Source of the DNA: Natronoarchaeum philippinense
Lineage (GTDB): Archaea > Halobacteriota > Halobacteria > Halobacteriales > Natronoarchaeaceae
Direction of reading: 5' to 3'
Length of the DNA stretch: 64,000 nt
Assembly: GCF_900215575.1 (NCBI RefSeq)
Contig: NZ_OBEJ01000002.1
Span: 620,001-684,000 of the forward strand
A program made the position numbers and the translations under genes. Positions 1 through 64,000 of this stretch are shown here, in pieces. Below the pieces are notes generated by a model. That model saw only the letters and a program-made list of their open reading frames with translations, ran no database searches and was not told the DNA's origin. The first letter of the stretch is position 1; every line of letters begins with the position of its first letter.

Positions 1-12
1 TTCCGAACGGTA

Positions 13-21
13 CTTTTAAAC
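13..21 (+). promoter_or_regulatory. TATA-like box A of tfe
   Basis: The AT-rich stretch cttttaaac is centred about 29 bases before the ATG at 46. This is the spacing expected for a leaderless or near-leaderless haloarchaeal transcript. It probably drives tfe and the two genes that overlap it downstream. Confidence 0.6.
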
Positions 22-45
22 TCGCGGACACCCGCCACTAGAACA

Positions 46-576
46 ATGGCTTTTGAGGATCTCCTCGAGGACCCCGTCATCCAGAAGTACCTACACGAGC
101 TGGTCGGGCCGAAGGGCATGCCGGTTGCGGCCGCTCCGCCGGACGGCGAGGTCACGGACGAGGAACTGGCAGAGGAGCTCGACATGGAGCTCAACGACGT
201 TCGCCGGGCGCTGTTTATCCTTTACGAGAACGACCTGGCGTCGTACCGTCGGCTCCGCGACGAGGACTCGGGATGGCTCACGTACCTCTGGACGTTCGAG
301 TACGACAAGATTCCCGAGAACCTCGAAGAGGAGATGCACCGCCTCTACGAGGCCCTCGAAGAGCGCCGCGAGTACGAGCGGACTCACGAGTTCTACCTCT
401 GTGAGGTCTGTTCGATCCGCTTCGAGTTCGGCGAGGCGATGGACTTCGGCTTCGAGTGTCCCGAGTGTGGCTCGCCGCTGGAGTCGATGGAGAACACCCA
501 TCTCGTCGACGCGATGGACGAGCGCATCGAGAACCTGCGCGACGAGCTGAACATCGACATCGAGGCCGAGGCATAA
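46..576 (+). CDS. tfe: Transcription initiation factor E (TFE, alpha subunit)
   Basis: TFE helps RNA polymerase open promoter DNA with TBP and TFB. The 176-residue protein has the family layout: an N-terminal extended winged helix (about residues 5-90), a charged helical linker, and a C-terminal zinc ribbon whose four cysteines are C119, C122, C138 and C141. The length is normal for archaeal TFE. The ATG at 46 lies a standard distance after a TATA-like box, which supports a leaderless start. The stop codon overlaps the ATG of the DUF2110 gene (TAATG), so the two are co-transcribed and probably translationally coupled. This order is common in haloarchaea. Confidence 0.96.
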   Translation: MAFEDLLEDPVIQKYLHELVGPKGMPVAAAPPDGEVTDEELAEELDMELNDVRRALFILYENDLASYRRLRDEDSGWLTYLWTFEYDKIPENLEEEMHRLYEALEERREYERTHEFYLCEVCSIRFEFGEAMDFGFECPECGSPLESMENTHLVDAMDERIENLRDELNIDIEAEA

Positions 577-1250
577 TGGTCGTCCTCGCAACGAAGCTGT
601 ACGTCTCCGGCGACGCCGAAGATCGGGCGCTCGACTCGCTGCGCTCGCTGATCAACAACGACATCGGCGAGTTGGACGTGGAGTTCGAACTCGGCGTCCG
701 GCACGACGACTTCCCCTCGGTCACGATCGAAGGCGAGGACGCCGTCGTCGCCCGCAACGTACTCACCGAGGAGTGGGGAGCGATCACCGACGACTTCCAA
801 GCAGGCGAGACGTACGTCGGTACGCTCGAATCGTGGGATGACGACGGGTTCGTGCTCGACGCCGGCGGCGCCGTTCGTATCTCGACGGCCGACCTCGGAC
901 TCGGGCAAGGCCGCCCCGAGCAGATCCGCCAGCGATTCGGCATCGTCCAGCACACGCCTCTAGAGTTCGTCTATGGCGACGCCGAAGCCGACGCCCGACT
1001 CTCCGAGGCCCAGCAGGACCAGCTGTACGAGTGGACCCGCGGCACGGGCCGTGTGAACGTCAACAGCGCAACCCGCGCCGAGGTCCGGGCGACGATCAAC
1101 CGCGCCGGCCACGCCCAAGACATCGTCACCGTCGAACGGCTGGGCCTGCTCGAACAGAGCGTCATCTGCGGCGAGGACACCGACCCGCCGGGGCTGGTCG
1201 CAAGCGTCGGGCAGTACCTGCCCTCGGAGCTTCGCGCCGTCGTTCCATGA
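576..1250 (+). CDS. DUF2110 family protein
   Basis: This is a 224-residue protein of the archaeal DUF2110 family, recognised by its N-terminus (MVVLATKLYV) and overall sequence. No enzymatic motif is visible. The residues around 80-100 resemble a small S1/OB-like beta unit (TYVGTLESW, FVLDAGG), which would suit RNA or nucleic-acid contact, but that is inference. The start was chosen at the ATG that shares one base with the tfe stop; an upstream in-frame start would lie inside tfe. The gene's own stop overlaps the next ATG. The tight tfe-DUF2110 linkage hints at a role near transcription, but the function is unknown. Confidence 0.88.
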   Translation: MVVLATKLYVSGDAEDRALDSLRSLINNDIGELDVEFELGVRHDDFPSVTIEGEDAVVARNVLTEEWGAITDDFQAGETYVGTLESWDDDGFVLDAGGAVRISTADLGLGQGRPEQIRQRFGIVQHTPLEFVYGDAEADARLSEAQQDQLYEWTRGTGRVNVNSATRAEVRATINRAGHAQDIVTVERLGLLEQSVICGEDTDPPGLVASVGQYLPSELRAVVP

Positions 1251-2017
1251 ATCGCCGGCTGCTCGTCGCCACGGTCGCGGTCGCCGTACTCGCGCTCACA
1301 GCGGGCTGTGTCGGCGGCGGTGGCGGCGTCGACGAGGAGCAACTGAACGAGAACGCCACGTACAACTGGAGCGTCCAGCAGGACGTGTTCATCAACGTCG
1401 ACAGCGCCGGATCGCTCATCGGCGAGGCCGAGTTCGAGGCAGTCTACGACGTCTCCGACCGGGACCAACTCGAACTGTATCGGAGCGGCATCACCAGCGA
1501 CCGACCACTCGAGATCAGTGCGGTCGTGTTCCGCTCGGACAACGGAACCTACTACAACGGCACCGAACTCGACGTCGAGCAGACCAGCGAGGCCACGGTT
1601 ATCGACCTGCCCAACGAGGACGGAAAGCTGGCCTTTACCTCTCGGACGAACTCGAAGGAACTCCGCCTGCCGGCGTACGTCGAAGGCTCCTACCGCGTTG
1701 CGCTTCCGGCGAACCACAGCACCGAAGACTTCCTGCTCGGCCACGTTAGCCCGGGCAACTACCGGACGGAGATGGTCGGCGACCGGATGCACGTCGTCTG
1801 GAGTGACGTCTCCAACCCCGTGCATCTCAAGTACTACCTCGACCGCGACCAGTACTTCTTCTACACGCTGGTCGTCAGCCTCGGCATCGTCGCGCTCGGC
1901 GGGTACTTCTACTTCAACCGCCAGATCCGCCAACTCAAGGAGCGCCGACAGGAGCACGGACTCGAACTCGACCCGGACGACGACGACGGCAAGCGGCCGC
2001 CGCCGGGGATGGGATAG
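1247..2017 (+). CDS. Haloarchaeal lipoprotein, DUF5803-like
   Basis: The 256-residue protein starts with a signal peptide and a lipobox (LTAGC, Cys21) followed by a glycine run, as in haloarchaeal lipoproteins. A mainly beta extracellular domain follows, then a C-terminal transmembrane helix (about 200-222) and a basic then acidic cytoplasmic tail. This layout fits a membrane-anchored extracytoplasmic domain, and the family (I believe DUF5803) has no known function. Start: the ATG at 1247 overlaps the DUF2110 stop by four bases. Longer upstream reading in the same frame is arginine-rich shadow sequence of the previous gene. It is the third gene of the tfe operon. Confidence 0.8.
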   Translation: MNRRLLVATVAVAVLALTAGCVGGGGGVDEEQLNENATYNWSVQQDVFINVDSAGSLIGEAEFEAVYDVSDRDQLELYRSGITSDRPLEISAVVFRSDNGTYYNGTELDVEQTSEATVIDLPNEDGKLAFTSRTNSKELRLPAYVEGSYRVALPANHSTEDFLLGHVSPGNYRTEMVGDRMHVVWSDVSNPVHLKYYLDRDQYFFYTLVVSLGIVALGGYFYFNRQIRQLKERRQEHGLELDPDDDDGKRPPPGMG

Positions 2018-2054
2018 GTAGCGCGAACCGGCCGTCCCCGCCCGCTCCCGCGAA

Positions 2055-2063
2055 CTTTTATCG
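2055..2063 (+). promoter_or_regulatory. TATA-like box A before the cinA-like gene
   Basis: The sequence cttttatcg sits about 26 bases before the ATG at 2085, in a short GC-rich spacer. It indicates a separate transcript start after the tfe group. Confidence 0.55.
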
Positions 2064-2084
2064 CCCGGCGCGCAACGGGCCAGT

Positions 2085-2789
2085 ATGCACGTCGCGGTCA
2101 TCAACGTCGGCGACGAGATTCTGGCCGGCGACACGACGAACACGAACGCCACGTGGCTGTGCGACCGCCTCGACGAGCGCGGCGTCGACGTCGAGCGAGT
2201 GGCGGTCGTTCCCGATCGGATCGCCGATATCGCCCGGCTGGTCAACGAGTATCGCGCCGAGTACGACGCGGTGATCGTCACCGGCGGGCTGGGGCCGACC
2301 CACGACGACGTGACGATGGACGGCGTCGCCGCGGCGTTCGGGCGCGAGGTCGAGCGCAACCCCGATGCCGTCGAGTGGCTCGTCGAGCACGGCGGCTACG
2401 AGCGCGACGATCTAGTCGAGGGGACGAGTCACCTGCCGGCCGGTGCTCGCGTGCTCCACAACGACGTGGGCGTCGCGCCCGGCTGCGTCGTCGACGACGA
2501 GGTGTACGTCCTGCCCGGCGTTCCCCCGGAGATGAAGGGGATGTTCGAGCAGGTGGCCGAGGAGTTCGCCGGCGAGCGGACCCACACCGTCGTCGTCACT
2601 GTCGACGAGCCGGAGAGCGCACTGCTGGACCGACTTGGTGATCTCCGCGAGCGCTTCGACGTGGGCGTCGGTAGCTACCCCGGCGAGTACGTCCGCGTGA
2701 AGCTCAAAGACGCCGACTCGGAGGCCGTCGAGGCCGCGGCCGAGTGGCTCAGCGAGCGGGTCGACGTGGTCGAGACAGAGGAGCGCTAG
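2085..2789 (+). CDS. CinA-type molybdopterin-binding-fold protein
   Basis: This is a 234-residue stand-alone MoCF_biosynth (MoaB/Mog-like) domain of the CinA N-terminal type. The family motif GGLGPTHDD lies at residues 67-75, and the N-terminus has the typical GDEILAGDT. The C-terminal nicotinamide-nucleotide amidase domain of bacterial CinA is absent, as is usual in archaea. Some relatives hydrolyse ADP-ribose or handle NMN-related pyridine nucleotides, so the nearby NAD kinase gene is suggestive. The substrate in this organism cannot be read from sequence. It is often labelled competence/damage-inducible protein A, but there is no evidence here for competence. Confidence 0.85.
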   Translation: MHVAVINVGDEILAGDTTNTNATWLCDRLDERGVDVERVAVVPDRIADIARLVNEYRAEYDAVIVTGGLGPTHDDVTMDGVAAAFGREVERNPDAVEWLVEHGGYERDDLVEGTSHLPAGARVLHNDVGVAPGCVVDDEVYVLPGVPPEMKGMFEQVAEEFAGERTHTVVVTVDEPESALLDRLGDLRERFDVGVGSYPGEYVRVKLKDADSEAVEAAAEWLSERVDVVETEER

Positions 2790-2814
2790 AGGCTGCGCAT
2801 TCGTCGTTGGCGCG

Positions 2815-2925
2815 CTATCGGAACAGGTAGAACAGCCACGCCGCGGTGATCAGCAGGCTCGTTCCCAGAACGGCGAGGCTCGTCTCCCACATCGGCAGTT
2901 CCGCAGCCAGCGGTGCAAGGGTCAT
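2815..2925 (-). CDS. 36-residue single-span membrane protein
   Basis: This short reading frame encodes an N-terminal methionine, a 12-residue lead and one strongly hydrophobic segment (about residues 16-35) ending in YLFR. It lies between the convergent cinA-like gene and the divergent NAD kinase. Codon third positions are GC-rich, and an AT-rich stretch (tctcataaagtttgag, about 2947-2962) lies roughly 25-35 bases upstream on the minus strand, as a box A should. Tiny single-helix proteins in this position are often annotated in haloarchaea. The function is unknown, and it could be missed or spurious in automated calls. Confidence 0.55.
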   Translation of the reverse strand: MTLAPLAAELPMWETSLAVLGTSLLITAAWLFYLFR

Positions 2926-3061
2926 ACCCGCGTGTTGCCGTCCCGTTCTCATAAAGTTTGAGAACCCTTCCCGTCGTTCGCACGGCGAGCACCCGCTCGC
3001 TGGCCGCGAACCGTTCCCGGCGAGCGGCGGCCTTTTCTCCCCGGTCGTCCAAGCGACACGC

Positions 3062-4213
3062 ATGCGTCGGATCGGCGTCGTCGTGAACCCCGTCGCCGGG
3101 ATGGGCGGTCGCGTCGGACTCAAGGGAACTGACGGGAAGGTCGAACAGGCCGTCGAACGGGGCGCGACGCCGCGAGCGCCCGATCGCGCGACCGAAGCCA
3201 TAGAGTCGCTGGCGCGCCACGCCGAGGCCGATATCGAGGTGCTCGCAGCCGGCGGGGCGATGGGCGCGGATGCGATCCGGGCTACGGGGGTGGAGCCGAC
3301 GATCGTCTACGAACCAGCCGCGGACGCCGCCGAGCCGGGCACGGTCGAACCGGGCGCGACGACGGCCGAGGACACGCGGGCGGCCGTGAGAGCCTTCGTC
3401 GAGCACGGCGTCGACCTCGTCGTGTTCGTCGGCGGCGACGGCACCGCGGTCGACGTTGCCACGGCGCTCGACGAACTGGGCGTCGAGACGCCGATGCTCG
3501 GCGTCCCCGCGGGCGTCAAGGTGTACTCGTCGGTGTTCGGCGTGACGCCGCGGGACGCCGGCCGCATCGCGGCGACGTTCGAGCGCGTCGAAGACCGAGA
3601 GATCAACGACATCGACGAGGACGCCTACCGCGGCGGCGAGGTCGAAACCGAACTCCGAGCCGTCCGACCCGTGCCGGTCGCCGAGGATCTTCAGTCGAGC
3701 AAGCAGATCGGCGGCGGCAGCGTCGAGACGCTCGCGGAAGGGTTCATTCGGGACATCGAGCCGGGGACGACCTACGTGCTCGGCCCCGGAAGCACCGTCG
3801 GGGAGATCAAGTCCCGTCTCGGTTTCGAGGGCTCGCCGCTGGGCGTCGATGTCTGGCGAGCCGCCCCCGACGGCGTCGAGGCGACAAGCTACCACGAGCC
3901 GGCGTCGCCGGCCGGCGAGGTGCTCGTTCGAGACGCCACCGAGGCAGACATCCTCGACGTTCTGGACGACCCCGCCGTCATCGTCGTCTCGCCAATCGGC
4001 GGGCAGGGGTTCGTGTTCGGCCGTGGGAACGATCAGATCTCGCCGGCCGTGATCGAACGCTGCGATCTCGAAGTCGTCGCCTCGCGCCGGAAACTCGACG
4101 ACCTGTCGGTGCTCCGGGTCGATACCGACGACGATGACCTCGACGAGTCGCTCCGGGGCTGGCTGCAGGTTCGGATCGGTCGCTTCGAGCGCCGGATGAT
4201 GCAGGTCGTCTAA
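3062..4213 (+). CDS. ATP-NAD kinase family protein (COG3199 type)
   Basis: This protein is predicted to phosphorylate NAD to NADP or to act on a related substrate. The 383-residue sequence starts with a nucleotide-binding strand and glycine loop (VVNPVAGMGG) and carries the diagnostic GGDG at residues 124-127 inside VVFVGGDGTAVD. Its length is greater than compact NAD kinases and matches the COG3199/AcoX-like branch. The in-frame upstream region is noncoding in character, and the ATG at 3062 directly precedes the first conserved strand, so it was taken as the start. It lies 136 bases from the small divergent membrane protein gene. Confidence 0.88.
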   Translation: MRRIGVVVNPVAGMGGRVGLKGTDGKVEQAVERGATPRAPDRATEAIESLARHAEADIEVLAAGGAMGADAIRATGVEPTIVYEPAADAAEPGTVEPGATTAEDTRAAVRAFVEHGVDLVVFVGGDGTAVDVATALDELGVETPMLGVPAGVKVYSSVFGVTPRDAGRIAATFERVEDREINDIDEDAYRGGEVETELRAVRPVPVAEDLQSSKQIGGGSVETLAEGFIRDIEPGTTYVLGPGSTVGEIKSRLGFEGSPLGVDVWRAAPDGVEATSYHEPASPAGEVLVRDATEADILDVLDDPAVIVVSPIGGQGFVFGRGNDQISPAVIERCDLEVVASRRKLDDLSVLRVDTDDDDLDESLRGWLQVRIGRFERRMMQVV

Positions 4214-4319
4214 GAATAACCTTATATATCGCACTACTGTCCAGCCAGCATATTATTACTCTATCCGAGATAATGCAGATATAGACAAGATTAAGGTCTG
4301 CTCCGGCGTACTGGCGACC
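4214..4319 (+). promoter_or_regulatory. AT-rich promoter region of the phoU-like gene
   Basis: This spacer is much more AT-rich than its surroundings. A strong TATA-like run (cttatatatcg, about 4221-4231) lies far upstream, and a second box (agattaagg, 4288-4296) lies about 28 bases before the ATG at 4320. Two alternative start sites, or one promoter plus an operator, would fit. The downstream product has a DNA-binding domain, so autoregulation here is possible but not shown. Confidence 0.5.
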
Positions 4320-5351
4320 ATGGAAACGCGAAAGGTCCAGCGGCTGGGACCGTCCACGCTTGCGATGACGCTGCCCGCCGAATGGGCGAGCGAACAGGGC
4401 GTCGAAAAAGGCGACGAGGTGTCGCTCCGGATGGGCGGCAAAGGCACGCTGACGGTGATGCCCGAGTCGGCCAGCACCGAGGAGTCGGAAGCCATTATCC
4501 GCGCCGACAATCTCGACGCCAACGCCGTCGAGCGCGCGATCGTCGCCCAGTACGTGCTCGGCCGCCGCGTCATCCGCATCGACCAGACCGAGGGCGCGCT
4601 CTCCTCGGATCACATCAACGCCGTCTACAAGGCCGAAACCCAACTGATGGGCCTCGGCGTCATCGAGGAGACGCCCGAGAGCATCGCCATCCGCTGTTCG
4701 GTCGACCCCGAGGACTTCACGCTCGACAATCTCATCGAGCGCCTCGAATCGACCGGCTCGACGATGCGCGGCGAGGCGATCAAGGCGCTGGCCCACGGCA
4801 ACCCGGATCTCGCCCAGCGCGCGCTCAACCGCGAGCGCCAGGCGAACAAGATCTTCGTCCTCATGCTGCGGCTGATCTTCACGGCCTACCAGAACCCCAA
4901 CCTCGCCCGCGCCGTCGGGCTGGAATCAGGCTTCCCGCTGATCGGCTACCGCTCGATCGCCAAGAACCTCGAACTCACCGCGGACAACGCCGAGGACATC
5001 GCCGAGATCGTGCTCGACGCCGAAAATCACTCGCTAAACGTCGATCAGGGGACGATGCGTCGCATCCGCGAGTTCACTGACGACGTGGACGAGTTGACCC
5101 AACTCGCCGTCGAAGCCGCCGTCGAGCGCGACTACGACAAGACCATCGAGGTCCGCCAGGGGTTCCACGAGATCGGCGACCTCGAACAGGAGATCCTCGG
5201 CGACCTGCCCGAGATGGACAACGAGGACCTGCTGCAGGTCCGCGAGGTTCTCGTCAGCCTCAAACAGACCGCCGAGTACGCCGTCCGAAACGCCGAAATC
5301 GCCGCGAATCTCGCGCTCAACGAGGAGTCCGAGCACACGACCATTAACTGA
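4320..5351 (+). CDS. AbrB/SpoVT-PhoU phosphate regulator
   Basis: The 343-residue protein fuses an N-terminal SpoVT/AbrB swapped-hairpin DNA-binding domain (about residues 1-47, starting METRKVQRLGPSTL) to two PhoU-type helical repeats (about 110-330). In haloarchaea such proteins are linked to control of phosphate uptake: PhoU senses the state of the Pst transporter and the AbrB domain may bind DNA. No pst genes are present nearby, so the target is inferred from family. The gene stands alone, and its stop is followed immediately by a recurring intergenic element. Confidence 0.9.
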   Translation: METRKVQRLGPSTLAMTLPAEWASEQGVEKGDEVSLRMGGKGTLTVMPESASTEESEAIIRADNLDANAVERAIVAQYVLGRRVIRIDQTEGALSSDHINAVYKAETQLMGLGVIEETPESIAIRCSVDPEDFTLDNLIERLESTGSTMRGEAIKALAHGNPDLAQRALNRERQANKIFVLMLRLIFTAYQNPNLARAVGLESGFPLIGYRSIAKNLELTADNAEDIAEIVLDAENHSLNVDQGTMRRIREFTDDVDELTQLAVEAAVERDYDKTIEVRQGFHEIGDLEQEILGDLPEMDNEDLLQVREVLVSLKQTAEYAVRNAEIAANLALNEESEHTTIN

Positions 5352-5430
5352 CCACCTTTTTCCGCCTCGGGTGCGCTCGCTCACTCCGTTCACTCGCGCA
5401 CCACTCGGCGCAAAAACGTGGGCGAAAAAA
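5352..5430 (-). repeat. Recurring intergenic hairpin element, copy A
   Basis: Read on the minus strand this stretch runs TTTTTCGCCCACGTTTTTGCG, then a variable inverted-repeat core, then CACCCGAGGCGGAAAAAGGTGG. The same flanks occur at about 23998-24070 and 46167-46257 on the plus strand. It begins two bases after the stop codon of the PhoU-like gene. Another palindromic run of ctcgctcact/gagcgaacg type follows to about 5470. The element is noncoding; an apparent reading frame across it is also conserved between copies only because the DNA is conserved. Confidence 0.65.
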
Positions 5431-5549
5431 GCCGCTCGCTCACTCGCTACGCTCGTTCGCTCGCGGTTGCTACACTGGATACTACAACACTGCGACAACC
5501 CCGCTACGCAGCAGTACGCAACCGTACCGGATGCCGCGGCGCGACGCCG

Positions 5550-6059
5550 TCAGTCGGCCGGCAGTTCCGCTCGCCGGTCGTCGGCGTCCTCCGGCGATTC
5601 CTCGGCGGCGTCTAGGTCGGTCTTTGCTGCGCGCAGTGGCTTGCGCGAGGCCATCTCGCAGTCGAACGCCGGGTGTTCGACAACGTGGCGGACGATCATG
5701 TGCCGGCGCGAGCCGGTGATGCCCGTTCGGCCCACGTCGTCGGCGGCGAACTCGCCGGGCAGTCGCTCGTACAGACGGCGAAGTTCTTCGAACGATCGGA
5801 ACACCTTGGCGTTGCCCGCCGAGTCGGCACAGCGGCGGCTGACCTCGTAGGAGCCGTCTTCGCGGTACTCGCCGGCCGTCCGGAAGAACTCACGACGTTC
5901 GGTCAGCGCGTCGCCGATGGCGTCTTGCAGATCGGCAGCGGCGTCGCGCGAGAGGACACGTTGGTCGTCACCGATCGTGATTTCGATACTGGTGCGGTCG
6001 TCGGTCGCCGTCGCAGCGATCTCATCGCCCGCCGAGAACGCGATCAGGAGCGATGTCAC
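5550..6059 (-). CDS. Conserved haloarchaeal protein of unknown function
   Basis: This is a 169-residue acidic protein with a GTG start. It contains an N-terminal beta-like region (residues 1-35, IEITIGDDQRVLS), a central helical segment and a basic HMIVRHVVEHPAF motif near residues 119-131, followed by a charged, probably disordered tail. I do not recognise a characterised domain. Codon usage is that of a normal haloarchaeal gene. It lies tail-to-tail with the PhoU-like gene and is co-directional with the LEA14-like gene 66 bases upstream, so it could be the second gene of that transcript. Confidence 0.7.
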   Translation of the reverse strand: MTSLLIAFSAGDEIAATATDDRTSIEITIGDDQRVLSRDAAADLQDAIGDALTERREFFRTAGEYREDGSYEVSRRCADSAGNAKVFRSFEELRRLYERLPGEFAADDVGRTGITGSRRHMIVRHVVEHPAFDCEMASRKPLRAAKTDLDAAEESPEDADDRRAELPAD

Positions 6060-6125
6060 TCCGTGTCATGCAGTTGGAGTTCGATGCCGACACACAAAAC
6101 CGTACCGGCGAGCCGAGCCCGGCGC

Positions 6126-7118
6126 TTAGCTCGCGTTGTCCTCGAAGATGTGGGTCTCGATCGTGTCCTGATGGTCGAGCGCACGCACCGGAACGCGGAA
6201 CGACTGGCCCTCGACCTCGACGGTCGCGTAGAACCGGATCTGCAGGTCGGTCACCTGATCGTTTTCGAGGTGGCTCGCCCACCACTCGTCGAGGTTCGCG
6301 TTCGTGATCGCCGTCCGTGTCTGCACGCGCTCGGTCGCCTCGGAGGGGATCGCAGCGTTGGTCTCGGAGGACCCCTGCCCGACGAGCACGTCGTTCATCG
6401 TGATCTCGTAGTCGATCGAGCTGACCGTCAGCGGGTAGTCCTGCGGGTTGTACGCGACGAAGTCGACGTTGATCGGCGTCTCCTCGCTGGTGACTGCACC
6501 CCACTCTGCGTCCGTCTCGTTGACGTACATGACCGGGCTCTCGACCAGCGGAGACCCCGTTAGCGCCGAGTCGTCGGCCCGAACCGGGCGCGTCTCGTTC
6601 GAGGAGAACTGCCCGAGCAGGTCGGTCTGGATCGGTCGCGTGATCGTGAACTGCTTGCTACGGCCCAGTCGCTCGGCGGTGACGTTGGCGTCGACGGTGA
6701 GTTGGCTTTGTTCGCCGTTGCGAACGTGGCTCGCAAACCACGGCGGGATCTGTTGGTTGTCCATCTGGGTTGTGAGTTCGGTCGTGCTGTTGCCCGGTGC
6801 GAGCGAGACGCCCTCCCGGTCCCCAGTTGCGACGCGCACGTCGTTCATCGACACCGTGTAGTCGATGCGTACGTCGCCGAGCGTGATGCCGACCGGGTTC
6901 GGGTTCGAGACGACGAGATCGGTCTCGATGGTCGTCGTCGAGTTGTTGACGCCGGCGAACTCGTTGTCGACAGCCGCGACGCTCGGGACGCCGAGGACGC
7001 CGAGCCCGGCCGCCGCACCGATCACGACGACGACCGACAGTGCGACCGTTCCGGCGATCCGGAGCTTGCTCCCCAAGAGGAGCGGGACGACAGCATCGAG
7101 CGAGTCTGGTAAGTCCAT
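6126..7118 (-). CDS. LEA14-like (WHy domain) membrane-anchored protein
   Basis: The 330-residue protein begins with a short cytoplasmic lead and one transmembrane helix (about residues 17-45), followed by two repeats of a Late Embryogenesis Abundant type 2/WHy beta-sandwich. The repeats can be seen by paired motifs: YTVSMNDVRVATG and YEITMNDVLVGQG, and PPWFASHVRNGEQ and DEWWASHLENDQV. Family members are linked to desiccation and osmotic stress. The domains face the outside of the cell. Start: the ATG at 7118 directly precedes the amphipathic lead, and upstream sequence is arginine and cysteine rich and noncoding. The duplicated domain structure is clear; the ligand is unknown. Confidence 0.85.
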   Translation of the reverse strand: MDLPDSLDAVVPLLLGSKLRIAGTVALSVVVVIGAAAGLGVLGVPSVAAVDNEFAGVNNSTTTIETDLVVSNPNPVGITLGDVRIDYTVSMNDVRVATGDREGVSLAPGNSTTELTTQMDNQQIPPWFASHVRNGEQSQLTVDANVTAERLGRSKQFTITRPIQTDLLGQFSSNETRPVRADDSALTGSPLVESPVMYVNETDAEWGAVTSEETPINVDFVAYNPQDYPLTVSSIDYEITMNDVLVGQGSSETNAAIPSEATERVQTRTAITNANLDEWWASHLENDQVTDLQIRFYATVEVEGQSFRVPVRALDHQDTIETHIFEDNAS

Positions 7119-7205
7119 CTTACCGGCGTTCGTGGCCGACGCGGGATAAATGACTTGGCAGTCGGTCTGACAAGAGCTAAGTTTCTGCCGTCGAAAGCCG
7201 CGAGC

Positions 7206-7394
7206 ATGACAGCGACCTCTGCGCAAGGGACTGACAAGGGAATCGGAATCGCGGTGCTGTGTGCCGTCGTCGCCGCGCTCGGCGCGATGGTGATGTTCGT
7301 CGGGGCGCCCGACGTGACTGCCGCGTGGGGCTTTGCCGCCGCGATGGTGTTCGGCGTCCTATCGGTCGTCGGCGCCCACGCCTACGGCGCCTGA
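7206..7394 (+). CDS. Small two-span membrane protein
   Basis: This is a 62-residue protein with a polar N-terminus (MTATSAQGTDKG) and two hydrophobic helices (about 12-35 and 42-60). The start was placed at the ATG at 7206, since the in-frame sequence before it lies in the promoter region shared with the divergent LEA14-like gene. It belongs to a conserved haloarchaeal small-protein type (possibly DUF7525) of unknown function. The gene sits 64 bases ahead of a small winged-helix gene. Confidence 0.7.
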   Translation: MTATSAQGTDKGIGIAVLCAVVAALGAMVMFVGAPDVTAAWGFAAAMVFGVLSVVGAHAYGA

Positions 7395-7458
7395 CCGGAA
7401 CCTGTTAGTCGGCCGATCGAAAACCGTTAAGCACGTTCAGCGCCTAGCGCGCGTACTG

Positions 7459-7683
7459 ATGTCCGACTACACCGACGAGGAACGGCGCATCGTCTCGTAT
7501 CTCCGCGAGAGCGCCGCCCGCGGGGAGCGGTACTTCCGGGCGAAAAACATCGCGGACGCGCTCGGACTCTCATCGAAGCAGGTCGGATCCCGGCTTCCCC
7601 ATCTCTCGGAGAAGGCCGACGACGTCGACATCGAGAAGTGGGGCCGGTCCCGCTCGACGACGTGGAAAGTGACGATCAGCTAA
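7459..7683 (+). CDS. Small winged-helix protein, DUF7123-like
   Basis: This is a 74-residue protein that folds, by pattern, as a single winged helix: a helix (EERRIVSYLRE), a recognition region (NIADALGLSSKQVGSRL) and a wing ending in EKWGRSRSTTWKV. A paralogue at 28118-28375 shares the same C-terminal signature (EKWGYSSSTTWKV), so the two form a family, probably DUF7123. It is likely a DNA-binding or nucleoid-associated regulator with an unknown target. The start ATG at 7459 follows an AT-rich stretch (accgttaagc) about 30 bases upstream. Confidence 0.75.
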   Translation: MSDYTDEERRIVSYLRESAARGERYFRAKNIADALGLSSKQVGSRLPHLSEKADDVDIEKWGRSRSTTWKVTIS

Positions 7684-7703
7684 ATCGTCGCCGGATCCCG
7701 CGG

Positions 7704-7712
7704 CTTTTTACT
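7704..7712 (+). promoter_or_regulatory. TATA-like box A of the SRPBCC/nitrilase pair
   Basis: The sequence ctttttact lies about 27 bases before the ATG at 7735 and should drive both the SRPBCC gene and the overlapping hydrolase gene. Confidence 0.55.
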
Positions 7713-7734
7713 CCCCAGTACCTCAGATGCGTTC

Positions 7735-8169
7735 ATGACAGTCCGGGTTGAGCGGACGTTCGAGTTGCCCGTCGAACCCGAGCGCGTCTGGGAGTTCATC
7801 GCCGACCCGGAGAAACGCGCTCGCTCGATCAGCGTCGTCTCTGACTACGAACTCGACGACGCCGACGGCCGGCGAGCGACGTGGCACGTCGACCTGCCGG
7901 TGCCGTTGCTCGACCGTACCGCTGCGGTCCGAACCGAAGACGTCGAGCGCCGGGCGCCCGAGTACGTCGAGTTCGTCGGGCGCTCGAAAGTGTTGCGCGT
8001 GACCGGCGAACACGAGATCGAAGCAACCGAGGACGGCTCGCGGCTGCACAACCGGTTCGTCGTCGACGGCCGACTCCCCGGCGTCGAGCGATTCTTCGAG
8101 CGTAACCTCGACGACGAGCTTCGGAACTTGGAGACGACGCTCCGGGACGACCTCGGGGTCGAGCAGTGA
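7735..8169 (+). CDS. SRPBCC-fold protein (CoxG/polyketide cyclase-like)
   Basis: The 144-residue protein has the START/SRPBCC helix-grip pattern: an N-terminal strand (VRVERTFEL), the usual helix with VEPERVWEFIADPEK, beta strands, and a long C-terminal helix. Such proteins bind a hydrophobic ligand in a cavity, and this one has no obvious catalytic motif. Its stop codon overlaps the GTG of the nitrilase-family gene, so the two are coupled. The ligand is unknown. Confidence 0.8.
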   Translation: MTVRVERTFELPVEPERVWEFIADPEKRARSISVVSDYELDDADGRRATWHVDLPVPLLDRTAAVRTEDVERRAPEYVEFVGRSKVLRVTGEHEIEATEDGSRLHNRFVVDGRLPGVERFFERNLDDELRNLETTLRDDLGVEQ

Positions 8170-8984
8170 GCGAGCACGGCGGCGTCACGATCGCGCTCGC
8201 CCAGATCGAGATCGAAGCCGGCGCGGTCGAGGCAAACCGCCGCCGTGCTGTCGACGCCATCGCCCGGGCAGCCGACCGCGGCGCCGATCTGGTCGCGCTG
8301 CCGGAGATTTTCAACGTCGGCTTCTTCGCCTTCGACCTGTACCACCGGCTGGCCGAACCCCTCGACGGCGAGACGCTGACCCGGATCGCCGAGGCCGCCG
8401 CCGACCACGAGATCGGCGTCCTCGCGGGAAGCATCGTCGAGGATCTCGATGCGACGGACGCCACAACGCCCGCGGCGGGGGGGCTAGCGAACACGTCGGT
8501 CCTGTTCGACCGCGACGGCGAGCGCCTCGCCATCTACCGGAAGCGCCACCTGTTCGGCTACGACTCGCGCGAGTCCGAGCTACTCGTCCCCGGCGAGCGC
8601 ACCGCGACAGCCGAGTTCGAGGGCTTTACCGTCGGCATGACGACGTGTTACGATCTGCGATTTCCCGAACAGTACCGCGAACTGGTCGACGCCGGCGCGA
8701 CGCTCGTGCTCGTTCCCTCGGCGTGGCCCTATCCCCGTGTCGAGCACTGGGAGACGCTCTCGCGGGCGCGGGCGATCGAGAACCAGTGCTACGTGGCGAC
8801 GATCAACGGGTCCGGGGAGTTCGACGACGCGACGCTTCTGGGTCGCTCGACAGTGTACGACCCGTGGGGGACGGCGCTGGCGTCCTGTGCCGACGAGTCG
8901 GCGGTCGTGACCGCCGAGATCGACCCCGAACGAGTCGCGGGAGTCCGCGAGGAGTTCCCCGCGCTGGCCGACCGCCGGCAGTAG
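8166..8984 (+). CDS. Carbon-nitrogen hydrolase (nitrilase superfamily)
   Basis: The 272-residue protein carries the complete Glu-Lys-Cys triad of the superfamily: E47 in ALPEIF, K126 in YRKRHLF and C161 in TTCYDLRFPE. It is predicted to hydrolyse an amide such as an omega-amidase or deaminated-glutathione type substrate. Family subgroup cannot be fixed by eye, though the CYDLRFPE motif resembles the Nit2/omega-amidase branch. The start is a GTG inside the stop of the SRPBCC gene. A cytoplasmic location is expected. Confidence 0.88.
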   Translation: MSEHGGVTIALAQIEIEAGAVEANRRRAVDAIARAADRGADLVALPEIFNVGFFAFDLYHRLAEPLDGETLTRIAEAAADHEIGVLAGSIVEDLDATDATTPAAGGLANTSVLFDRDGERLAIYRKRHLFGYDSRESELLVPGERTATAEFEGFTVGMTTCYDLRFPEQYRELVDAGATLVLVPSAWPYPRVEHWETLSRARAIENQCYVATINGSGEFDDATLLGRSTVYDPWGTALASCADESAVVTAEIDPERVAGVREEFPALADRRQ

Positions 8985-8996
8985 ACGACTGCTGGT

Positions 8997-10076
8997 CTAC
9001 TCCGCGAGCCGGAGTTCGACTACGAACACGGCGCCCTGCGGATCGTTGTCCTCGACCCAGACGCGGCCGCCGTAGCGGTCGACCAGCCGGTCGACGAGAA
9101 ACAGCCCGATACCGGTGCCGGAACTATCCAGCCCCATCGCTGATTTTCCAAATATCTCGGATTTCTGGCCGTCCGGCACGCCGACGCCGTCGTCGGCGAC
9201 CGAGACCTGCACGCAGTCGCCGGTCAGTTCGAAGCCGACCTCGACGGTCGGGGACTCGACTTGGGAGTGCTGGACGGCGTTGTCGATCAGGTTCTCGAAC
9301 ACCGACGCGAGCAGTTCGTCGGCGTAGACGGTCGTGCGCTCCAGTTCACCGACGGAGATGGTGGCCCCATCCGAGACGGTTCGACGTTTCTCGACGGTGT
9401 CGAGGATCACCGGTCCGAGCGCGACCGGTTCGAGGGAGGAGTCGGTGTCTCCGGCGACGGCTTCGAGGAACGTCTCGACGTTCTGTGTGATCTCGGCGAT
9501 GTGGTCGGCCGCACTCGTGATCTGCTGGACCGTGTCCCGTCGCGCGTCGTCGACGTTCTGTTCGAGCATGTCGGCCCAGCCCTGAATGACGTTCACGTCG
9601 TTTTGGATGTCGTGGCGGACGATGCGGTTTAACACTTCCAGTTGGTCAGTGCGTTTGCGCAGTTCGGACTCGCGGCGCTTTCGCTCGATCGCATAGCGGA
9701 TCGCTCTGGTCAGGGTGTCTGGATCGAGTTCGTCCTTGTTGAGGAAATCCTGCGCACCGGACTGGATGGCTTTGAGAGCGGTGTTTTTGTTCTGTAGGCC
9801 GGTGAGCACGATCACCGGGAGATCGGTGTGGCCGACGATCCGGTCGAGCGTTTCGATGCCCTGACTCGTCGGAAGCCCGAGGTCGAGCAACAGCACGTCG
9901 AACGTCGATTCCGCGAGCGCCTCCTTGCCGTCTTCGAGCGTCGTGTGGTGGGTGTGCGTAACTGTCGACGGCAGCATCGGCGTCTCGGCGCGGTCGATGT
10001 AGCGCTCGATGAGCCGAGCGTCGCCCTCGTTGTCCTCGATGACGAGCACGTCGAGTGAGCGGTCAGATTCGAGCAT
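8997..10076 (-). CDS. Receiver-histidine kinase hybrid sensor
   Basis: The 359-residue protein has an N-terminal receiver domain (about 8-125, phosphoacceptor D65 in LLLDLGLP), a helical linker, a HisKA-like dimerisation domain with H155 in RIVRHDIQND, and a C-terminal HATPase (N box FENLIDNAVQH, G1 DDGVGVP, G2 GTGIGLFL). There is no transmembrane segment, so it acts in the cytoplasm and probably takes phosphate from another kinase. The ATG at 10076 lies three bases after the stop of the single-domain regulator (minus strand), so it is the third gene of a three-gene signalling operon. The output partner is not encoded here. Confidence 0.88.
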   Translation of the reverse strand: MLESDRSLDVLVIEDNEGDARLIERYIDRAETPMLPSTVTHTHHTTLEDGKEALAESTFDVLLLDLGLPTSQGIETLDRIVGHTDLPVIVLTGLQNKNTALKAIQSGAQDFLNKDELDPDTLTRAIRYAIERKRRESELRKRTDQLEVLNRIVRHDIQNDVNVIQGWADMLEQNVDDARRDTVQQITSAADHIAEITQNVETFLEAVAGDTDSSLEPVALGPVILDTVEKRRTVSDGATISVGELERTTVYADELLASVFENLIDNAVQHSQVESPTVEVGFELTGDCVQVSVADDGVGVPDGQKSEIFGKSAMGLDSSGTGIGLFLVDRLVDRYGGRVWVEDNDPQGAVFVVELRLAE

Positions 10077-10080
10077 CGGT

Positions 10081-10527
10081 CTACGTAGAGGGGAATCGTA
10101 CGACTTTGAACCAGAACCCCTCAATCTGCCGGACGACATCTTTGAAGCCGTCGAACGTTACCGGCTTGGTGAGGTAGGCGTTGGCGTGGAGATCGTACGT
10201 TTTGACGATGTCTTCTTCGGCTTCGGAGCTCGTGAGAATCACGACCGGGATGCGCTTGAGGTCGTCGTCGTCCTTGATCTCTTCGAGGACGGTCGTGCCG
10301 TCTTTCTTCGGCAGGTTCAGATCTAGCAACACCAGATCCGGCCGGGGATCGTCGGCGTACTCGCCTTCGTCGCGGAGATATCGCATCGCCTCGACGCCGT
10401 CGGTGACGACGCGGAGATCGTTCCGGAGCGACGCGTTCTCGAACGCTTTCTCGGTGAGTTTGATGTCGCCGGGGTTGTCCTCGACTAACAGCAGATCGAC
10501 TTCCTCCTCGCGTTCGTAGTCTGTCAT
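10081..10527 (-). CDS. Single-domain response regulator (Rcp1-like)
   Basis: The 148-residue protein is a stand-alone CheY-like receiver. It shows the acidic pair in LVEDNPGD, the phosphoacceptor D69 in LLDLNLPKKDG, the conserved Ser/Thr in ILTSSEAEED, and K121 in LTKPVTF. This is the Rcp1/phytochrome-partner subclass, recognised by NLPKKDG and the length of the C-terminal part. It has no DNA-binding output. Its ATG overlaps the stop of the upstream PAS/GAF kinase (ATGA), so the two are a translationally coupled cognate pair, and a second kinase follows within a few bases. Confidence 0.9.
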   Translation of the reverse strand: MTDYEREEEVDLLLVEDNPGDIKLTEKAFENASLRNDLRVVTDGVEAMRYLRDEGEYADDPRPDLVLLDLNLPKKDGTTVLEEIKDDDDLKRIPVVILTSSEAEEDIVKTYDLHANAYLTKPVTFDGFKDVVRQIEGFWFKVVRFPST

Positions 10528-12467
10528 GCTGTTCCCTCCGTCGTCGGGAGAGTAAAGCAAAACGTTGTTCCTTCGTCCGGCTCGGAGTCGACCCAGATGT
10601 CGCCGCCGTGACGAGTGACGATGCGCTGGCAGATCGCCAGCCCGATACCGGTGTTGTCGGTGCCGTCGTCACGCGTCCCCCGCGTGAACACCTGAAAGAT
10701 GTTGTCCTGCTGTTGTTCGGGGATGCCGATCCCCTGATCGGAGACCGTAAAGAGTACGCCGTTGATCCCGTTTTCGGCGTCGATATCGATCTCCGGCGGC
10801 TCGTCCCCGGCGTAGTCGATGGCGTTGGCGACGAGGTTCTGGAACAGTTGCCGGAGCTGGTTGGGATCGGCCCGAACCTCGGGCAACTCGCCGACGGTCA
10901 CGCTGGCGTCTGACTCCTTGATCGACAGTTGGAGGTCATCGAGCACGTCGTCGATCGCTTCGTTCGGGTCGACGGAGTGGGGCTGTTCGGCCTCGCTCTC
11001 GACGCGAGCGAACTTCAGGAGGTCGTCGATCATGTTGCGCATCCGATCGGCTCCGTCTATGGCGAAGTCCATGTACTCCCGTGCCTCCTCGTCGAACTCG
11101 TCGCCGTACTCCGAATCGAGCAGGTCGATGTAGCTCGATACCATGCGCAGTGGCTCCTGAAGATCGTGAGAGGCGATGTAGGCGAACTGCTGGAGGCGCT
11201 CGTTGCGCTGGCGGAGTTCCTTGCGACGCCGCTGTTGCTCGCGTTGGTGGCTCACCCACTGGGAGATGATCCAGACCAGCGCGCGCTCGCGTTCGCTGAA
11301 CGCCTCGTCTCGGGGGGCGCTCCCAGCGAAACAGACGGTTCCTTCGAGGTCGCCGTCGACGTAGACGGAGCCGCCGATGTAGCTCCCCAGATTGAAGCGT
11401 TCGTAGGCGGGATCGGCCTCCCACCCTGCGGCAGGGGCGTCGTGGATCGCCTGCAAGTCGTTCGATTCGATGGTCGTCCGACAGTAGCTCTCGCCGAGCG
11501 GACAGCTCGCCCCCGACTGGAGCTGTTCGTGCGAACCAACCGATGTGACGATCGTCTGTGTTCCATCGCCGCCGGCCTCCGCGGCCACGTCGATGTCGGT
11601 CAGGAAGCCGTAGGGGACACCGAGATAGTCTGCGCCGATTGTGAGGAGTTCGTCGACCTGCTGTTCGAACTCGCGTTCGGTGTCGGTCGTGATCTCGTAT
11701 ATCTCGTTCAGAGAAGCGGTGTACGCCGCTTTGTCCCGTTGCTCGCGCTTCCGGTCGGTTATCTCGCGGGTGTAGCCCGCAATCCGAATCACTTCCCCGT
11801 CGCGCACGACCGGCGACCCCTGCACGCTGACCCAACGCTGGAAGTCCTCGTCGGGATTGACGCGAAACTCGAGTTTGGCGGATTCGCCGGCTGACAGCGT
11901 AGCCATGCCTTCCTGAACGGCCTCGCGGTCCTCGGGGTGGACGCCTTCGAGGAACGTCTTCGGATCGTCGTAGAGCGACTCGGTCGATTGGCCCCAGATG
12001 TCCTCGTAGGCGGCGTTGATGTACAGCGTCTCCTGCCACTCGGCGTCGAACAGCCAGAGCGCGTCGTCGGTGCTGTCCATCAACTGCTGGAGGCGACGCT
12101 CCCGCTCGACGCTCTCCTGTTCGATGCGACGCCGTTCCGAAATATCCTCGATGACGCCCTCGATGATCGAGCGACCGTCCGACGTGGTGAGCCAAGCGCT
12201 CATCGACCCCCACAGCTCGGTGCCGTCGAGCTGCTCGATTCGAACCTCGTGGCCGAGCACGTTCCCCTGCTCTTCGAGCGCGTCGACGAACTCCTCGCGG
12301 CTGCCCGGTTCGGCGTAAAACGGCGGCGACCCCCGTTCGATGACTGTGTCGCGGGAGTCCGCGCCGAGGAGGTCGACGAGCGCCGGATTCACGTAGAGGT
12401 ACTCCCCGTCGATCGTCGACCGGAACACGCCGACGGGCAGTTGTTCGAGAAACCGTTCGTGATCCAT
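10524..12467 (-). CDS. PAS-PAS-GAF histidine kinase
   Basis: The 647-residue cytoplasmic sensor kinase has two PAS domains (about 1-115 and 125-245), a GAF domain (about 255-400; it includes GESYCRTTIE and ASCPLG), a HisKA domain with the H-box IASHDLQEPL (about residue 435), and a HATPase with NAIDYAG and GIGLAICQRI. No membrane segment is visible. PAS and GAF suggest sensing of redox, light or a small ligand; the ASHDLQEP box and partner type resemble phytochrome-like kinases, but I see no convincing chromophore cysteine. It heads the operon with the Rcp1-like regulator and the REC-kinase. Confidence 0.9.
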   Translation of the reverse strand: MDHERFLEQLPVGVFRSTIDGEYLYVNPALVDLLGADSRDTVIERGSPPFYAEPGSREEFVDALEEQGNVLGHEVRIEQLDGTELWGSMSAWLTTSDGRSIIEGVIEDISERRRIEQESVERERRLQQLMDSTDDALWLFDAEWQETLYINAAYEDIWGQSTESLYDDPKTFLEGVHPEDREAVQEGMATLSAGESAKLEFRVNPDEDFQRWVSVQGSPVVRDGEVIRIAGYTREITDRKREQRDKAAYTASLNEIYEITTDTEREFEQQVDELLTIGADYLGVPYGFLTDIDVAAEAGGDGTQTIVTSVGSHEQLQSGASCPLGESYCRTTIESNDLQAIHDAPAAGWEADPAYERFNLGSYIGGSVYVDGDLEGTVCFAGSAPRDEAFSERERALVWIISQWVSHQREQQRRRKELRQRNERLQQFAYIASHDLQEPLRMVSSYIDLLDSEYGDEFDEEAREYMDFAIDGADRMRNMIDDLLKFARVESEAEQPHSVDPNEAIDDVLDDLQLSIKESDASVTVGELPEVRADPNQLRQLFQNLVANAIDYAGDEPPEIDIDAENGINGVLFTVSDQGIGIPEQQQDNIFQVFTRGTRDDGTDNTGIGLAICQRIVTRHGGDIWVDSEPDEGTTFCFTLPTTEGTA

Positions 12468-12802
12468 TGGACCGTAGTATGTCTCTTTTTATATTTAATA
12501 TCTTGGGCGTGCCGCGCAAGCGGTATTGACCGCCCGGTGCGTAGGGCGTTTCCCGCCGGTCGGTGCCGGAGACAGTGGGTTTATACGTCCGCCAACCAAA
12601 CGTCGTGATGCCGGAGGCCGACGCTTTTCACGTCGTTCCGGCACAACGCTCGTCGCGCTCGACCCCGACACCGGGATCGACCTAGGCGATCCCGGACTGC
12701 CCGGCAGCCCGCCACTGCTGCGAGACGGGATTTCTCCGGCATCCCGCCGAGCATCGATGGCGGGTGTTCGGGCACCACCTCGGCCCACTCCGCCTTTCGC
12801 CT
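12468..12802. other. Intergenic region with promoter and stacked inverted repeats
   Basis: The left end (12482-12497, ttttatatttaatatc) is the AT-rich promoter of the kinase operon on the minus strand. To the right a plus-strand tttata box (12580-12585) is followed by a series of hairpins: 12610-12642, 12671-12695 (nine-base arms CCGGGATCG/CGATCCCGG), 12726-12746 and 12743-12764. No convincing protein gene is present. A 25-codon frame from the ATG at 12608 exists but lacks family features. The hairpin run may be a noncoding RNA. Confidence 0.45.
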
Positions 12803-14338
12803 TCACTCGTCTTGGACCGTGATATCGGCCGATAGTCCCTGTGCCATCTCGATGTCCTCGCTGTTGTTGACCGTCCACGCCGTGCGCTCGGTGACGGCCT
12901 CGATCACCTCGCGGGCGTGAGGAGCGCCCTTCCCTGACTTCTTGACGCCGCCGAAGGGCAGGTGGACCTCGGCACCGATACAGGGAAGGTTCGCGTACGC
13001 CAGCCCGACTTCGGCGTTGTCGCGGTAGTAGTTGATCTGTCGATAGTCCTCCGAGACGATCGCACCCGCCAGTCCGTACGGCACGTCGTTGTGGATCTCG
13101 ACGGCGCGCTCGATGTCACCGGAGTACTCGATCAGCGCGACGTGCGGGCCGAAACACTCCTCTTCGAGGCTTCGGAGGTCGCTGTCGTACGCCATCTCGT
13201 AGACGAACGGGCCGACCCACGAGCCGTTTTCGTGCCCGTCGGGAATCTCCTCGTCGTCGAGATCGGTCCGATCGACGAGCACGTTTGCGCCTTCCTTGCG
13301 TGCGAGTTCGTTGTGCTTGCGGATCTTCTCGACGTGGCCGGGCTCGATGGCCGGACCCATGAACGTCGAGTCGTCCAGCGGATCGCCCACCGCGACCTGC
13401 TCGGCGAGGTCGACGAAGCGGGCTTTGAACTCGTCGTACACGTCCTCGTGAACGATCAGGCGCTCCGAAGAGACACAGCGCTGGCCGGTCGTCTTGAAAC
13501 TCGACATCACGGCGCTGTGGACGGCGATGTCCAGATCGGCGGCCTCGGTGATGACGACGGCGTTTTTCCCGCCCATCTCGCAGGAGGCCGTCTTGCCGGG
13601 TTCGCCGCCGACCGCGCTGGCGACTTCGTGACCGACCTCTGCCGAACCCGTGAAGAGGACCGTATCGACGCGCTCGTCGTCGACGATGGCGGCGCCGGCG
13701 TCGCCGTAGCCCTGCACCATGTTGAACACGCCCGGCGGGATGCCGGCGTCCTCGAACAGCTCGGCGACGACCTGGCCGCACCACGGCGTCTGCTCGGCTG
13801 GTTTCCAGACGACCGTGTTGCCCTCGACCAGCGCGACGGCCATGTGCCAGAACGGGATCGCCACCGGGAAGTTCCACGGCGTGATGCAGCCGACGACGCC
13901 GCGTGGCTTCCGTCGCATGTAGGCGTCCTTGCTGGCGATTTCGCTCGGTACCACGTCGCCGTGGGGGTGTCGGGCGTTGCCCGCCGCCCACTCGACCATG
14001 TGGGCGGCCTCGACGACATCGGCCTTGCCCTCGCTGATCTCCTTGCCGCACTCGCGGGTGACGATCCGACCGAGTTCGTCGGTGCGCTCGCGTAACTCGT
14101 GGTAGATGTCCCAGAGATGCTCGGCGCGGTCGACATAGGACAGGGCGCGCCACTCCGCTTCGGCGTCCTCGGCGGCCGCGAGCGCGCGGTCGACATCGGC
14201 ATCGGTCCCCCGGCTAAATTCGGCCAGCGTCTCGCCGGTCGCCGGTTCGATGCTCTCGAAGGTTTCCTCGCCTGTACCGTCGATCCACTCGCCGTCGACG
14301 TAGTGGCCGTGTACGCCGCCGTCTGTGCTATGAGTCAT
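12803..14338 (-). CDS. Aldehyde dehydrogenase (NAD(P)-dependent)
   Basis: This enzyme oxidises an aldehyde to the acid with NAD(P). The 511-residue protein has all key residues of the superfamily: N156 in the oxyanion motif PWNFP, the nucleotide-binding FTGSAEVG, general base E254 in CEMGGKNAV, and nucleophile C288 in TGQRCVS. The length is typical. Substrate cannot be deduced; relatives act on succinate semialdehyde, betaine aldehyde or general aldehydes. It is a single gene with a 3' neighbour region full of inverted repeats and a divergent-looking spacer before the RIO-like kinase. Confidence 0.92.
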   Translation of the reverse strand: MTHSTDGGVHGHYVDGEWIDGTGEETFESIEPATGETLAEFSRGTDADVDRALAAAEDAEAEWRALSYVDRAEHLWDIYHELRERTDELGRIVTRECGKEISEGKADVVEAAHMVEWAAGNARHPHGDVVPSEIASKDAYMRRKPRGVVGCITPWNFPVAIPFWHMAVALVEGNTVVWKPAEQTPWCGQVVAELFEDAGIPPGVFNMVQGYGDAGAAIVDDERVDTVLFTGSAEVGHEVASAVGGEPGKTASCEMGGKNAVVITEAADLDIAVHSAVMSSFKTTGQRCVSSERLIVHEDVYDEFKARFVDLAEQVAVGDPLDDSTFMGPAIEPGHVEKIRKHNELARKEGANVLVDRTDLDDEEIPDGHENGSWVGPFVYEMAYDSDLRSLEEECFGPHVALIEYSGDIERAVEIHNDVPYGLAGAIVSEDYRQINYYRDNAEVGLAYANLPCIGAEVHLPFGGVKKSGKGAPHAREVIEAVTERTAWTVNNSEDIEMAQGLSADITVQDE

Positions 14339-14426
14339 GAACGTTCAGTATAGACGTTCTCGCCCGGCACGTAAAAATCTACCAGCAAATGATTACATTT
14401 GGCCGATATCGTCGCCGGAAGTCCCG

Positions 14427-15224
14427 CTAATCGGCGATTTTTTCGATCTCACCTTTCACGAGTGCGGCGTCGAAGTCGTGATCGGGGCGCATCTTCACGA
14501 AATCGAGAAACTCGCGGGCGGCCAGCACGTCCTCGGTCGAGTAGTGGCTGATCGCCGCCTCGATGGCGTCGCGGGCGCCGATCGTCGGCGCCAGCACGGC
14601 AAGCGCACACGCCAGATCGTACGAGCGGGCCGACGCCAGTCCGTCCTCGCGGACGTAGGTGGCGTCGATAAAGTACAGTTCGTCGTCGGCGATCAGCACG
14701 TTTTCCGCGCGCAGGTCCCCGTGTGCCAGTTCGTTGTCGTGCATGCGACTGAGCGCCTCGAACAGTTCGTCCGCACGCTCGCGCTTGGCCGCAACAGACA
14801 GGTCGTCGAGCGTCCGAAAGTCCTCCAGATACTCGAGCACGAGGATGCCGAAGTCGTCGAACTCGAATACCTCGACCGGCGCGGGCGCGTTCAGCCCGAT
14901 CCGTCGCATCTCGCGGGTCGCGTCCAGCTCGTGGCGCGCCATCTCGACGGGGCCGTCGAATCGCCCGAAAAAGCCGGGCGTCCCACTGGAGAACGCGCCG
15001 GCGTTGCGTGCGCCGGTCAGGACGGCGTGGACGAACGCGTTCTGTGGCGTGATCACCTTTACGAACCACCGATCCTCGACGACCAGCGGCGTCGACAGCC
15101 AGTTGTCGGCATCGAGAAACGAGACCTTGACGGACTCTCGATCCGCGCGCCTCGCCAGCTCCGCACCGATCTCCTCTAGTTCGGGCCATTCGACGGTTCC
15201 CCGGACGATACCGCGCAGGTCCAT
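14427..15224 (-). CDS. RIO-like serine/threonine kinase or ATPase
   Basis: The 265-residue protein has an atypical kinase fold: a lysine in WFVKVITP, an interlobe hinge (ILVLEYLEDF), the catalytic loop HGDLRAENVLI and a metal-binding aspartate in FIDATYV. The HGD loop and overall pattern resemble RIO and Bud32-like kinases and fit the haloarchaeal RIO1-family regulatory kinase group. The substrate is unknown. It is divergent from the acyl-CoA dehydrogenase gene; a box A (cgttaaatgc, 15247-15256 on the minus strand) lies about 27 bases before the ATG. Confidence 0.78.
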   Translation of the reverse strand: MDLRGIVRGTVEWPELEEIGAELARRADRESVKVSFLDADNWLSTPLVVEDRWFVKVITPQNAFVHAVLTGARNAGAFSSGTPGFFGRFDGPVEMARHELDATREMRRIGLNAPAPVEVFEFDDFGILVLEYLEDFRTLDDLSVAAKRERADELFEALSRMHDNELAHGDLRAENVLIADDELYFIDATYVREDGLASARSYDLACALAVLAPTIGARDAIEAAISHYSTEDVLAAREFLDFVKMRPDHDFDAALVKGEIEKIAD

Positions 15225-15246
15225 CGTGAAAACGGACGGCGTCGAG

Positions 15247-15298
15247 CGTTAAATGCCTCCCGGCAGACAACCTTCCTCATCGTTCGTGGACTTTATGC
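15247..15298. promoter_or_regulatory. Divergent promoters of the RIO-like kinase and acyl-CoA dehydrogenase
   Basis: The stretch cgttaaatgc at 15247-15256 is a minus-strand box A for the kinase (ATG at 15224). The stretch actttatgc at 15290-15298 is a plus-strand box A for the dehydrogenase (ATG at 15322). Each lies about 28 bases from its start codon. Confidence 0.5.
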
Positions 15299-15321
15299 AC
15301 CGGGTCGCTGTACCACGAGGC

Positions 15322-16464
15322 ATGGAGTTTCGCGTGCCCGACGAGCACCGGATGATCCGCGGGAGCGTCCGGGACTTTTGCGAGACCGAAATCGAGCCCA
15401 TCGCCCAAGAGATCGAGGACGAACACCGGTTCCCTGCCGAAATTTTCGACCGACTCGCCGAACTGGACGTGATGGGCGTGCCGATTGACGAGACTTACGG
15501 CGGTCTCGGCGGCGACCAGTTCATGTACTCGCTGGTCGTCGAAGAACTCGGGCGGGTCTCGGGTGCGATCGGGCTGTCCTACGCCGCACACGTCAGTCTC
15601 GGCTCGAAGCCGATCGAGGCGTTCGGAAGCGAGGAACAAAAGGAGCGCTGGCTCCGCCCGCTCGCGGAGGGCGAGCACATGGGATCGTGGGCGCTCACCG
15701 AACCCGGGAGCGGGAGCGACGCCAGCGACATGGACACTCGCGCACGCAAGGAAGGGGACGAGTGGGTCCTCGACGGCACCAAGCAGTTCATCACGAACGC
15801 GAACGTCGCCGGGTCGATCCTCGTGAAAGCCGTCACCGATCCCGAGGCGGGCTACGACGGCATCTCGACGTTCATCGTCGATCCCGAGGCCGACGAGGGC
15901 GTCGAGGTGACGACGGTCTGGGACAAGCTCGGGCTGAACGCCTCGCCGACGTGTGAACTCAGCTTCGACGGCTGCCGGATTCCCGAGGACCGGCTGCTCG
16001 GCGAGGAAGGCGACGGCTGGCGCCAGACCACCAAGACGCTGGAGGGCGGGCGCATCTCGATCGCGGCGCTGTCGGTCGGGCTCGCACAGGGTGCCTACGA
16101 GGCCGCCAAATCCTACGCCACCGAGCGCGAGCAGTTCGGCCAGCCGATCTCGGAGTTCGACGCCGTCCGGGACAAACTGGTGACGATGGACCGGAAAATC
16201 GAGCGCTCGCGCCTGCTGACCCACAAGGCGGCGTGGGCCTACGACGAGGGCGAAGACTGCACGCGCCTGTCCGCGCTGGCCAAGCTCGACGCCAGCGAGA
16301 CCGCCCGCGAGGTCGCAGAGGAAGCCGTCCAGACGCTTGGCGGGTACGGCTACACGACCGATTTCGCGCCCCAGCGGTTCTATCGGGACGCCAAGCTCAT
16401 GGAGATCGGGGAAGGGACCAGCGAGATTCAGCATCTCGTCATCGGCCGGGAACTCGGGCTGTGA
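15322..16464 (+). CDS. Acyl-CoA dehydrogenase
   Basis: This FAD enzyme introduces the alpha-beta double bond into acyl-CoA in fatty-acid or branched-chain amino-acid breakdown. The 380-residue length is standard. Signature segments include WALTEPGSGSDASD (FAD and substrate binding), GGYGYTTDFAP, and a C-terminal EGTSEIQ containing the probable catalytic base near E364. The start ATG follows a box A at the expected distance; longer upstream frames lie in the divergent promoter. Acyl chain specificity cannot be assigned. No electron transfer flavoprotein genes are nearby. Confidence 0.93.
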   Translation: MEFRVPDEHRMIRGSVRDFCETEIEPIAQEIEDEHRFPAEIFDRLAELDVMGVPIDETYGGLGGDQFMYSLVVEELGRVSGAIGLSYAAHVSLGSKPIEAFGSEEQKERWLRPLAEGEHMGSWALTEPGSGSDASDMDTRARKEGDEWVLDGTKQFITNANVAGSILVKAVTDPEAGYDGISTFIVDPEADEGVEVTTVWDKLGLNASPTCELSFDGCRIPEDRLLGEEGDGWRQTTKTLEGGRISIAALSVGLAQGAYEAAKSYATEREQFGQPISEFDAVRDKLVTMDRKIERSRLLTHKAAWAYDEGEDCTRLSALAKLDASETAREVAEEAVQTLGGYGYTTDFAPQRFYRDAKLMEIGEGTSEIQHLVIGRELGL

Positions 16465-16597
16465 CTGTTCTCCCTGCTCGGCGGCGTCCCGGACAGTGCC
16501 TCCACAGTTAGGTACGACAGTTATGCCGATCCGGCGGGCAGATTCTCGGAGTGCGACACACGACGCGACCGCCCACCGACGACGATAGGGGGCGACG

Positions 16598-17188
16598 CTG
16601 ATCGACACGTCGCGGCCGCCTCGCGGGCAGGTCGGCGTCGAGACGCTGATCGTCTTCGTCGCCATGATCCTCGTCGCGGCCATCGCAGCGACGCTGCTCG
16701 TGTCGACCGCCGGACTGCTCCAGAACACGGCGCAAGCGACCAGTCAGGACTCGAAGGCCCAGATCAGCGATCAGTTGCTCGTCGTCGGCGCCACCGGCCA
16801 AGTCGATGCCGACGGCGAGGACCGAGCGGTCGACAGGATCGATCTCACGGTGACCGCCTCGCCCGGCGCCGGCGAGATCGACCTCTCGAAAGCCTCGATC
16901 GAATTCGTCGGCCCGACGAACCACCGGACTCTCGGGTACGCCGACGCGGCCCGGCCGGGCGCGTTCGCGGTCGAATCGCTCGTCGACGACGACGCCAACG
17001 CCCCGGTCTTGAACGACCGGAGCGATCGCTTTTCGGTCCTGATCGACCTCGACGAGTCGATGGCGCTCGCGCCCGGCAAGCGTGCGACGCTCAGAATTGT
17101 CGGCCCCAGCGGGAGCGTCAAGACGGCGATCGTCGGCGCGCCGGCGTCGCTCCGATCCTACGACGACGGCGACGACATCGAACTGTAG
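16598..17188 (+). CDS. Archaellin/type IV pilin-like protein without a canonical start codon
   Basis: The frame encodes about 196 residues and has the archaellin N-terminal signature RGQVGVETLIVFVAMILVAAIAATLL, here split as RGQVGVETLIVF and then the hydrophobic pilin helix. A beta-rich extracellular part with LTVTASPG and ending DDIEL follows. It should be processed by the PibD peptidase and assembled in an archaellum or pilus. The oddity is the start: the frame is open only from the TAG at 16586-16588, and no ATG, GTG or TTG precedes the signal region. The first near-cognate codon is CTG at 16598; the ATG at 16664 would remove the signal. It may use a rare start, be decayed, or contain a sequence error. 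No other archaellum genes are present. Confidence 0.6.
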   Translation: MIDTSRPPRGQVGVETLIVFVAMILVAAIAATLLVSTAGLLQNTAQATSQDSKAQISDQLLVVGATGQVDADGEDRAVDRIDLTVTASPGAGEIDLSKASIEFVGPTNHRTLGYADAARPGAFAVESLVDDDANAPVLNDRSDRFSVLIDLDESMALAPGKRATLRIVGPSGSVKTAIVGAPASLRSYDDGDDIEL

Positions 17189-17276
17189 CGGGCGACGGCA
17201 GGGCGCCGAGTCGGCATCGTCGCGGCGTCTCGACGCCGCGTTGAACACTCAGTTCAGTACCCGCTGTGTCGGCGTC

Positions 17277-18449
17277 TCAGTCCAGCACCAGCTGCTTCTC
17301 GTAGTCGGTGAGGTTCTCGTGGCCGTCCTCGGTGACGACGACGATGTCCTCGATCCGGATGCCGCCCACGTCGGGATCGTACAGGCCGGGTTCGACCGTG
17401 ACGATCTGGCCCGCCTGCAGCTCCTCGCCGGTGGGGTTCAGCGTCGGCAGTTCGTGCACGTCCAGTCCGACGCCGTGGCCCGTGCCGTGGATGTAGCCCG
17501 TCTCGGTCGAGGGGTCCGAGCGCAGCGTCGGGTAGCCGGCGTCCTCGTACACGTCACAGACCGCGTCGTGGACCGCCCGACCCGTGACGCCGGCCTCGAT
17601 GGCGTCGAGCGCGGCCTCCTGTGCGTCGAGGGTCACGTCGTAGCGCTCCCGGACTTCGTCGGTCGGCTCGCCCCGGAGGAACGTCCGGGTCATGTCGGCG
17701 TGGTAGTTGGTCTCCTTGTCCCGCGGGAAGATGTCGACGACGATCGGCTCGTCAGCCGGGAGCGGGCCGCTACCGCGGTCGTGCGGGTCGGCCGCGTCGG
17801 CGCCGCCGGCGACGATCGTCTCGTCGAGCGCGCAGCCGTTGCGGAGCAGTTCGATCTCGATCTCTTGGGTGACGAACTCGCTGGTCAGGGGCTCGTCGCC
17901 GCGGTAGAGCACGCCGTCGCGGGCGTCGGCGTCGGCGATCAGTTCCTCGGCGCGAGCCAGCGCGGCCTCGTTGGCGCGCTGGGCCGTCCGGACGTGGTCG
18001 ATCTCCTCGTCGGTCTTGACCGACCGAATCTCGGTGATCGCGTCCGAGCGCTCGACCGCGACGCCGATGTCGCGCTCGCGCAGGCCGTCGGCGGTGCCCG
18101 TCGGGAACGACTGGGGGACCAGCGCGGCGCCGACGCCGTGGTCCGCGAGGAAGGCCGCGATCACGTCGAGGCGCGCCGCGTCGGGGCCGTCTCTGGCGGC
18201 CCGGTCCTGATAGTCGTAGTCGCCGAGGCGGGCGATCGTCGCCGCACGGCTCTCCTTTTCGGCGCGGCCGTACTCCAGCCCCGAGACCAGCAGATGCACG
18301 TCGGCGCCGTCGTAGAGGGCGACGAAGGGATCGGGCGCGTCGAAGCCACAGACGTAGTACTGATCGGAGTCGTCGTTGCCGTCGAACAGGTAGCCGTCCG
18401 CGCCGTGTTCCTCGACAGTCGCGGCGAGCTGTGAGAGATCCGGGTCCAT
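17277..18449 (-). CDS. M24 family metallopeptidase (Xaa-Pro aminopeptidase-like)
   Basis: The 390-residue protein has an N-terminal creatinase-like domain (about 1-140) and a C-terminal pita-bread M24 catalytic domain. Metal ligands are visible as D in [11 protein letters not shown] in HADMTRTF, H in [13 protein letters not shown] in VTVEPGLY and E in GGIRIEDIV. It is predicted to remove N-terminal residues before proline, or to act as a related dipeptidase. A minus-strand box A (18471-18483) lies about 28 bases before the ATG. It is divergent from aroA. Confidence 0.9.
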
Positions 18450-18470
18450 GCCCGAGGGGAGGGCGGGCGC

Positions 18471-18483
18471 GGGTAAAATACTC
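18471..18483 (-). promoter_or_regulatory. Box A of the M24 peptidase gene
   Basis: The minus-strand sequence gagtattttaccc is centred about 28 bases before the ATG at 18449 and is the only AT-rich stretch in the spacer to aroA. Confidence 0.55.
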
Positions 18484-18548
18484 CCGGAGGCGGCGGTCGG
18501 CTGTCGGCTTCCGGTACTGTGATACGCCCCCCACCCGACCCATCGGGC

Positions 18549-19850
18549 ATGAACGTCGAGATTTCACCATCGCAGGTTCGCGGCGCTGCGGCGGCGCCGC
18601 CGTCGAAGAGCTACACTCACCGGGCGGTGCTGGCGGCCGGCTACGCCGACGGCGCGACGGTTCGGGATCCCCTGACGAGCGCGGACATCCGGGCGACGAT
18701 GCGCGCCGTCGAGGCCTTCGGCGGATCGGTCGCGGAGGAAGCGGACGGCTCGCTGGAGATCGAGGGCTTCGACGGCCGCCCCGACGTGCCCGCCGACGTG
18801 ATCGACTGCGCCAACAGCGGGACGACGATGCGGCTGGTCACCGCGGCGGCGGCGCTGGCCGACGGCGGCACCGTGCTGACCGGCGACGAGTCGCTGCGCT
18901 CGCGCCCACAGGGCCCGCTGCTCGACGCCATCGAACAGCTGGGCGGGAGCGCCCGCTCGACGCGCGGGAACGGGCAGGCGCCGCTGGTGATCGACGGCCC
19001 CATCGCGGGCGGCACGGCGTCGATCCCCGGCGACGTGTCCTCGCAGTTCATCTCCGCGCTGCTCTTTGCCGGTGCGGCCACCGACGAGGGCGTCGAGGTC
19101 GATCTGGAGACCGAACTCAAATCGGCGCCGTACGTCGACATCACGATCGAGTTGCTGTCGGCCTTCGGCGTCGACGCGCGCCGGACCGACGCCGGCTTCG
19201 CGGTCGACGGCGGGCAGTCCTACGCCCCCGAGGGAGGGGAGTACGCAGTTCCCGGCGACTTCTCGTCGATGTCCTATCTCCTCGCTGCGGGCGCCGTGGC
19301 GGCCGAGGACGGCGGGGCGGTCGACGTGCGCGGCGCCCAGCCCAGCGCGCAGGGCGACAGCGCGATCGTCGGCGTGCTGGAGGACATGGGCGCCGCGATC
19401 GACTGGGATCGGGACGCGGGCGTCATTTCGGTCGAGCGCTCGGACCTCTCGGGAACGACCGTCGACGTGGGCGACACGCCCGACCTGCTCCCGACGATCG
19501 CCGCGCTCGGTGCGATCGCCGACGGCGACACCCGGATCGAGAACTGCGAACACGTCCGATACAAGGAGACCGACCGGGTCAGCGCGATGGCCGAGGAACT
19601 GGGCAAGATGGGCGCCAGCGTGACCGAGGAACGCGACGTGCTGACGATCCACGGCGACGAGACGGAGCTTTCGGGCGCGACCGTCGAGGGGCGCAAGGAC
19701 CACCGGATCGTCATGTCGCTGGCGGTCGCCGGATTGGTTGCGGATGGCCCGACGACGATTCGGGGCGGCGAGCACGTCGACGTGTCGTTCCCGAACTTCT
19801 TCGAGACGATCGAGGAGTTGGGCGTGGACGTGGTGCGAGACGGTTCGTAG
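18549..19850 (+). CDS. aroA: 3-phosphoshikimate 1-carboxyvinyltransferase (EPSP synthase)
   Basis: AroA joins shikimate 3-phosphate and PEP to give EPSP, the sixth step of the shikimate pathway. The 433-residue protein shows the N-terminal [10 protein letters not shown] substrate loop, [15 protein letters not shown], and a C-terminal RYKETDR motif followed by [10 protein letters not shown]. The length is standard for the family. The start ATG at 18549 was preferred because it precedes the first beta strand directly. AroC, the next enzyme, is encoded at 26134, with the low-GC defence cassette between them. That separation suggests that the island was inserted next to aroA. Confidence 0.95.
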
Positions 19851-19889
19851 CCACTCTTCTCACCAAGGCTGCTGAGTCTGTCAGCGGAT

Positions 19890-19903
19890 ATTTACAATTT
19901 AAG
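19890..19903 (+). promoter_or_regulatory. Promoter of the EVE-McrB cassette
   Basis: The sequence atttacaatttaag is centred about 35 bases before the ATG at 19934, in an AT-rich spacer that begins just after aroA. It is the only promoter-like site for the two-gene cassette. Confidence 0.5.
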
Positions 19904-19933
19904 TGATTGGCGGACAGTCGTTCGATAGTTCAT

Positions 19934-22204
19934 ATGCCCAACCGGGATTTGTTTCTCGCACCCTGTGCAAGCGATCGGCCTCAGGAACACTTTCGGCGGA
20001 CGGTCCGTGATGGAGTAACTGCAGATATCTATCGGGAGCACACGGCGCATGACTACGGTGATTCCATTGGGGTCTGGGGGCTCGTTCCAAATCTAGAAAG
20101 CACGTGGAAAAAGCTCTCCGCGGGCGATTATGTCGTCTTCTACTGGGGGGACAAACAGTACAAATACGCCGCCGAAGTCGTCGCTACTGAACATAATCCT
20201 GATCTGGCAAAAGAACTCTGGCCAGCCTACGCTGATGAATCTGCCGGAGAAGACGATCCTGCTGATCCTTGGGAATGCATCGTCTATCTTGACGAGCCAC
20301 GAGAGATCGACATAGATAGCCGAGAGCTTCAGGGCGAGTTGCTCGGTGAAGGAAAGCACTTCACGATGCGTTTTCGTCCCGTCAACGACGAGGGGCTTCG
20401 AACAATCCGGAACAAGTTCGGGAGCGTGAAGGAGTACATCGAGGAGCACACGGTGACGACGTTCGATGATTACGTAGAAGATACGTCAAACACTGAATCA
20501 CCTTCGACCAATGGTGCCAGTGCTCCCGAGCGTCCGGAACCAGATCATCCGCTATTTGATCACCTCAATTCCTCAAGCGAAAGAAGCATCTTCAAAATCA
20601 CTGCACCCCCGGACTTTTGGCTCACCGTCATTGAGCACTGTGGGATCCCGCTTGGGGGAGACTACGGGGAAATGAGTGAAATCAGCAATGGAGACATTCT
20701 CCTGTTTCACTCGACTCAGACACCGATGGACGATCAACTCTCTGAGCGCGATAGCAAACTCTTCGGGGTCGTTATCGCTGGCAGACGTGCTCCGAAAGAG
20801 AGACCGTGGACTTGGGAAGAGCGGCGGTCTGATTCCGATACTCAATTCTCCGCTTTCATCTCGTTCACTCGACTCTTTCTCACAGGAACTCCGGAGAGAA
20901 TCAACGTCAATACACCTATTGAGGACCGTTCTGCAAAGACCAGAGAAGCAGAATTGGACGGGCTACTACGCAACGGCCTCTCCTCGGAGCAGATTGACGA
21001 TATTTGCGACGAATTCGAGGTTGGCTTTCCATATCAAGACGCATTAGTCGAATTGAATTCGGGAGAGCAGTTCGGTCGCGGCCAAGCACTGCTTTCTCAG
21101 CTAGCACCGGAACTCACAGAGCATTCGTCAATCCCCTTTACTGCTGATTTCGAAGGAGAGGTGCAAGCATCTGTGTTTGATGGGCTCCATTTCCATGACG
21201 GCGAAACTCAAGGGGTTTCTTCTGCCTCTGAGTTAGCCATGGACATCACTGCTGCGCTTAGATCTGGAAAACATATTGTGTTTACTGGCCCGCCGGGGAC
21301 CGGGAAAACTGAAATCGCTAGCCGAGTGAGCGACTATCTAGTCGAGAATCACCCAAATCTCTACACTGATCGAGAGATTACAACAGCAACAGCGGACTGG
21401 TCGACGTTCGATACGATCGGCGGTTACATGCCAGAAGCAGAGAATGATACTTCAGACAGTCTGGAGTTTTCGCCCGGGTTGATTCTGAATCGGTTTAAAA
21501 GTCGGAGAACAGGACAGCAATTGAACGAGCCGGTTATCATAGATGAACTCAATCGTTCGGACATTGACAAGGCGTTCGGTCAGCTATTCACGCTATTATC
21601 TGGCCAGTCTGTAACTCTTCCATACACAAAAAATAGTCAGGAGATAGAACTGTTAGCCGCAGCGGAGAGCGCAGAATTGCCCGCAGAACATCAGTATGTA
21701 GTTCCTCAATCGTGGCGGATTTTTGCGACTATGAACACGTACGACAAGACATCTCTCTACGAGATGAGCTACGCGTTCATGCGGCGCTTCGCGTTTATCC
21801 GCATACCAGCACCAGCGCTTCCGGATGGGACTTCACGGGAAGAGGAAGAAAGGCTTGAACAGATTGTTTTCGATTTCGCCGATGTCTGGGCCCTATCTCC
21901 GGAACGGGAAGAGGCAATGTCAGTCGGTCGAGTCTGGAGAGAAGCGAATCACGCCGTTGATGACCGGGCAATCGGCCCTGCAATTGTGGAAGATATGTTG
22001 CGGTACATTAGCCAACACCCCGGGAATGATCTCGGATATATCCTCACGCAAGCAGTGGTGAGTTATCTTCTTCCACAGTTAGAGGGCGTTCCAAAGCGAA
22101 AGAAAATTGTTCGGAATATTGCAGGAGTCCAGAGAATCAATGAGCAACAACTTGCGGAGGCAGCCGGGGACATACTTCAGGTAACCATTGCGTCAGATGA
22201 ATAG
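19934..22204 (+). CDS. EVE-domain McrB-like AAA+ NTPase
   Basis: The 756-residue protein has an N-terminal EVE/PUA-like module (about 5-170; the features GDYVVFYWGDKQ and MRFRPV are typical), a second region with a similar pattern (about 215-320; NGDILLFHS, FTRLFLTG), and a C-terminal AAA+ domain of the McrB type. The latter has Walker A GPPGTGKT (452-459), Walker B VIIDELNR (533-540), the family motif TMNTYDKTSL (about 599-608) and arginines in AFMRRFAF. EVE domains in other systems bind modified bases, so this subunit may recognise modified DNA and power translocation or loading of the nuclease encoded next. GC is clearly lower than in aroA. The start is the ATG after a TTG-started extension. 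Confidence 0.85.
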   Translation: MPNRDLFLAPCASDRPQEHFRRTVRDGVTADIYREHTAHDYGDSIGVWGLVPNLESTWKKLSAGDYVVFYWGDKQYKYAAEVVATEHNPDLAKELWPAYADESAGEDDPADPWECIVYLDEPREIDIDSRELQGELLGEGKHFTMRFRPVNDEGLRTIRNKFGSVKEYIEEHTVTTFDDYVEDTSNTESPSTNGASAPERPEPDHPLFDHLNSSSERSIFKITAPPDFWLTVIEHCGIPLGGDYGEMSEISNGDILLFHSTQTPMDDQLSERDSKLFGVVIAGRRAPKERPWTWEERRSDSDTQFSAFISFTRLFLTGTPERINVNTPIEDRSAKTREAELDGLLRNGLSSEQIDDICDEFEVGFPYQDALVELNSGEQFGRGQALLSQLAPELTEHSSIPFTADFEGEVQASVFDGLHFHDGETQGVSSASELAMDITAALRSGKHIVFTGPPGTGKTEIASRVSDYLVENHPNLYTDREITTATADWSTFDTIGGYMPEAENDTSDSLEFSPGLILNRFKSRRTGQQLNEPVIIDELNRSDIDKAFGQLFTLLSGQSVTLPYTKNSQEIELLAAAESAELPAEHQYVVPQSWRIFATMNTYDKTSLYEMSYAFMRRFAFIRIPAPALPDGTSREEEERLEQIVFDFADVWALSPEREEAMSVGRVWREANHAVDDRAIGPAIVEDMLRYISQHPGNDLGYILTQAVVSYLLPQLEGVPKRKKIVRNIAGVQRINEQQLAEAAGDILQVTIASDE

Positions 22205-23549
22205 GAAGCAACTGCTCGACCAATTGACGGAAGACGTACTGGCGTACGCCATGCAGGGGGCGTTCCCGGAGCGCGAACTAGCTCGATCAATCAAGCCAGA
22301 TCAACTCGATGAGAGATTTGAAGAATATGAGCTGCTCTTGGATCTCCATTTTATTCTTAAGCCTGAAATCGTCGACTTTGTTAGAGAACTTCCAGCGCGC
22401 CTTCGAAGTATACGAACAGAAACCGAGACGGTTTCTCGAACACGGCGTGGCGCAGTTGATGGCCAAATAAACTGGGAGGCGACACTAAAAAAGCGGCACT
22501 CAGAACACCCGCGAGACGCGTCGATATTTGTTTGTGACAACCGATCCGAAGATTACGATATCGACGAAAATGTTGTCCTAAAGAAGCTCATCTCAGTGGT
22601 TTATACGACACTACAGGAAGCAGAAGAGTACCTTCGAGGGGAGTATGATTGGGTTCGAGAGACGTGGAAAGGCAATGAAAATCTGATCGACGAGTTGCAG
22701 CGAATCGTCGAACGCAACGTACACGTACGACGTATTCGCTCCCCGGACGCGTACGAGCCCACTGAACGGATGCTGACTTCTGCCGCAAATTCTCGACAAG
22801 AGGTTTATCGCAGAGCGGCATCGTTACTTCGTAATAGAGAGCGTTTACTGGACGGGAATGCCGATGCGATCCGCGACCTGCTCGACAAAACTGCGATTAC
22901 TCCGGACGACGAGAATACGTTGTTCGAGTTATTTGTCCTCTTCCGTTTCGTTTCGACACTTGAGGAGATGCAGGATGAGCAAGCAACCTTCAAAACTATC
23001 AGTACAGGTCGGCAGGAGATCGCTCGTCTAGACGGGGATCGAGAAATCGTCCTGTATCACGATAATTCTGCTCAAGATCGTGATCTGTCTTTCAGAGCAG
23101 TTCCAGACGACAAAGATTCCCTCTCACGCACTGAGGAAGTGCAGATAGTCGCACAGGAGGTTGCAGGCAACTACTTCAAACGCGACTTTCGGAATCACAC
23201 TGGACGACCTGACGTTATCGTTCTCGAGGTGATTTCAGAGGAGCAAAACGAACATGAATATCTTGTTGTCGAGACAAAGAACAGTACCAACACAGACACG
23301 ATACGACAAGGCATCAAAGAGACACTGGAGTATTTAGCATTTCTCCGCGTCAACGATGAGTTCGTTTTCGGCCAAGAGAATCCTGAAGAGGAGAACTATT
23401 TCGGCACGGGACGTAACGGATTACTGGTTGTTCAGGATGTCAATGGCGATACTGCTTCGCTGACAGAGCAATCCGACGAGGAGATCAATATTCTACAGGC
23501 ATCTGAACTAGAATCTGAACTAGAGCAAATATTGCAGCATATGATCTGA
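22197..23549 (+). CDS. McrC-like PD-(D/E)XK nuclease subunit
   Basis: The 450-residue protein has a long N-terminal helical region (1-240) and a C-terminal PD-(D/E)XK nuclease core: D339 in GRPDVIVLEV, E359 and K361 in LVVETKNS, followed by the helix IRQGIKETLEYL. The motifs GAVDGQINWEATL (about 85-97) and ENTLFELFVL (239-248) resemble those of McrC and DUF2357-type partners of McrB NTPases. It overlaps the NTPase gene by eight bases, so both are made together. Predicted role: it cleaves DNA when the EVE-McrB subunit detects modified or foreign DNA. It has the same low GC as its partner. Exact family assignment is by motif only. Confidence 0.78.
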   Translation: MNRKQLLDQLTEDVLAYAMQGAFPERELARSIKPDQLDERFEEYELLLDLHFILKPEIVDFVRELPARLRSIRTETETVSRTRRGAVDGQINWEATLKKRHSEHPRDASIFVCDNRSEDYDIDENVVLKKLISVVYTTLQEAEEYLRGEYDWVRETWKGNENLIDELQRIVERNVHVRRIRSPDAYEPTERMLTSAANSRQEVYRRAASLLRNRERLLDGNADAIRDLLDKTAITPDDENTLFELFVLFRFVSTLEEMQDEQATFKTISTGRQEIARLDGDREIVLYHDNSAQDRDLSFRAVPDDKDSLSRTEEVQIVAQEVAGNYFKRDFRNHTGRPDVIVLEVISEEQNEHEYLVVETKNSTNTDTIRQGIKETLEYLAFLRVNDEFVFGQENPEEENYFGTGRNGLLVVQDVNGDTASLTEQSDEEINILQASELESELEQILQHMI

Positions 23550-23945
23550 AATTCGTCCCGTATAGTCTTCCTCAAAACAGACCAGTGGGGCTACACCGAG
23601 ACCGACCCCCTGCCGGCGTTGCGGATCACCGACCTCTCCGAGACCGAGGCGGACCTGATCGAGGCCTTCGTCCCCGTGGCGGTCGACGAGGCCGGCGGGT
23701 TCGCGGGCTTCCGCGAGACCGCCACGAAGACGAACTCGCTGGTCGATCGCCTGCGCAAGCTGACGCTGCCCGCCGTGGGGGATGTCGAGGCCGGGCTGGA
23801 GAGCTACGTCCAGACCACGGAACGTGCCGAGGAACTGGAAGCGAAGATCGAGAAGACTGACGAGCTGATCGACGAGATCGTGTACGAGCTGTACGGGCTG
23901 ACCGACGATGAAATCGAGATCGTCGAGGAGGCAGTCGGGGAGTAG
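23550..23945 (+). pseudogene. 3' remnant of a type IIG/Eco57I-like restriction-methylase gene
   Basis: The frame is open from the codon after the nuclease stop and reads about 131 residues with no start codon near its beginning. The sequence includes FLKTDQWGYTETDP, a helical linker (LVDRLRKLTLPAV), a coiled coil, and the C-terminal DEIVYELYGLTDDEIEIVE, the classic tail of type IIG and BREX-type adenine methylase-nuclease proteins. The methylase and nuclease domains are missing. GC is back to the high chromosomal level. A TTG at 23619 could start a 108-residue fragment but a functional protein is unlikely. It marks where an older R-M gene was cut by replacement. Confidence 0.7.
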
Positions 23946-23948
23946 CAT

Positions 23949-23995
23949 CCGCGCCGAAGGCGCGGCTCACCGCGGCCGAACGAAGTGAGGCCGCG
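23949..23995 (+). terminator. Two tandem hairpins after the restriction-methylase remnant
   Basis: Two hairpins follow the stop codon: ccgcgcc-gaa-ggcgcgg (23949-23965) and cgcggcc...ggccgcg (23971-23995). They lead into a T-run at 23999-24003. They may act as transcription end signals for the remnant, or be part of the recurring element that begins at 23998. Confidence 0.4.
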
Positions 23996-23997
23996 GC

Positions 23998-24070
23998 CTT
24001 TTTCGCCCACGTTTTTGCGGTGAGCGGTGGCCGAGCGAAGCGAGGCCACCCGAACCGCAAAAAGGTGGTG
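23998..24070 (+). repeat. Recurring intergenic hairpin element, copy B
   Basis: This is the clearest copy of the element seen also at 5352-5430 (minus) and 46167-46257. It runs ctttttcgcccacgtttttgcgg, a variable core with the inverted repeat GGTGGCC...GGCCACC, then cgaaccgcaaaaaggtggtgg. It lies between the restriction-methylase remnant and the HicBA pair. Confidence 0.65.
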
Positions 24071-24074
24071 GGGA

Positions 24075-24084
24075 AGAATTAACC
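24075..24084 (+). promoter_or_regulatory. Box A of the HicBA operon
   Basis: The sequence agaattaacc is centred about 28 bases before the HicB ATG at 24108. In HicBA systems the antitoxin often binds its own promoter, but no palindrome is obvious here. Confidence 0.45.
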
Positions 24085-24107
24085 GAATTCGACTCGTTGC
24101 GTCTCAC

Positions 24108-24356
24108 ATGAGCACTGGCGTCGAGCCGACGATCACGCTCACTGACGAGGGCGAGTGGTGGGTCGCCAGAGACACCGAAACGGGCGTCACGTCGCAGGGG
24201 AAGACCCGCTCGGAAGCGCTCGACAACCTCGACGAAGCGCTTGCCGGCTACCACGGCGACGGGCGCGAGCCGACCGACGAGGAACTGCGCGCTGCCGGGA
24301 TCGATCCGGAGAACAACGAGTCAGAATCGACCGACGACTCCGAAATTTTCAACTGA
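24108..24356 (+). CDS. HicB family antitoxin
   Basis: The 82-residue protein has the partial RNase H fold of HicB (about 5-50, including EGEWWVARDTETGVTSQGKTRSEALDNLDEAL) split here as motif WWVARDTETGV and GKTRSEALDNL. A charged tail follows. It lacks an obvious DNA-binding ribbon-helix-helix. It is predicted to inhibit the HicA toxin encoded 27 bases downstream. The antitoxin-first order is the reverse of the classical hicAB. The start ATG follows a box A at 24075-24084. Confidence 0.82.
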   Translation: MSTGVEPTITLTDEGEWWVARDTETGVTSQGKTRSEALDNLDEALAGYHGDGREPTDEELRAAGIDPENNESESTDDSEIFN

Positions 24357-24383
24357 TATCGGCACGTCAGAATCATCGTACTG

Positions 24384-24635
24384 ATGGGGCGGCCGTTCTC
24401 CGGCATGGAGGTGGTGAAGGTGATGGTCAACAGCGGTATCTACGAGTGGGATCGGACGAACGGCGACCACGCGATCCTCCGCTGGGAGCCGCCGTCCGAC
24501 CACGATTCCGACGCGCGTACTGTCCCGGTCCCCCTGCACGACGAGCTGAGTGTCGGGACGCTTCGAGATATCGCCGATCAAGCCGGAGCGAACGACTTCG
24601 GAGAGTTCCGCGACTGGATCGATCGGAACCGGTAG
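24384..24635 (+). CDS. HicA family toxin
   Basis: The 83-residue protein has the dsRBD-like HicA fold: MEVVKVMVNSGIYE, then the catalytic-type GDHAILRWE with the histidine used for mRNA cleavage, then a TVPVPLHDELSVGTLRDIADQAG motif read here as VPVPLHDELS and GTLRDIADQAG. HicA toxins are ribosome-independent mRNA interferases. It is paired with the HicB gene upstream. The shorter start at M8 (MEVVK) is also possible. Confidence 0.82.
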   Translation: MGRPFSGMEVVKVMVNSGIYEWDRTNGDHAILRWEPPSDHDSDARTVPVPLHDELSVGTLRDIADQAGANDFGEFRDWIDRNR

Positions 24636-24681
24636 CGTTCGGTTCTGTGTACGTATTCGACTGGCACGCGAACTACGAGAG

Positions 24682-25545
24682 ATGGATTACACCGACGATC
24701 CGACCGACCTGCTCGCCCGCGTCGCTGCCCTCCTCGACGCCGACGCCACCGACGCCACAGAACTCGACGGCGGCAACGTCGGGACGGTCTACCGAATCAC
24801 GTTCGCGGATCGCCCGCCCGTCGCCGCGAAGGTCGACGACTCGCCGCTGGGCAACGAGGCCGCCATGCTCCAGTATCTCGCCCGCGAGACGCCGGTGCCC
24901 GTGCCCGCCGTGCTCGGCGTTGAACCGGGCCTGCTCGTGCTGGAGTACGTCGACGGCGACGGCCGGTTCGACGAGCGCGCCGAGCGCGATCTCGCCCGGC
25001 ACGTCGCGGCACTCCACAACCAGTCGGCCGACGCCTACGGCTTTCCCTTCGACACGCTCTCGGGGCCTTTCTCGCAGTCGAACCCGTGGACCGACTCGTG
25101 GATCGAGTTCTTCCGCGATCGGCGCGTGGTGCCCTTCGCCGAGGCCGCGCAGGCCGACGGGTCGCTGCCCGAGGGGACCTACGAGCGCGTGCTCGAATTC
25201 GCCGACCGACTGGACGAGCTGTTGGTCGAACCCGACGCGCCCGCGCTGCTCCACGGCGACGTGCATCCGGGCAACGTCGTCGTCCGCGAGGGCGAAGTTC
25301 GGGCCCTCCTCGATCCCGCGATCTTCTTCGGCCACGCCGAGTTCGATCTGGCCTACGTCGACCGGATCGACGCCGTCGGCGACGCGTTTTTCGAGGAGTA
25401 TCGACGGCACCGGGCGATCGACGACGGGTTCGCCGCGACGCGCCGGGACGCCTACGCCGCCTTTCACGAACTGGAGAACGTCCGCTTTTTCGGCGACGAA
25501 CTGGTGGGGCGGCTGGAGCGCGCGCTCGATCGGGTTGGGGTGTAA
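24682..25545 (+). CDS. Fructosamine kinase family protein
   Basis: The 287-residue protein belongs to the fructosamine-3-kinase/aminoglycoside phosphotransferase fold. It shows the lysine in VAAKVDDS, the hinge LLVLEYVDG, the catalytic loop LLHGDVHPGNVV and the metal-binding D in LLDPAIFFGHAEFDLAY, all characteristic of the family. It is predicted to phosphorylate ketoamine adducts on proteins or a related small molecule. The start ATG at 24682 was chosen since upstream residues belong to the HicA frame region. The gene is of normal chromosomal composition and marks the right end of the accessory island. Confidence 0.87.
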   Translation: MDYTDDPTDLLARVAALLDADATDATELDGGNVGTVYRITFADRPPVAAKVDDSPLGNEAAMLQYLARETPVPVPAVLGVEPGLLVLEYVDGDGRFDERAERDLARHVAALHNQSADAYGFPFDTLSGPFSQSNPWTDSWIEFFRDRRVVPFAEAAQADGSLPEGTYERVLEFADRLDELLVEPDAPALLHGDVHPGNVVVREGEVRALLDPAIFFGHAEFDLAYVDRIDAVGDAFFEEYRRHRAIDDGFAATRRDAYAAFHELENVRFFGDELVGRLERALDRVGV

Positions 25546-26133
25546 CGACGACGTTCGAGATCGTGTCGCTTCTGTCGCGCTCAACTGGAGCGCAACCCAC
25601 CGCGAACTCCCCGAACGTCCCTCCCGAACGACAGTTACACACCTCCCCAACCTCGTCGCCTTCGGCGACTCCCTCGCACGGCGTTGTCTCGGCATACAGC
25701 CTCGACAGCGCGCGCCACCGCATCCGCGCGGCCGGGCGCGGCGCTTGTCGCCGCGCCGACGGGGGAGGGCAGGTATGCGGTTGCCGTCCTTGGCGGACTG
25801 AAAGGGCGTCCTCGTGAGCGTAGTGAACGAGGGCTCGGAAGAGCTTGCTCTTCCGGCGAGGCTCGGTCGTCAGTTCTCAGGTGGCCCTATCCGAACGAAG
25901 TGAGGATATCCGCCTGAGAACTGACGAGCGGGGCGAGGGCTTTCGAGGTGTACCCGGTCGATACGGTCACAGCTCCGAGAAGCGGGGCGAGGGCTTTCGT
26001 GGTGTCCTTCGTCGAAGTTGCAACTGCTAGGGCCGAGGGCGTTCGAGGCCAAGCCGTATGAGTCGCCCCTCGGTGCTTACCCTTCTTGCGTAGATTGCAA
26101 AGCCTAAATGCGAGGCACTCTCACTGACGGGTA
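25546..26133. repeat. Repeat-rich intergenic region before aroC
   Basis: No protein gene is supported here. Hairpins include CCTCGT...ACGAGG near 25808-25830 and a 14-base-arm hairpin CGTCAGTTCTCAGG (25868-25881) with CCTGAGAACTGACG (25913-25926), which contains an inner stem tatcc/ggata. A motif agcggggcgagggctttcg occurs at 25927-25945 and 25981-25999, and a diverged copy at about 26031-26050. Reading frames over these repeats (RGEGFRGV units) look like translated repeat DNA. The right end holds the aroC promoter. Confidence 0.55.
26103..26110 (+). promoter_or_regulatory. Box A-like site of aroC
   Basis: The sequence cctaaatg is about 28 bases before the ATG at 26134. It is weaker than the other boxes but in the correct place for a leaderless start. 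Confidence 0.4.
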
Positions 26134-27285
26134 ATGAACGGCAATTCGTTCGGTCGCCTCTTTCAGGTGACCACGTTCGGCGAGAGCCACGGCGAGGCGA
26201 TGGGCGTGACCGTGTCGGGCTGTCCGGCCGGGCTCGAACTCTCCGAGGAGGACATTCAGGGCGACCTCGACCGGCGAAAGCCGGGCCAGTCGAAGATCTC
26301 GACGAGCCGCGGCGAGCCAGACGACGTGGAGATCAAAAGCGGCGTCCAAGACGGCTACACCACGGGCACGCCGATCGGGATGGTCATCCAGAACAAGGAC
26401 GCCCGCTCGGGCAAGTACGAGCCGTTCATCACGGCGCCCCGCCCGAGTCACGGCGACTTCACCTACTCGGCGAAGTTCGGCACGCGCAACTGGGGCGGCG
26501 GCGGTCGCTCCTCGGCCCGCGAGACCGTCAACTGGGTCGCCGCCGGCGCGATCGCGAAGAAGCTCCTCGCACAGGCGGGCATCGAGCTCAAGGCCCACGT
26601 CAACCAGATCGGCGACATCGAAGCGCCCGAGGTCTCCTTCGAGCAGATGCTCGAACACTCCGAGGAAAACGACGTGCGCTGTGCGGACTCCGATGCAGCC
26701 GCCGAGATGCAAGAGCTGATCGAGGACTACCAAGAGCGAGGCGACTCCATCGGCGGGTCGATCTACTTCGAGGCCCGCGGCGTCCCGCGCGGGCTGGGCG
26801 CGCCCCGTTTTGACTCCTTGGAGGCCCGGCTCGGGCAGGCCATGATGAGCGTTCCCGCGACGACGGCCTTCGAGTTCGGCCTCGGCAGAGACGCCCGCGA
26901 GGTCTCGGGCTACGACCGCAACGACCACTGGGAATTCGACGAGAACGACGAACCGGTCCCCGCCGAGAACGACCACGGCGGCCTGCAGGGCGGCATCAGC
27001 TCGGGCGAGCCGATCTACGGCGAAGTGACCTTACACGCCCCGACCTCGATCCCCAAGACCCAGCAAACCGTCGACTGGGAGACCGAGGAGGTCAAAGAGG
27101 AGAAAGTCATCGGCCGCCACGACCCCGTGCTCCCGCCGCGTGGCGTCCCGGTCGTCGAGTCGATGCTCGCGCTCACGCTGGTCGACTTCATGCTGCTCGG
27201 CGGTCGGATCAACCCCGACCGCGTCGACGGCGATGTGGGCCAGTACGACACCGACTACCACCCGTCCAGCCCGCGCAACGAGTAG
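26134..27285 (+). CDS. aroC: Chorismate synthase
   Basis: AroC converts EPSP to chorismate with reduced FMN, the last shikimate step, and so follows AroA encoded 6 kb upstream. The 383-residue protein has the family signatures GESHGEAMGV near the N-terminus, RPSHGDFTY, the GGGRSSARET motif, and the FMN region GGLQGGISSGEPI. The length is standard. It starts from the ATG at 26134 directly at the MNGNSFGRLF start typical of the family. It is a single gene; the repeat-rich spacer lies upstream. Confidence 0.96.
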   Translation: MNGNSFGRLFQVTTFGESHGEAMGVTVSGCPAGLELSEEDIQGDLDRRKPGQSKISTSRGEPDDVEIKSGVQDGYTTGTPIGMVIQNKDARSGKYEPFITAPRPSHGDFTYSAKFGTRNWGGGGRSSARETVNWVAAGAIAKKLLAQAGIELKAHVNQIGDIEAPEVSFEQMLEHSEENDVRCADSDAAAEMQELIEDYQERGDSIGGSIYFEARGVPRGLGAPRFDSLEARLGQAMMSVPATTAFEFGLGRDAREVSGYDRNDHWEFDENDEPVPAENDHGGLQGGISSGEPIYGEVTLHAPTSIPKTQQTVDWETEEVKEEKVIGRHDPVLPPRGVPVVESMLALTLVDFMLLGGRINPDRVDGDVGQYDTDYHPSSPRNE

Positions 27286-27402
27286 CCGGCGACCGTTGGG
27301 TGGCCCCACCCGACGCCGTCCGGCATCTGGTCGACGCCGACGGCCAGTTTTCGCGTTCCTCGAATCGTGGCATACAGATAGCCCGAGCAACTTGTAAGCG
27401 TA

Positions 27403-27915
27403 ATGCGAGTGAGCGTGGGGAGCGGGAACCCGGTCAAGATCGCGGCAGTCGAGAGAGCCCTCTCGGACGTGGCAGGCGTCACGGTCGAGGGCGTCGAGGT
27501 CGACTCCGGCGTCGCCGAACAGCCAAGAGGACGAACGGAAACGATCAGCGGCGCCGAGAACCGGGCCGAGAGCGCCCTCGAGGCGGGAGAGTACGACCTC
27601 GGGGTCGGCGTCGAGGGCGGCGTCGCCGAGCACGAGGACGGCCTCTATCTCATCATGTGGGCCGCCGTCACCGACGGCGAACGGGCGACTCGGGGCGCCG
27701 GACCGACGATCCGCCTGCCCGAGTCGATGGCCGAGCCCGTCGGCGAGGGCCGAGAACTCGGTCCCGTCGTCGACGAGGTGCTGGGCGCCGAGAACGTCGC
27801 CGAAGGCGCGGGCGCCGCCGGCGTCCTCACGGGCCGCGCGATCGACCGGGAGTCCTCGCTCACCCACGCCGTCGCCGCGGCGCTGGGGCCGTTCGTCACC
27901 GGCCACTACGAGTAG
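27403..27915 (+). CDS. DUF84 family NTPase (inosine/xanthosine triphosphatase, YjjX-like)
   Basis: The 170-residue protein matches the YjjX/DUF84 family that hydrolyses non-canonical purine triphosphates such as ITP and XTP. Features are the N-terminal VGSGNPVKIAAVERAL, the GARNRA-like segment (here SGAENRAESAL), the GVEGGV loop, and GVLTGRAIDRE near the C-terminus. It would act as a house-cleaning enzyme. The start is the ATG following an AT-rich spacer. A hairpin with T-run at 28004-28027 lies downstream. Confidence 0.87.
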   Translation: MRVSVGSGNPVKIAAVERALSDVAGVTVEGVEVDSGVAEQPRGRTETISGAENRAESALEAGEYDLGVGVEGGVAEHEDGLYLIMWAAVTDGERATRGAGPTIRLPESMAEPVGEGRELGPVVDEVLGAENVAEGAGAAGVLTGRAIDRESSLTHAVAAALGPFVTGHYE

Positions 27916-27984
27916 CGCGGCGGCGGCCGCCGCTGTGGGCTCTGTTCGAACAAAGTAGTCGAGTGACAATTCCACCTGAGACCA

Positions 27985-28083
27985 GATTAACCAGCCGTAC
28001 CAACCCGTCCCCGAGACGGGTTTATTTCATCCTCTATCGACGCCAAAACCGCACGACTGCGCCGGGTTAACTCGGCGTACCAA
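27985..28083 (+). repeat. Pair of related 20-base motifs 80 bases apart
   Basis: The sequences gattaaccagccgtaccaac (27985-28004) and ggttaactcggcgtaccaaa (28065-28084) match at 15 of 20 positions and lie 80 bases apart. The second ends about 34 bases before the ATG at 28118. They could be operator sites for the small HTH gene or a decayed duplication. A terminator-like hairpin lies between them. Confidence 0.4.
28004..28027 (+). terminator. Hairpin plus T-rich tail
   Basis: The stem CCCGTC/GACGGG (28004-28009 with 28015-28020) is followed directly by tttattt. It could end the transcript of the DUF84 gene, whose stop is 89 bases upstream. Confidence 0.45.
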
Positions 28084-28117
28084 ACTTCCTAAGGGCGTCT
28101 TACCGCTATGGATGTGT

Positions 28118-28375
28118 ATGAGCACGACCGCAACCGCGACCGCCGACGCCCAGCTCGCCGACGACCTCTCGGAGAAACAGCGCCGAATTCTGTCCTATCT
28201 CCGCGAGCGCGCCGCGACCAAGACGTACTTCAAATCGCGCCTGATCGGCGACGCGCTCGACATGACCGCCAAGGAAGTCGGCGCCAACATGACCGCGATC
28301 CAAGAGGGGAATTTCGACGTCGACGTCGAGAAATGGGGCTACTCGTCGAGTACGACGTGGAAAGTCAGCGCGTAA
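28118..28375 (+). CDS. Small winged-helix protein, DUF7123-like (paralogue)
   Basis: The 85-residue protein has a low-complexity N-terminus (MSTTATATADAQ), then a winged-helix body (EKQRRILSYLRERA, IGDALDMTAKEVGANM) and the shared C-terminal EKWGYSSSTTWKV. The protein encoded at 7459-7683 is its paralogue. It could start six bases earlier at the ATG at 28112 (adding MC); the ATG at 28118 fits the usual MSTT N-terminus. It is likely a DNA-binding regulator. Two related 20-base motifs lie upstream. It converges with the regulator gene at 28419. Confidence 0.72.
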   Translation: MSTTATATADAQLADDLSEKQRRILSYLRERAATKTYFKSRLIGDALDMTAKEVGANMTAIQEGNFDVDVEKWGYSSSTTWKVSA

Positions 28376-28418
28376 TCGAGCGGACGGACGACGCTCTTTT
28401 GGCGGTCGCTCGCAGTTT

Positions 28419-29036
28419 TCAGGGATCGAACCGAATCAGCTCGTCGGCCTCGCCGGCCAGCGCTTCGGCGTCCTCGCCGAAGGAGTCGGCGTAGCGGACG
28501 ATCAGCGTCAGCACGGTCTCGGGCTCGCGGACGGCGTAGCCGTCTTCGCGCGAGAGCAGACCGGCCGACTCCAACTCGCCGGCGTACTTGCTCACCGTCG
28601 GGCTGGAGACGCCGATCTTGTCGGCGATGTCGCCGCCGGTCGCCGATGGGTCGCGCAGGAGTGCGACGAGCATTCCGCGCGGGGTGTCCCGGCGGAGATA
28701 GCCGAGTACGACCTGCTCGAACGCCGAGAACCGGTCAGCCGGGAAGTACCGGCGGTAGTCGCCGTCGCGGCGGGTTTCGACGCGACCGGCGTCGACCAGT
28801 TCGCGGAGGTGGTGTTGGGTCTCGCCGGTGCCCAGTTGCAGATCGTCACGGATCTTCGAGAAGTGGGCGCCCGGCGTTGTCGAGAGATAGCCCGCAATAG
28901 CAGAGCGGGCTTCGCTGTCGTCGGACTCGCCTTCCGAGCCAGACGCCATGCCCGCAAGCGGCGTCGCCGCGCCGAGCGCGGCAAATCGGCGCAGCGTCGT
29001 GCGTTTTGACTCGTCGACATCTCTGGAACCGGGCAT
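28419..29036 (-). CDS. Double winged-helix regulator with Tat-like N-terminus
   Basis: The 205-residue protein carries two winged-helix domains: one around residues 45-105 (GYLSTTPGAHFSKIRDDL, TQHHLRELVDAGRV) and one around 110-175 (GYLRRDTPRGMLVALL, TGGDIADKIGVSSPTVSKYAGEL). This layout is common in haloarchaeal transcription regulators. The N-terminus (KRTTLRRFAALGAATPLAG) resembles a twin-arginine signal with a short hydrophobic stretch, which is unexpected for a DNA-binding protein; it may be a membrane anchor or a coincidence. A box A (tttatttgg on the minus strand, about 29059-29067) lies upstream. Confidence 0.75.
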   Translation of the reverse strand: MPGSRDVDESKRTTLRRFAALGAATPLAGMASGSEGESDDSEARSAIAGYLSTTPGAHFSKIRDDLQLGTGETQHHLRELVDAGRVETRRDGDYRRYFPADRFSAFEQVVLGYLRRDTPRGMLVALLRDPSATGGDIADKIGVSSPTVSKYAGELESAGLLSREDGYAVREPETVLTLIVRYADSFGEDAEALAGEADELIRFDP

Positions 29037-29173
29037 CTACAGAGGGGTACGTCCGGTCCAAATAAAACCGCTTCGGATGCGGCCGATTACTTCACTTGCT
29101 ATCGCGTGAATAAAGATGGTTGCCGAGAAGTTGCGGCGGTCGGCGCGGGGCGCCGTCGCCGCGACGCCCAGTT

Positions 29174-30322
29174 CTACGAGCTATCGAGCTCTTCTTCGAG
29201 GTCGGCCTGCTCTTCGACCTCTTGGTCCATCTCCTCGATCACTTCGTCGGCGCTGCGGATGTTCGCGGCGTCGCTGCCCTCCTTGATCGCTTGGGCCTCC
29301 TCTTCCATCTGCTCGACGTCCATCTCGGCTTCGGCGTCGATCTGGCCGAGGATCTCCTCGATGTCGTCGAGGCCGAGCATCTCGCGGGTCTCCTGATCGA
29401 AGTCGAGGCTGTTCAGCGAGCCGTCCTGCTGGGTCACGTCGCTGCCGGTCAGGTGCTTGCCGTAGCGGCCGACCATCGACGTGAGTTCCTGGGGCATCAG
29501 GAACGTGTTGGACTCGCCCTTGCCGATCTCTTCGAGCGTCTCCATTCCCTTGTCGATGACGGCGCGCTCGCCCATCGACTCGGCGGATTTGGCGCGCAGC
29601 ACGGTCGAGATGGCGTCACCCTGTGCTTCGAGGATCTGGCTCTGCTTTTCACCCTGCGCGCGGATGATGTTGGACTGCTTGTCACCTTCGGCCTGCTCGA
29701 CCGCGGAGCGGCGTTCACCCTGCGCTTCGAGGATCATGGCGCGACGCCGACGCTCGGCGCTGGTCTGTTGCTCCATGGCCTCCTGAACGTCCTTCGAGGG
29801 GTTGACCTCGCGGACCTCGACGGACTCGACGCGGATCCCCCACTCGTCTGTGGGCTCGTCGAGTTCCTTGCGGATCTTCGCGTTGATCTCTTGGCGCTTG
29901 TTGAGCGTGTCGTCGAGTTCCATGTCGCCCAGCACCGCACGCAGCGTCGTCTGCGCGAGGTTCGAGACGGCGCGCTTGTAGTCGTCGACTTCGAGGAACG
30001 CCTTCTTGGCGTTCATCACCTTGATGTAGACGACGGCGTCGGCGGTCACCGGCGAGTTGTCCCGCGTGATCGCTTCCTGCCGGGGCACGTCCAGCGTCTG
30101 CGTTCGCATGTCGAACTTGTGCGTGTTCGAGACGAACGGCGGCACGAAGTTGATACCGGGTTCGAGCAGCTTCCGGTACTCGCCGAACACCGTCAGCGCG
30201 CGTTTCTCGGTCGCGTCGACGATCTCGATCGAGCTAGCGAGCGTTACGACTGCCAGCAACAACAGCAACGCCCCGAGAACGGTAATCGTCGGGACGGCCT
30301 GCAGTAGTATTTCTCCGACCAT
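29174..30322 (-). CDS. SPFH/band 7 (stomatin-like) membrane protein
   Basis: The 382-residue protein has an N-terminal membrane helix (about 10-30), the SPFH domain (about 33-200; YRKLLEPGINFVPPFV, RTQTLDVPRQEAITRDNSPV) and a coiled coil rich in A/E (EQAEGDKQSNII), with a long acidic C-terminus. Stomatins scaffold membrane microdomains. Its usual partner, NfeD, is encoded directly upstream at 30410-31066 on the same strand, and the two are expected to be co-expressed. The start ATG is preceded by a box A near 30345-30353. Confidence 0.92.
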   Translation of the reverse strand: MVGEILLQAVPTITVLGALLLLLAVVTLASSIEIVDATEKRALTVFGEYRKLLEPGINFVPPFVSNTHKFDMRTQTLDVPRQEAITRDNSPVTADAVVYIKVMNAKKAFLEVDDYKRAVSNLAQTTLRAVLGDMELDDTLNKRQEINAKIRKELDEPTDEWGIRVESVEVREVNPSKDVQEAMEQQTSAERRRRAMILEAQGERRSAVEQAEGDKQSNIIRAQGEKQSQILEAQGDAISTVLRAKSAESMGERAVIDKGMETLEEIGKGESNTFLMPQELTSMVGRYGKHLTGSDVTQQDGSLNSLDFDQETREMLGLDDIEEILGQIDAEAEMDVEQMEEEAQAIKEGSDAANIRSADEVIEEMDQEVEEQADLEEELDSS

Positions 30323-30409
30323 GGACGCAATTTATGTCGGGAGCATAATAAGAGTTCGCTGTTCGTCACAGTGCAACATGTCCCACACGCGGAGAGGATC
30401 GCCCGACGC

Positions 30410-31066
30410 TCACCCGGCTTCTTCGGTTTCGACGTCGCGTTCGCCGGTGTCGGAGTTCTGTGATGTCGTGTCGGCGTCCGACACGCTGGCGTCGTCGTCC
30501 GCCGAACGAGTCTCCTCGTCGACAGTCTCGGCGCCGTCGTCTTGCGTGCCCGCTTCGGCCTGACTGTCCCGGGCGAGCTCGCGGTCGATCCGGTCCTCGT
30601 CGAACTCCTCCATCGAGTCGACGGTCAGGACGTTCCCGCCGCCGGGGTCGACGACGATCACCTCGGATCCCTCGGGGATCGGGTCGTCGAACGCGCGCGC
30701 CTGAAAGAACGGATTGAAGCCGCCGTCTTCGAGTTTGACCTGTCCGTCGGTCGCGGTGACGCGCTCGGTGACGCGGCCGATCTGGCCCTTCAGCGAGTCC
30801 GAGTCGCTCGTCTTAGCGGTGCCTTTCCCGCCGTAGAAGTCGAACTCGCGGTAGACCCACAGCGCAACCGCTCCGAAGAGGATCACCAGGCCCGCGAGCG
30901 CGAGCGGCGACGCCAGCGGCGTCAGCGCCATGCCCAGCAGTCCAGCGAAGAGCAAGGCGACGCCGAGCACGATCAGGTGCGCGCCGGGCGCCATCGCTTC
31001 CATCACTAGCAGGACGATCCCGGCGATCACCAGCAACAACGGCGGGTCGACCGCTTCCAACACCAT
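30410..31066 (-). CDS. NfeD family protein
   Basis: The 218-residue protein has several N-terminal membrane helices (about 9-72) followed by the small OB-fold NfeD domain (about 80-150; LKGQIGRVTERV, IPEGSEVIVVDPGGGNVLTV) and an acidic disordered tail. The NfeD OB fold is the usual partner of stomatin-type SPFH proteins, encoded 87 bases downstream. No ClpP-like protease domain is present, so this is the short form. The start ATG is preceded by a box A (gatttaatcg) at about 31092-31101. Confidence 0.88.
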   Translation of the reverse strand: MVLEAVDPPLLLVIAGIVLLVMEAMAPGAHLIVLGVALLFAGLLGMALTPLASPLALAGLVILFGAVALWVYREFDFYGGKGTAKTSDSDSLKGQIGRVTERVTATDGQVKLEDGGFNPFFQARAFDDPIPEGSEVIVVDPGGGNVLTVDSMEEFDEDRIDRELARDSQAEAGTQDDGAETVDEETRSADDDASVSDADTTSQNSDTGERDVETEEAG

Positions 31067-31129
31067 ACGCGAGCGTTGGGAACGTGAGCGATTAAATCCT
31101 TGTGCAAGAATCGGGCAACGATCCGCCGA

Positions 31130-31423
31130 TTAGAGAGTAAAGATCGTCACCGTCCGGACGAAAATCAACACGGCGACGATGGCGCCCAGCGCGACGAACG
31201 CCGCGTTTTCGAGGTCGATCTCCTCGGGTTCGATCGAGCGGTCGATCACTCGCTCCGCTGTCTCGGCGTCCTCGTCCTCGTCCTCGCCGTTTTCGTTCTC
31301 CAGATCGGCGAGGCTGTATTTCCACTCGTCGGCCGCCCCGTCGTCGCGGTCGGGCTCCCCGTCGTCGCGGTCGGGCTCCCCGTCGTCGCGGTCGGGCTCC
31401 CCGTCGTCGCTCGGCGCTGCCAT
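31130..31423 (-). CDS. Acidic single-span protein with DDGEPDR repeats
   Basis: The 97-residue protein begins with three and a half copies of a seven-residue acidic unit (DDGEPDR), then a second acidic region with EWKYSLADL, and ends with one transmembrane helix (about 75-95). The DNA of the repeats is a perfect 21-base tandem (31340-31410). It resembles haloarchaeal DUF7312-type proteins. A tail-anchored topology is likely: the hydrophilic part in the cytoplasm and the helix at the C-terminus. The function is unknown. Confidence 0.7.
   Translation of the reverse strand: MAAPSDDGEPDRDDGEPDRDDGEPDRDDGAADEWKYSLADLENENGEDEDEDAETAERVIDRSIEPEEIDLENAAFVALGAIVAVLIFVRTVTIFTL
31340..31410 (-). repeat. 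21-base tandem repeat inside the acidic membrane protein gene
   Basis: Three exact copies of gtcgtcgcggtcgggctcccc (plus strand reading) occur at 31340-31360, 31361-31381 and 31382-31402, with a partial copy to 31410. They encode the DDGEPDR units. The unit length is a multiple of three, so copy number can change without a frameshift. Confidence 0.85.
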
Positions 31424-31469
31424 GGCTACGGGTTGTACCCACAGGGCAAAAAACGATCCGACCCGCCGA

Positions 31470-33260
31470 TCAGTGGGGTCGCTCGGGCGTCCCGTCGAGC
31501 GAGCGCTCGGCGCGCTCGCGCGCCGAAACCACGTCGCCGGCGTAGACGACGCCGCGCTGGGCGTCGATCGTCACGGTGTCGCCGTCGTCGACGCCGTCGC
31601 CGACGGCCGCGCCGCTGACCATCGGGATGTCGAGTTCGCGCGCGACCAGCGCGGGGTAGCCGGTCATCCCCGGTCGGGCGTCGACGATGCCGCCGAGCGT
31701 TTCGGCGTCTCCGGTGAACTCGCCGTCGAACGACTCGTCGAGCGCGAGAATCGCCCCTTCGGGAACGTCAGAGAGGTCGCCGTCGTCCGATCGGACGATC
31801 GGACCGGAGGTCCGCCCCTCGACGACAACGCGGCCCGCCGCGACCGAGTCGGCCGCGACGTGGACCTTGAGCATGTTGGTCGTGCTGGTGCCTTCGAGTT
31901 CGGTCATCATCCCCGAGAGGACGACGACGGTGTCGCCGCTTTCGGCGGCGTCGGAGTCGAGGGCGGCCTGCACCGCGTTCTCGATGACGGCGTCGGTTCC
32001 CTCGTCGGTGAAGGGCGCGTAGACGGGTTGGACGCCCCACGACAGCACCATCTGGCGGCGCACGCGGTCGTTCGGCGTCGCCGCGATGACCGGCGCGTTG
32101 GGCCGGAACTTCGCGGTCTTGAGCGCGGTGTACCCCGATTCGCTGGCGGCGACGACCGCGCTCGCGCCGATGTCGCGGGCGAGATAGCGCGCCGACCGGG
32201 CCAGCGCGTCGGTTCGGGAGTCGTCGGCCGCGGGGACGCGCTCGTCGCGCACCTCTCGGTACTCGCCGCTGCGCTCGACCTCGCGGACGATCCGGTCCAT
32301 CGCCTCGACGACGCGGACGGGGTGCTCGCCGATCGCCGTCTCGCCCGACAGCATCACCGCGTCGGTGCCGTCAAGGACGGCGTTGGCCACGTCGGAGGCC
32401 TCCGCGCGCGTCGGCCGGCGCTCGTGAACCATCGAGTCGAGCATCTCGGTCGCCGTGATGACCGGCACGCCGGCGTCGCGGCACTTCCGGATGATCTTCT
32501 TCTGGACGATCGGCACCTCCTCCATCGGGCACTCGACGCCGAGGTCGCCCCGCGCGACCATGACGCCGTAGGCGGCGTCGATGATCTCGTCGAGGTTGTC
32601 GACCGCGCCCGCGCGCTCGATCTTGGCGATGATCGGGATATCGGCGCCGGCTTCCTCCAACACCTGATTGACCTCGTAGACGTCCTCGGCGTCGCGGACG
32701 AAACTCGCCGCGACGAAGTCGACGTTCTTCTCGGCGGCCAGTTGGAGGTCCTTGCGGTCTTTCTCGGTGACGACGTCGAGGTCCAGATCGACGCCGGGGA
32801 TGTTGACGCCCTTGCGTCCCGAGAGCGGGCCGCCGTCCTCGACGCGGGCGAGCACGGCGTCCTCGCGCACCTCGGTGACGGTCGTCTCGATCCGCCCGTC
32901 GTCGAGCAGGATGCGGTCGCCCTCGGCGACGCCGGAGATCGAGACCGAGAGGCCGACCTCTTCAGGCGTAGCGTCCTCACCCTCGACGAACCGGATCTCG
33001 GAGCCGGCTTCGAGGTCGATCGGTTCGTCGAGCGGTGCGGTCCGGATCTCGGGGCCCTTCATGTCGAGCATCGCGGCGAGCGGCTCGTCTGCGGCTTCGT
33101 CGACCGCCTGAATGCGGTCGATCAGCTCCCCCCGGCTCTCGCGGTCTCCGTGGCTCGCGTTGAGCCGCGCGACCGACATCCCCGCGTCCGCCAGATCCCG
33201 AATCGTACGCCGCGAGTCCGAAGCCGGACCGAGCGTACAGACTATCTTCGCGTTTCTCAT
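31470..33260 (-). CDS. pyk: Pyruvate kinase
   Basis: The enzyme makes ATP and pyruvate from PEP and ADP, the last glycolytic step. The 596-residue protein includes the barrel, B and C domains (starting RNAKIVCTLGPAS; metal site MLDMKGPEIR, IIAKIER, VMVARGDLGVE, VITATEMLDSM) and an extra C-terminal PEP-utiliser-like mobile domain (about 480-580, PGMTGYPALVARELDIP). In that domain the phospho-histidine of PEP synthase (GGMTSHAA) is replaced, as in other pyruvate kinases with this extension, so it is probably structural. A perfect inverted repeat lies upstream. The opposing enzyme, PEP synthase, is encoded at 60397. Confidence 0.96.
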   Translation of the reverse strand: MRNAKIVCTLGPASDSRRTIRDLADAGMSVARLNASHGDRESRGELIDRIQAVDEAADEPLAAMLDMKGPEIRTAPLDEPIDLEAGSEIRFVEGEDATPEEVGLSVSISGVAEGDRILLDDGRIETTVTEVREDAVLARVEDGGPLSGRKGVNIPGVDLDLDVVTEKDRKDLQLAAEKNVDFVAASFVRDAEDVYEVNQVLEEAGADIPIIAKIERAGAVDNLDEIIDAAYGVMVARGDLGVECPMEEVPIVQKKIIRKCRDAGVPVITATEMLDSMVHERRPTRAEASDVANAVLDGTDAVMLSGETAIGEHPVRVVEAMDRIVREVERSGEYREVRDERVPAADDSRTDALARSARYLARDIGASAVVAASESGYTALKTAKFRPNAPVIAATPNDRVRRQMVLSWGVQPVYAPFTDEGTDAVIENAVQAALDSDAAESGDTVVVLSGMMTELEGTSTTNMLKVHVAADSVAAGRVVVEGRTSGPIVRSDDGDLSDVPEGAILALDESFDGEFTGDAETLGGIVDARPGMTGYPALVARELDIPMVSGAAVGDGVDDGDTVTIDAQRGVVYAGDVVSARERAERSLDGTPERPH

Positions 33261-33282
33261 GGCCGGGTGTACGGCCGACCCA

Positions 33283-33333
33283 CTCAAAAAACGTCCTGTT
33301 ACCGGCTGAGCGTGGTACGTTTGCACAACGTAC
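33283..33333 (-). promoter_or_regulatory. Pyruvate kinase promoter with an upstream inverted repeat
   Basis: A minus-strand box A (gacgttttttgag, 33283-33295) lies about 28 bases before the ATG at 33260. About 20 bases further upstream lies a perfect inverted repeat: GTACGTT (33315-33321), a five-base spacer, then AACGTAC (33327-33333). Its place just upstream of the promoter fits an activator or repressor site for glycolytic control; the regulator is not identified. Confidence 0.5.
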
Positions 33334-33450
33334 GTCGAAGAATCGTGACGAATCGGTGCCGAGCGAGCACAGCGACGAACGTCGGCGCCGCGACGCCGAG
33401 CAACGGCACTGACCGGGGCTTTCTTGCCCGACGGCGTCCCATCCACTCGC

Positions 33451-33795
33451 ATGACCGACGACCCGAGCGTCCTCTCGTCGCTGCCGGACGCGCCGCTGAC
33501 CCGCGACGTGATCGACTCGCTGACCGACGCCGACGCCGTGCGCCACGCCTCGCCGGTGCTGGTGCGAGGCCCCGGCGGTCCCGACGGGCCCAACGAGGAC
33601 CACGCCGAGGACGTGTTGCTCGCCACCGGCGAGCGGATCTGGTATCTCTCGCTGGAGCCCGACGAGGGCTGGTCCGTCGAGCACGACGCGACCTACGAGG
33701 ACGGCGAGTTCGAGGACGCGCTCGACGACGTTCGCTACGAGGCCTCGAAGCACGCCGAGGCGAAGTATCAGGAAGAAACCGAGTTCGAGATCTGA
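33451..33795 (+). CDS. Small acidic haloarchaeal protein of unknown function
   Basis: The 114-residue protein is strongly acidic. It has a predicted strand-turn pattern in the middle (ILLATGERIWYLSLEPDEGW-like, here VLLATGERIWYLSLEP) and a helix-rich end (DDVRYEASKHAEAKYQEE). It has no signal peptide or membrane segment. I do not recognise the family. It is divergent from pyk and convergent with a regulator gene, so it stands alone. The start ATG follows a short GC-rich lead without a clear box A. Confidence 0.6.
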   Translation: MTDDPSVLSSLPDAPLTRDVIDSLTDADAVRHASPVLVRGPGGPDGPNEDHAEDVLLATGERIWYLSLEPDEGWSVEHDATYEDGEFEDALDDVRYEASKHAEAKYQEETEFEI

Positions 33796-33801
33796 ATCGG
33801 G

Positions 33802-34503
33802 CTATCCTGACGGCGCCTCGAAGAACGCGGCGATGAACTTGCGTTCGACTGCACGCAGATGCTTGAGCAGTGCCGACGCCGAGATGTCGTGTTGCTCGGC
33901 CAGTTCCTCCGCGGTGGTCTCCCGTGGCCACTCGTAGTATCCCGATTCGTGGGCAGCCGTCAGCACCTCTTGCTGGCGGTCGGTGAGACGGGTCTCGATC
34001 TCTCGGCGGAGCTGGCGCTGGTTGAACATCGGCGTCACGTGCGGTTGCGTGGCTTTGGACTCGAGGGTGGCGTCGGGATGGGCGTCGAGAAACTCCCCGA
34101 CGATCTCGCCGGCGTCCTCGCCGGCCGGGATTTCCGCGCTGAGATAGCCCTCGCCCCCCTCGCCGTAGACCCGCCGCGGCAGGGCGCCGCGCTCGCTCAG
34201 GAAGACTGCGGGGCAATCACTCGACACGTCGAACTCGAAGAGGCCGCCGGAGTCGTACGTTTCGAGCAGAGTCGGCTCGGCCGACTCGTGCTCCCGAGCG
34301 AGATCGAGAATCCGGTCGGGATCGGCGCCGTCGACGGCGAAGAACTCGGCGTACGACTCCGAGCCGCGGGGGATGATCTCCTCTAACGAGATCCGACAGC
34401 CCTCGATTGCCGAGGCGCCGACGAAGGGGTACTCCGCGCTCGACATGGAAAATTCCACGCGAGTGATCGGTTCGGCCGCCGGCTGCTGTCGTTTCCCTGC
34501 CAT
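33802..34503 (-). CDS. Bacterio-opsin activator-like HTH regulator
   Basis: The 233-residue protein has an N-terminal beta-rich ligand domain (about 10-160) of the type found with HTH_10 in haloarchaea and a C-terminal HTH_10 domain (about 175-228, LTDRQQEVLTAAHESGYYEWPRETTAEELAE split as LTDRQQEVLTAAHESGYY and TTAEELAEQHDIS, SASALLKHLRAVE). These proteins act as DNA-binding activators or repressors. The start ATG at 34503 matches the conserved lead; longer frames are promoter sequence. The neighbouring HalOD1 protein is divergent, so a shared control region lies between them. The target genes are unknown. Confidence 0.85.
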   Translation of the reverse strand: MAGKRQQPAAEPITRVEFSMSSAEYPFVGASAIEGCRISLEEIIPRGSESYAEFFAVDGADPDRILDLAREHESAEPTLLETYDSGGLFEFDVSSDCPAVFLSERGALPRRVYGEGGEGYLSAEIPAGEDAGEIVGEFLDAHPDATLESKATQPHVTPMFNQRQLRREIETRLTDRQQEVLTAAHESGYYEWPRETTAEELAEQHDISASALLKHLRAVERKFIAAFFEAPSG

Positions 34504-34578
34504 CGCTGAATCGATCGTTCCCGATCGGGTTAAAATCCTAGCCATGCACGGTTTCCCCCGGCGTCCCCAACCGCACCC

Positions 34579-34875
34579 ATGAACGATCCCGCGCCGACCA
34601 CGTCGGACGATTCGGCGCTTCTGTGGCGCCCGATCGGCGCCGACGAGCCGTGCAGCACGGCGGTCGTGGACGCCGTTGCTGCCGCCTCGAACACCGACCA
34701 AACCGATCTGCGACCGCTCTACGAGACGATCGATCCGGACATGCTGGACTCGCTGTTTGGCTCCGATGGATCGGACGGCACCGTCCGCTTCGAGTACGAG
34801 AACTACGGCGTCGTCGTGCAAGCCAACGAGCGCATCGAACTGTACGAGCGATCCGACTGGACGCCGTCGCCGTGA
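34579..34875 (+). CDS. HalOD1 output-domain protein
   Basis: The 98-residue protein matches the halobacterial output domain 1 family: STAVVDAVAAASN, LRPLYETIDPDMLDSLF and VRFEYENYGVVV are the family blocks. HalOD1 domains often follow receiver domains as possible outputs; here one stands alone, as often in haloarchaea. A second stand-alone copy is at 48967-49299. It overlaps nothing and is divergent from the BAT-like regulator, which may be its signalling partner. Confidence 0.83.
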   Translation: MNDPAPTTSDDSALLWRPIGADEPCSTAVVDAVAAASNTDQTDLRPLYETIDPDMLDSLFGSDGSDGTVRFEYENYGVVVQANERIELYERSDWTPSP

Positions 34876-34882
34876 CGCGTCG

Positions 34883-37033
34883 TTACCGGACTTTCGTCCC
34901 CGGCTCGGCGTCCTCGTGAGTCGTCAGCAGGTCGGCCTGCTCGCCGGCGGCCAGCACCATGCCGTTCGATTCGACGCCGAACAGCTCGGCCGATTCTAAG
35001 TTCGCCAGCACGACGACGTTCGTTCCGGGCAGCTCCTCGACGTCGTGGAGCTGCTTGAGGCCGGCGACGATCTGTCGCTGCTCGACGCCGATGTCGACCT
35101 CTAGGCGGACGAGGTCGTCGGCGCCCTCGATCCCCTCGGCGCTCTCGATGCGACCGACCCGCATGTCGATGTCTTGGAACTCCTCGAAGCCGATGCGCTC
35201 CTCGGCGATGGCTTCGAAGTCAGCCGCCGCGGCGTCGTCGGCGTCGCCCGCAGCGTCGGCGTCACCGTCGTCGGCGCCGGCGTCTTCGTCGTCCTCGGCG
35301 GCCTCGATGCGCTCGGCGAGCTTCTCGTTGAGGGCTTCGACGCGCTCGTCCTCGATCTTCTCGAACAGTTCGACGGGCTCGTCGAACTCGGCCGGCGGCG
35401 CCTCCAGCGCGTGCTCGATCAGGGCGTCGCCGACCTGCCCGTCCTCGCCGAGTTGCGCCCAGACCTGCTGGGCCTTCTCGGGCGCGATCGGCTCGAACAG
35501 CACGGCGACGGCCTTGGCGATCTGAACGCAGTCGCGGATCACCTGCTCGGCCGCGTCGGGGTCGTCGTCGACGAGGTTCCACGGCTCGTTGCGCTGGATG
35601 TACTCGTTGCCGAACTTCGAGAGTTCGGTCACGGCGGCGGCGACCTCGCGCAGCGAGTACTCGTTGACGCCGACGCGGAACTGCTCGATGGCGTCTTGGA
35701 TCCGCTCGCGGACCTCGTCGGACACGTCGGCGTCCGGCGTCCCCTCGTAGTTGCGGTAGGCAAACAGCGTGCTCCGATACAGGAAGTTGCCGACGTTGCC
35801 GACCAACTCGCCGTTGACCTTCTCTTGGAAGGCGTCCCACGAGAAGTCAACGTCCTGCTGGAGGCCGCCGGTCGTCGTCAGATAGTATCGCAGGAGGTCG
35901 GGATGGAACCCTTCGTCGAGGTACTCCTTCGCCCAGATCGCACGATTCCGGCTGGTCGAGAGGCCCTTCCCGTTGATCGTGATAAAGCCGGTCGCGGCGA
36001 TCGCTCGGGGCGCGTTGTAGTCTGCGGCTTCGAGCATCGCCGGCCAGAAGATTGCGTGGTGCTGGATGATGTCCCGGCCGATGAAGTGGACGATCTCGCC
36101 GCTGTCTTTCCAGACCTCCTCCCAGTCGTACTCGTCGGCGCCGACGCGCTCGGAGTACTGCTTGGAACTGGAGATGTACTCGATCGGGGCGTCGACCCAG
36201 ACGTACAGCACGAGGTCGTCCTCCGATTCGGCGCCGTCTTCTTCGGCGGCTTCGCCGCCTCCGTTTCGCTGCTCCTCCGGAGCAGCGCTGCCGGGATAGT
36301 CGATCCCCCAGTCCATGTCGCGGGTGATACACCAGTCCTGCAGACCGTCCTCGATCCACTGGCGGGGCTGGTTGCGCGCGTTCGAGGTTCCTTCGAGACC
36401 GTCGAGGAACTCGGTGAGGTAGTCCGACAACTCGGACACCTCGAAGAACTTGTGGCTGCGCTCGCGGTACTCGGCAGGGTTACCCGTCACCGAGCTCGTC
36501 GGGTCCTCGACCTCACCGGGTTCGAGGTGGCGCTGACAGCCCTCGTCGCACTCGTCGCCACGGGCCTTCTCGCCGCAGTAGGGGCAGGTGCCGACGACGT
36601 ACCGGTCGGGCAGGTACTGATCGGCGTCGGGGTCGTACGCGACTTGGATCTCTTTCTCGTAGACGTACCCCTCCTCGTCGAGTGTTCTGACGATCTCCCG
36701 GGTGAGTTCGGTGTTGGTCTCGTCGTGGGTATGGCCGTAGTTGTCGAACTCGACGTTGAACTTCGGGAACGTCGCCTCGTACTGCTCGTGCCACTCTAGG
36801 GCGAACGTCTCGGGATCGACGCCCTCCTGCTCGGCGTTGACCGCCACCGGCGTGCCGTGCATGTCCGACCCGCAGACGTAGGCGGTCTGCTGGCCGAGCG
36901 ACCGCAGCGAGCGGTTGTACGCGTCGGCGCCGATATACCCCCGCAGGTGACCGATGTGCAGGTCGCCGTTGGCGTAGGGCAACCCACAGGTCACCACGGC
37001 GGGGTCCTCCGTGGGGAACTCCTCGTGGCTCAT
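34883..37033 (-). CDS. metG: Methionyl-tRNA synthetase
   Basis: This enzyme charges tRNA-Met. The 716-residue protein has the class I signature HIGH (residues 26-29), a zinc-binding knuckle (CPYCGEKARGDECDEGCQ), the KMSKS-like GKGLSTSRN loop, an anticodon-binding helical domain, and a C-terminal tRNA-binding (EMAP-type) domain (FQDIDMRVGRIES). An unusual acidic insertion of about 25 residues lies near 245-275 just before the conserved LVLYVWVDAP; its DNA includes two small hairpins (36245-36259 and 36268-36286), so it may be an inserted palindromic element. The window contains another aminoacyl-tRNA synthetase gene, aspS. Confidence 0.96.
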   Translation of the reverse strand: MSHEEFPTEDPAVVTCGLPYANGDLHIGHLRGYIGADAYNRSLRSLGQQTAYVCGSDMHGTPVAVNAEQEGVDPETFALEWHEQYEATFPKFNVEFDNYGHTHDETNTELTREIVRTLDEEGYVYEKEIQVAYDPDADQYLPDRYVVGTCPYCGEKARGDECDEGCQRHLEPGEVEDPTSSVTGNPAEYRERSHKFFEVSELSDYLTEFLDGLEGTSNARNQPRQWIEDGLQDWCITRDMDWGIDYPGSAAPEEQRNGGGEAAEEDGAESEDDLVLYVWVDAPIEYISSSKQYSERVGADEYDWEEVWKDSGEIVHFIGRDIIQHHAIFWPAMLEAADYNAPRAIAATGFITINGKGLSTSRNRAIWAKEYLDEGFHPDLLRYYLTTTGGLQQDVDFSWDAFQEKVNGELVGNVGNFLYRSTLFAYRNYEGTPDADVSDEVRERIQDAIEQFRVGVNEYSLREVAAAVTELSKFGNEYIQRNEPWNLVDDDPDAAEQVIRDCVQIAKAVAVLFEPIAPEKAQQVWAQLGEDGQVGDALIEHALEAPPAEFDEPVELFEKIEDERVEALNEKLAERIEAAEDDEDAGADDGDADAAGDADDAAAADFEAIAEERIGFEEFQDIDMRVGRIESAEGIEGADDLVRLEVDIGVEQRQIVAGLKQLHDVEELPGTNVVVLANLESAELFGVESNGMVLAAGEQADLLTTHEDAEPGTKVR

Positions 37034-37180
37034 ACTATCGCTTGGTCGCTAGCGGGAGTAAAAGCCGCTGGTTTCGGTCGTGGCCGTGCCGGGACGTTGA
37101 CGGCCGAGCCCCGATCAGGCGTCGTCCGGACGCGCGGTGACGCCGTCGGTCGGACGTGCGGTGACGCCGTCTCCCGGCCG

Positions 37181-38161
37181 TTATCGCTCGACTGCCACGG
37201 GCGCGCCGGCCGCCGCGCTCTCGTAGAGCGCGTCGATCACGCGCATGTTTGCGATGGCCTCGGTGCCGCCGGTTCGGGGCTCCTCGTCGGCGTCGACCGC
37301 CGCTTCGAGGTGGTCGACCTCCAGCCGGTACTGGTCTACGGCGTCGAACGTCTCGACGCCGTGGCGGCCGTCGATCTCGTACTCCAGTTCGACCGGCTCG
37401 TCGACCGGCGCGTCGAAGGCGTCGCGGACCTCGATCCAGCCGTCGACCGCCTCGACGCGGTAGCGCTGGACGAGCTGCGTGTCGAAGCCACAGGCGACGC
37501 GCGCGGACGCCCCCGAATCGTACTCCAGCACGCCCGCGAGTTCGGTGTCGACGCCGCTGTCACGTGAATCGTCGGTGTGGGCGTACGCGCGCTCGGGCTC
37601 GCCGAGGAACAGCCGCGCCGCCGAGACGGCATAGCAGCCCACGTCCATCAGGCTCCCGCCGGCCAAGTCGGGATCGAGTCGCACGTCGTCGGGGCGGCCG
37701 TACAGCGGGAACTTGAACGACGCGTTCACGGAGCGAATCTCGCCGAGTTCCTCGCGGGCGAGTTCGACCGCGCGCTCGGTTCGAGGGTGATACTGATACA
37801 TGAACGCCTCCATCAGCGTGACGCCGCGGTCCTCGCAGTAGTCGACGACCTCGCGGGCTTCCTCGGCATCGACGGCCAGGGGCTTCTCGCAGAGCACGTC
37901 GTGGCCCGCGTCGGCCGCCTTCTTGGTCCACTCGGCGTGGAGGCCGTTCGGGAGGGGATTGTACACCGCGTCGATGCCGTCGTCAGCGAGCAGGTCCTCG
38001 TAGGAGCCATAGCTCCGCGGAATGCCGAACTCGTCGGCGACGGCCCGCGCGCGGTCGGCGTCGCGCGAACTGATCGCAGCCACGTCGTGGTCGCTGCCCT
38101 CCAGCGCGGGGATGAGCGACCCGCGGGCGATGTCGGCGGTGCTGATAATTCCGATGTCCAT
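37181..38161 (-). CDS. Gfo/Idh/MocA family oxidoreductase
   Basis: The 326-residue protein has an N-terminal NAD(P)-binding Rossmann domain (starting IGIISTADIARG; EKPLAVDAEEA is the conserved EKP motif, with K as catalytic residue) and the C-terminal oxidoreductase domain. Such enzymes act on sugars, inositol or glycans. The substrate is not clear. It is a monocistronic gene. Between it and metG there is a short noncoding spacer with a repeated motif gacg.gcggtgacgccgtc (two copies near 37129-37170). Confidence 0.88.
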   Translation of the reverse strand: MDIGIISTADIARGSLIPALEGSDHDVAAISSRDADRARAVADEFGIPRSYGSYEDLLADDGIDAVYNPLPNGLHAEWTKKAADAGHDVLCEKPLAVDAEEAREVVDYCEDRGVTLMEAFMYQYHPRTERAVELAREELGEIRSVNASFKFPLYGRPDDVRLDPDLAGGSLMDVGCYAVSAARLFLGEPERAYAHTDDSRDSGVDTELAGVLEYDSGASARVACGFDTQLVQRYRVEAVDGWIEVRDAFDAPVDEPVELEYEIDGRHGVETFDAVDQYRLEVDHLEAAVDADEEPRTGGTEAIANMRVIDALYESAAAGAPVAVER

Positions 38162-38283
38162 GCGACTGTGGTCGGGACGGGGGCGGAAAAACGGTCAGGT
38201 TGCGGAATTAGATGACGCCGCCGGGTCAGTAGGCCGAGTGCGCCGTTGGATCGGCAGATCGAGGGCGCCGACGATCGGCCGGC

Positions 38284-38976
38284 TCAGGCTGCCGGTCGGG
38301 AGACCGACTCGGTGTCGGTTTCGGAGACATCCACGCCGTCGCGGCGGCCCCACGCGCGTCCGATCACGTAATACGCCGCGACACCCGCGTAGAAGCCCAC
38401 GAACGCCGCGACGAGCGGGGCGACCGCGGGGATGCCGCCGAACACGCCCGAGACGACGCCGCCGGCGAGAACGAAACCGGCGCCGATCAGCCAGGCGGTC
38501 GCGTACGACCCGCTGGTCAACACGGGGCGAAGCGTTCCGACATCGAAGCCGTCTGCGATCCGTCCCTCCTCCGCGACGTTGGCCAGCGCGGCCGGCGTCA
38601 CGTACGCCGCGAACGCTGCCAGTCCGAGCCAGAGCAGTCCCCCGACGATCAGGACGACGGTGCCGATCACGCTGGCGTCGGCCGAGAGCGCGGCGGCGCC
38701 GCCGACGATCACGACGGCACCGGCGGCCGTCAGGAGAGCGTAGGCCACTGCGACGACCGTTCCGCGGACGCCCTCGCGGAACATGTCGCCCCAGTCCTCG
38801 AAGACCGGGGCGCGCTCGGAGCCGTGAGCGACCGATCGGATCACGCGCATTGCGTAGCCGACCAGCACGATCGCCGGGACGACCAGCACGCTCGTGAGCG
38901 CGAGCAGGCCGCCGATCAGGAGTGTTCGTACCGCCTCGTCGTTGCTGTAGGGATATCTGAGTGCGTCTGAAATCAT
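38284..38976 (-). CDS. DUF4013 multi-span membrane protein
   Basis: The 230-residue protein has six or so hydrophobic segments beginning around residue 19. The start MISDALRYPYSNDEAVRTLLIGG and motifs such as GYAMRVIRSVAHG and WGDMFREGVRGTVV are typical of DUF4013, a family of membrane proteins with unknown role. A polar acidic tail closes the protein. The ATG at 38976 is the first in a frame that is arginine rich and unlikely to be coding upstream. The gene follows a perfect 12-base palindrome (39082-39093). Confidence 0.82.
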   Translation of the reverse strand: MISDALRYPYSNDEAVRTLLIGGLLALTSVLVVPAIVLVGYAMRVIRSVAHGSERAPVFEDWGDMFREGVRGTVVAVAYALLTAAGAVVIVGGAAALSADASVIGTVVLIVGGLLWLGLAAFAAYVTPAALANVAEEGRIADGFDVGTLRPVLTSGSYATAWLIGAGFVLAGGVVSGVFGGIPAVAPLVAAFVGFYAGVAAYYVIGRAWGRRDGVDVSETDTESVSRPAA

Positions 38977-39081
38977 GGGTTTCCGGAACGTCGGCGTCCA
39001 GACTGCAGGAAAGAACGGCGGCCCGCGTCGACTGGTTCCAAATACAATTACGCTCGCAGAGAACATAGCCCTACGCGCCGC

Positions 39082-39093
39082 ATGCGTACGCAT
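39082..39093. repeat. Perfect 12-base palindrome
   Basis: The sequence ATGCGTACGCAT at 39082-39093 is self-complementary. It lies between the DUF4013 gene and mfnA/panP, about 105 bases before the DUF4013 ATG. It may be an operator, but similar palindromes arise by chance in GC-rich DNA. Confidence 0.3.
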
Positions 39094-39109
39094 ACTCCCG
39101 ATACGCCCG

Positions 39110-40183
39110 TCACTCGACGGTGCTCGGAGTCCGGGCCAGCGCGTCGATGTCGGCGACGAACGACTCCAGCATCTCGCGGGTGACGTGGGGCATACAGACC
39201 ACGCGCAGTTCGCCGGCGCCCGTCCGGGAGATGCGCCACCCCTCCTCGCGCAGGCGAGCGAACAGCGACCGGGGCACGTCGGCGGCCACGAGCGGGAGCG
39301 TCGGCTCGACGACATCGTAGCCCCGCTCGTCGAGCGCGTCGGCCAGCCACTCGGCGTTGTTCTGCGCCCGGACGTACTGCTCGCGGTAGCCCGCCGGCCA
39401 GAGAGCTTCCAGCGCGGCGACGGTGCTGGCGACGCCGGCACCGCTTCGCGTTCCGGTCAGCGTCGCCTGCTCGGTCGATTCGAGATACGGCGTGTCGACC
39501 GCCAGCGCGTCGAGCACGTCGGGTGAGCGGGCCAGCAGGCCGCCGGCGGGGATCGCCGCCCGACCCATCTTGTGCGGGTCGATCGTCAGCGTGTCGACGC
39601 CGACGTGATCGAAGTGCCACTCCTCGTCGGTAAACGGCAGCACGAAGCCGCCCCACGCCGCGTCGACGTGGAACAGCGCTCCAGCGTCGTCGGCCACGTC
39701 CGAGAGGGCCGCGAGCGGATCGACGCGGCCGTACTCGGTCGACCCGGCGACGCCGACGACCAGCGCGGTGTCCTCGTCGGCCAGCTCGGTCATGGCGTCG
39801 ACGCGCGCCCGGTAGTCGCTGTCGACCGGCGCCGTCCGGAGCTCGACGCCGAGGATACCGGCTGCCTTCCGGAAACTGAAGTGGGCGCTCTCGGGCGCGA
39901 CGACGTTCGGCGCGTCGGTCGCCGCCAGATCACGCGCGGCGCGGACGGCCTGAATGTTGGCCTCGGTCCCCCCGCTTGCGATGTACCCGTGTGGCTCGTC
40001 CAGTCCCGCGATCTCGCCCAGCGCGTCGACGGCGTCCCCCTCGAGTTCGGCGACGGTCTGGTAGGTCCCCGGATCGCCCGGGTTGGTCGCCAAGAACGTC
40101 TCGGCGGCCTCGCGCGCCGCCGGGTGCGGCTCGGTACACATAGAAGAGAGCACCCGGCTGAAATCCTGCGGCTCGGCTCGCAT
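39110..40183 (-). CDS. MfnA-type PLP decarboxylase (aspartate or tyrosine)
   Basis: The 357-residue protein is a group II PLP-dependent decarboxylase: the PLP lysine lies in TIDPHKMG, with the cofactor-binding HVDAAWGG and [13 protein letters not shown]. Archaeal members annotated MfnA (tyrosine decarboxylase in methanogens) act in haloarchaea mainly as aspartate decarboxylase (PanP), supplying beta-alanine for coenzyme A; that role fits the pantoate kinase gene at the end of this window. A box A (tccctaaacgcc on the minus strand) lies about 29 bases before the ATG at 40183. Confidence 0.87.
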
Positions 40184-40554
40184 AGCCAAAATGTGGACGG
40201 TCAGGCGTTTAGGGATTGCGTTCTCCGAAGGGCGACAACGAGCATTCCGTTGTCGATCGCGTCCTCCGAGCGCTGGATGGGGGGACACGAACGAGTTTCG
40301 TATATCGAGTATTGGTTTATTTTGGCGAGTGCGCAATCCTATCGGTAGCCAATGGAAGCAGCAAAACCGCAAGAAGGGGACGCGGCGTCGTCGCTTACGG
40401 CGACAGACGCTGGCGATCCGGCGAGACGCTCACGCGGTTCGCGCCTCGCTGGCTCTCAACGTCTTCGTCAGGGACTCAGACGTTGACGATCTCGCGGGAA
40501 CGCCGTCAGTTCGCTACGCTCGTGACGAGCTCCCGCTCAACTGTCAGCGCCGTC
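40184..40554. other. Intergenic region between panP/mfnA and aspS
   Basis: The left part holds the promoter of the decarboxylase (minus strand). A plus-strand tttatttt (about 40317-40324) stands 28 bases before an ATG at 40352 that opens a 43-codon frame, but its codon use is unlike a gene here. The rest has weak hairpins, including CAACGTCT (40457-40464) with AGACGTTG (40478-40485). No gene is supported. Confidence 0.4.
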
Positions 40555-41856
40555 TCAGGGAGACAGTCGCTGTCGGTCTCGCGGGAAGAGAACGGCCTCC
40601 CGGATGTTGTCGAGGTCGAGCATCGTCATGACGACGCGCTCGACGCCGTAGGCCCACCCGGCGTGGGGCGGCATGCCGTACTTGAACATCTTGGTGTAGT
40701 ACTCGAACTGGCTGGGATCGAGGCCCTGCTGTTCGAAGCCTTCGACGAGGTTGTCGTAGCGGTGTTCACGCTGACCGCCCGAGACCAGTTCCATGCGCGG
40801 GTGCATCAGGTCGAAGCCCTTCGAGAGCTCGGGGTCGTCGTCGTAGTCCTGAATGTAGAACGGCTTGATCTCGCTGGGCCAGTCGGTGATGAAGTAGTGG
40901 CCGCCGATCTCGTCGCCCAGCGCCTTCTCGGCTTCCGTCGAGAGGTCGTCGCCCCAGACGAGCTGTTCGTCGAGTTCGCCGGTTGCGTTGATGCGCTCGA
41001 TGGCCTCCTCGTAGGTGAGTCGCGGGAAGTCCTCCGCGGGCGCGCTGAAGTCGTCGTAGCCCAGCAGTTCGAGCTCCTCTTGGCAGTTCTCCTCGACGGC
41101 CTGATAGGCGGCGTGGAGCGTGCCTTCACACACGTCCATCGCCTCCTCGTGGTCGATGAAGGCCGACTCGAAGTCGATCATCGTCGCCTCGTTGAGGTGG
41201 CGGGGCGTGTTGTGCTCCTCGGCGCGGAAGATCGGGCCGACCTCGAAGACGCGTTCGAGTCCGGAGCCGACCATCAGCTGCTTGAACAGCTGGGGGCTCT
41301 GGTTCATGAACGCTTCCTCGCCGAAGTAGGTGACCGGGAACAGCTCGGTGCCGCCCTCGGTGCCCGTAGCGACGATTTTGGGCGTGTTGATCTCGGTGCT
41401 GCCGACCGATCGGAAGTACTCGCGGACGGCGCGCAGGATCTCGGCGCGGATCTCGAAGATCGCTTTCACTTCGGGCTTGCGAACGTCCAGCGTCCGGTTG
41501 TCGAGACGGGTCGGAAGCTCGGCGTCGACCTTTCCGGAGGGGTCGAGGGGCAGTTCGGGATCTGCCGGGGCAACGACCTCCACGTCGGTCGGGACGATCT
41601 CGACATCGGTGGGTGCGCGGGGCTCTTCTTCCACGTCGCCGGTGACTTCGACGACGCTCTCGCGGGAGATGTCGAGGCCGGTTTCGACGAGGTCGTCGTC
41701 CATCTCGTCTTTCTCGAACTTGACCTGGATCTTACCGGACTGGTCCCGGACGATCAGGAAGGCGATGCCGCCGAGGTCGCGGATCTCGTGGGCCCAGCCG
41801 GCGACGGTGACGGTGTCGCCCGGCTCGGCGTCCGCGGTGTAGGTTCGGTCCTGCAT
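40555..41856 (-). CDS. aspS: Aspartyl-tRNA synthetase (archaeal type)
   Basis: This class II synthetase charges tRNA-Asp, and in archaea without AsnRS or with GatCAB it may be non-discriminating. The 433-residue protein has an N-terminal OB-fold anticodon-binding domain (about 10-100; [15 protein letters not shown]) and the catalytic domain with motif 2 ([14 protein letters not shown], arginine in FRAE) and motif 3 ([14 protein letters not shown]). The short archaeal length without bacterial insertion matches. The gene for GatB is also in the window (49829), which would convert misacylated Asp-tRNA-Asn. The start ATG follows a box A (agtttaaggcg) about 29 bases upstream. Confidence 0.95.
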
Positions 41857-42158
41857 ACCTGCGGTTTCAGACGGCCGCGCCTTAAACTGCGTCGGTTCGC
41901 TACAGCCTTGCTCTCGACCGGGAACGCGTCGTGGTTCTGTCGCGTTTGGCTCGAGACGGACGGTCTGGGCCACCAGCGGTCCGATTGTGTCGTCTGGGTG
42001 TGGCACTGATGATGAGAGGTGTAACGGGCGTATAAATCATATAATGCGATATAGAATCTATGATGCGTAGAAGAACAACGACGAGAACATAGCGCTCGAC
42101 GACTATCCGATGGCATCGCTGCTGAGAGGAAGCTCTGACGCGAATCTCGAAGCGGCGG
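41857..42158. other. Spacer between aspS and a small membrane protein gene
   Basis: The left part holds the aspS promoter. The middle is AT-rich (taaatcatataatgcgatatagaatctatg, 42035-42062 by eye) with no reading frame that looks like a protein. It may include the 3' end of the small membrane protein transcript. I see nothing else. Confidence 0.35.
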
Positions 42159-42371
42159 TTAGGCGGTCAAAACCCGGTGAATGCGTAACAACGCGGTGAG
42201 TCCGGCGACGGTGGCGACGAGCGTGATGCCGGTTCCCGCTGCGTTTTCGGTCAGCCCGGCGGCCATCAGTGCATGGACGCCAACGTCGACGCCGGCCAGC
42301 ACCACGGCTGTGAGGGCAAACAGCGACGCTGCGACCGCTTCTCGGTGAACCGCTCGCTGCGAACTCGACAT
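42159..42371 (-). CDS. Small two-span membrane protein
   Basis: The 70-residue protein has two hydrophobic helices (about 12-38 and 44-64) with a polar N-terminus (MSSSQRAVHREAV). It is of a type frequently found in haloarchaea with unknown function. Its start ATG is preceded on the minus strand by an AT-rich spacer (taatcattgttg-like). It lies between aspS and the MATE transporter, both on the minus strand, with spacing too large for a tight operon. Confidence 0.6.
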   Translation of the reverse strand: MSSSQRAVHREAVAASLFALTAVVLAGVDVGVHALMAAGLTENAAGTGITLVATVAGLTALLRIHRVLTA

Positions 42372-42452
42372 TACTGATTGGTATGGAGGGATCCATCATA
42401 ATCATTGTTGTGTGTTGGCACACCAACTAGGCGTTCGCCATCGAGCGCGGCG

Positions 42453-43931
42453 TCAATCGCCAGCCGACGCCTCGGGGCGATACGAGCGGCTGATCGCCTT
42501 CCAGCGCCCGGTCGCAAAGCGATAGTAGGTGACGACTGCGGGCACCAGCGTCTCGACGACGAGTGCGAGATACAGCGCTTCGATGCCAAGCGGCGTCACG
42601 GCGCCGATAACGGGGATCGGGACCGACGCCGCTCCGGCGTACGCGATCGGAAGTGTGAACGCGTACAGTCCGAGCAGTTGGGCGTAAAACGGCCAGCGCG
42701 TGTCGCCGCTGGCGCGCAGGGGGCCGGTCGCGCCGCCGCTGACGCCGCGAAACACGACGCTGATACAGGCGACGGCGATGAACGCCGTGGTGAGCGGTTT
42801 GACTTCGGGGTCGCTGACGAACAAGCTCCCGATCGGATCGGCCAGCACCAGCACGGCCCCCGCGATGGCGAGATACACCGCGACGCTAAACGAGATGATC
42901 TCGTGGCCGAGCCGTCCGGCGTCGTCCTCGTCGCCGGCACCCAGTTCCTGTCCAACGAGGCTAGAGGATGCCAGCGAGAACCCCCAGTTGGGCGTGTCCA
43001 TCAGCGCGCGGACGCGGCGGGCGACGACGAACGCGGCGACGACGTTCTGGCCGAACAGGCCGACGATCGCCAGCATCGGGAACTGGGCCATCGTCGCGGC
43101 GCTGTTGGTGAAGACGAGCGGGACGCCGATCTCGACGACATCCCGGACCTCGTCGAGCGTCGCGTGGGGGCCCGAAAGATCGACAGTCACGGGGAACGCG
43201 CCGACGAGAGGGAGGCTGCCGGCCGAAAAGCCCCAGACGAAGGCGCCGAACACGGCGACGTTTGCGACGACGGTCCCGACCGCGGCGCCGACGACGCCCA
43301 TCCCGGCGCCGAAGATCAGGATGGCGTTGAGACCGACGTTGATGACGGCGCCGCCGGCCCGGAGCACCATCGGCGTCCACGCGTCGTCGGCGCCGACGAG
43401 CGTGCGACTCCCGACGAGATTCAGTCCCGCGAACGGTACGCCGAGCGCGACGACGCGCAGGTACGTCGCGCCGTACTCGATCGGCGTCGATCCCGAGCCG
43501 ATGAGCGAGATCAGCTCGTGCGGTGCGAGCGCGAACAGCACGGCCACGGGCGTCGTCACGGCAAGAACGACCACTGCGCTGGTCTTGACCGCAAGCGAGA
43601 GCCGATCGTAAGCGTCGGCGCCGTAGCGCTGGGAGACGAGGCTGATCGTCGCGCCGGCGAACCCGCCGCCGAGTGCGAACGCCATCCCCCAGAAGGGGCT
43701 GGCGTAGCCCACGCCCGCAATGGCGCCCGAGCCGAGCGCGAGACCGACCATGGCCACGTCGGCCGCGGACTTGGACATCCGCGCGATGCCCGTGACGATC
43801 CGGGGCCACGCGAGATCCGTGGTACGCTCGGCTCTTCGGGCGTCGATCAGCCCCGCCCGCGCGAGCAGGCGCCCGATCGACAGCAAGAGCCAGCGCACCG
43901 GATTCGGCAATCGGCTCGTCGCAGAAGGCAC
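42453..43931 (-). CDS. MATE family efflux transporter
   Basis: The 492-residue membrane protein has about 12 transmembrane segments in two MatE halves (first about 45-200, second about 265-430). Family features include RMSKSAADVAMVGLALG, AGATISLVSQRYGA and the second-half GALTPLGIEALY. It exports cationic or aromatic compounds in exchange for sodium or protons. The start is a GTG at 43931 with a box A (ggcctaaacgg on the minus strand) about 32 bases upstream; no ATG precedes the first helix. Substrates are not predictable. Confidence 0.87.
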   Translation of the reverse strand: MPSATSRLPNPVRWLLLSIGRLLARAGLIDARRAERTTDLAWPRIVTGIARMSKSAADVAMVGLALGSGAIAGVGYASPFWGMAFALGGGFAGATISLVSQRYGADAYDRLSLAVKTSAVVVLAVTTPVAVLFALAPHELISLIGSGSTPIEYGATYLRVVALGVPFAGLNLVGSRTLVGADDAWTPMVLRAGGAVINVGLNAILIFGAGMGVVGAAVGTVVANVAVFGAFVWGFSAGSLPLVGAFPVTVDLSGPHATLDEVRDVVEIGVPLVFTNSAATMAQFPMLAIVGLFGQNVVAAFVVARRVRALMDTPNWGFSLASSSLVGQELGAGDEDDAGRLGHEIISFSVAVYLAIAGAVLVLADPIGSLFVSDPEVKPLTTAFIAVACISVVFRGVSGGATGPLRASGDTRWPFYAQLLGLYAFTLPIAYAGAASVPIPVIGAVTPLGIEALYLALVVETLVPAVVTYYRFATGRWKAISRSYRPEASAGD

Positions 43932-44051
43932 GCCACTCGGTACTCGTTCGTCCCGTTTAGGCCTTCAGATCGCGGAAGCCATCGAGAGGCGTTGTCAAGC
44001 GTCTCTCCGGCGTTTGCGTTCGATCGTTCGAGAGAGAAAGCAACCTGTTGG

Positions 44052-44753
44052 TCAGGCGTCTTTTGCGCCACGAACCGTCTCCTCGACGGCGTCGACGCCC
44101 TCGGCGTGGACCAGATCGCCGACGACGACGACATCGGCGTGCTCGCCCATCTGGTGTGCGGAGTCGTAGTCGTGGACGCCGCCGCCGTAAAACAGCGCGG
44201 CGTCGTCGGTCGCGTCGGCAGCGGCCTCGACGACCGCGGGGTCGCCGAGCGTGCCCGAATACTCGATGTAGACGATTTCCTGACCGAACATCTCCTCGGC
44301 GACCTCGGCGTAGGCCGCCACGTCGTCGGGGCTCAGATCGCAGTCGGCTTCGGTGTAGGTTGCGACGCTGGCCTCGGGGTTCATCACGACGTAGGCTTCG
44401 GTCGTGATCCGGTCCCACGGCAGGTCGTCTTCCATGCGCGCCCACTCCTTGTGAGCGCCGACGGTCCAGAACGGATCGCCCGCGTTGAGTACCGTCGGGA
44501 TGAGGTACCCGTCGAGCGCCTCGTCGTTGACCGCGACTTCGGGTGCGCTTGGTTCGAGGTACAGCGGCACGTCGTGTGTCGCGCAGGCGTCGATGACCCG
44601 TTGCATCTTGTCGGTCGTCATCCCGGTCGTCCCGCCGATCTCGATGGCGTCCGTCCCCGTCTCGCAGACGTCTTCGAACGTCTCGCCCTCGACGAGCGTC
44701 TTGTCGGGGTCGATCTTCACGATATGGTCCCACTCGGCCCAGCGAGTCGTCAT
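44052..44753 (-). CDS. Phosphoglycerol geranylgeranyltransferase (GGGP synthase)
   Basis: The enzyme makes the first ether bond of archaeal lipids from geranylgeranyl diphosphate and glycerol 1-phosphate. The 233-residue protein is a PcrB/GGGPS TIM barrel with the N-terminal [27 protein letters not shown] and the phosphate-binding [12 protein letters not shown] and GDLVHAEG. The length matches group I archaeal enzymes. A box A (gttttagtcgg on the minus strand, about 44778-44788) lies about 30 bases before the ATG. It is divergent from the DICT protein gene. Confidence 0.94.
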
Positions 44754-44777
44754 ACCCGAAGCAATCTAAAGGACCGA

Positions 44778-44824
44778 CTAAAACCCCTTCGGAACTGGCG
44801 TTCGGTTGGAGGTAAATTTATAAC
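44778..44824. promoter_or_regulatory. Divergent promoters of GGGP synthase and the DICT protein
   Basis: A minus-strand box A (gttttagtcgg, 44778-44788) serves the lipid gene, with its ATG at 44753. A plus-strand box A (aaatttataac, 44814-44824) serves the DICT gene, with its ATG at 44854. Confidence 0.5.
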
Positions 44825-44853
44825 TGTAGGCGATCCTTTGACAGAAAACAGAG

Positions 44854-45597
44854 ATGACCTTCGAGCAGTTCATCGGCACCGTAGCGGGGCGGGATCTTAC
44901 CCTGCGAGTAGTCAACCGCACCGAACTCGATCCGGTATACGGTATGCTCGAAGATGCGTTTGGGGGTCAAGACGTCGTGGTCGAAGAAGTCGAGGACGAA
45001 TCCGAACTCGAAAACGAGGTACAACTCGTCGAGTCCGGCGACGCGCTTGCGGTCTCGTCGCTCACTGAGGTGCGCGACAGCGTCCTCACGGTGAACTCCG
45101 ACCTGTATATCACCGGTTCGCGCCCGCTCGAAGATGTCGACACGCCCGACGTGATCGCCGAACTCGGCGATACGACGTTCACCGTCGACGGCCACCAGAA
45201 GTACCTCCTGATTCAACTCTCGCGGGAGATCGAGGCGATGGCGCTTGCGGGCGGCGAAGGGACGGTCCACACCGGGTTTCAGTATCTGTCCCGAATCGAC
45301 GACGAGCGCGGGACGCTGGCTGCCTACGAGACGCTCGGCGATTCGGACCTCGAAGTCCACGTCTATGGTGTTCCCGACGCCGATCCGTTCGTCCGGCCGG
45401 GCGTCGAACTCCACGGCATCGACGACGAGGAAATTCGTGACTCGTGGTTCGTTACCTACACCAGCGATCGCGACGATATCCGCGAGGCCGCGCTGGTCGC
45501 CTACGAGCGCGAACAGAACGTCTGGGACGGCTTCTGGACGTTCGAGCCGGAACTGGTCGCAGAAGTCGAGGAGTACATCGAGTCGGAATTCCTCTGA
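44854..45597 (+). CDS. DICT sensory-domain protein
   Basis: The 247-residue protein matches the DICT domain family (sensory domain seen in diguanylate cyclases and two-component proteins and alone in haloarchaea). It starts MTFEQFIGTVAGRDLTL and contains REIEAMALAGGEGTVHTGFQYLSRI (read here as two blocks, REIEAMALAGGEG and FQYLSRIDDE) and YTSDRDDIREAALVAYE. No other domain is present, so it is probably an accessory sensor acting with an unidentified partner; DICT proteins are linked to light or redox signalling. A strong box A lies 35 bases before the ATG. Confidence 0.82.
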   Translation: MTFEQFIGTVAGRDLTLRVVNRTELDPVYGMLEDAFGGQDVVVEEVEDESELENEVQLVESGDALAVSSLTEVRDSVLTVNSDLYITGSRPLEDVDTPDVIAELGDTTFTVDGHQKYLLIQLSREIEAMALAGGEGTVHTGFQYLSRIDDERGTLAAYETLGDSDLEVHVYGVPDADPFVRPGVELHGIDDEEIRDSWFVTYTSDRDDIREAALVAYEREQNVWDGFWTFEPELVAEVEEYIESEFL

Positions 45598-45630
45598 GCG
45601 ACCAATCCGACGGTGTCCGACGCCGCAACG

Positions 45631-46002
45631 TCACTCCGCCAGTTCGATCTCGTCGTCACCGTTGGGCACCGCACAGATGAACGCCCCTGCTTCCTCGCCC
45701 TCGTTGCGATACCAGTGAACGGTTCCGGCCGGGATCAGCAGCGAGTCGCCCGCACTAACCTCGTGTTCCTCGTCGCCGATTCCCACAACGTACTCGCCCG
45801 AGAGCACGTACTGCTCGTGTTCGACCGCGTTGGTGTGTTTCGGCACCTCGGCACCGGCGTCAAGCTCGAATCGTCGGACGGCGAAGTTCGGCGCCGCTTC
45901 GTCCTCACCGATCAGCACGCCCTTCGATAACCCCTCCGCCGCGTCGACTGTTTCGTACTCGATCTCCTCGGCGCGTCGGATCGTCGGATCGGGATCGCTC
46001 AT
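45631..46002 (-). CDS. Cupin domain protein
   Basis: The 123-residue protein is a single small cupin barrel: motif 1 GAEVPKHTNAVEHEQYVL with the metal-type histidines and glutamate, and motif 2 SLLIPAGTVHWYRNEG. It may bind a metal and act as an enzyme or sensor, but no substrate can be named. It converges with the DICT protein gene, 33 bases apart. The start ATG is at 46002. Confidence 0.82.
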   Translation of the reverse strand: MSDPDPTIRRAEEIEYETVDAAEGLSKGVLIGEDEAAPNFAVRRFELDAGAEVPKHTNAVEHEQYVLSGEYVVGIGDEEHEVSAGDSLLIPAGTVHWYRNEGEEAGAFICAVPNGDDEIELAE

Positions 46003-46166
46003 ACCCGAGTACAGACGCCGGGGCGCCCTAAAGCTGACTCCGCAGCGGCCTCCGGCGGCGCGGTCGCGCGGTGCTGTGCGGTAGCGGAGCGGTACCGGTG
46101 CAAAAGCGGATCAAGCAGTTGTACCGCGCACGAGCGAGCGCCCGGCAGGGCGCGAGGGAGGGCGCG

Positions 46167-46257
46167 GATTTTTGGCCGAGATTTTTGCCGTGAGCGGTGG
46201 CGGAGCGAGGGCTTGCGGGCCCGAGCGACGCCACCCGAACGGGAAAAAGGTCGTGGA
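46167..46257 (+). repeat. Recurring intergenic hairpin element, copy C
   Basis: The stretch starts gatttttggccgagatttttgccgtgagcggtgg, has a longer variable core (cggagcgagggcttgcgggcccgagcgacg) and ends ccacccgaacgggaaaaaggtcgtgg. It is a more diverged copy of the element at 23998-24070. It lies directly after the topA stop (minus strand), between cupin and topA genes. Confidence 0.55.
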
Positions 46258-48777
46258 TTAGGCTTTCGCCTGCCACTTCCGGATCCGGTCCTCGCTGACG
46301 CCGTCGACGTCGCCGGCGACCGCCTCGGCTTCGGCGTCCGCGAGGTCGTCGATGCTCTCGATGCCGGCGTCGGCGAGCTTCTCGGCGGTCTTGGCGCCGA
46401 TGCCGTCGAGCGCTTCGAGGTCGCTGCCCGAGTCGCTCTCGCGGGCCTGATACTCGCGGTAGTTGCAGATCGGACAGCCCAGTTCCCACGGCTCGTCGCC
46501 GTTGTGGACGATCAGTTCGGGCAGGCCGTGTTCCTCGCAGTGCTCGTCGGTGACTTCGATCTCGCCGCGGCGGGGCAGGGGCAGCGAGTAGTCACAATCG
46601 GGATAGCGCGTACAGCCGACGAGTCGGGAGCCGTTGCGCAGTTGCTTGATTGCGAGTTCACCGCCGTGGTCGTCAGCACACTCCGGACACTCACCGAGGA
46701 TCGGTCCCTCGCCGGCCTCGTCGGCCTTGCACTGGGGGCAGCCGTGGACGAACGTCTGGCGGCCGGCGAGCATCTTGACGTGGCGCAGGTCGTGTTCGTC
46801 ACAGGTCTCGTCGAGGATCAGCGGTTTGCCTGTGCTTGGAAGCGGGAGGGTGTACTCGCAGTCGGGGTAGCCGTCGCAGCCGACGAAGGCCGACCCGCCG
46901 CGGGCGCGCCGGACGAGCAGGTCGTGGTCGGACTCGGGACAGGGCCCGAGCGTCTTGTCGGCCTTGAGCGACTTCTGGAGGTGGTCGCCGATCTCCTCGC
47001 GGGACTCGACCAGTTCCTCGAACACGCGGTCGAGCATTTCGCGGGATTCCTCGGTGACGTCGTCGAGCGTCGCCTCGCCCTCCGCGATGGCGGTCATGTC
47101 GGCTTCGAGCTCGCTCGTCATGTCCTCGCTGACGACGCGGTCGGCGTACTCCTCGGCGGCCTCGACGACCGCCATCGCAAGCCGCGTCGGTCGGGGCGGG
47201 TCGCCCTCGACGTAGCCTCGGTCGTAGAGCTTCTCGATGGTGTTGTGGCGGGTCGATTTGGTGCCGATGCCGAGCTTCTCCATCGTCTCGATGAGCCGCG
47301 ACTGGCCGTACCGGCGAGGGGGCTGGGTCTCTTTTTGTTCCTCGCGGGCGTCGACGATCGGGAGCTGTTCGCCCTCCGCTACGTCGGGGACGTAGTTCTC
47401 GCTGGTGTTGAAGTACGGATACACGTCGTGGTAGCCCGCCTCGACGAGGCGCTTGCCGTTGGCTTTGAGCGTGAGCGCCTCGGTGTCGTTGGGCAGGTCG
47501 ACCGACACCTCGCCGTCGAGTTCGGCGACGACCTTGAGGTGTTCCCAGACCGCCGGTTCGGCGACGGTCGCAAAGAACCGCCGCACGACGAGTTCGTAGA
47601 CCTCCCACTCGTCGTCGGACAGCTCGCTCTTTTTGGGAATCTCGCCGGTCGGGTGGATCGGCGGGTGGTCGGTCGTCTCCTCGTCGCCCTCGGTGGGGTC
47701 GATCTCCTCGATCTCCAGCAGGGCTTCGGCGTCGTCGCCGAACGTGTAGTGGCCGACGAACTCGTCGAGCAGCGTCTCGGGATCGAGATCGTCGGGATAG
47801 ACCGTGTTGTCGGTCCGCGGGTAGGTGATGTAGCCGGCGGTGTAGAGATCCTCGGCGACGCTCATTCCGCGCTGGGCGGAGTAGCCGAGCGCGCCCGCTG
47901 CCCGGATGAACTGCGTGGTGTTGAACGGCTCGGGCGGGCTGTCGGTCCGCGTGCGGCGGTTGACGCGCTCGACGGTCGTCGTCGCGTCAGTCGTCGCCAG
48001 CGACTCGTAGACGGCGTCGGCCAGTGTCTCGTCCCAGACGCGTTCGGCCTCGTTGCCGTCCTCGTCGCGGTAGAAGTACTGTGCCTCGAACGCGTCGTCG
48101 TCCTTCGCGAGGTCGGCGAACAGCTCCCAGTACTCGTCGGGATCGAACGCCTGAATCTCGCGCTCGCGCTCGACCAGCAAGCGCAGCGTCGGCGTCTGGA
48201 CGCGCCCGACCGAGATGAAGTCGTCCCCGAGTTGGCGGGCCGACAGCGAGAGAAATCGCGTCAGTGCGGCGCCCCAGATCAGGTCGATCGTCTGGCGGGC
48301 CTCGCCGGCCGCCGCCAGATCGAAGTCCAACTCCTCGCGGTTGTCGAACGCGTCGGTGACCTCGCGCTCGGTGATCGAGGAGAAGCGGACGCGATCGATC
48401 GGTGCCTCCTCGTTGACGTCTCGGACGAGTTCGTAGGCCTCCTTGCCGATCAACTCGCCCTCGCGGTCGTAGTCAGTTGCGATGGTCACGCGGTCGGCGT
48501 CCCGCGCGAGCGAGCGCAGCGCCGCGACGATCGACTCTTGGGTGGGCGTCTTCTCGACGTCGGCGTCGATCAGCTCGACGGGTTCGACGTCGCGCCAGTC
48601 GCTGTACTCCTCGGGAAAGTCGACCCCGACGACGTGGCCGGAGAGGCCGATCACGCGCTTGCCGCCCCACCGGTAGACGTTGACGCCGTTCCGGCGGGTC
48701 GAACTCGCGGACTCGCCGCTCAGAATGTCGGCGATGCGTCGGGCCGCGTTGTCCTTCTCGGTGATGATGAGTTCCAC
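46258..48777 (-). CDS. topA: DNA topoisomerase I (type IA)
   Basis: The 839-residue enzyme relaxes negative supercoils by a 5' phosphotyrosyl intermediate. It has the TOPRIM domain (ELIITEKDNAARRIA and IATDYDREGELIG), the catalytic tyrosine in YITYPRTDN, and several C-terminal zinc-finger modules (CPESDHDLL, CDGYPDCEYTLPLP, CPQCKADEAG, CTRYPDCDYSLPLP) plus a helix-hairpin-helix tail (LDGIGAKTAEKL). The start was set at the GTG at 48777 (VELIITEK) as in relatives; another GTG eight codons upstream is possible. It stands alone; the recurring element follows its stop. Confidence 0.93.
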   Translation of the reverse strand: MELIITEKDNAARRIADILSGESASSTRRNGVNVYRWGGKRVIGLSGHVVGVDFPEEYSDWRDVEPVELIDADVEKTPTQESIVAALRSLARDADRVTIATDYDREGELIGKEAYELVRDVNEEAPIDRVRFSSITEREVTDAFDNREELDFDLAAAGEARQTIDLIWGAALTRFLSLSARQLGDDFISVGRVQTPTLRLLVEREREIQAFDPDEYWELFADLAKDDDAFEAQYFYRDEDGNEAERVWDETLADAVYESLATTDATTTVERVNRRTRTDSPPEPFNTTQFIRAAGALGYSAQRGMSVAEDLYTAGYITYPRTDNTVYPDDLDPETLLDEFVGHYTFGDDAEALLEIEEIDPTEGDEETTDHPPIHPTGEIPKKSELSDDEWEVYELVVRRFFATVAEPAVWEHLKVVAELDGEVSVDLPNDTEALTLKANGKRLVEAGYHDVYPYFNTSENYVPDVAEGEQLPIVDAREEQKETQPPRRYGQSRLIETMEKLGIGTKSTRHNTIEKLYDRGYVEGDPPRPTRLAMAVVEAAEEYADRVVSEDMTSELEADMTAIAEGEATLDDVTEESREMLDRVFEELVESREEIGDHLQKSLKADKTLGPCPESDHDLLVRRARGGSAFVGCDGYPDCEYTLPLPSTGKPLILDETCDEHDLRHVKMLAGRQTFVHGCPQCKADEAGEGPILGECPECADDHGGELAIKQLRNGSRLVGCTRYPDCDYSLPLPRRGEIEVTDEHCEEHGLPELIVHNGDEPWELGCPICNYREYQARESDSGSDLEALDGIGAKTAEKLADAGIESIDDLADAEAEAVAGDVDGVSEDRIRKWQAKA

Positions 48778-48966
48778 AGGATACCACCTCCGACACCACA
48801 CTGTCGGTTGTTATCTGGCGTAGGACAACCCGGCGGGTAAACCTTTCGGGGTATCGAACCGCGAGACTGCGGCGGGAGAACTGCCCCTGACGGGGGCGTT
48901 CCGGCACGATAGCGTCGAACAAAACGATGAGCGAACTATCGGAGACGAGTAGCGTTCAGACGCGAT

Positions 48967-49299
48967 TTACTTCTCGGCAGGGAGTAACTGAACGACGCCG
49001 CCGCCGTCGATGAGAACGGTGAAGCCGGCGTACTCGAAGGAGATGCGCACCGATCCTTCGGGAGTTGCTCGGCAGATGCTATCGAGCGCCTCGGGGTCGA
49101 TGGCGCCGTAGAGCGGGTCGAGTTCGAGGGGGTCGCAGTCGCGCTCTTGTGCGACCAGCGAGACGATCGCTTCGGTTGCGGAACCGTCCGCTGTCGGTTC
49201 GAAGATGGCTTTCGGGGCGTCGGTGTCGAGTTTGACACCGTCCCGATCCGCACGATCGGCATGATCTACGGAGTGCCGATGAAACTGTTCTTCATCCAT
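48967..49299 (-). CDS. HalOD1 output-domain protein
   Basis: The 110-residue protein has the halobacterial output domain 1 blocks: ATEAIVSLVAQERDCD, LDPLYGAIDPEALDSI and VRISFEYAGFTVLIDGGG. It matches the protein encoded at 34579 in length and layout, so the window holds two stand-alone copies. A histidine-rich lead (HRHSVDHADRAD) is unusual. The start ATG at 49299 precedes this lead; the longer frame upstream is not coding-like. Its role is unknown but probably regulatory. Confidence 0.8.
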   Translation of the reverse strand: MDEEQFHRHSVDHADRADRDGVKLDTDAPKAIFEPTADGSATEAIVSLVAQERDCDPLELDPLYGAIDPEALDSICRATPEGSVRISFEYAGFTVLIDGGGVVQLLPAEK

Positions 49300-49381
49300 A
49301 CAGCGGGTGTAGACGGCGCTGCTACTTGAATGATTGGCACGCCGACACCCCCCTCGAGAGTGAGGGGCCGGCACACGGCAA

Positions 49382-49753
49382 CTACTCGTGATCAACAACC
49401 GACTCGTCGTTGCCCGCGGCCATCTTTCGATGCTGGCTACAGTATCGCTCGCCCGGCACTGCATCCCGCGAACACCGACTGCCGGACGCCGTTGCCGCGA
49501 CGCACTGATCTGGGGCCGGTGAGTCGGCGTCGGTCGACTGCGCTTGTTCGCGCTCGCCGCTGTCCCGATCGCTTGACTCGTTGGCTCGTTGCTCGTAGAA
49601 CCGTCGAAAGCTCTCCTCCCACGACTCTGGATCGGGGCGGTCGCTCCGGTGTTCGACCGTGATGCCGGAGTACGAACAGCGCCGACAGCTCCACGTCTCG
49701 CTGTCCCCGAGGCTGTAGTGGATCAACCGTTCGCCGCATCGCGGACAGTCCAT
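49382..49753 (-). CDS. Small zinc-ribbon protein
   Basis: The 123-residue protein has two metal sites: an N-terminal CPRCG...CRRC zinc ribbon (about 3-28) and a C-terminal C-x(9)-C-x(10)-C-x(2)-H type cluster (CVAATASGSRCSRDA, YCSQH) seen at the end of several haloarchaeal proteins. The middle (about 40-75) is charged and probably disordered. It may bind nucleic acid or a partner. The ATG at 49753 (MDCPRCGERL) was chosen over a longer start that adds eight residues. Confidence 0.7.
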   Translation of the reverse strand: MDCPRCGERLIHYSLGDSETWSCRRCSYSGITVEHRSDRPDPESWEESFRRFYEQRANESSDRDSGEREQAQSTDADSPAPDQCVAATASGSRCSRDAVPGERYCSQHRKMAAGNDESVVDHE

Positions 49754-49828
49754 ACCGGCTTCCCGTAGCGAACCCACAAAGGTTTATCTCCACGCTGCTG
49801 TCCCGAAACAACAGCTCGGCGGCGGGCG

Positions 49829-51328
49829 CTACTCCTCTAGCTCGGCCCGGAGCAGTTGGTTCACGTCGCCGGGGTCGGCCGATCCGCCGGTCTTTTGCAT
49901 CACCTGCCCGACGAGGAAGTTGATCGCGCCGTCTTCGCCGTTCCGGTGGTCCTCGACGGCGTCCGGATGCTCCTCGATGGCCTCCTCGACGGCCTGCTGA
50001 ACCTCGTCTTCGTCGGTCTTGCCGAGTCCTTCGGCTTCGACGATCTCGTCGGGCGCGCGCCCCTCGTCGAGCATCTCGCGGAGCACAGTCTCGCGGGCGT
50101 TCTTCGCGGTGATCTCGTCGGTTGCGACGAGTTCGACCAGCCGCGCGACCTCGTCGAAGCGGCCGTCGAGGTCAGTGATCTCCATGTCGCGGTAGTTGAG
50201 TTCCCCGAGCAGGTTGTCCGCGACCCACGTCGCGGCCAGATCGGGATCGAACGTCTCTGCGATGTCCTCGTAGAAATCCGCGACCTGCTTGGTCGAGGTG
50301 AGCTTGCTCGCGGCTTCCTCGCCGAGATCGTACTCCTGGGCGAAGCGCTCGCGGCGGGCGTCGGGGAGCTCCGGAATGGCGATTTTCTCCTTCCAGTCGG
50401 CCACCTGTAGGGGCGGGAGGTCGGCCTCACCGAAGTAGCGGTAGTCCTTTTCTTCCTCTTTCGAGCGCATCGAGACGGTGATGCCCTTGGTCTCGTCCCA
50501 GTGTCGCGTCTCTTGCTCGACGACGCGCCCGCGCTTGATGGCGTTTTTCTGCCGGGTGACCTCGTAGGCCAGCGCCTTCTCGGCGCCCTTGTGGCTGGAG
50601 ATGTTCTTGACCTCCGTTCGGTTGGCCGCTTCGAGCGCTTCGGTGCTGAACTCGCCGGTGCCGCTGTCGACGTTCTCCTCGCTGCGCTCGACCAGCGAGA
50701 TGTTGGCGTCGATGCGCAGGCTGCCGTCGCGGGTGCTCTCGAAGACGCCGAGATACTCAAGGACTTCCTCTAGCTTGGCGAGGAACGCGCGCACCTCGTC
50801 GGGACTGCGGAAGTCCGGCCGCGTGACAATCTCCAGTAGCGGGACGCCGGCGCGGTTGTAGTTGACCAGCGTGTAGTCGGCGGTGTCGATCGAGCCGCCG
50901 ACGTGCTGGAGACTGCCGGGGTCCTCTTCGAGATGGGCGCGTTCGATGCCGATCTCGCGGCGCTCGCCCTCGACGCCGACTTCCAACCGGCCGTCCTGAC
51001 AGATCGGCTCGTCGTACTGCGTGATCTGGAAGTTCTTGGGCAGGTCGGGGTAGTAGTAGTTCTTCCGGTGGAAGCGGGTCTCCTCGGGGATGTCGGCGTC
51101 GATCGCTTTGCCGACCTTGACGGCGGCTTCGACCGCCCCCTCGTTGAGCACCGGGAGCGCGCCGGGAAGCCCAAGACACACCGGACAGGTGTTGGTGTTG
51201 GGCTCGGCGTCGGTCTGGTCGGTCGAACAGCTACAGAAGATCTTCGTGTCGGTCTCGAGCTGGACGTGGACCTCCAGCCCGATCACGACGGCGAGGTCGG
51301 CGTCCTGCTGGGTCGCCTGCGCGGTCAT
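49829..51328 (-). CDS. gatB: Asp/Glu-tRNA amidotransferase subunit B
   Basis: GatB is the tRNA-binding and kinase subunit of GatCAB, which makes Gln-tRNA or Asn-tRNA from misacylated Glu-tRNA-Gln or Asp-tRNA-Asn. The 499-residue protein has the N-terminal GLEVHVQLETDTKIFCSC, the zinc or tRNA segment CPVCLGLPGALPVLN, and a C-terminal YqeY/GatB domain with NFLVGQVMQKTGG. The length is standard. No gatA or gatC lies nearby, as is often so in archaea. It fits the archaeal-type aspS in this window. The start ATG at 51328 was chosen since relatives begin at this point. Confidence 0.94.
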   Translation of the reverse strand: MTAQATQQDADLAVVIGLEVHVQLETDTKIFCSCSTDQTDAEPNTNTCPVCLGLPGALPVLNEGAVEAAVKVGKAIDADIPEETRFHRKNYYYPDLPKNFQITQYDEPICQDGRLEVGVEGERREIGIERAHLEEDPGSLQHVGGSIDTADYTLVNYNRAGVPLLEIVTRPDFRSPDEVRAFLAKLEEVLEYLGVFESTRDGSLRIDANISLVERSEENVDSGTGEFSTEALEAANRTEVKNISSHKGAEKALAYEVTRQKNAIKRGRVVEQETRHWDETKGITVSMRSKEEEKDYRYFGEADLPPLQVADWKEKIAIPELPDARRERFAQEYDLGEEAASKLTSTKQVADFYEDIAETFDPDLAATWVADNLLGELNYRDMEITDLDGRFDEVARLVELVATDEITAKNARETVLREMLDEGRAPDEIVEAEGLGKTDEDEVQQAVEEAIEEHPDAVEDHRNGEDGAINFLVGQVMQKTGGSADPGDVNQLLRAELEE

Positions 51329-51440
51329 TGCCGAGGCGTTCGGGACGGGCCCGCTAAAGACTAACGCAAGCGCGCGCACGCCAGTCGCCGCCGCGGTGTC
51401 GAGCACAACCTATTTGACTGCTCGACGGTTCCAGCCCGGT

Positions 51441-51650
51441 ATGGTGGAGATTCCGTTCGGTCTGTCGCCGGACCAGCTACAGTCGATCGGCCTGCTGTTC
51501 GTCGGGACCGGCCTCGCACTGCTGTTGTTTTACTTCCGCGACAATGTGACGCACCTCTCGGCGATGATCGTCGTCTTCTTCGTGTTCTGTGGCGCGTCGA
51601 TGATCGGCTACGGCTCGGCGCTGACGGCCGTCGAACGCAGCCAGTGGTGA
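51441..51650 (+). CDS. Small two-span membrane protein
   Basis: The 69-residue protein has two hydrophobic helices (about 15-32 and 41-58), with the lead MVEIPFGLSPDQLQ. It is a conserved-looking haloarchaeal small protein. The ATG at 51441 is the first codon after the gatB promoter region. It is divergent from gatB and precedes the coiled-coil/smc cluster. The function is unknown. Confidence 0.65.
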   Translation: MVEIPFGLSPDQLQSIGLLFVGTGLALLLFYFRDNVTHLSAMIVVFFVFCGASMIGYGSALTAVERSQW

Positions 51651-51695
51651 GCGGCTACGCGAGTTACTGACAGAATTATTTTATTTGTCTGACGC

Positions 51696-51705
51696 ACGTT
51701 TAAGG
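51696..51705 (+). promoter_or_regulatory. Box A of the coiled-coil gene upstream of smc
   Basis: The sequence acgtttaagg is about 29 bases before the ATG at 51730. A more AT-rich run (cagaattattttatttg) lies 20 bases further upstream. Confidence 0.45.
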
Positions 51706-51729
51706 GTACAGAGCCACCCCTTGATTCAT

Positions 51730-52062
51730 ATGTCGAACGACCGAGTCGAGGAACTCGAAGCGACGGTGTCGGAACTGGAATCGACCGTCAGAGGGCTCAC
51801 CGAAGAACTCGTCGAGACCAAAGAGCGGGTCCGGTTGCTCGAAGCCGAACTCGAACCCAGCGAGGGCGCCACGACCGGAACGCCCGCGACGGCACGGCGC
51901 GGCGCCGCCGGCCGATCGCAGGACGACGACCAGCCGGAATCGGAGGAAGCCGCACCCGAGGACGTGCAGGAGGCGGCAGCCGAAGCCGATAAGGGAGATG
52001 GGGACAACGGGGAGGACGAAACCGACGGCTCCGAACTCGGCGACGACATCATCGTCGCGTGA
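51730..52062 (+). CDS. Coiled-coil acidic protein upstream of smc
   Basis: The 110-residue protein starts with a heptad-rich helix (about 3-45, RVEELEATVSELESTVRGL), then a disordered acidic tail ending in GDDIIVA. It corresponds to a haloarchaeal family (possibly DUF7518) that sits next to smc. A coiled coil suggests that it may bind SMC or form dimers, but that is inference. It is 43 bases upstream of smc, so co-transcription is likely. Confidence 0.7.
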   Translation: MSNDRVEELEATVSELESTVRGLTEELVETKERVRLLEAELEPSEGATTGTPATARRGAAGRSQDDDQPESEEAAPEDVQEAAAEADKGDGDNGEDETDGSELGDDIIVA

Positions 52063-52105
52063 TCGCCGGGGCCGACTGCGGGCGTCGCCCGGGAGATGAC
52101 AACGC

Positions 52106-55100
52106 ATGCATATAAAAGAGCTCGTTCTGGAGAACTTCAAGAGCTTCGGCCGCAAGACTCGAATTCCGTTCTACGAGGACTTCACCGTCGTTACCGGACC
52201 CAACGGGAGCGGGAAGTCAAACATCATCGACGCGGTGCTGTTCGCGCTGGGGCTGGCCCGCGCCCGAGGGATTCGCGCCCAGAAGCTGACTGACCTGATC
52301 TACAACCCCGGCTTCGACGACGGCGAGGAGGCCGCCGGGCCGAAAGAAGCCAGCGTCGAGGTCGTACTCGACAACGCCGATCGCACGCTCGACCGGGGCC
52401 AGATCGTCAACGCCGCCGGGAGCGAAGATGTCGGTGATATCGACGAGGTGACGATCCGCCGGCGCGTCAAAGAGACCGAGGACAACTACTACTCCTACTA
52501 CTACCTCAACGGGCGCTCGGTGAACCTCTCGGCCATTCAGGACCTGCTCGCGCAGGCCGGCGTGACGCCGGAGGGGTACAACGTCGTCATGCAGGGCGAC
52601 GTGACCGAGATCATCAACATGACGCCACACGAACGCCGGGAGATCATCGACCAGATCGCCGGCGTCGCCGAGTTCGATGCGAAAAAAGAGGACGCCTTCG
52701 AGGAGCTGGAAGCCGTCGAGGACCAGATCGACGAAGCGCAGTTGAAGATCGACGAGAAGCAGGCCCGACTCGACCAGCTCAGTGACGAGCGCGAGACCGC
52801 ACTGGAGTACCAATCGCTCCGCGAGGAAAAAGAGGAGTACGAGGGGTATCTCAAGGCCGCCGAACTCGAAGACAAGCGCGAGGATCTCGCGGGCGTCCGC
52901 GAGACGATCGAGTCCCGATCCGAGGAGCTCGACGACCTCCAGCGCGATCTCGACGAGAAGCAAGGCGCCGTCGTCCGATTGGACGAAGACCTCGAAGATC
53001 TCAACGCCGAGATCGAGCGCAAGGGCGAAGACGAGCAGTTAGAGATCAAAAGCGAGATCGAGGGGATCAAAGGCGACATCGCGCGGCTCGAAGACAAGAT
53101 CGAGTCGACCGAGGAGAAACGCGAGGCCGCCGAGAACGAGCGCCGCGAGGCGTTCGTGCAGGTCGACCGCAAGCAAGAGGAGATCGACGACCTCGAATCG
53201 TCGATCCGCGAGATCAAAGTCGAGAAGTCCTCGGTCAAAGCCGACATCCAGACCAAGGAGGCCGAACTGGCCGAGATCGAGCAACAGATCGACGACATCG
53301 ACACCGAGTTCGACGAGCTGAAAGCCGAGCTTCAGGAGCGCAAGGCCGACCGCGAGGCCGTCAAAGAGGAACGCAACGACCTCCAGCGTGAGAAGGACCG
53401 ACTGCTCGACGAGGCGCGGCGCCGCTCGAACGAGATCGCCGATCTCGAAGCCGAAATCGACGAGGCGCGCGAGCAGATTCCCGAACTGGAAGCCGATGTC
53501 GACGACTTGGAGAACGAACTGACGAAGGCGCGCGCGAACGCCGAGAACATCGAGGAGGTCGTCGACGATCTCAAATCCCAAAAACGCGCGCTCCAGTCCG
53601 ACATCGACGACGTAGAAGACAAAATTCAGGCCAAACAACAGGAGTACGCCGAGCTGGAAGCCCGCGCCGACGAGAGCGGCGACAGTTCGTATGGCCGGTC
53701 GGTGACGACGATCCTCAACGCGAGCATCGACGGCGTCCACGGTACTGTCGGCCAGCTCGGCGGCGTCTCCCAGCGGTACGCGACCGCCTGCGAGACGGCG
53801 GCCGGCGGCCGGCTCGCCAACGTCGTCGTCGACGACGACAGCGTCGGCCAGACCTGTATCGAACATCTCAAGTCGCGCAACGCCGGCCGGGCCACGTTCC
53901 TGCCGATGACGGAGATGCACTCCCGGAGCCTGCCGTCGGCGCCCTCGGACCCGGGCGTGGTCGACTTCGCGTACAACCTCGTGGACTTCGATTCGAGCTA
54001 CTCGGGCATCTTTTCGTACGTGCTCGGCGACACGCTCGTCGTCGAGGACATGGAGACCGCCCGCCAGTACATGGGCGACTACCGGATGGTGACGCTGGAG
54101 GGCGAACTCGTAGAGAAAAGCGGCGCCATGACCGGCGGTTCGACCAGCGGGTCGCGCTACTCCTTCTCGAAGTCCGGCAAGGGCCAACTCGAACGGGTCG
54201 CCGAAGAGATTCAGGAGCTACAGGACGAACGCGACTCGCTGCGCGAGGACCTACAGGGCGTCGAGGACCGCCTCGACGACGCCCGCGACCGCAAGACCGA
54301 CGCGACCGATCAGGTGCGCTCGATCGAATCCGAGATCGAGAGTACCGAATCGGAGATCGAGTCGGTTCGCGAGAGCATCGGCGAGAAAGAAGATCGGCTC
54401 GACGAGCTGCGCGAGGAACGCGAATCCGTCGACGAGCGCATGAGCGAGATCGACGCCGAACTCGACGAGAAAGACGCCGCGCTCGACGAGATCGACGCCG
54501 ATGTCGAGGAGCTAGAGACCGAACTGGCCGACTCGGAGATCCCCGAGCTGACCAGCGAGGCCGAAGCGATCGAAGACGAGATCGACGAACTCGAAGATCG
54601 GCTCGACGATCTCGACGCCGATCTCAACGAGTACCAGCTCGAAAAGCAGTACGCCGAGGAGTCGATCGAGGAGCTCCACGAGACGATCGAAGACGCCCAG
54701 AATCGCAAGGCCGACTGTGAAGAACAGATCGGGGAGCTCGAAGCTCAGATCGAGGACAAAGAGCAGTTACTGGACGAAAAGCGCCAAGAAGTGCTCGAAC
54801 TCGAAGACGAGCTGGCGGAGCTCAAAGACGACCGCGAGGAGCTCAAAGCGGAACTGCGCGAAGCCAAGTCCGAGCGCGACCGCGCACAGGACGAGGTCAA
54901 CCGCATCGAGAGCAAACTCGACGAACTACGCGACACCGAGGACCGGCTCGAATGGGAGATCGACGAGCTAGAGTCGACCGTCGGCGACTACGATCCCGAG
55001 GAAATTCCCGACCACGACGAGGTTCAAGAACGGGTAACCACGCTCGAAGCCGAGATGGAGGCCTTAGAGCCGGTCAACATGCTCGCAATCGAGGAGTACG

Positions 55101-55690
55101 ACGAGGTCGAGGCCGACCTCGAAGAGCTGGAAGACGGTCGGGACACGCTCGTCGAGGAGCGCGACGGCATCCGTGACCGGATCGACTCCTACGAAGCCCA
55201 GAAGAAGGCGACGTTCATGGACGCCTACGAGGCGATCGACGACCAGTTCGAGGAGATCTTCGAGCGCCTCTCGAACGGCACCGGCACGCTCCACCTCGAA
55301 GACCCCGAAGATCCCTTCGAGGGCGGGATGACGATGAAGGCAGAGCCGGGCGACAAGCCGATCCAGCGACTCGACGCGATGTCCGGCGGGGAGAAGTCAC
55401 TGACCGCGCTGGCGTTTATCTTCGCCATCCAGCGGTACAACCCCGCGCCGTTCTACGCCCTAGACGAGGTCGACGCCTTCCTCGACGCCGCCAACGCCGA
55501 GCGCGTCGGCGAGATGGTCGACGAACTCGCCGGCGAGGCCCAGTTCGTCGTGGTGTCACACCGGTCTGCGATGCTCGAACGCTCCGAGCGCGCCATCGGC
55601 GTCACGATGCAGGGCGACAACGTCAGCGCCGTCACCGGCATTCAGCTCGACGAGGGCGGAGGCGACGGCGAGGTGAGCGCGGATGACTGA
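52106..55690 (+). CDS. smc: Chromosome segregation protein SMC
   Basis: SMC forms the condensin-like ring that organises and separates chromosomes. The 1,194-residue protein has the N-terminal Walker A GPNGSGKS (31-38), two long coiled coils, a central hinge (about 515-655), and the C-terminal ABC signature MSGGEKSLTALAFIFA followed by Walker B FYALDEVDAFLD. Length and domain order are normal for archaeal SMC. The gene overlaps scpA by eight bases, so the ring and kleisin are made together. No scpB follows in this window. The ATG at 52106 starts the conserved MHIKELVLENFKSFG. Confidence 0.97.
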   Translation: MHIKELVLENFKSFGRKTRIPFYEDFTVVTGPNGSGKSNIIDAVLFALGLARARGIRAQKLTDLIYNPGFDDGEEAAGPKEASVEVVLDNADRTLDRGQIVNAAGSEDVGDIDEVTIRRRVKETEDNYYSYYYLNGRSVNLSAIQDLLAQAGVTPEGYNVVMQGDVTEIINMTPHERREIIDQIAGVAEFDAKKEDAFEELEAVEDQIDEAQLKIDEKQARLDQLSDERETALEYQSLREEKEEYEGYLKAAELEDKREDLAGVRETIESRSEELDDLQRDLDEKQGAVVRLDEDLEDLNAEIERKGEDEQLEIKSEIEGIKGDIARLEDKIESTEEKREAAENERREAFVQVDRKQEEIDDLESSIREIKVEKSSVKADIQTKEAELAEIEQQIDDIDTEFDELKAELQERKADREAVKEERNDLQREKDRLLDEARRRSNEIADLEAEIDEAREQIPELEADVDDLENELTKARANAENIEEVVDDLKSQKRALQSDIDDVEDKIQAKQQEYAELEARADESGDSSYGRSVTTILNASIDGVHGTVGQLGGVSQRYATACETAAGGRLANVVVDDDSVGQTCIEHLKSRNAGRATFLPMTEMHSRSLPSAPSDPGVVDFAYNLVDFDSSYSGIFSYVLGDTLVVEDMETARQYMGDYRMVTLEGELVEKSGAMTGGSTSGSRYSFSKSGKGQLERVAEEIQELQDERDSLREDLQGVEDRLDDARDRKTDATDQVRSIESEIESTESEIESVRESIGEKEDRLDELREERESVDERMSEIDAELDEKDAALDEIDADVEELETELADSEIPELTSEAEAIEDEIDELEDRLDDLDADLNEYQLEKQYAEESIEELHETIEDAQNRKADCEEQIGELEAQIEDKEQLLDEKRQEVLELEDELAELKDDREELKAELREAKSERDRAQDEVNRIESKLDELRDTEDRLEWEIDELESTVGDYDPEEIPDHDEVQERVTTLEAEMEALEPVNMLAIEEYDEVEADLEELEDGRDTLVEERDGIRDRIDSYEAQKKATFMDAYEAIDDQFEEIFERLSNGTGTLHLEDPEDPFEGGMTMKAEPGDKPIQRLDAMSGGEKSLTALAFIFAIQRYNPAPFYALDEVDAFLDAANAERVGEMVDELAGEAQFVVVSHRSAMLERSERAIGVTMQGDNVSAVTGIQLDEGGGDGEVSADD

Positions 55691-56663
55691 CGACGACATC
55701 CCGCTGGACATCGCCGGCCACGGGGACCGCGACCGAGATGGCGACGCCGAGACCGGCGGGGCCGGACTTCCCGGCACTCTTGGCGACGGCGCCGACGCGT
55801 CCGCCTCGTCAGATGCCGACGCGACAGCGTCGCGCGATGTCGCTGCGGCGTCGAGCGAAGACGACGACGAGGAGGTCGAACCCGTCGAGTTGCTGGTCGG
55901 ACTCGCGGAGGACGGCGAGATCGACCCGTGGGACATCGACGTCGTGACGGTGACCGACAAGTATCTCGACCGGCTCGACGAGGCCGACCTGCGAACGTCG
56001 GGACGGGCGCTGTTCTACGCGAGCGTACTCCTGCGGATGAAAGGCGACGGCCTGCTCTCGGAGCAGTCCGACGAGCCACCGGAGCCAGAGCCGTGGGAAC
56101 AGCCCTTCGTCGACGACGGCGGGGACGGCGGCGATGCCCCCGCCGGCCCCGATCCCGTCGCCGGGCTCGAAGCCGAGATGGAGCGCCGACTCGACCGCAA
56201 GAGCGTCCGGGGCAAGCCCGAGACGCTCGACGAACTCGTCCGCGAGCTCCGGGACGCCGAGCGCGATTCCCGGTGGAAAGAGTCCCGCGAGTACGACACG
56301 TCCGGTTCGCCACAGGGGTTCCGACGCGGCACCCAGACGCTGGATTACCACTCCGGCGACGACTTCCGGGCCGACGACGAGCCGACCGAGGACGAGGTCA
56401 CGGGCAACGCCCACGAGGAAGACATCGAGACAGTCATCGAGGACGTCAATCGCGTCCTGCGCGAGCAGTACGACGCCGGCCGCCGAGAGGTGCTGTACGC
56501 CGAAATCGACGACGCCGGCGGCTCGCGGGTCGAGACGTATCTCGCGCTGCTCTTTTTGGCCAACCGCGACCACGTCCGTCTCGAACAGGACGAGCTGTTC
56601 GGCGACCTCTGGATACAGGACCCGAGTGCCGTCGAAGCCGAAGAGCCGGCGATCGCTGACTGA
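55683..56663 (+). CDS. scpA: Segregation and condensation protein A (kleisin)
   Basis: The 326-residue protein is the kleisin partner of SMC. The body resembles ScpA (VELLVGLAEDGEIDPWDIDVVTVTDKYLD, read here as blocks ELLVGLAEDGEIDPWDIDVV and TDKYLDRLDE; and YASVLLRMKGDGLL), with the C-terminal winged-helix at about 250-315 (YLALLFLANRDHVRLEQDELFGDLWI in part). Long acidic linkers (residues 1-55 and 115-150) are typical of haloarchaea. The start overlaps the smc stop. Haloarchaeal ScpA pairs with SMC to load it on DNA. Confidence 0.92.
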   Translation: MTDDDIPLDIAGHGDRDRDGDAETGGAGLPGTLGDGADASASSDADATASRDVAAASSEDDDEEVEPVELLVGLAEDGEIDPWDIDVVTVTDKYLDRLDEADLRTSGRALFYASVLLRMKGDGLLSEQSDEPPEPEPWEQPFVDDGGDGGDAPAGPDPVAGLEAEMERRLDRKSVRGKPETLDELVRELRDAERDSRWKESREYDTSGSPQGFRRGTQTLDYHSGDDFRADDEPTEDEVTGNAHEEDIETVIEDVNRVLREQYDAGRREVLYAEIDDAGGSRVETYLALLFLANRDHVRLEQDELFGDLWIQDPSAVEAEEPAIAD

Positions 56664-56695
56664 CAGTCGAGGTTTCGATGCCGGACCGCCGATGG

Positions 56696-56708
56696 AATTA
56701 TACTATAG
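56696..56708 (+). promoter_or_regulatory. Strong TATA-like box before a 36-residue gene
   Basis: The sequence aattatactatag is centred about 27 bases before the ATG at 56727. It is one of the best box A matches in the window. Confidence 0.6.
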
Positions 56709-56726
56709 TATGGCGTACGTTACCAC

Positions 56727-56837
56727 ATGACTCCAACGAAAATTCGTGAACGACTTCGGGAGTCCCGGGACAGCGTGAACCCGGCCGAGTACGTCTCCGC
56801 GCTGGAGTACGTGCGCGACGACGGGCGCGAGCGCTGA
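56727..56837 (+). CDS. 36-residue acidic/basic helical microprotein
   Basis: The short frame encodes MTPTKIRERLRE followed by SRDSVNPAEYVSALEYVRDDGRER. It is made of two short amphipathic helices with mixed charge and no hydrophobic or metal motif. A strong TATA-like box lies at leaderless spacing. It starts 63 bases after the scpA stop and uses GC-rich third positions, as real haloarchaeal genes do. It may be a regulatory microprotein or a truncated antitoxin-like sequence. It could also be noncoding, since its length leaves little statistical support. Confidence 0.45.
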   Translation: MTPTKIRERLRESRDSVNPAEYVSALEYVRDDGRER

Positions 56838-57012
56838 CGATCCCAAACGACACCCATCCGCGCTTCGACCGGCAGTCAGTTCGACGCAGGAACCCGATCG
56901 AAGGGCCCCACGAGTCGCGGCTGTGGACGCGACGGGGCGACGAGGTGGATAGATCAAAGGGGCGTTTTAGCTTAGAGAAGATACCTAACTGTCATCTTCG
57001 TAGTGGCTGGTG

Positions 57013-57696
57013 ATGCACCGACGACAACTCCTGACCGTCGCGGCGAGCAGTGCTGTTGTGGCCGCCGCCGGTTGCCTAGGAAGCGGTGACGAACCGGCTG
57101 ACGAGAGCGACGACCCCGACGATACGAACCCCAACGAGTCAGACGACACGCCTCCGAACGGGTCGGATCCCGAGGAACCATCCGACGACGACCCCGTCGC
57201 GGAGCTGACCAACGGCTCCTTCGAGAACGACCTGAACGATTGGACCGTCGGCACCGACCTCCCCGAAGAGCCCGGCGACTCGACGGAGAAGGTCGGTCAC
57301 GACGCCGAAGTCGTCACAAAGAACGCTTCGGAAGGGTCGGCGTCCGTCGAGTTTTTCCTCGACGGGAGCGCCGACGACGGCACCATCTGGGTCGCCCAGC
57401 GGGCCGACCTCTCGTCGACCGACGCGGTGCTGGTCGACGTGTACAACGACGAGAAGTCGTTCAACATCCTCACGCAGGTCGCGTTCTACGCCGGCGAGAA
57501 AGCCTCCGCTGATCTCGTCGAGGTAGACTTCAACCGCGAGAACTCCATCGAGGCCCACTCGGGGTGGAAGACGTTCAGCTACGACGTCAGCGACATCGAC
57601 GGCGAGGCGACCGTTGCAGTCGGGATGAACATCATCTGGGAGACGGGCGTCCGGCACATGTTCGACAACGTACGCCTCGAAGCAAGCGAGGAGTAG
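57013..57696 (+). CDS. Tat-secreted lipoprotein with a C-terminal beta domain
   Basis: The 227-residue protein begins with a twin-arginine lipoprotein signal (MHRRQLLTVAASSAVVAAAGC; Cys21 is the lipobox), then an acidic disordered linker (residues 25-65) as usual for haloarchaeal surface lipoproteins. A beta-sandwich-like domain follows (about 68-225, NGSFENDLNDWTVG, LVDVYNDEKSFNIL) that resembles carbohydrate-binding modules in pattern. The function is unknown. The ATG at 57013 was chosen; a GTG at 57010 is adjacent. Confidence 0.8.
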   Translation: MHRRQLLTVAASSAVVAAAGCLGSGDEPADESDDPDDTNPNESDDTPPNGSDPEEPSDDDPVAELTNGSFENDLNDWTVGTDLPEEPGDSTEKVGHDAEVVTKNASEGSASVEFFLDGSADDGTIWVAQRADLSSTDAVLVDVYNDEKSFNILTQVAFYAGEKASADLVEVDFNRENSIEAHSGWKTFSYDVSDIDGEATVAVGMNIIWETGVRHMFDNVRLEASEE

Positions 57697-57729
57697 CGGT
57701 CGGCAGCCACCGGGCGGTCCGACGGGACG

Positions 57730-58440
57730 CTACTCGACGAGACGCCAGCGATCGGCGTCGTCTGACGCCGGCTCGGCAGACGCGATCACGTCGCGCCGCT
57801 CCATCTCGTCGAGCACTTCGTCCAGACGGTCAGGCTGGGCGATCTCCATTTCGATGCGGTCCACGTCGTGGAACTCCGAGAGGTAGTGACGGATGTCGCC
57901 GCGGTCGAACGTCTCTTGGTCGGCCTTCTCCATGACGCCGGCGCTGAGTTCGATCATGTCCTCGATGAAGTTCCACGGGTAGACGACCCACGCCCACTCC
58001 TCCAGACGTTCGCCGACGAACTCCGGTTCGAACTCGCTGGTCTGGAGCAGTTGGAGCGTGGCGGTACGGACTTCTCCGGGATTGCGCTCGTTGACGTACT
58101 CGTGGGCGCGCCGGATCGACCCGCCGGTGTCGGCGATGTCGTCGATAATCAGCACGTCTTTGCCCTCGACGCTGCCCTCCGGCATCGGATAGCGAACTTG
58201 GGGCTCGTCGGCCTTCTGGCCGGTGCCGACGTAGTGTTCCATCTTCAGACTCGTCAGGTCGTCTAGGCCGAGAAAGTCACAGAGACAGCGCCCGGCGAAC
58301 CAGCCGCCCCGCGCCAGCGCGACGACGACGTCGGGCTCGAACTCGGCGGCCTTGACCTGATCGCTGACATCCCGACAGAGGCTGTAGATGTAGTCCCAGT
58401 CGGAGATCGTACACTTGAACTCGTCCGGAAGGTCGGCCAT
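57730..58440 (-). CDS. Phosphoribosyltransferase (COG2236 type)
   Basis: The 236-residue protein has the type I PRTase fold with the PRPP-binding loop VLIIDDIADTGGS (about 93-105) and VVALARGGWFAGR. It probably acts on a purine base such as xanthine or guanine. A C-terminal extension (about 165-236, IRHYLSEFHDV, VLDEMERRDVIAS) looks like a winged-helix or helical domain and could regulate the enzyme or bind DNA. It is convergent with the lipoprotein gene. The start ATG at 58440 precedes a typical MADLPDEFKC lead. Confidence 0.83.
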   Translation of the reverse strand: MADLPDEFKCTISDWDYIYSLCRDVSDQVKAAEFEPDVVVALARGGWFAGRCLCDFLGLDDLTSLKMEHYVGTGQKADEPQVRYPMPEGSVEGKDVLIIDDIADTGGSIRRAHEYVNERNPGEVRTATLQLLQTSEFEPEFVGERLEEWAWVVYPWNFIEDMIELSAGVMEKADQETFDRGDIRHYLSEFHDVDRIEMEIAQPDRLDEVLDEMERRDVIASAEPASDDADRWRLVE

Positions 58441-58603
58441 AGGTAGACGACGGCGTTCGACCGCCTAAAGTGGTGCGTCTCGGCGTCACGGCCAGTGTGC
58501 TACTGCGTCAGCGGAATTGGAGGGCGTGACCCAATGCAGCGGCGAGCGTGGCAGCCGACGAAGCGGCGTCACGGCTTTCCGTCTGGTCTACGTCCGGGGG
58601 AGC

Positions 58604-59515
58604 ATGAGCGATGCCAGCGAGATCGAGGTCGCCCTCGTCGACGCGTTCACCGACGAACCGCTGACCGGCAACCCTGCGGGCGTCGTCCCGGACGCCGAGG
58701 GACTGTCCGAGGACCAGATGCAAGCGATCGCCAGCGAGCTATCGGTCAGCGAGACGGCGTTCCTCCTGCCGAGCGGATCGGCCGATCGGCGGGTACGCTA
58801 CTTCACGCCGAGCGCGGAGGTCGACCTCTGTGGGCACGCCACGATCGGCAGCCACGTCTATCTCGGCGAGCGCGGCGTCCTCCCGCCGGGCGAACACGAA
58901 TTGGAGACGAACGTCGGCGTCCTCGACATCGAGGTCACCGACGAGGGCGTCGTCTGGATGCGACAGGACAGCCCGACGGTCCGCAACGTCGATCTGGACT
59001 ACGATCGGGTCGCCGACGCGCTGGGGATCGACGGCGTCGCGCTGCGCGAACTCGAACGCGATCTGCCGTTTGCGGTCGCCTCGACCGGCTTGCCCGTCCT
59101 CGTCGTGCCGGCGACCTATCTCCGGCAGGTCACGAACGCCGACCCGGATCAGGCGGCGATCGAAGCGCTGTGCGACGAGGTCGGCGCGGCCGGGCTCTAC
59201 CTGTTCACGTTCGACGCGCTGGCGCCCGACGCGACCCTTCACGGCCGGATGTTCGCGCCGAGCGTCGGCATCCCCGAGGATCCCGTCACCGGCACCGCCG
59301 CCGGCGCGACCGGGGCGTATCTGCGACAGACCGGCGCGTTCGGCAGCGACCTCCCCGAGGAGATGCGCTTCGAGCAGGGTCACGTGCTCGACCGCCCCGG
59401 AGAGATGCGCGTGCGCGTCGGCGATGAGATTCGCGTCGGCGGGACCGGCGTGACGAGCATGGAGGGGCGGCTGACCGTTCCCGAGATCGAGGAGGACGAA
59501 ATCGTCGAAGCGTGA
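58604..59515 (+). CDS. PhzF-family isomerase/epimerase-like protein
   Basis: The 303-residue protein has the PhzF two-domain fold related to diaminopimelate epimerase: VDAFTDEPLTGNPAGVV at the N-terminus, SETAFLLPSG with the catalytic glutamate, FTPSAEVDLCGHATIGS, and GIPEDPVTGTAAG. The enzyme class acts as an isomerase in phenazine synthesis and related reactions, and the substrate here is unknown. The ATG at 58604 was chosen because the preceding in-frame residues are arginine-rich and not conserved. It is divergent from the PRTase gene. Confidence 0.9.
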   Translation: MSDASEIEVALVDAFTDEPLTGNPAGVVPDAEGLSEDQMQAIASELSVSETAFLLPSGSADRRVRYFTPSAEVDLCGHATIGSHVYLGERGVLPPGEHELETNVGVLDIEVTDEGVVWMRQDSPTVRNVDLDYDRVADALGIDGVALRELERDLPFAVASTGLPVLVVPATYLRQVTNADPDQAAIEALCDEVGAAGLYLFTFDALAPDATLHGRMFAPSVGIPEDPVTGTAAGATGAYLRQTGAFGSDLPEEMRFEQGHVLDRPGEMRVRVGDEIRVGGTGVTSMEGRLTVPEIEEDEIVEA

Positions 59516-59538
59516 CGCCGCCGCGGCCGTAGCGACAG

Positions 59539-60207
59539 CTACTGAGACGTGTTCGACGGCCGGCCGCCGGACTGGCCGCCGCGACTTCCATCGGCGGCGT
59601 CGTTGCTGGAGGCCGATCGGCCGGACGCGTTCGATTGGCTGGTTTCGGATACGCTCGTTCCGGACGCCGACCGATCGCTGCTGGACGCCGTTCCGTCACT
59701 GGATGCTGCTCCGTCGTCGACTCCCGAGCGGCCCGACGCCGCGGCGTCGTGGGCACTGACTTCGAGCGCCTCGGCGTGTTCCTCGCGGCTCAGACGACTG
59801 ACCTGCCGGCGAGTCGTCTCGACATCGGCGTGGAGGTCCGAGAGCTGGTCGTCCAGCGCCGCCAGAATCTCGCTTTTGACCGTCTGCGTGTCGAACCGAT
59901 CGGCCATCTCGCTCTCGGTCGCCTCGGTCAGGGTCTTGTAGAACGCCGCGGTCTTGCCGACCTGCCAGACGAACAGTCCCAGTAGCACGAGCGCGGCGCC
60001 GGGGATCGGTCGGGCGGCGCCGACCGCGCCCGAGAGCGTGCTCGCAGATGCGAACTCCATCGCCGAGGAGATGCTCAGGAGGTACGCGACGACCTCGTAG
60101 AGCCCGACCCAGACGCCCGCGAGCGCGATCGCGGCGCCGACGAGAAACGACAGCAGCGCGAGCCCGCGGTAGTACAGCGCCCATCGCAACGAGGTTGCCA
60201 GTTTCAT
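59539..60207 (-). CDS. Membrane protein with Ser-rich C-terminus
   Basis: The 222-residue protein has two or three hydrophobic helices in its first half (about 15-38, 42-55 and 68-82), a charged helical part (ESEMADRFDTQTVKSEIL, HADVETTRRQVSRLSREE) suited to a coiled coil, and a long disordered Ser/Asp/Gly-rich tail (160-222). It is a haloarchaeal membrane protein of unknown function. The start ATG at 60207 is preceded by a short AT-rich region shared with the divergent PEP synthase promoter. Confidence 0.7.
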   Translation of the reverse strand: MKLATSLRWALYYRGLALLSFLVGAAIALAGVWVGLYEVVAYLLSISSAMEFASASTLSGAVGAARPIPGAALVLLGLFVWQVGKTAAFYKTLTEATESEMADRFDTQTVKSEILAALDDQLSDLHADVETTRRQVSRLSREEHAEALEVSAHDAAASGRSGVDDGAASSDGTASSSDRSASGTSVSETSQSNASGRSASSNDAADGSRGGQSGGRPSNTSQ

Positions 60208-60361
60208 GCTCGATGCAGTGGTGTTCGTGTCCGATAAATGTGGGTGCCGGTGCTGGATCGCGCAACGGCCACGACCGGCGCCGAGATCGCAACGATCCGG
60301 AACTGGAGAGACGGCGAGTTTACTCGAATATGTGTTCGGATTTTGCATGATTGTTCGCAAA

Positions 60362-60372
60362 GTTCTTAACCG
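60362..60372 (+). promoter_or_regulatory. Box A of the PEP synthase gene
   Basis: The sequence gttcttaaccg is about 30 bases before the ATG at 60397. Further AT-rich sequence (ttttgcatgattgttcgc) lies upstream. No TrmB-type TACT...GAGTA palindrome is present. Confidence 0.5.
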
Positions 60373-60396
60373 GCGTCGTGGATCGGTCACACACAG

Positions 60397-62736
60397 ATGG
60401 CAGTACTCTGGCTGGACGAGATCGGGGCCGACGACGTCGACATCGTCGGCGGAAAGGGTGCGTCGCTGGGGGAACTGACGGGCGCGGGCCTGCCGGTCCC
60501 GTCGGGATTTGTGGTCGAAGCGGCCGCCTATCGGTCGTTTCTCGAAGCGACCGGGATCGACGACGAACTGTTTTCGGTTGTCGATGTCGACGTGGAGGAC
60601 TCGGCGGCGTTGTCGTCGGCCGCCGAGCGCGCGCAAGAGCTGATTCTGGACGCTCCGATACCGGCCGAGGTCGAAGCCGAAATCACCGAGGCCTACGAGT
60701 CGCTGGGCGACGGCGACGCGTTCGTCGCCGTTCGCTCCTCCGCGACCGCCGAAGACCTGCCCGACGCGAGTTTTGCGGGTCAACAGGAGACGTTCCTCAA
60801 CGTCACTGGCGAGGACCTGCTCGACCGCGTCCGTGAGTGCTGGGCGTCGCTGTTCACCCAACGAGCGATTTACTACCGGCAGAAACAGGGGTTCGACCAC
60901 AGCGTCGTCGACATCGCGGTCGTCGTCCAGCGGATGGTCGACGCCGAGCGCAGCGGCGTCATGTTCACCAGCCACCCCTCGACCGGCGACCCGCGCATGA
61001 TCGTCGAAGCCGCGTGGGGGCTCGGCGAGGCCGTCGTCTCCGGGTCGGTGTCGCCGGACAACTACATCGTCGATCGGCAAAACGGGAGCGTCGAACAAGT
61101 CACCGTCGCCGACAAGAAAGTGATGCACGAGAAAGACGCCGAGACGGGCGAGACGGTCGAACGGCCCGTCCCCGAGGACCGCCGGGAGGAGCGCGTTCTC
61201 ACCGACGAGCACCTGTCGGCGCTGATCGAACTCGGCGAGGCCGTCGAGGAGCACTACGGGACGCCCCAAGACGTCGAGTGGGCGATGGTCGAGGGCGAGA
61301 TTCACATGCTCCAGTCGCGGCCGATCACGACGATCGACGACGCCGGCGGCGCCGACGATTCGGCGCCCGCCAGCGCGCTCGACGACATGAGTCTCGACGG
61401 GAAACAAGACAGCGCAGCCGACGGCGGCGCAGTCACCGAGCAGTCGGGCGGTGACGACGCCACCGGCGAACACCTGCTGTCGGGACTCGGCTCCAGTCCC
61501 GGCACGGTAAGCGGGGCGGTCCGGCTCGTTGGCAAACTCGACGAGCTGGACAAGGTCGGCGAGGGCGACGTGATCGTCACCGAGATGACGACGCCGGACA
61601 TGGTGCCGGCGATGAAACGTGCCGCCGGAATCGTCACCGACGAAGGCGGAATGACCAGCCACGCCGCCATCGTCTCTCGTGAGCTGGGCGTCCCGGCGGT
61701 CGTCGGTACTGGCGGGGCGACGACGGCGCTCGACGACGGGCAGGTCGTGACGATCGACGGCGAGAAAGGCACCGTCGTGGAAGGTCGTGAAACGACCAGC
61801 GAGGAGCCCGAACCCGTCGAGGACGCGCGTCCGTCGACGCCGGTCAAGCCAATGACGGCCACCGAGGTCAAGGTCAACGTCTCGATCCCCGAGGCCGCCG
61901 AGCGCGCCGCGGCGACCGGCGCCGACGGCGTCGGCCTGCTCCGGATCGAGCACATGGTGCTGTCGCTGGACAAGACGCCCGAGCGCTACGTCAGCGAGCA
62001 CGGCGAGCGCGCGTACATCGACGAACTGGTCGACGGCATCCGGACGGTGGCCGACGAGTTCTACCCGCGGCCGGTGCGGGTGCGCACGCTCGACGCCCCG
62101 ACCGACGAGTTCCGCGAGTTAGAGGGCGGCGAGGACGAACCCGACGAGCACAACCCGATGCTCGGCTACCGCGGCATCCGCCGAAGCCTCGATCGCCCCG
62201 ACGTGTTTGGGTACGAGCTCGCCGCGTTCCGTCGCCTGTTCGAGATGGGCTACGACAACATCGAGATCATGTTCCCGCTGGTCAACGACGCCGAGGACGT
62301 GCTGCGGGCCCGGCGGCTGATGGAAGACGCCGGCATCGACCCGGACAAGCGCTCGTGGGGCGTGATGATCGAGACGCCAGCCAGCGCGCTGGGCGTCGAG
62401 TCAATGGCCGAAGCCGGTATCGACTTCGCCTCGTTCGGGACGAACGATCTCACCCAGTACACGCTGGCGGTGGATCGCAACAACGGCGCCGTCGCGGATC
62501 GGTTCGACGAACTCCACCCGGCCGTGCTCGAACTGATCTCGACGACGATCGAGACCTGCCGCGAGCACGACATCGACACGAGCATCTGCGGACAGGCCGG
62601 CTCGAAGCCCGACATGGTCGACGCGCTGGTCAACGAAGGAATCACCTCGATCAGCGCCAACGTCGACGCAGTCCGCGACGTTCAGCACGAGGTCAAGCGC
62701 GTCGAGCAACGTTTGATGCTCGAATCGGTGCGCTGA
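60397..62736 (+). CDS. ppsA: Phosphoenolpyruvate synthase
   Basis: The enzyme makes PEP from pyruvate and ATP, the first step of gluconeogenesis, so it opposes pyruvate kinase at 31470. The 779-residue protein has the N-terminal ATP-binding domain (about 12-320; VGGKGASLGELTGAGLPVPSGF, here as motif GGKGASLGEL and VAVRSSATAEDLPDASFAGQ), the mobile phosphohistidine domain with H422 in GGMTSHAAIVSREL, and the C-terminal PEP-binding barrel with IEHMVLSLDK, FPLVNDAEDVL and the CGQAGSKP motif. Residues and length are complete. It is divergent from a membrane protein gene. Confidence 0.96.
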   Translation: MAVLWLDEIGADDVDIVGGKGASLGELTGAGLPVPSGFVVEAAAYRSFLEATGIDDELFSVVDVDVEDSAALSSAAERAQELILDAPIPAEVEAEITEAYESLGDGDAFVAVRSSATAEDLPDASFAGQQETFLNVTGEDLLDRVRECWASLFTQRAIYYRQKQGFDHSVVDIAVVVQRMVDAERSGVMFTSHPSTGDPRMIVEAAWGLGEAVVSGSVSPDNYIVDRQNGSVEQVTVADKKVMHEKDAETGETVERPVPEDRREERVLTDEHLSALIELGEAVEEHYGTPQDVEWAMVEGEIHMLQSRPITTIDDAGGADDSAPASALDDMSLDGKQDSAADGGAVTEQSGGDDATGEHLLSGLGSSPGTVSGAVRLVGKLDELDKVGEGDVIVTEMTTPDMVPAMKRAAGIVTDEGGMTSHAAIVSRELGVPAVVGTGGATTALDDGQVVTIDGEKGTVVEGRETTSEEPEPVEDARPSTPVKPMTATEVKVNVSIPEAAERAAATGADGVGLLRIEHMVLSLDKTPERYVSEHGERAYIDELVDGIRTVADEFYPRPVRVRTLDAPTDEFRELEGGEDEPDEHNPMLGYRGIRRSLDRPDVFGYELAAFRRLFEMGYDNIEIMFPLVNDAEDVLRARRLMEDAGIDPDKRSWGVMIETPASALGVESMAEAGIDFASFGTNDLTQYTLAVDRNNGAVADRFDELHPAVLELISTTIETCREHDIDTSICGQAGSKPDMVDALVNEGITSISANVDAVRDVQHEVKRVEQRLMLESVR

Positions 62737-62784
62737 TCGGACGCCGCCATCACGCTTTTTACTGTGCCAGCCGGGTACACCCAT

Positions 62785-63348
62785 GTGACCGACCACGAAC
62801 CTAACGAGTACGTCATCGAACAGGTGGAACGCGAAGGCGAGTCGCTGCTGGTCGGCGAGTTCCTGCAGTACATCGAGCGCTACGACGACGACGCCGAACG
62901 CGGCGTCAGCGACGAGCTACTCGATGCCTACGTCGAGACGCTCAGAGAGGAGGACTTCTTCGTCCGCGGGCCGAGCAAGCCCCGCGAGCAGATCGACGAG
63001 CGCACGACCGACAGCGAGACGTGGGTCGAGCAGGACGCGTTCTACGAGGTCGGCGACGGTCACGTGAGCAACTTCCCGGAACACTGGCACGACCAACTCG
63101 GCGGCGAGGACGACCTTCGCGCGTTCGTCCGGGTAATGACCGAGGACATCGAGAGCGCCGAGGAGGGCACCGACAGAGGCGGGCAGGGAACGGGCGTCCC
63201 CGAACCGCTGCTACTCGACGCCGCCGCCATCATCGGCGCGTTCAGCCGAGAGGAGGCCACGGCCAAACTAGAGGCCGCACGCGATCGAGGCGAACTCGTC
63301 ATGGACGCCGACATGAACCGGCAAGGACGCGTCAAGCTCCCCGAGTAA
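62785..63348 (+). CDS. Haloarchaeal protein of unknown function
   Basis: The 187-residue acidic protein starts (GTG) MTDHEPNEYVIEQVEREG. It has two helical regions (8-60 and 130-180) separated by a polar part with VSNFPEHWHDQLGGEDDLR. No membrane segment or signal is present. It could start seven codons upstream at the GTG at 62764, but a box A-like tttttact at 62755 lies 28 bases before the GTG at 62785. I do not recognise the family. It is co-directional with ppsA and the pantoate kinase gene. Confidence 0.6.
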   Translation: MTDHEPNEYVIEQVEREGESLLVGEFLQYIERYDDDAERGVSDELLDAYVETLREEDFFVRGPSKPREQIDERTTDSETWVEQDAFYEVGDGHVSNFPEHWHDQLGGEDDLRAFVRVMTEDIESAEEGTDRGGQGTGVPEPLLLDAAAIIGAFSREEATAKLEAARDRGELVMDADMNRQGRVKLPE

Positions 63349-63441
63349 CGGCATCGTCCGATCGGATGCTGTACGCTTATTTGTGTTCGACTGAAAAACC
63401 GCGCCGATGACTGCACGGAGACGGGATCGAGGGGGACGGCG

Positions 63442-64000
63442 ATGAGCGAGGCGGCGACCGCGTTCGTTCCGGGTCACATCACGGGCTTTTTCACCGTCTG
63501 CGAGGACGACGACCCGACGAAGGCGGGATCACAGGGGGCCGGACTGGCGCTGTCCGACGGCGTCGACGTGACGGTGCGACCGACCGAGGAGCGGGCGGTG
63601 TATCTCAACGACACCAGCATCGGGGTCGAAGCGGTCGAGCGCGTCCTCGACGCGCTGTCGGTCGATGTGACTGTGACGGCCGAAACCGACCTCCCGCTGG
63701 GCTCTGGCTTTGGCGTCTCCGGGGCGCTCGCGCTGGGGACGGCGCTGGCCGCAAACGACGCGCTCGGACTGGCGCTTTCGGAAAACGAACTAGTCACGAT
63801 CGCACACGGCGCCGAAGTCCAGTCCGGGACGGGACTGGGCGACGTGGTCGCGCAGGCTCGCGGCGGCGTGCCGATCCGGCTGGAACCGGGCGGACCACAG
63901 CACAATCTGCTCGACGCCGTTCCAGCGCGCGCACGCGTGGAATACATCACGTTTGGCGAACTGGAGACCGAAGCGGTACTGGGCGGTGAGACCGACCCGA
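63442..64000 (+). CDS. Pantoate kinase (GHMP family), partial at window edge
   Basis: The frame runs off the window without a stop, giving the first 186 residues. It matches archaeal pantoate kinase, the GHMP-fold enzyme that phosphorylates pantoate on the archaeal route to coenzyme A. Visible features are the N-terminal ATAFVPGHITGFF, a long beta region, the GHMP loop LPLGSGFGVSGALALGTALA, and EVQSGTGLGDVVAQARGG. The start is the ATG at 63442, preceded by an AT-rich stretch (cgcttatttgtg) about 60 bases upstream. It complements the decarboxylase (panP-like) at 39110. Confidence 0.87.
   Translation, partial: MSEAATAFVPGHITGFFTVCEDDDPTKAGSQGAGLALSDGVDVTVRPTEERAVYLNDTSIGVEAVERVLDALSVDVTVTAETDLPLGSGFGVSGALALGTALAANDALGLALSENELVTIAHGAEVQSGTGLGDVVAQARGGVPIRLEPGGPQHNLLDAVPARARVEYITFGELETEAVLGGETDP

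Follow-up and report, generated by a model that had tools for sequence, protein, structure and literature searches.

A putative divergent McrBC-type restriction system with YTH- and EVE-like sensor domains in the haloarchaeon Natronoarchaeum philippinense

What is the function of two overlapping genes that are located between aroA and a truncated restriction-modification (R-M) gene in Natronoarchaeum philippinense? The initial annotation of the surrounding 64,000 nucleotides (contig NZ_OBEJ01000002.1, positions 620,001 to 684,000; hereafter the window) had described the pair as a low-GC cassette encoding an EVE-domain McrB-type NTPase and a McrC-like nuclease that could act as a type IV-like defence system. 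The relevant features of the window are the following.

19841..23574, no strand assigned: segment occupying the position that the body of the type IIG R-M gene has in sister species (blastn against locus L099)
19934..22204, plus strand: mcrB-like gene (756 aa; ATG 19934), two PUA-like sensors and a McrB-type AAA+ motor
19937..20461, plus strand: sensor D1, residues 2-176, YTH-like (profile match to 6P0F)
20549..20923, plus strand: sensor D2, residues 206-330, weakly EVE/YTH-like (profile matches to UPF0310 (EVE) and TgMcrB)
21149..22201, plus strand: McrB-type AAA+ motor, residues 406-756 (PDB profile match and Foldseek)
21287..21313, plus strand: Walker A motif GPPGTGKTE, residues 452-460 (key residues invariant among relatives)
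21533..21547, plus strand: Walker B motif VIIDE, residues 534-538 (key residues invariant among relatives)
21731..21745, plus strand: McrB signature MNTYD (NxxD), residues 600-604 (N601 and D604 invariant)
22197..23549, plus strand: mcrC-like gene (450 aa; ATG 22197)
22197..22976, plus strand: finger-like part (predicted model set against the account of McrC in PMC7680126)
23127..23546, plus strand: PD-(D/E)xK nuclease part, residues 311-450 (alignment and model)
23211..23279, plus strand: catalytic motif D339 ... E359-x-K361 (invariant in 39 aligned sequences)
23575..23945, plus strand: truncated type IIG R-M gene (Eco57I-like), of which about 123 codons remain at the 3' end (homology to intact genes)

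The locus and its McrB-type motor

Both open reading frames are intact, with ATG 19934 and ATG 22197 as the best starts, and they overlap by 8 bp (ATGAATAG), as had been noted at first. The neighbourhood also proved to be as described: aroA precedes the pair, which is followed by the R-M remnant (23575-23945) and then by HicBA-like genes (24108-24635). Moreover, the low-GC island is real, the GC content being 50.3% in the cassette and 66.0% in the window. The mcrB-like gene occurs only once in the 3.16-Mb assembly. Among the related loci, the GC content of the cassette was lower than that of the flanks in 43 of 58 cases (medians of 0.57 and 0.61, respectively), and the AT-richness is therefore partly a habit of the family. 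The gap of 16 GC points in the window is nevertheless large. The idea that the low GC content reflects a recent transfer was weakened by this comparison.

By sequence, the closest solved relatives of the motor are the McrB proteins of E. coli and Thermococcus gammatolerans. A profile of 31 rows had McrB as its best PDB match with 73.8 bits, followed by the next AAA family with 33, and a Pfam AAA_5 match covers residues 447-619. The Walker A, Walker B and MNT motifs had been called intact, and indeed GPPGTGKTE, VIIDE and MNTYD are all present with invariant key residues; an RR pair at residues 617-618 is conserved across the relatives as well. The motif MNxxDRS replaces the AAA+ sensor I motif in McrB homologues (PMC7680126), and the window protein has MNTYDKTS instead. 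The AlphaFold model of the McrB-like protein has a mean pLDDT of 85. In a Foldseek search, its top three matches were McrB chains, and the E-values of the next matches, which are other AAA+ proteins, were similar; this list is filled by AAA+ matches, so that relatives of the sensors cannot show there.

A partner with a predicted McrC fold

Single-sequence searches with the nuclease revealed nothing significant in Pfam, NCBIfam, PHROGs and the PDB. The PADLOC search did not recognise any family either, and the family profile had no match among the PDB sequences. RefSeq lists the nuclease as a 'hypothetical protein', and the relatives are otherwise named merely 'AAA ATPase'. As no library names the nuclease, the suspicion that the system is little described in haloarchaea was borne out. 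PF10117 (McrC) has no match anywhere in the host genome. Nor was kinship to the canonical haloarchaeal McrC found at the sequence level, the profile-profile comparison with hhalign being not significant (2.9%).

When the predicted model of the nuclease (mean pLDDT 74) was compared with 350,542 PDB chains using Foldseek, the first four hits were McrC chains, led by 6HZ4_M from E. coli McrC, with E-values from 4.6e-5 to 5.4e-3 and probabilities of 0.95-1.00; no other match had an E-value below 0.1. The TM-scores against the McrC chains are low (0.20-0.29). Because of these low scores and the non-significant sequence comparison, the McrC assignment rests on the fold, the active site, the gene order and the partner. 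The order of the modelled elements fits McrC: the finger-like part is predicted to consist of helices, a long beta-hairpin (75-84/110-119) carrying a helix at its tip and a helical bundle, followed by a small beta-hairpin linker (274-288) and the nuclease domain. According to the model, the partner thus has the McrC fold, comprising a finger and a C-terminal PD-(D/E)xK domain, in line with the McrC-like nuclease of the initial annotation. In the alignment of 39 sequences, in which the relatives are 29-75% identical to the window protein, the residues P338, D339, E359, K361, G372, E375 and Y379 are invariant, which is far beyond chance. The three catalytic residues that had been proposed, D339, E359 and K361, are among them.

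Sensor domains and the predicted target

The D1 profile has its best PDB match in the N-terminal domain of T. gammatolerans McrB (TgMcrB; 6P0F, E=1.1e-6), and its match to the UPF0310/EVE protein MJECL36 is far weaker (E=1). D1 is modelled confidently and shows a beta-alpha-beta-alpha-beta pattern. W48 is invariant in the D1 alignment, and the profile pairs it with a tryptophan of TgMcrB. Presumably, it is the tryptophan that comes first in the aromatic cage of YTH domains. For D2, the best PDB matches were the UPF0310 (EVE) protein PH1033 (E=0.028) and the TgMcrB N-terminal domain (E=0.042), and a profile comparison of D1 and D2 (92%) indicates that the two domains resemble each other. The Pfam EVE model (PF01878) does not match the window McrB-like protein; in a distant sister branch, it is found in McrB-like proteins with E-values down to 6e-18. 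Comparisons with hhalign failed to identify D2 as a true EVE domain (5.4%) and reached just 71% for D1 as an EVE domain. The designation as an EVE-domain McrB needs to be amended: Pfam EVE is unmatched, the first of the two sensors is nearer to YTH, and the second is weakly EVE-like.

By homology, D1 would be a sensor of modified bases. The TgMcrB N-terminal domain has a YTH fold and targets 6mA DNA (PMC7680126; PMC12707154). Since the leading sensor of the window protein is YTH-like, N6-methyladenine (m6A) would be a likelier target than modified cytosine. The prediction of m6A rests on a single domain match. The host genome itself contains two matches to N6-methyltransferases, and therefore some m6A sites cannot be targets. 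Moreover, the Natrialbales as a group retain an m6A orphan methyltransferase (PMC10609329). For these two reasons, the predicted target is probably m6A DNA within a particular sequence context.

The pair might also be a McrB-McrC-like complex that reads sequence or RNA and whose PUA-like domains serve another ligand. For instance, the McrB-like motors of LlaJI act on unmodified DNA (PMC7680126, PMC12707154), the CoCoNuT systems are predicted to target RNA, and EVE, YTH and PUA domains bind RNA, too (PMC7641849). Furthermore, the family profile identifies a clear nuclease relative (about 140 bits) on a Priestia megaterium plasmid. Its gene follows an AAA gene and is part of a cytosine-methyltransferase cluster that also contains two further nucleases, a layout resembling that of an R-M cluster. 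However, no methyltransferase adjoins the window pair, the closest match of D1 is a YTH domain reading 6mA in DNA, and additional MrcB_N and SRA-like domains, which are readers of DNA modifications, occur in the relatives. As regards LlaJI, no B3 or RE_LlaJI Pfam domain was detected, and the neighbours are aroA, the R-M tail and HicBA rather than cytosine methyltransferases. The CoCoNuTs (PMC11090510) share McrB and McrC homologues with the window system and, in some types, EVE-like domains. In contrast to them, the window system consists of two genes, and their coiled coils, extra nucleases and helicases are absent as judged from Pfam and the models. The text of PMC11090510 describes CoCoNuTs as nearly absent in archaea. 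We regard a reader of sequence or RNA as improbable.

Several known systems are close to the window pair. The T. gammatolerans McrBC (6P0F, 6UT5) likewise combines a YTH-like first sensor, a McrB-type AAA+ motor with the NxxD signature and a McrC-like PD-(D/E)xK nuclease. However, the window protein adds a second, EVE-like sensor, and its nuclease is unrecognisable by sequence and has no counterpart of the N-terminal scaffold barrel of TgMcrC. The McrBC of E. coli K-12 is similar in the two-gene operon, the motor and a McrC consisting of finger and nuclease without an N-terminal scaffold, whereas its sensor is a DUF3578/MrcB_N domain for modified cytosine instead of a YTH/EVE-like domain and the window nuclease falls outside PF10117. 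The fusions of EVE and McrB also combine a PUA-superfamily sensor with McrB, and the distant haloarchaeal branch has the bona fide PF01878 domain that the window protein itself lacks. In the main text of the study by Bell and co-workers (Bell et al. 2020, PMC7641849), these fusions are reported from nearly 300 genera as the commonest EVE defence architecture, and haloarchaea are not named there. Finally, gp03 and gp02 of the Archaeoglobus profundus pleomorphic provirus 1 are arranged alike, with a D1-like sensor (27.7% identity over D1) and a McrB-type AAA+ domain followed by a PD-(D/E)XK gene. The provirus nuclease has no match to the window family profile and leans to the canonical McrC.

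Distribution, sensor exchange and the aroA slot

The nuclease family is present in 134 of the 394 haloarchaeal species tested; the canonical McrC PF10117 is found in 113. It is composed of a close group with about 50-75% identity and a distant group with about 30% identity, and the presence of the one is independent of that of the other (p=1.0). Outside the haloarchaeal order, one sampled genome of the phylum (G468) has the nuclease, and a search of IMG/VR with the family profile did not uncover a relative. An AAA gene lies directly upstream of the nuclease gene in all but one of the 59 loci with enough upstream DNA, including the window, and the exception is a pseudogene; the conserved two-gene neighbourhood that the initial annotation had called for does exist. 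The 8-bp overlap is common to most of these loci. The family occurs on 25 plasmid records, and decayed copies of the cassette exist. Genes for Piwi, DUF499/methyltransferase/phosphatase sets, DUF262, HEPN, Fic and DNA adenine methylases are located near copies on plasmids, and on a Halorussus plasmid a DUF3578 protein is encoded upstream by a gene of its own.

It is known that PD-(D/E)xK nucleases and AAA+ motors cooperate in repair, too, and the pair could thus be a nucleoprotein machine for repair or replication rather than for defence. However, the cassette is found in just a third of the species and is missing from sister species in both genera that carry it at aroA, and it is often plasmid-borne and has decayed copies. 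A non-defence role therefore seems very unlikely to us.

Considering the McrB-type motor, the McrC fold, the conserved operon, the sensors, whose superfamily comprises readers of modified bases, and the patchy distribution, the best reading is the one that had been proposed, a type IV-like defence system, and we consider it highly likely that the pair is a divergent McrBC, that is, a modification-dependent (type IV) restriction enzyme. The plasmid copies and the defence-rich neighbourhoods are part of the support for this reading. We infer ring assembly, GTP as the fuel of the McrB-like protein, base specificity, cleavage and an antiviral role. The McrB-like protein would form a nucleotide-driven ring, and its N-terminal YTH-like and EVE-like domains would grip incoming DNA where it carries a modified base, which is most likely N6-methyladenine. 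The McrC-like protein would reach into the ring with its finger of helices and a beta-hairpin and stimulate the motor, and its PD-(D/E)xK domain would cut the DNA.

The EVE-McrB fusion in general and the YTH-McrB from Thermococcus are already known, and the pair is most likely a type IV restriction system of a known kind whose branch has been overlooked. In the literature covered, no report was found of the nuclease family or of how widespread it is in haloarchaea, nor of sensors being stacked and swapped on it or of the exchange of R-M and McrBC genes at aroA; the branch may be listed, unnamed, in the supplementary census of PMC11090510. A survey of archaeal R-M systems (PMC10609329) counted less than 0.2 type IV systems per genome, a figure that it suspected to be too low, and in an earlier survey of Halobacteria, Mrr was the sole type IV enzyme discussed (PMC6471742). 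If the type IV reading is true, a large barrier to modified plasmids and viruses has been missed in haloarchaea, which could be a cause of poor transformation.

The motor and the nuclease remain constant while the sensors change. The 11 architectures require 17 changes when placed on a tree of 55 nucleases, and the N-terminal parts of the McrB proteins range from almost nothing to more than 1,100 residues. D1 alone, D2 alone and, as in the window, D1 together with D2 are found. In further architectures, D1 and/or D2 are joined by MrcB_N (PF12102, with E-values down to 2.1e-42), or D1 and D2 by a domain that matched no Pfam model and whose motif suggests that it is SRA-like. The distant group has genuine EVE domains (PF01878), either single or doubled. 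In two Natronococcus strains, the nucleases are 98.4% identical and the McrB N-termini are rearranged. The family, in which the core is constant and the sensors are interchangeable, offers a ready-made series in which sensor domains could be assigned to DNA marks.

The R-M remnant next to the cassette corresponds to the last 123 codons of an intact gene (protein identity of 91% to L099 and 86% to L100). In the sister species G244 and G142, aroA is followed by an intact type IIG gene; the encoded proteins have 1367 and 1441 aa, respectively, and that of G244 contains the domains Eco57I, N6_Mtase and TaqI_C. Since the remnant is the 3' end of the type IIG gene of the sister species, the cassette replaced the body of the R-M gene. 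The collinearity with L099 ends at window position 19840 and resumes at 23575, and the replaced segment measures 3.73 kb in the window and about 3.8 kb in G244. G033, which belongs to the genus of G142, also has the cassette in the aroA slot. The two genomes are collinear, with 87-92% nucleotide identity, in two stretches: one reaches as far as the region of the R-M start codon (L101 2165), and the other starts at L101 5914 and runs through the R-M tail. The 3.75 kb between these stretches have been exchanged. On the nuclease tree, the cassettes of the window and G033 are sisters (100/96), yet each of the two genera also has a species with an intact R-M gene. Therefore, either two replacements occurred or alleles were swapped via the shared flanks.

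Tentatively, the aroA slot could be an allelic switch between an m6A writer, the type IIG R-M system, and a reader-cutter, the YTH-McrBC; writer and reader would be incompatible, and the flanks (aroA and the R-M tail) would allow the exchange. The slot lets the conflict between writer and reader be tested directly. A related possibility is a self-acting or abortive system, in which methylation of the host genome by a newly arrived methyltransferase leads to cell death or to the exclusion of the methyltransferase. According to PMC2614495, E. coli McrBC can kill upon genome methylation. In two genera, the cassette sits where an adenine-methylating type IIG gene would have its body. Moreover, strong matches to the type IIG family are under-represented alongside the close nuclease group (17 of 80 genomes versus 114 of 314 others), a weak depletion (Fisher p=0.011) in a test that ignores phylogeny and differing site specificities. 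However, 17 genomes carry both, and DNA adenine methylases adjoin the cassette on some plasmids. An abortive system is thus possible but rather doubtful, and it could be an extra role of the same McrBC-like enzyme.

Gene-body exchange and the HicBA-like pair

In genome G033, the R-M gene has been replaced by the cassette from approximately the start codon to near the 3' end, and both the promoter region and the tail of the gene were kept. The exchanged segment spans positions 2166-5913 of the G033 cassette locus (L101) and corresponds to the reverse complement of positions 2019-5770 of L100, a locus with an intact R-M gene from the same genus. The swap is a clean exchange of the gene body. In the window, a HicBA-like toxin-antitoxin pair, assigned by eye only, adjoins the R-M remnant, in agreement with the initial annotation:

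24108-24356, + strand, HicB-like gene
24384-24635, + strand, HicA-like gene

Plasmid and viral carriers

The cassette is also carried by plasmids from two different genera (L150:10376-17848 and L153:10391-17799), where a DNA adenine methylase gene comes after it, together with an opposite-strand DNA methyltransferase/phosphatase/DUF499 set. A DNA adenine methylase gene likewise lies near the cassette in locus L107. This grouping is possibly a recurrent combined defence block. In the pleolipovirus-like Archaeoglobus profundus pleomorphic provirus 1 (L154:4495-7610), the gene for a D1-McrB fusion directly precedes one for a PD-(D/E)XK protein. Here a type IV-like pair is carried by a virus. PHROG 14240, a viral protein family of 315 positions without known function, matches D1 (7e-24; P0001 residues 5-162, window 19946-20419) and thus indicates that viral proteins bearing this sensor exist. 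Such proteins could be decoys or components of virus-borne restriction.

Sensor rearrangement

The nucleases of L036:3503-8005 and L038:557-4474 are 98% identical, but their McrB partners have N-terminal domains arranged in a different order, and the L038 protein begins with additional EVE-like segments. This difference points to very recent sensor shuffling. In L149:5766-10353, a DUF3578 (MrcB_N) protein has a gene of its own, which lies upstream of that for the AAA protein; the system may here exist in a split-sensor form.

Four genomes of genus g55 (G131, G133, G265 and G367) each contain several extra nuclease matches, which are fragmented or decayed.
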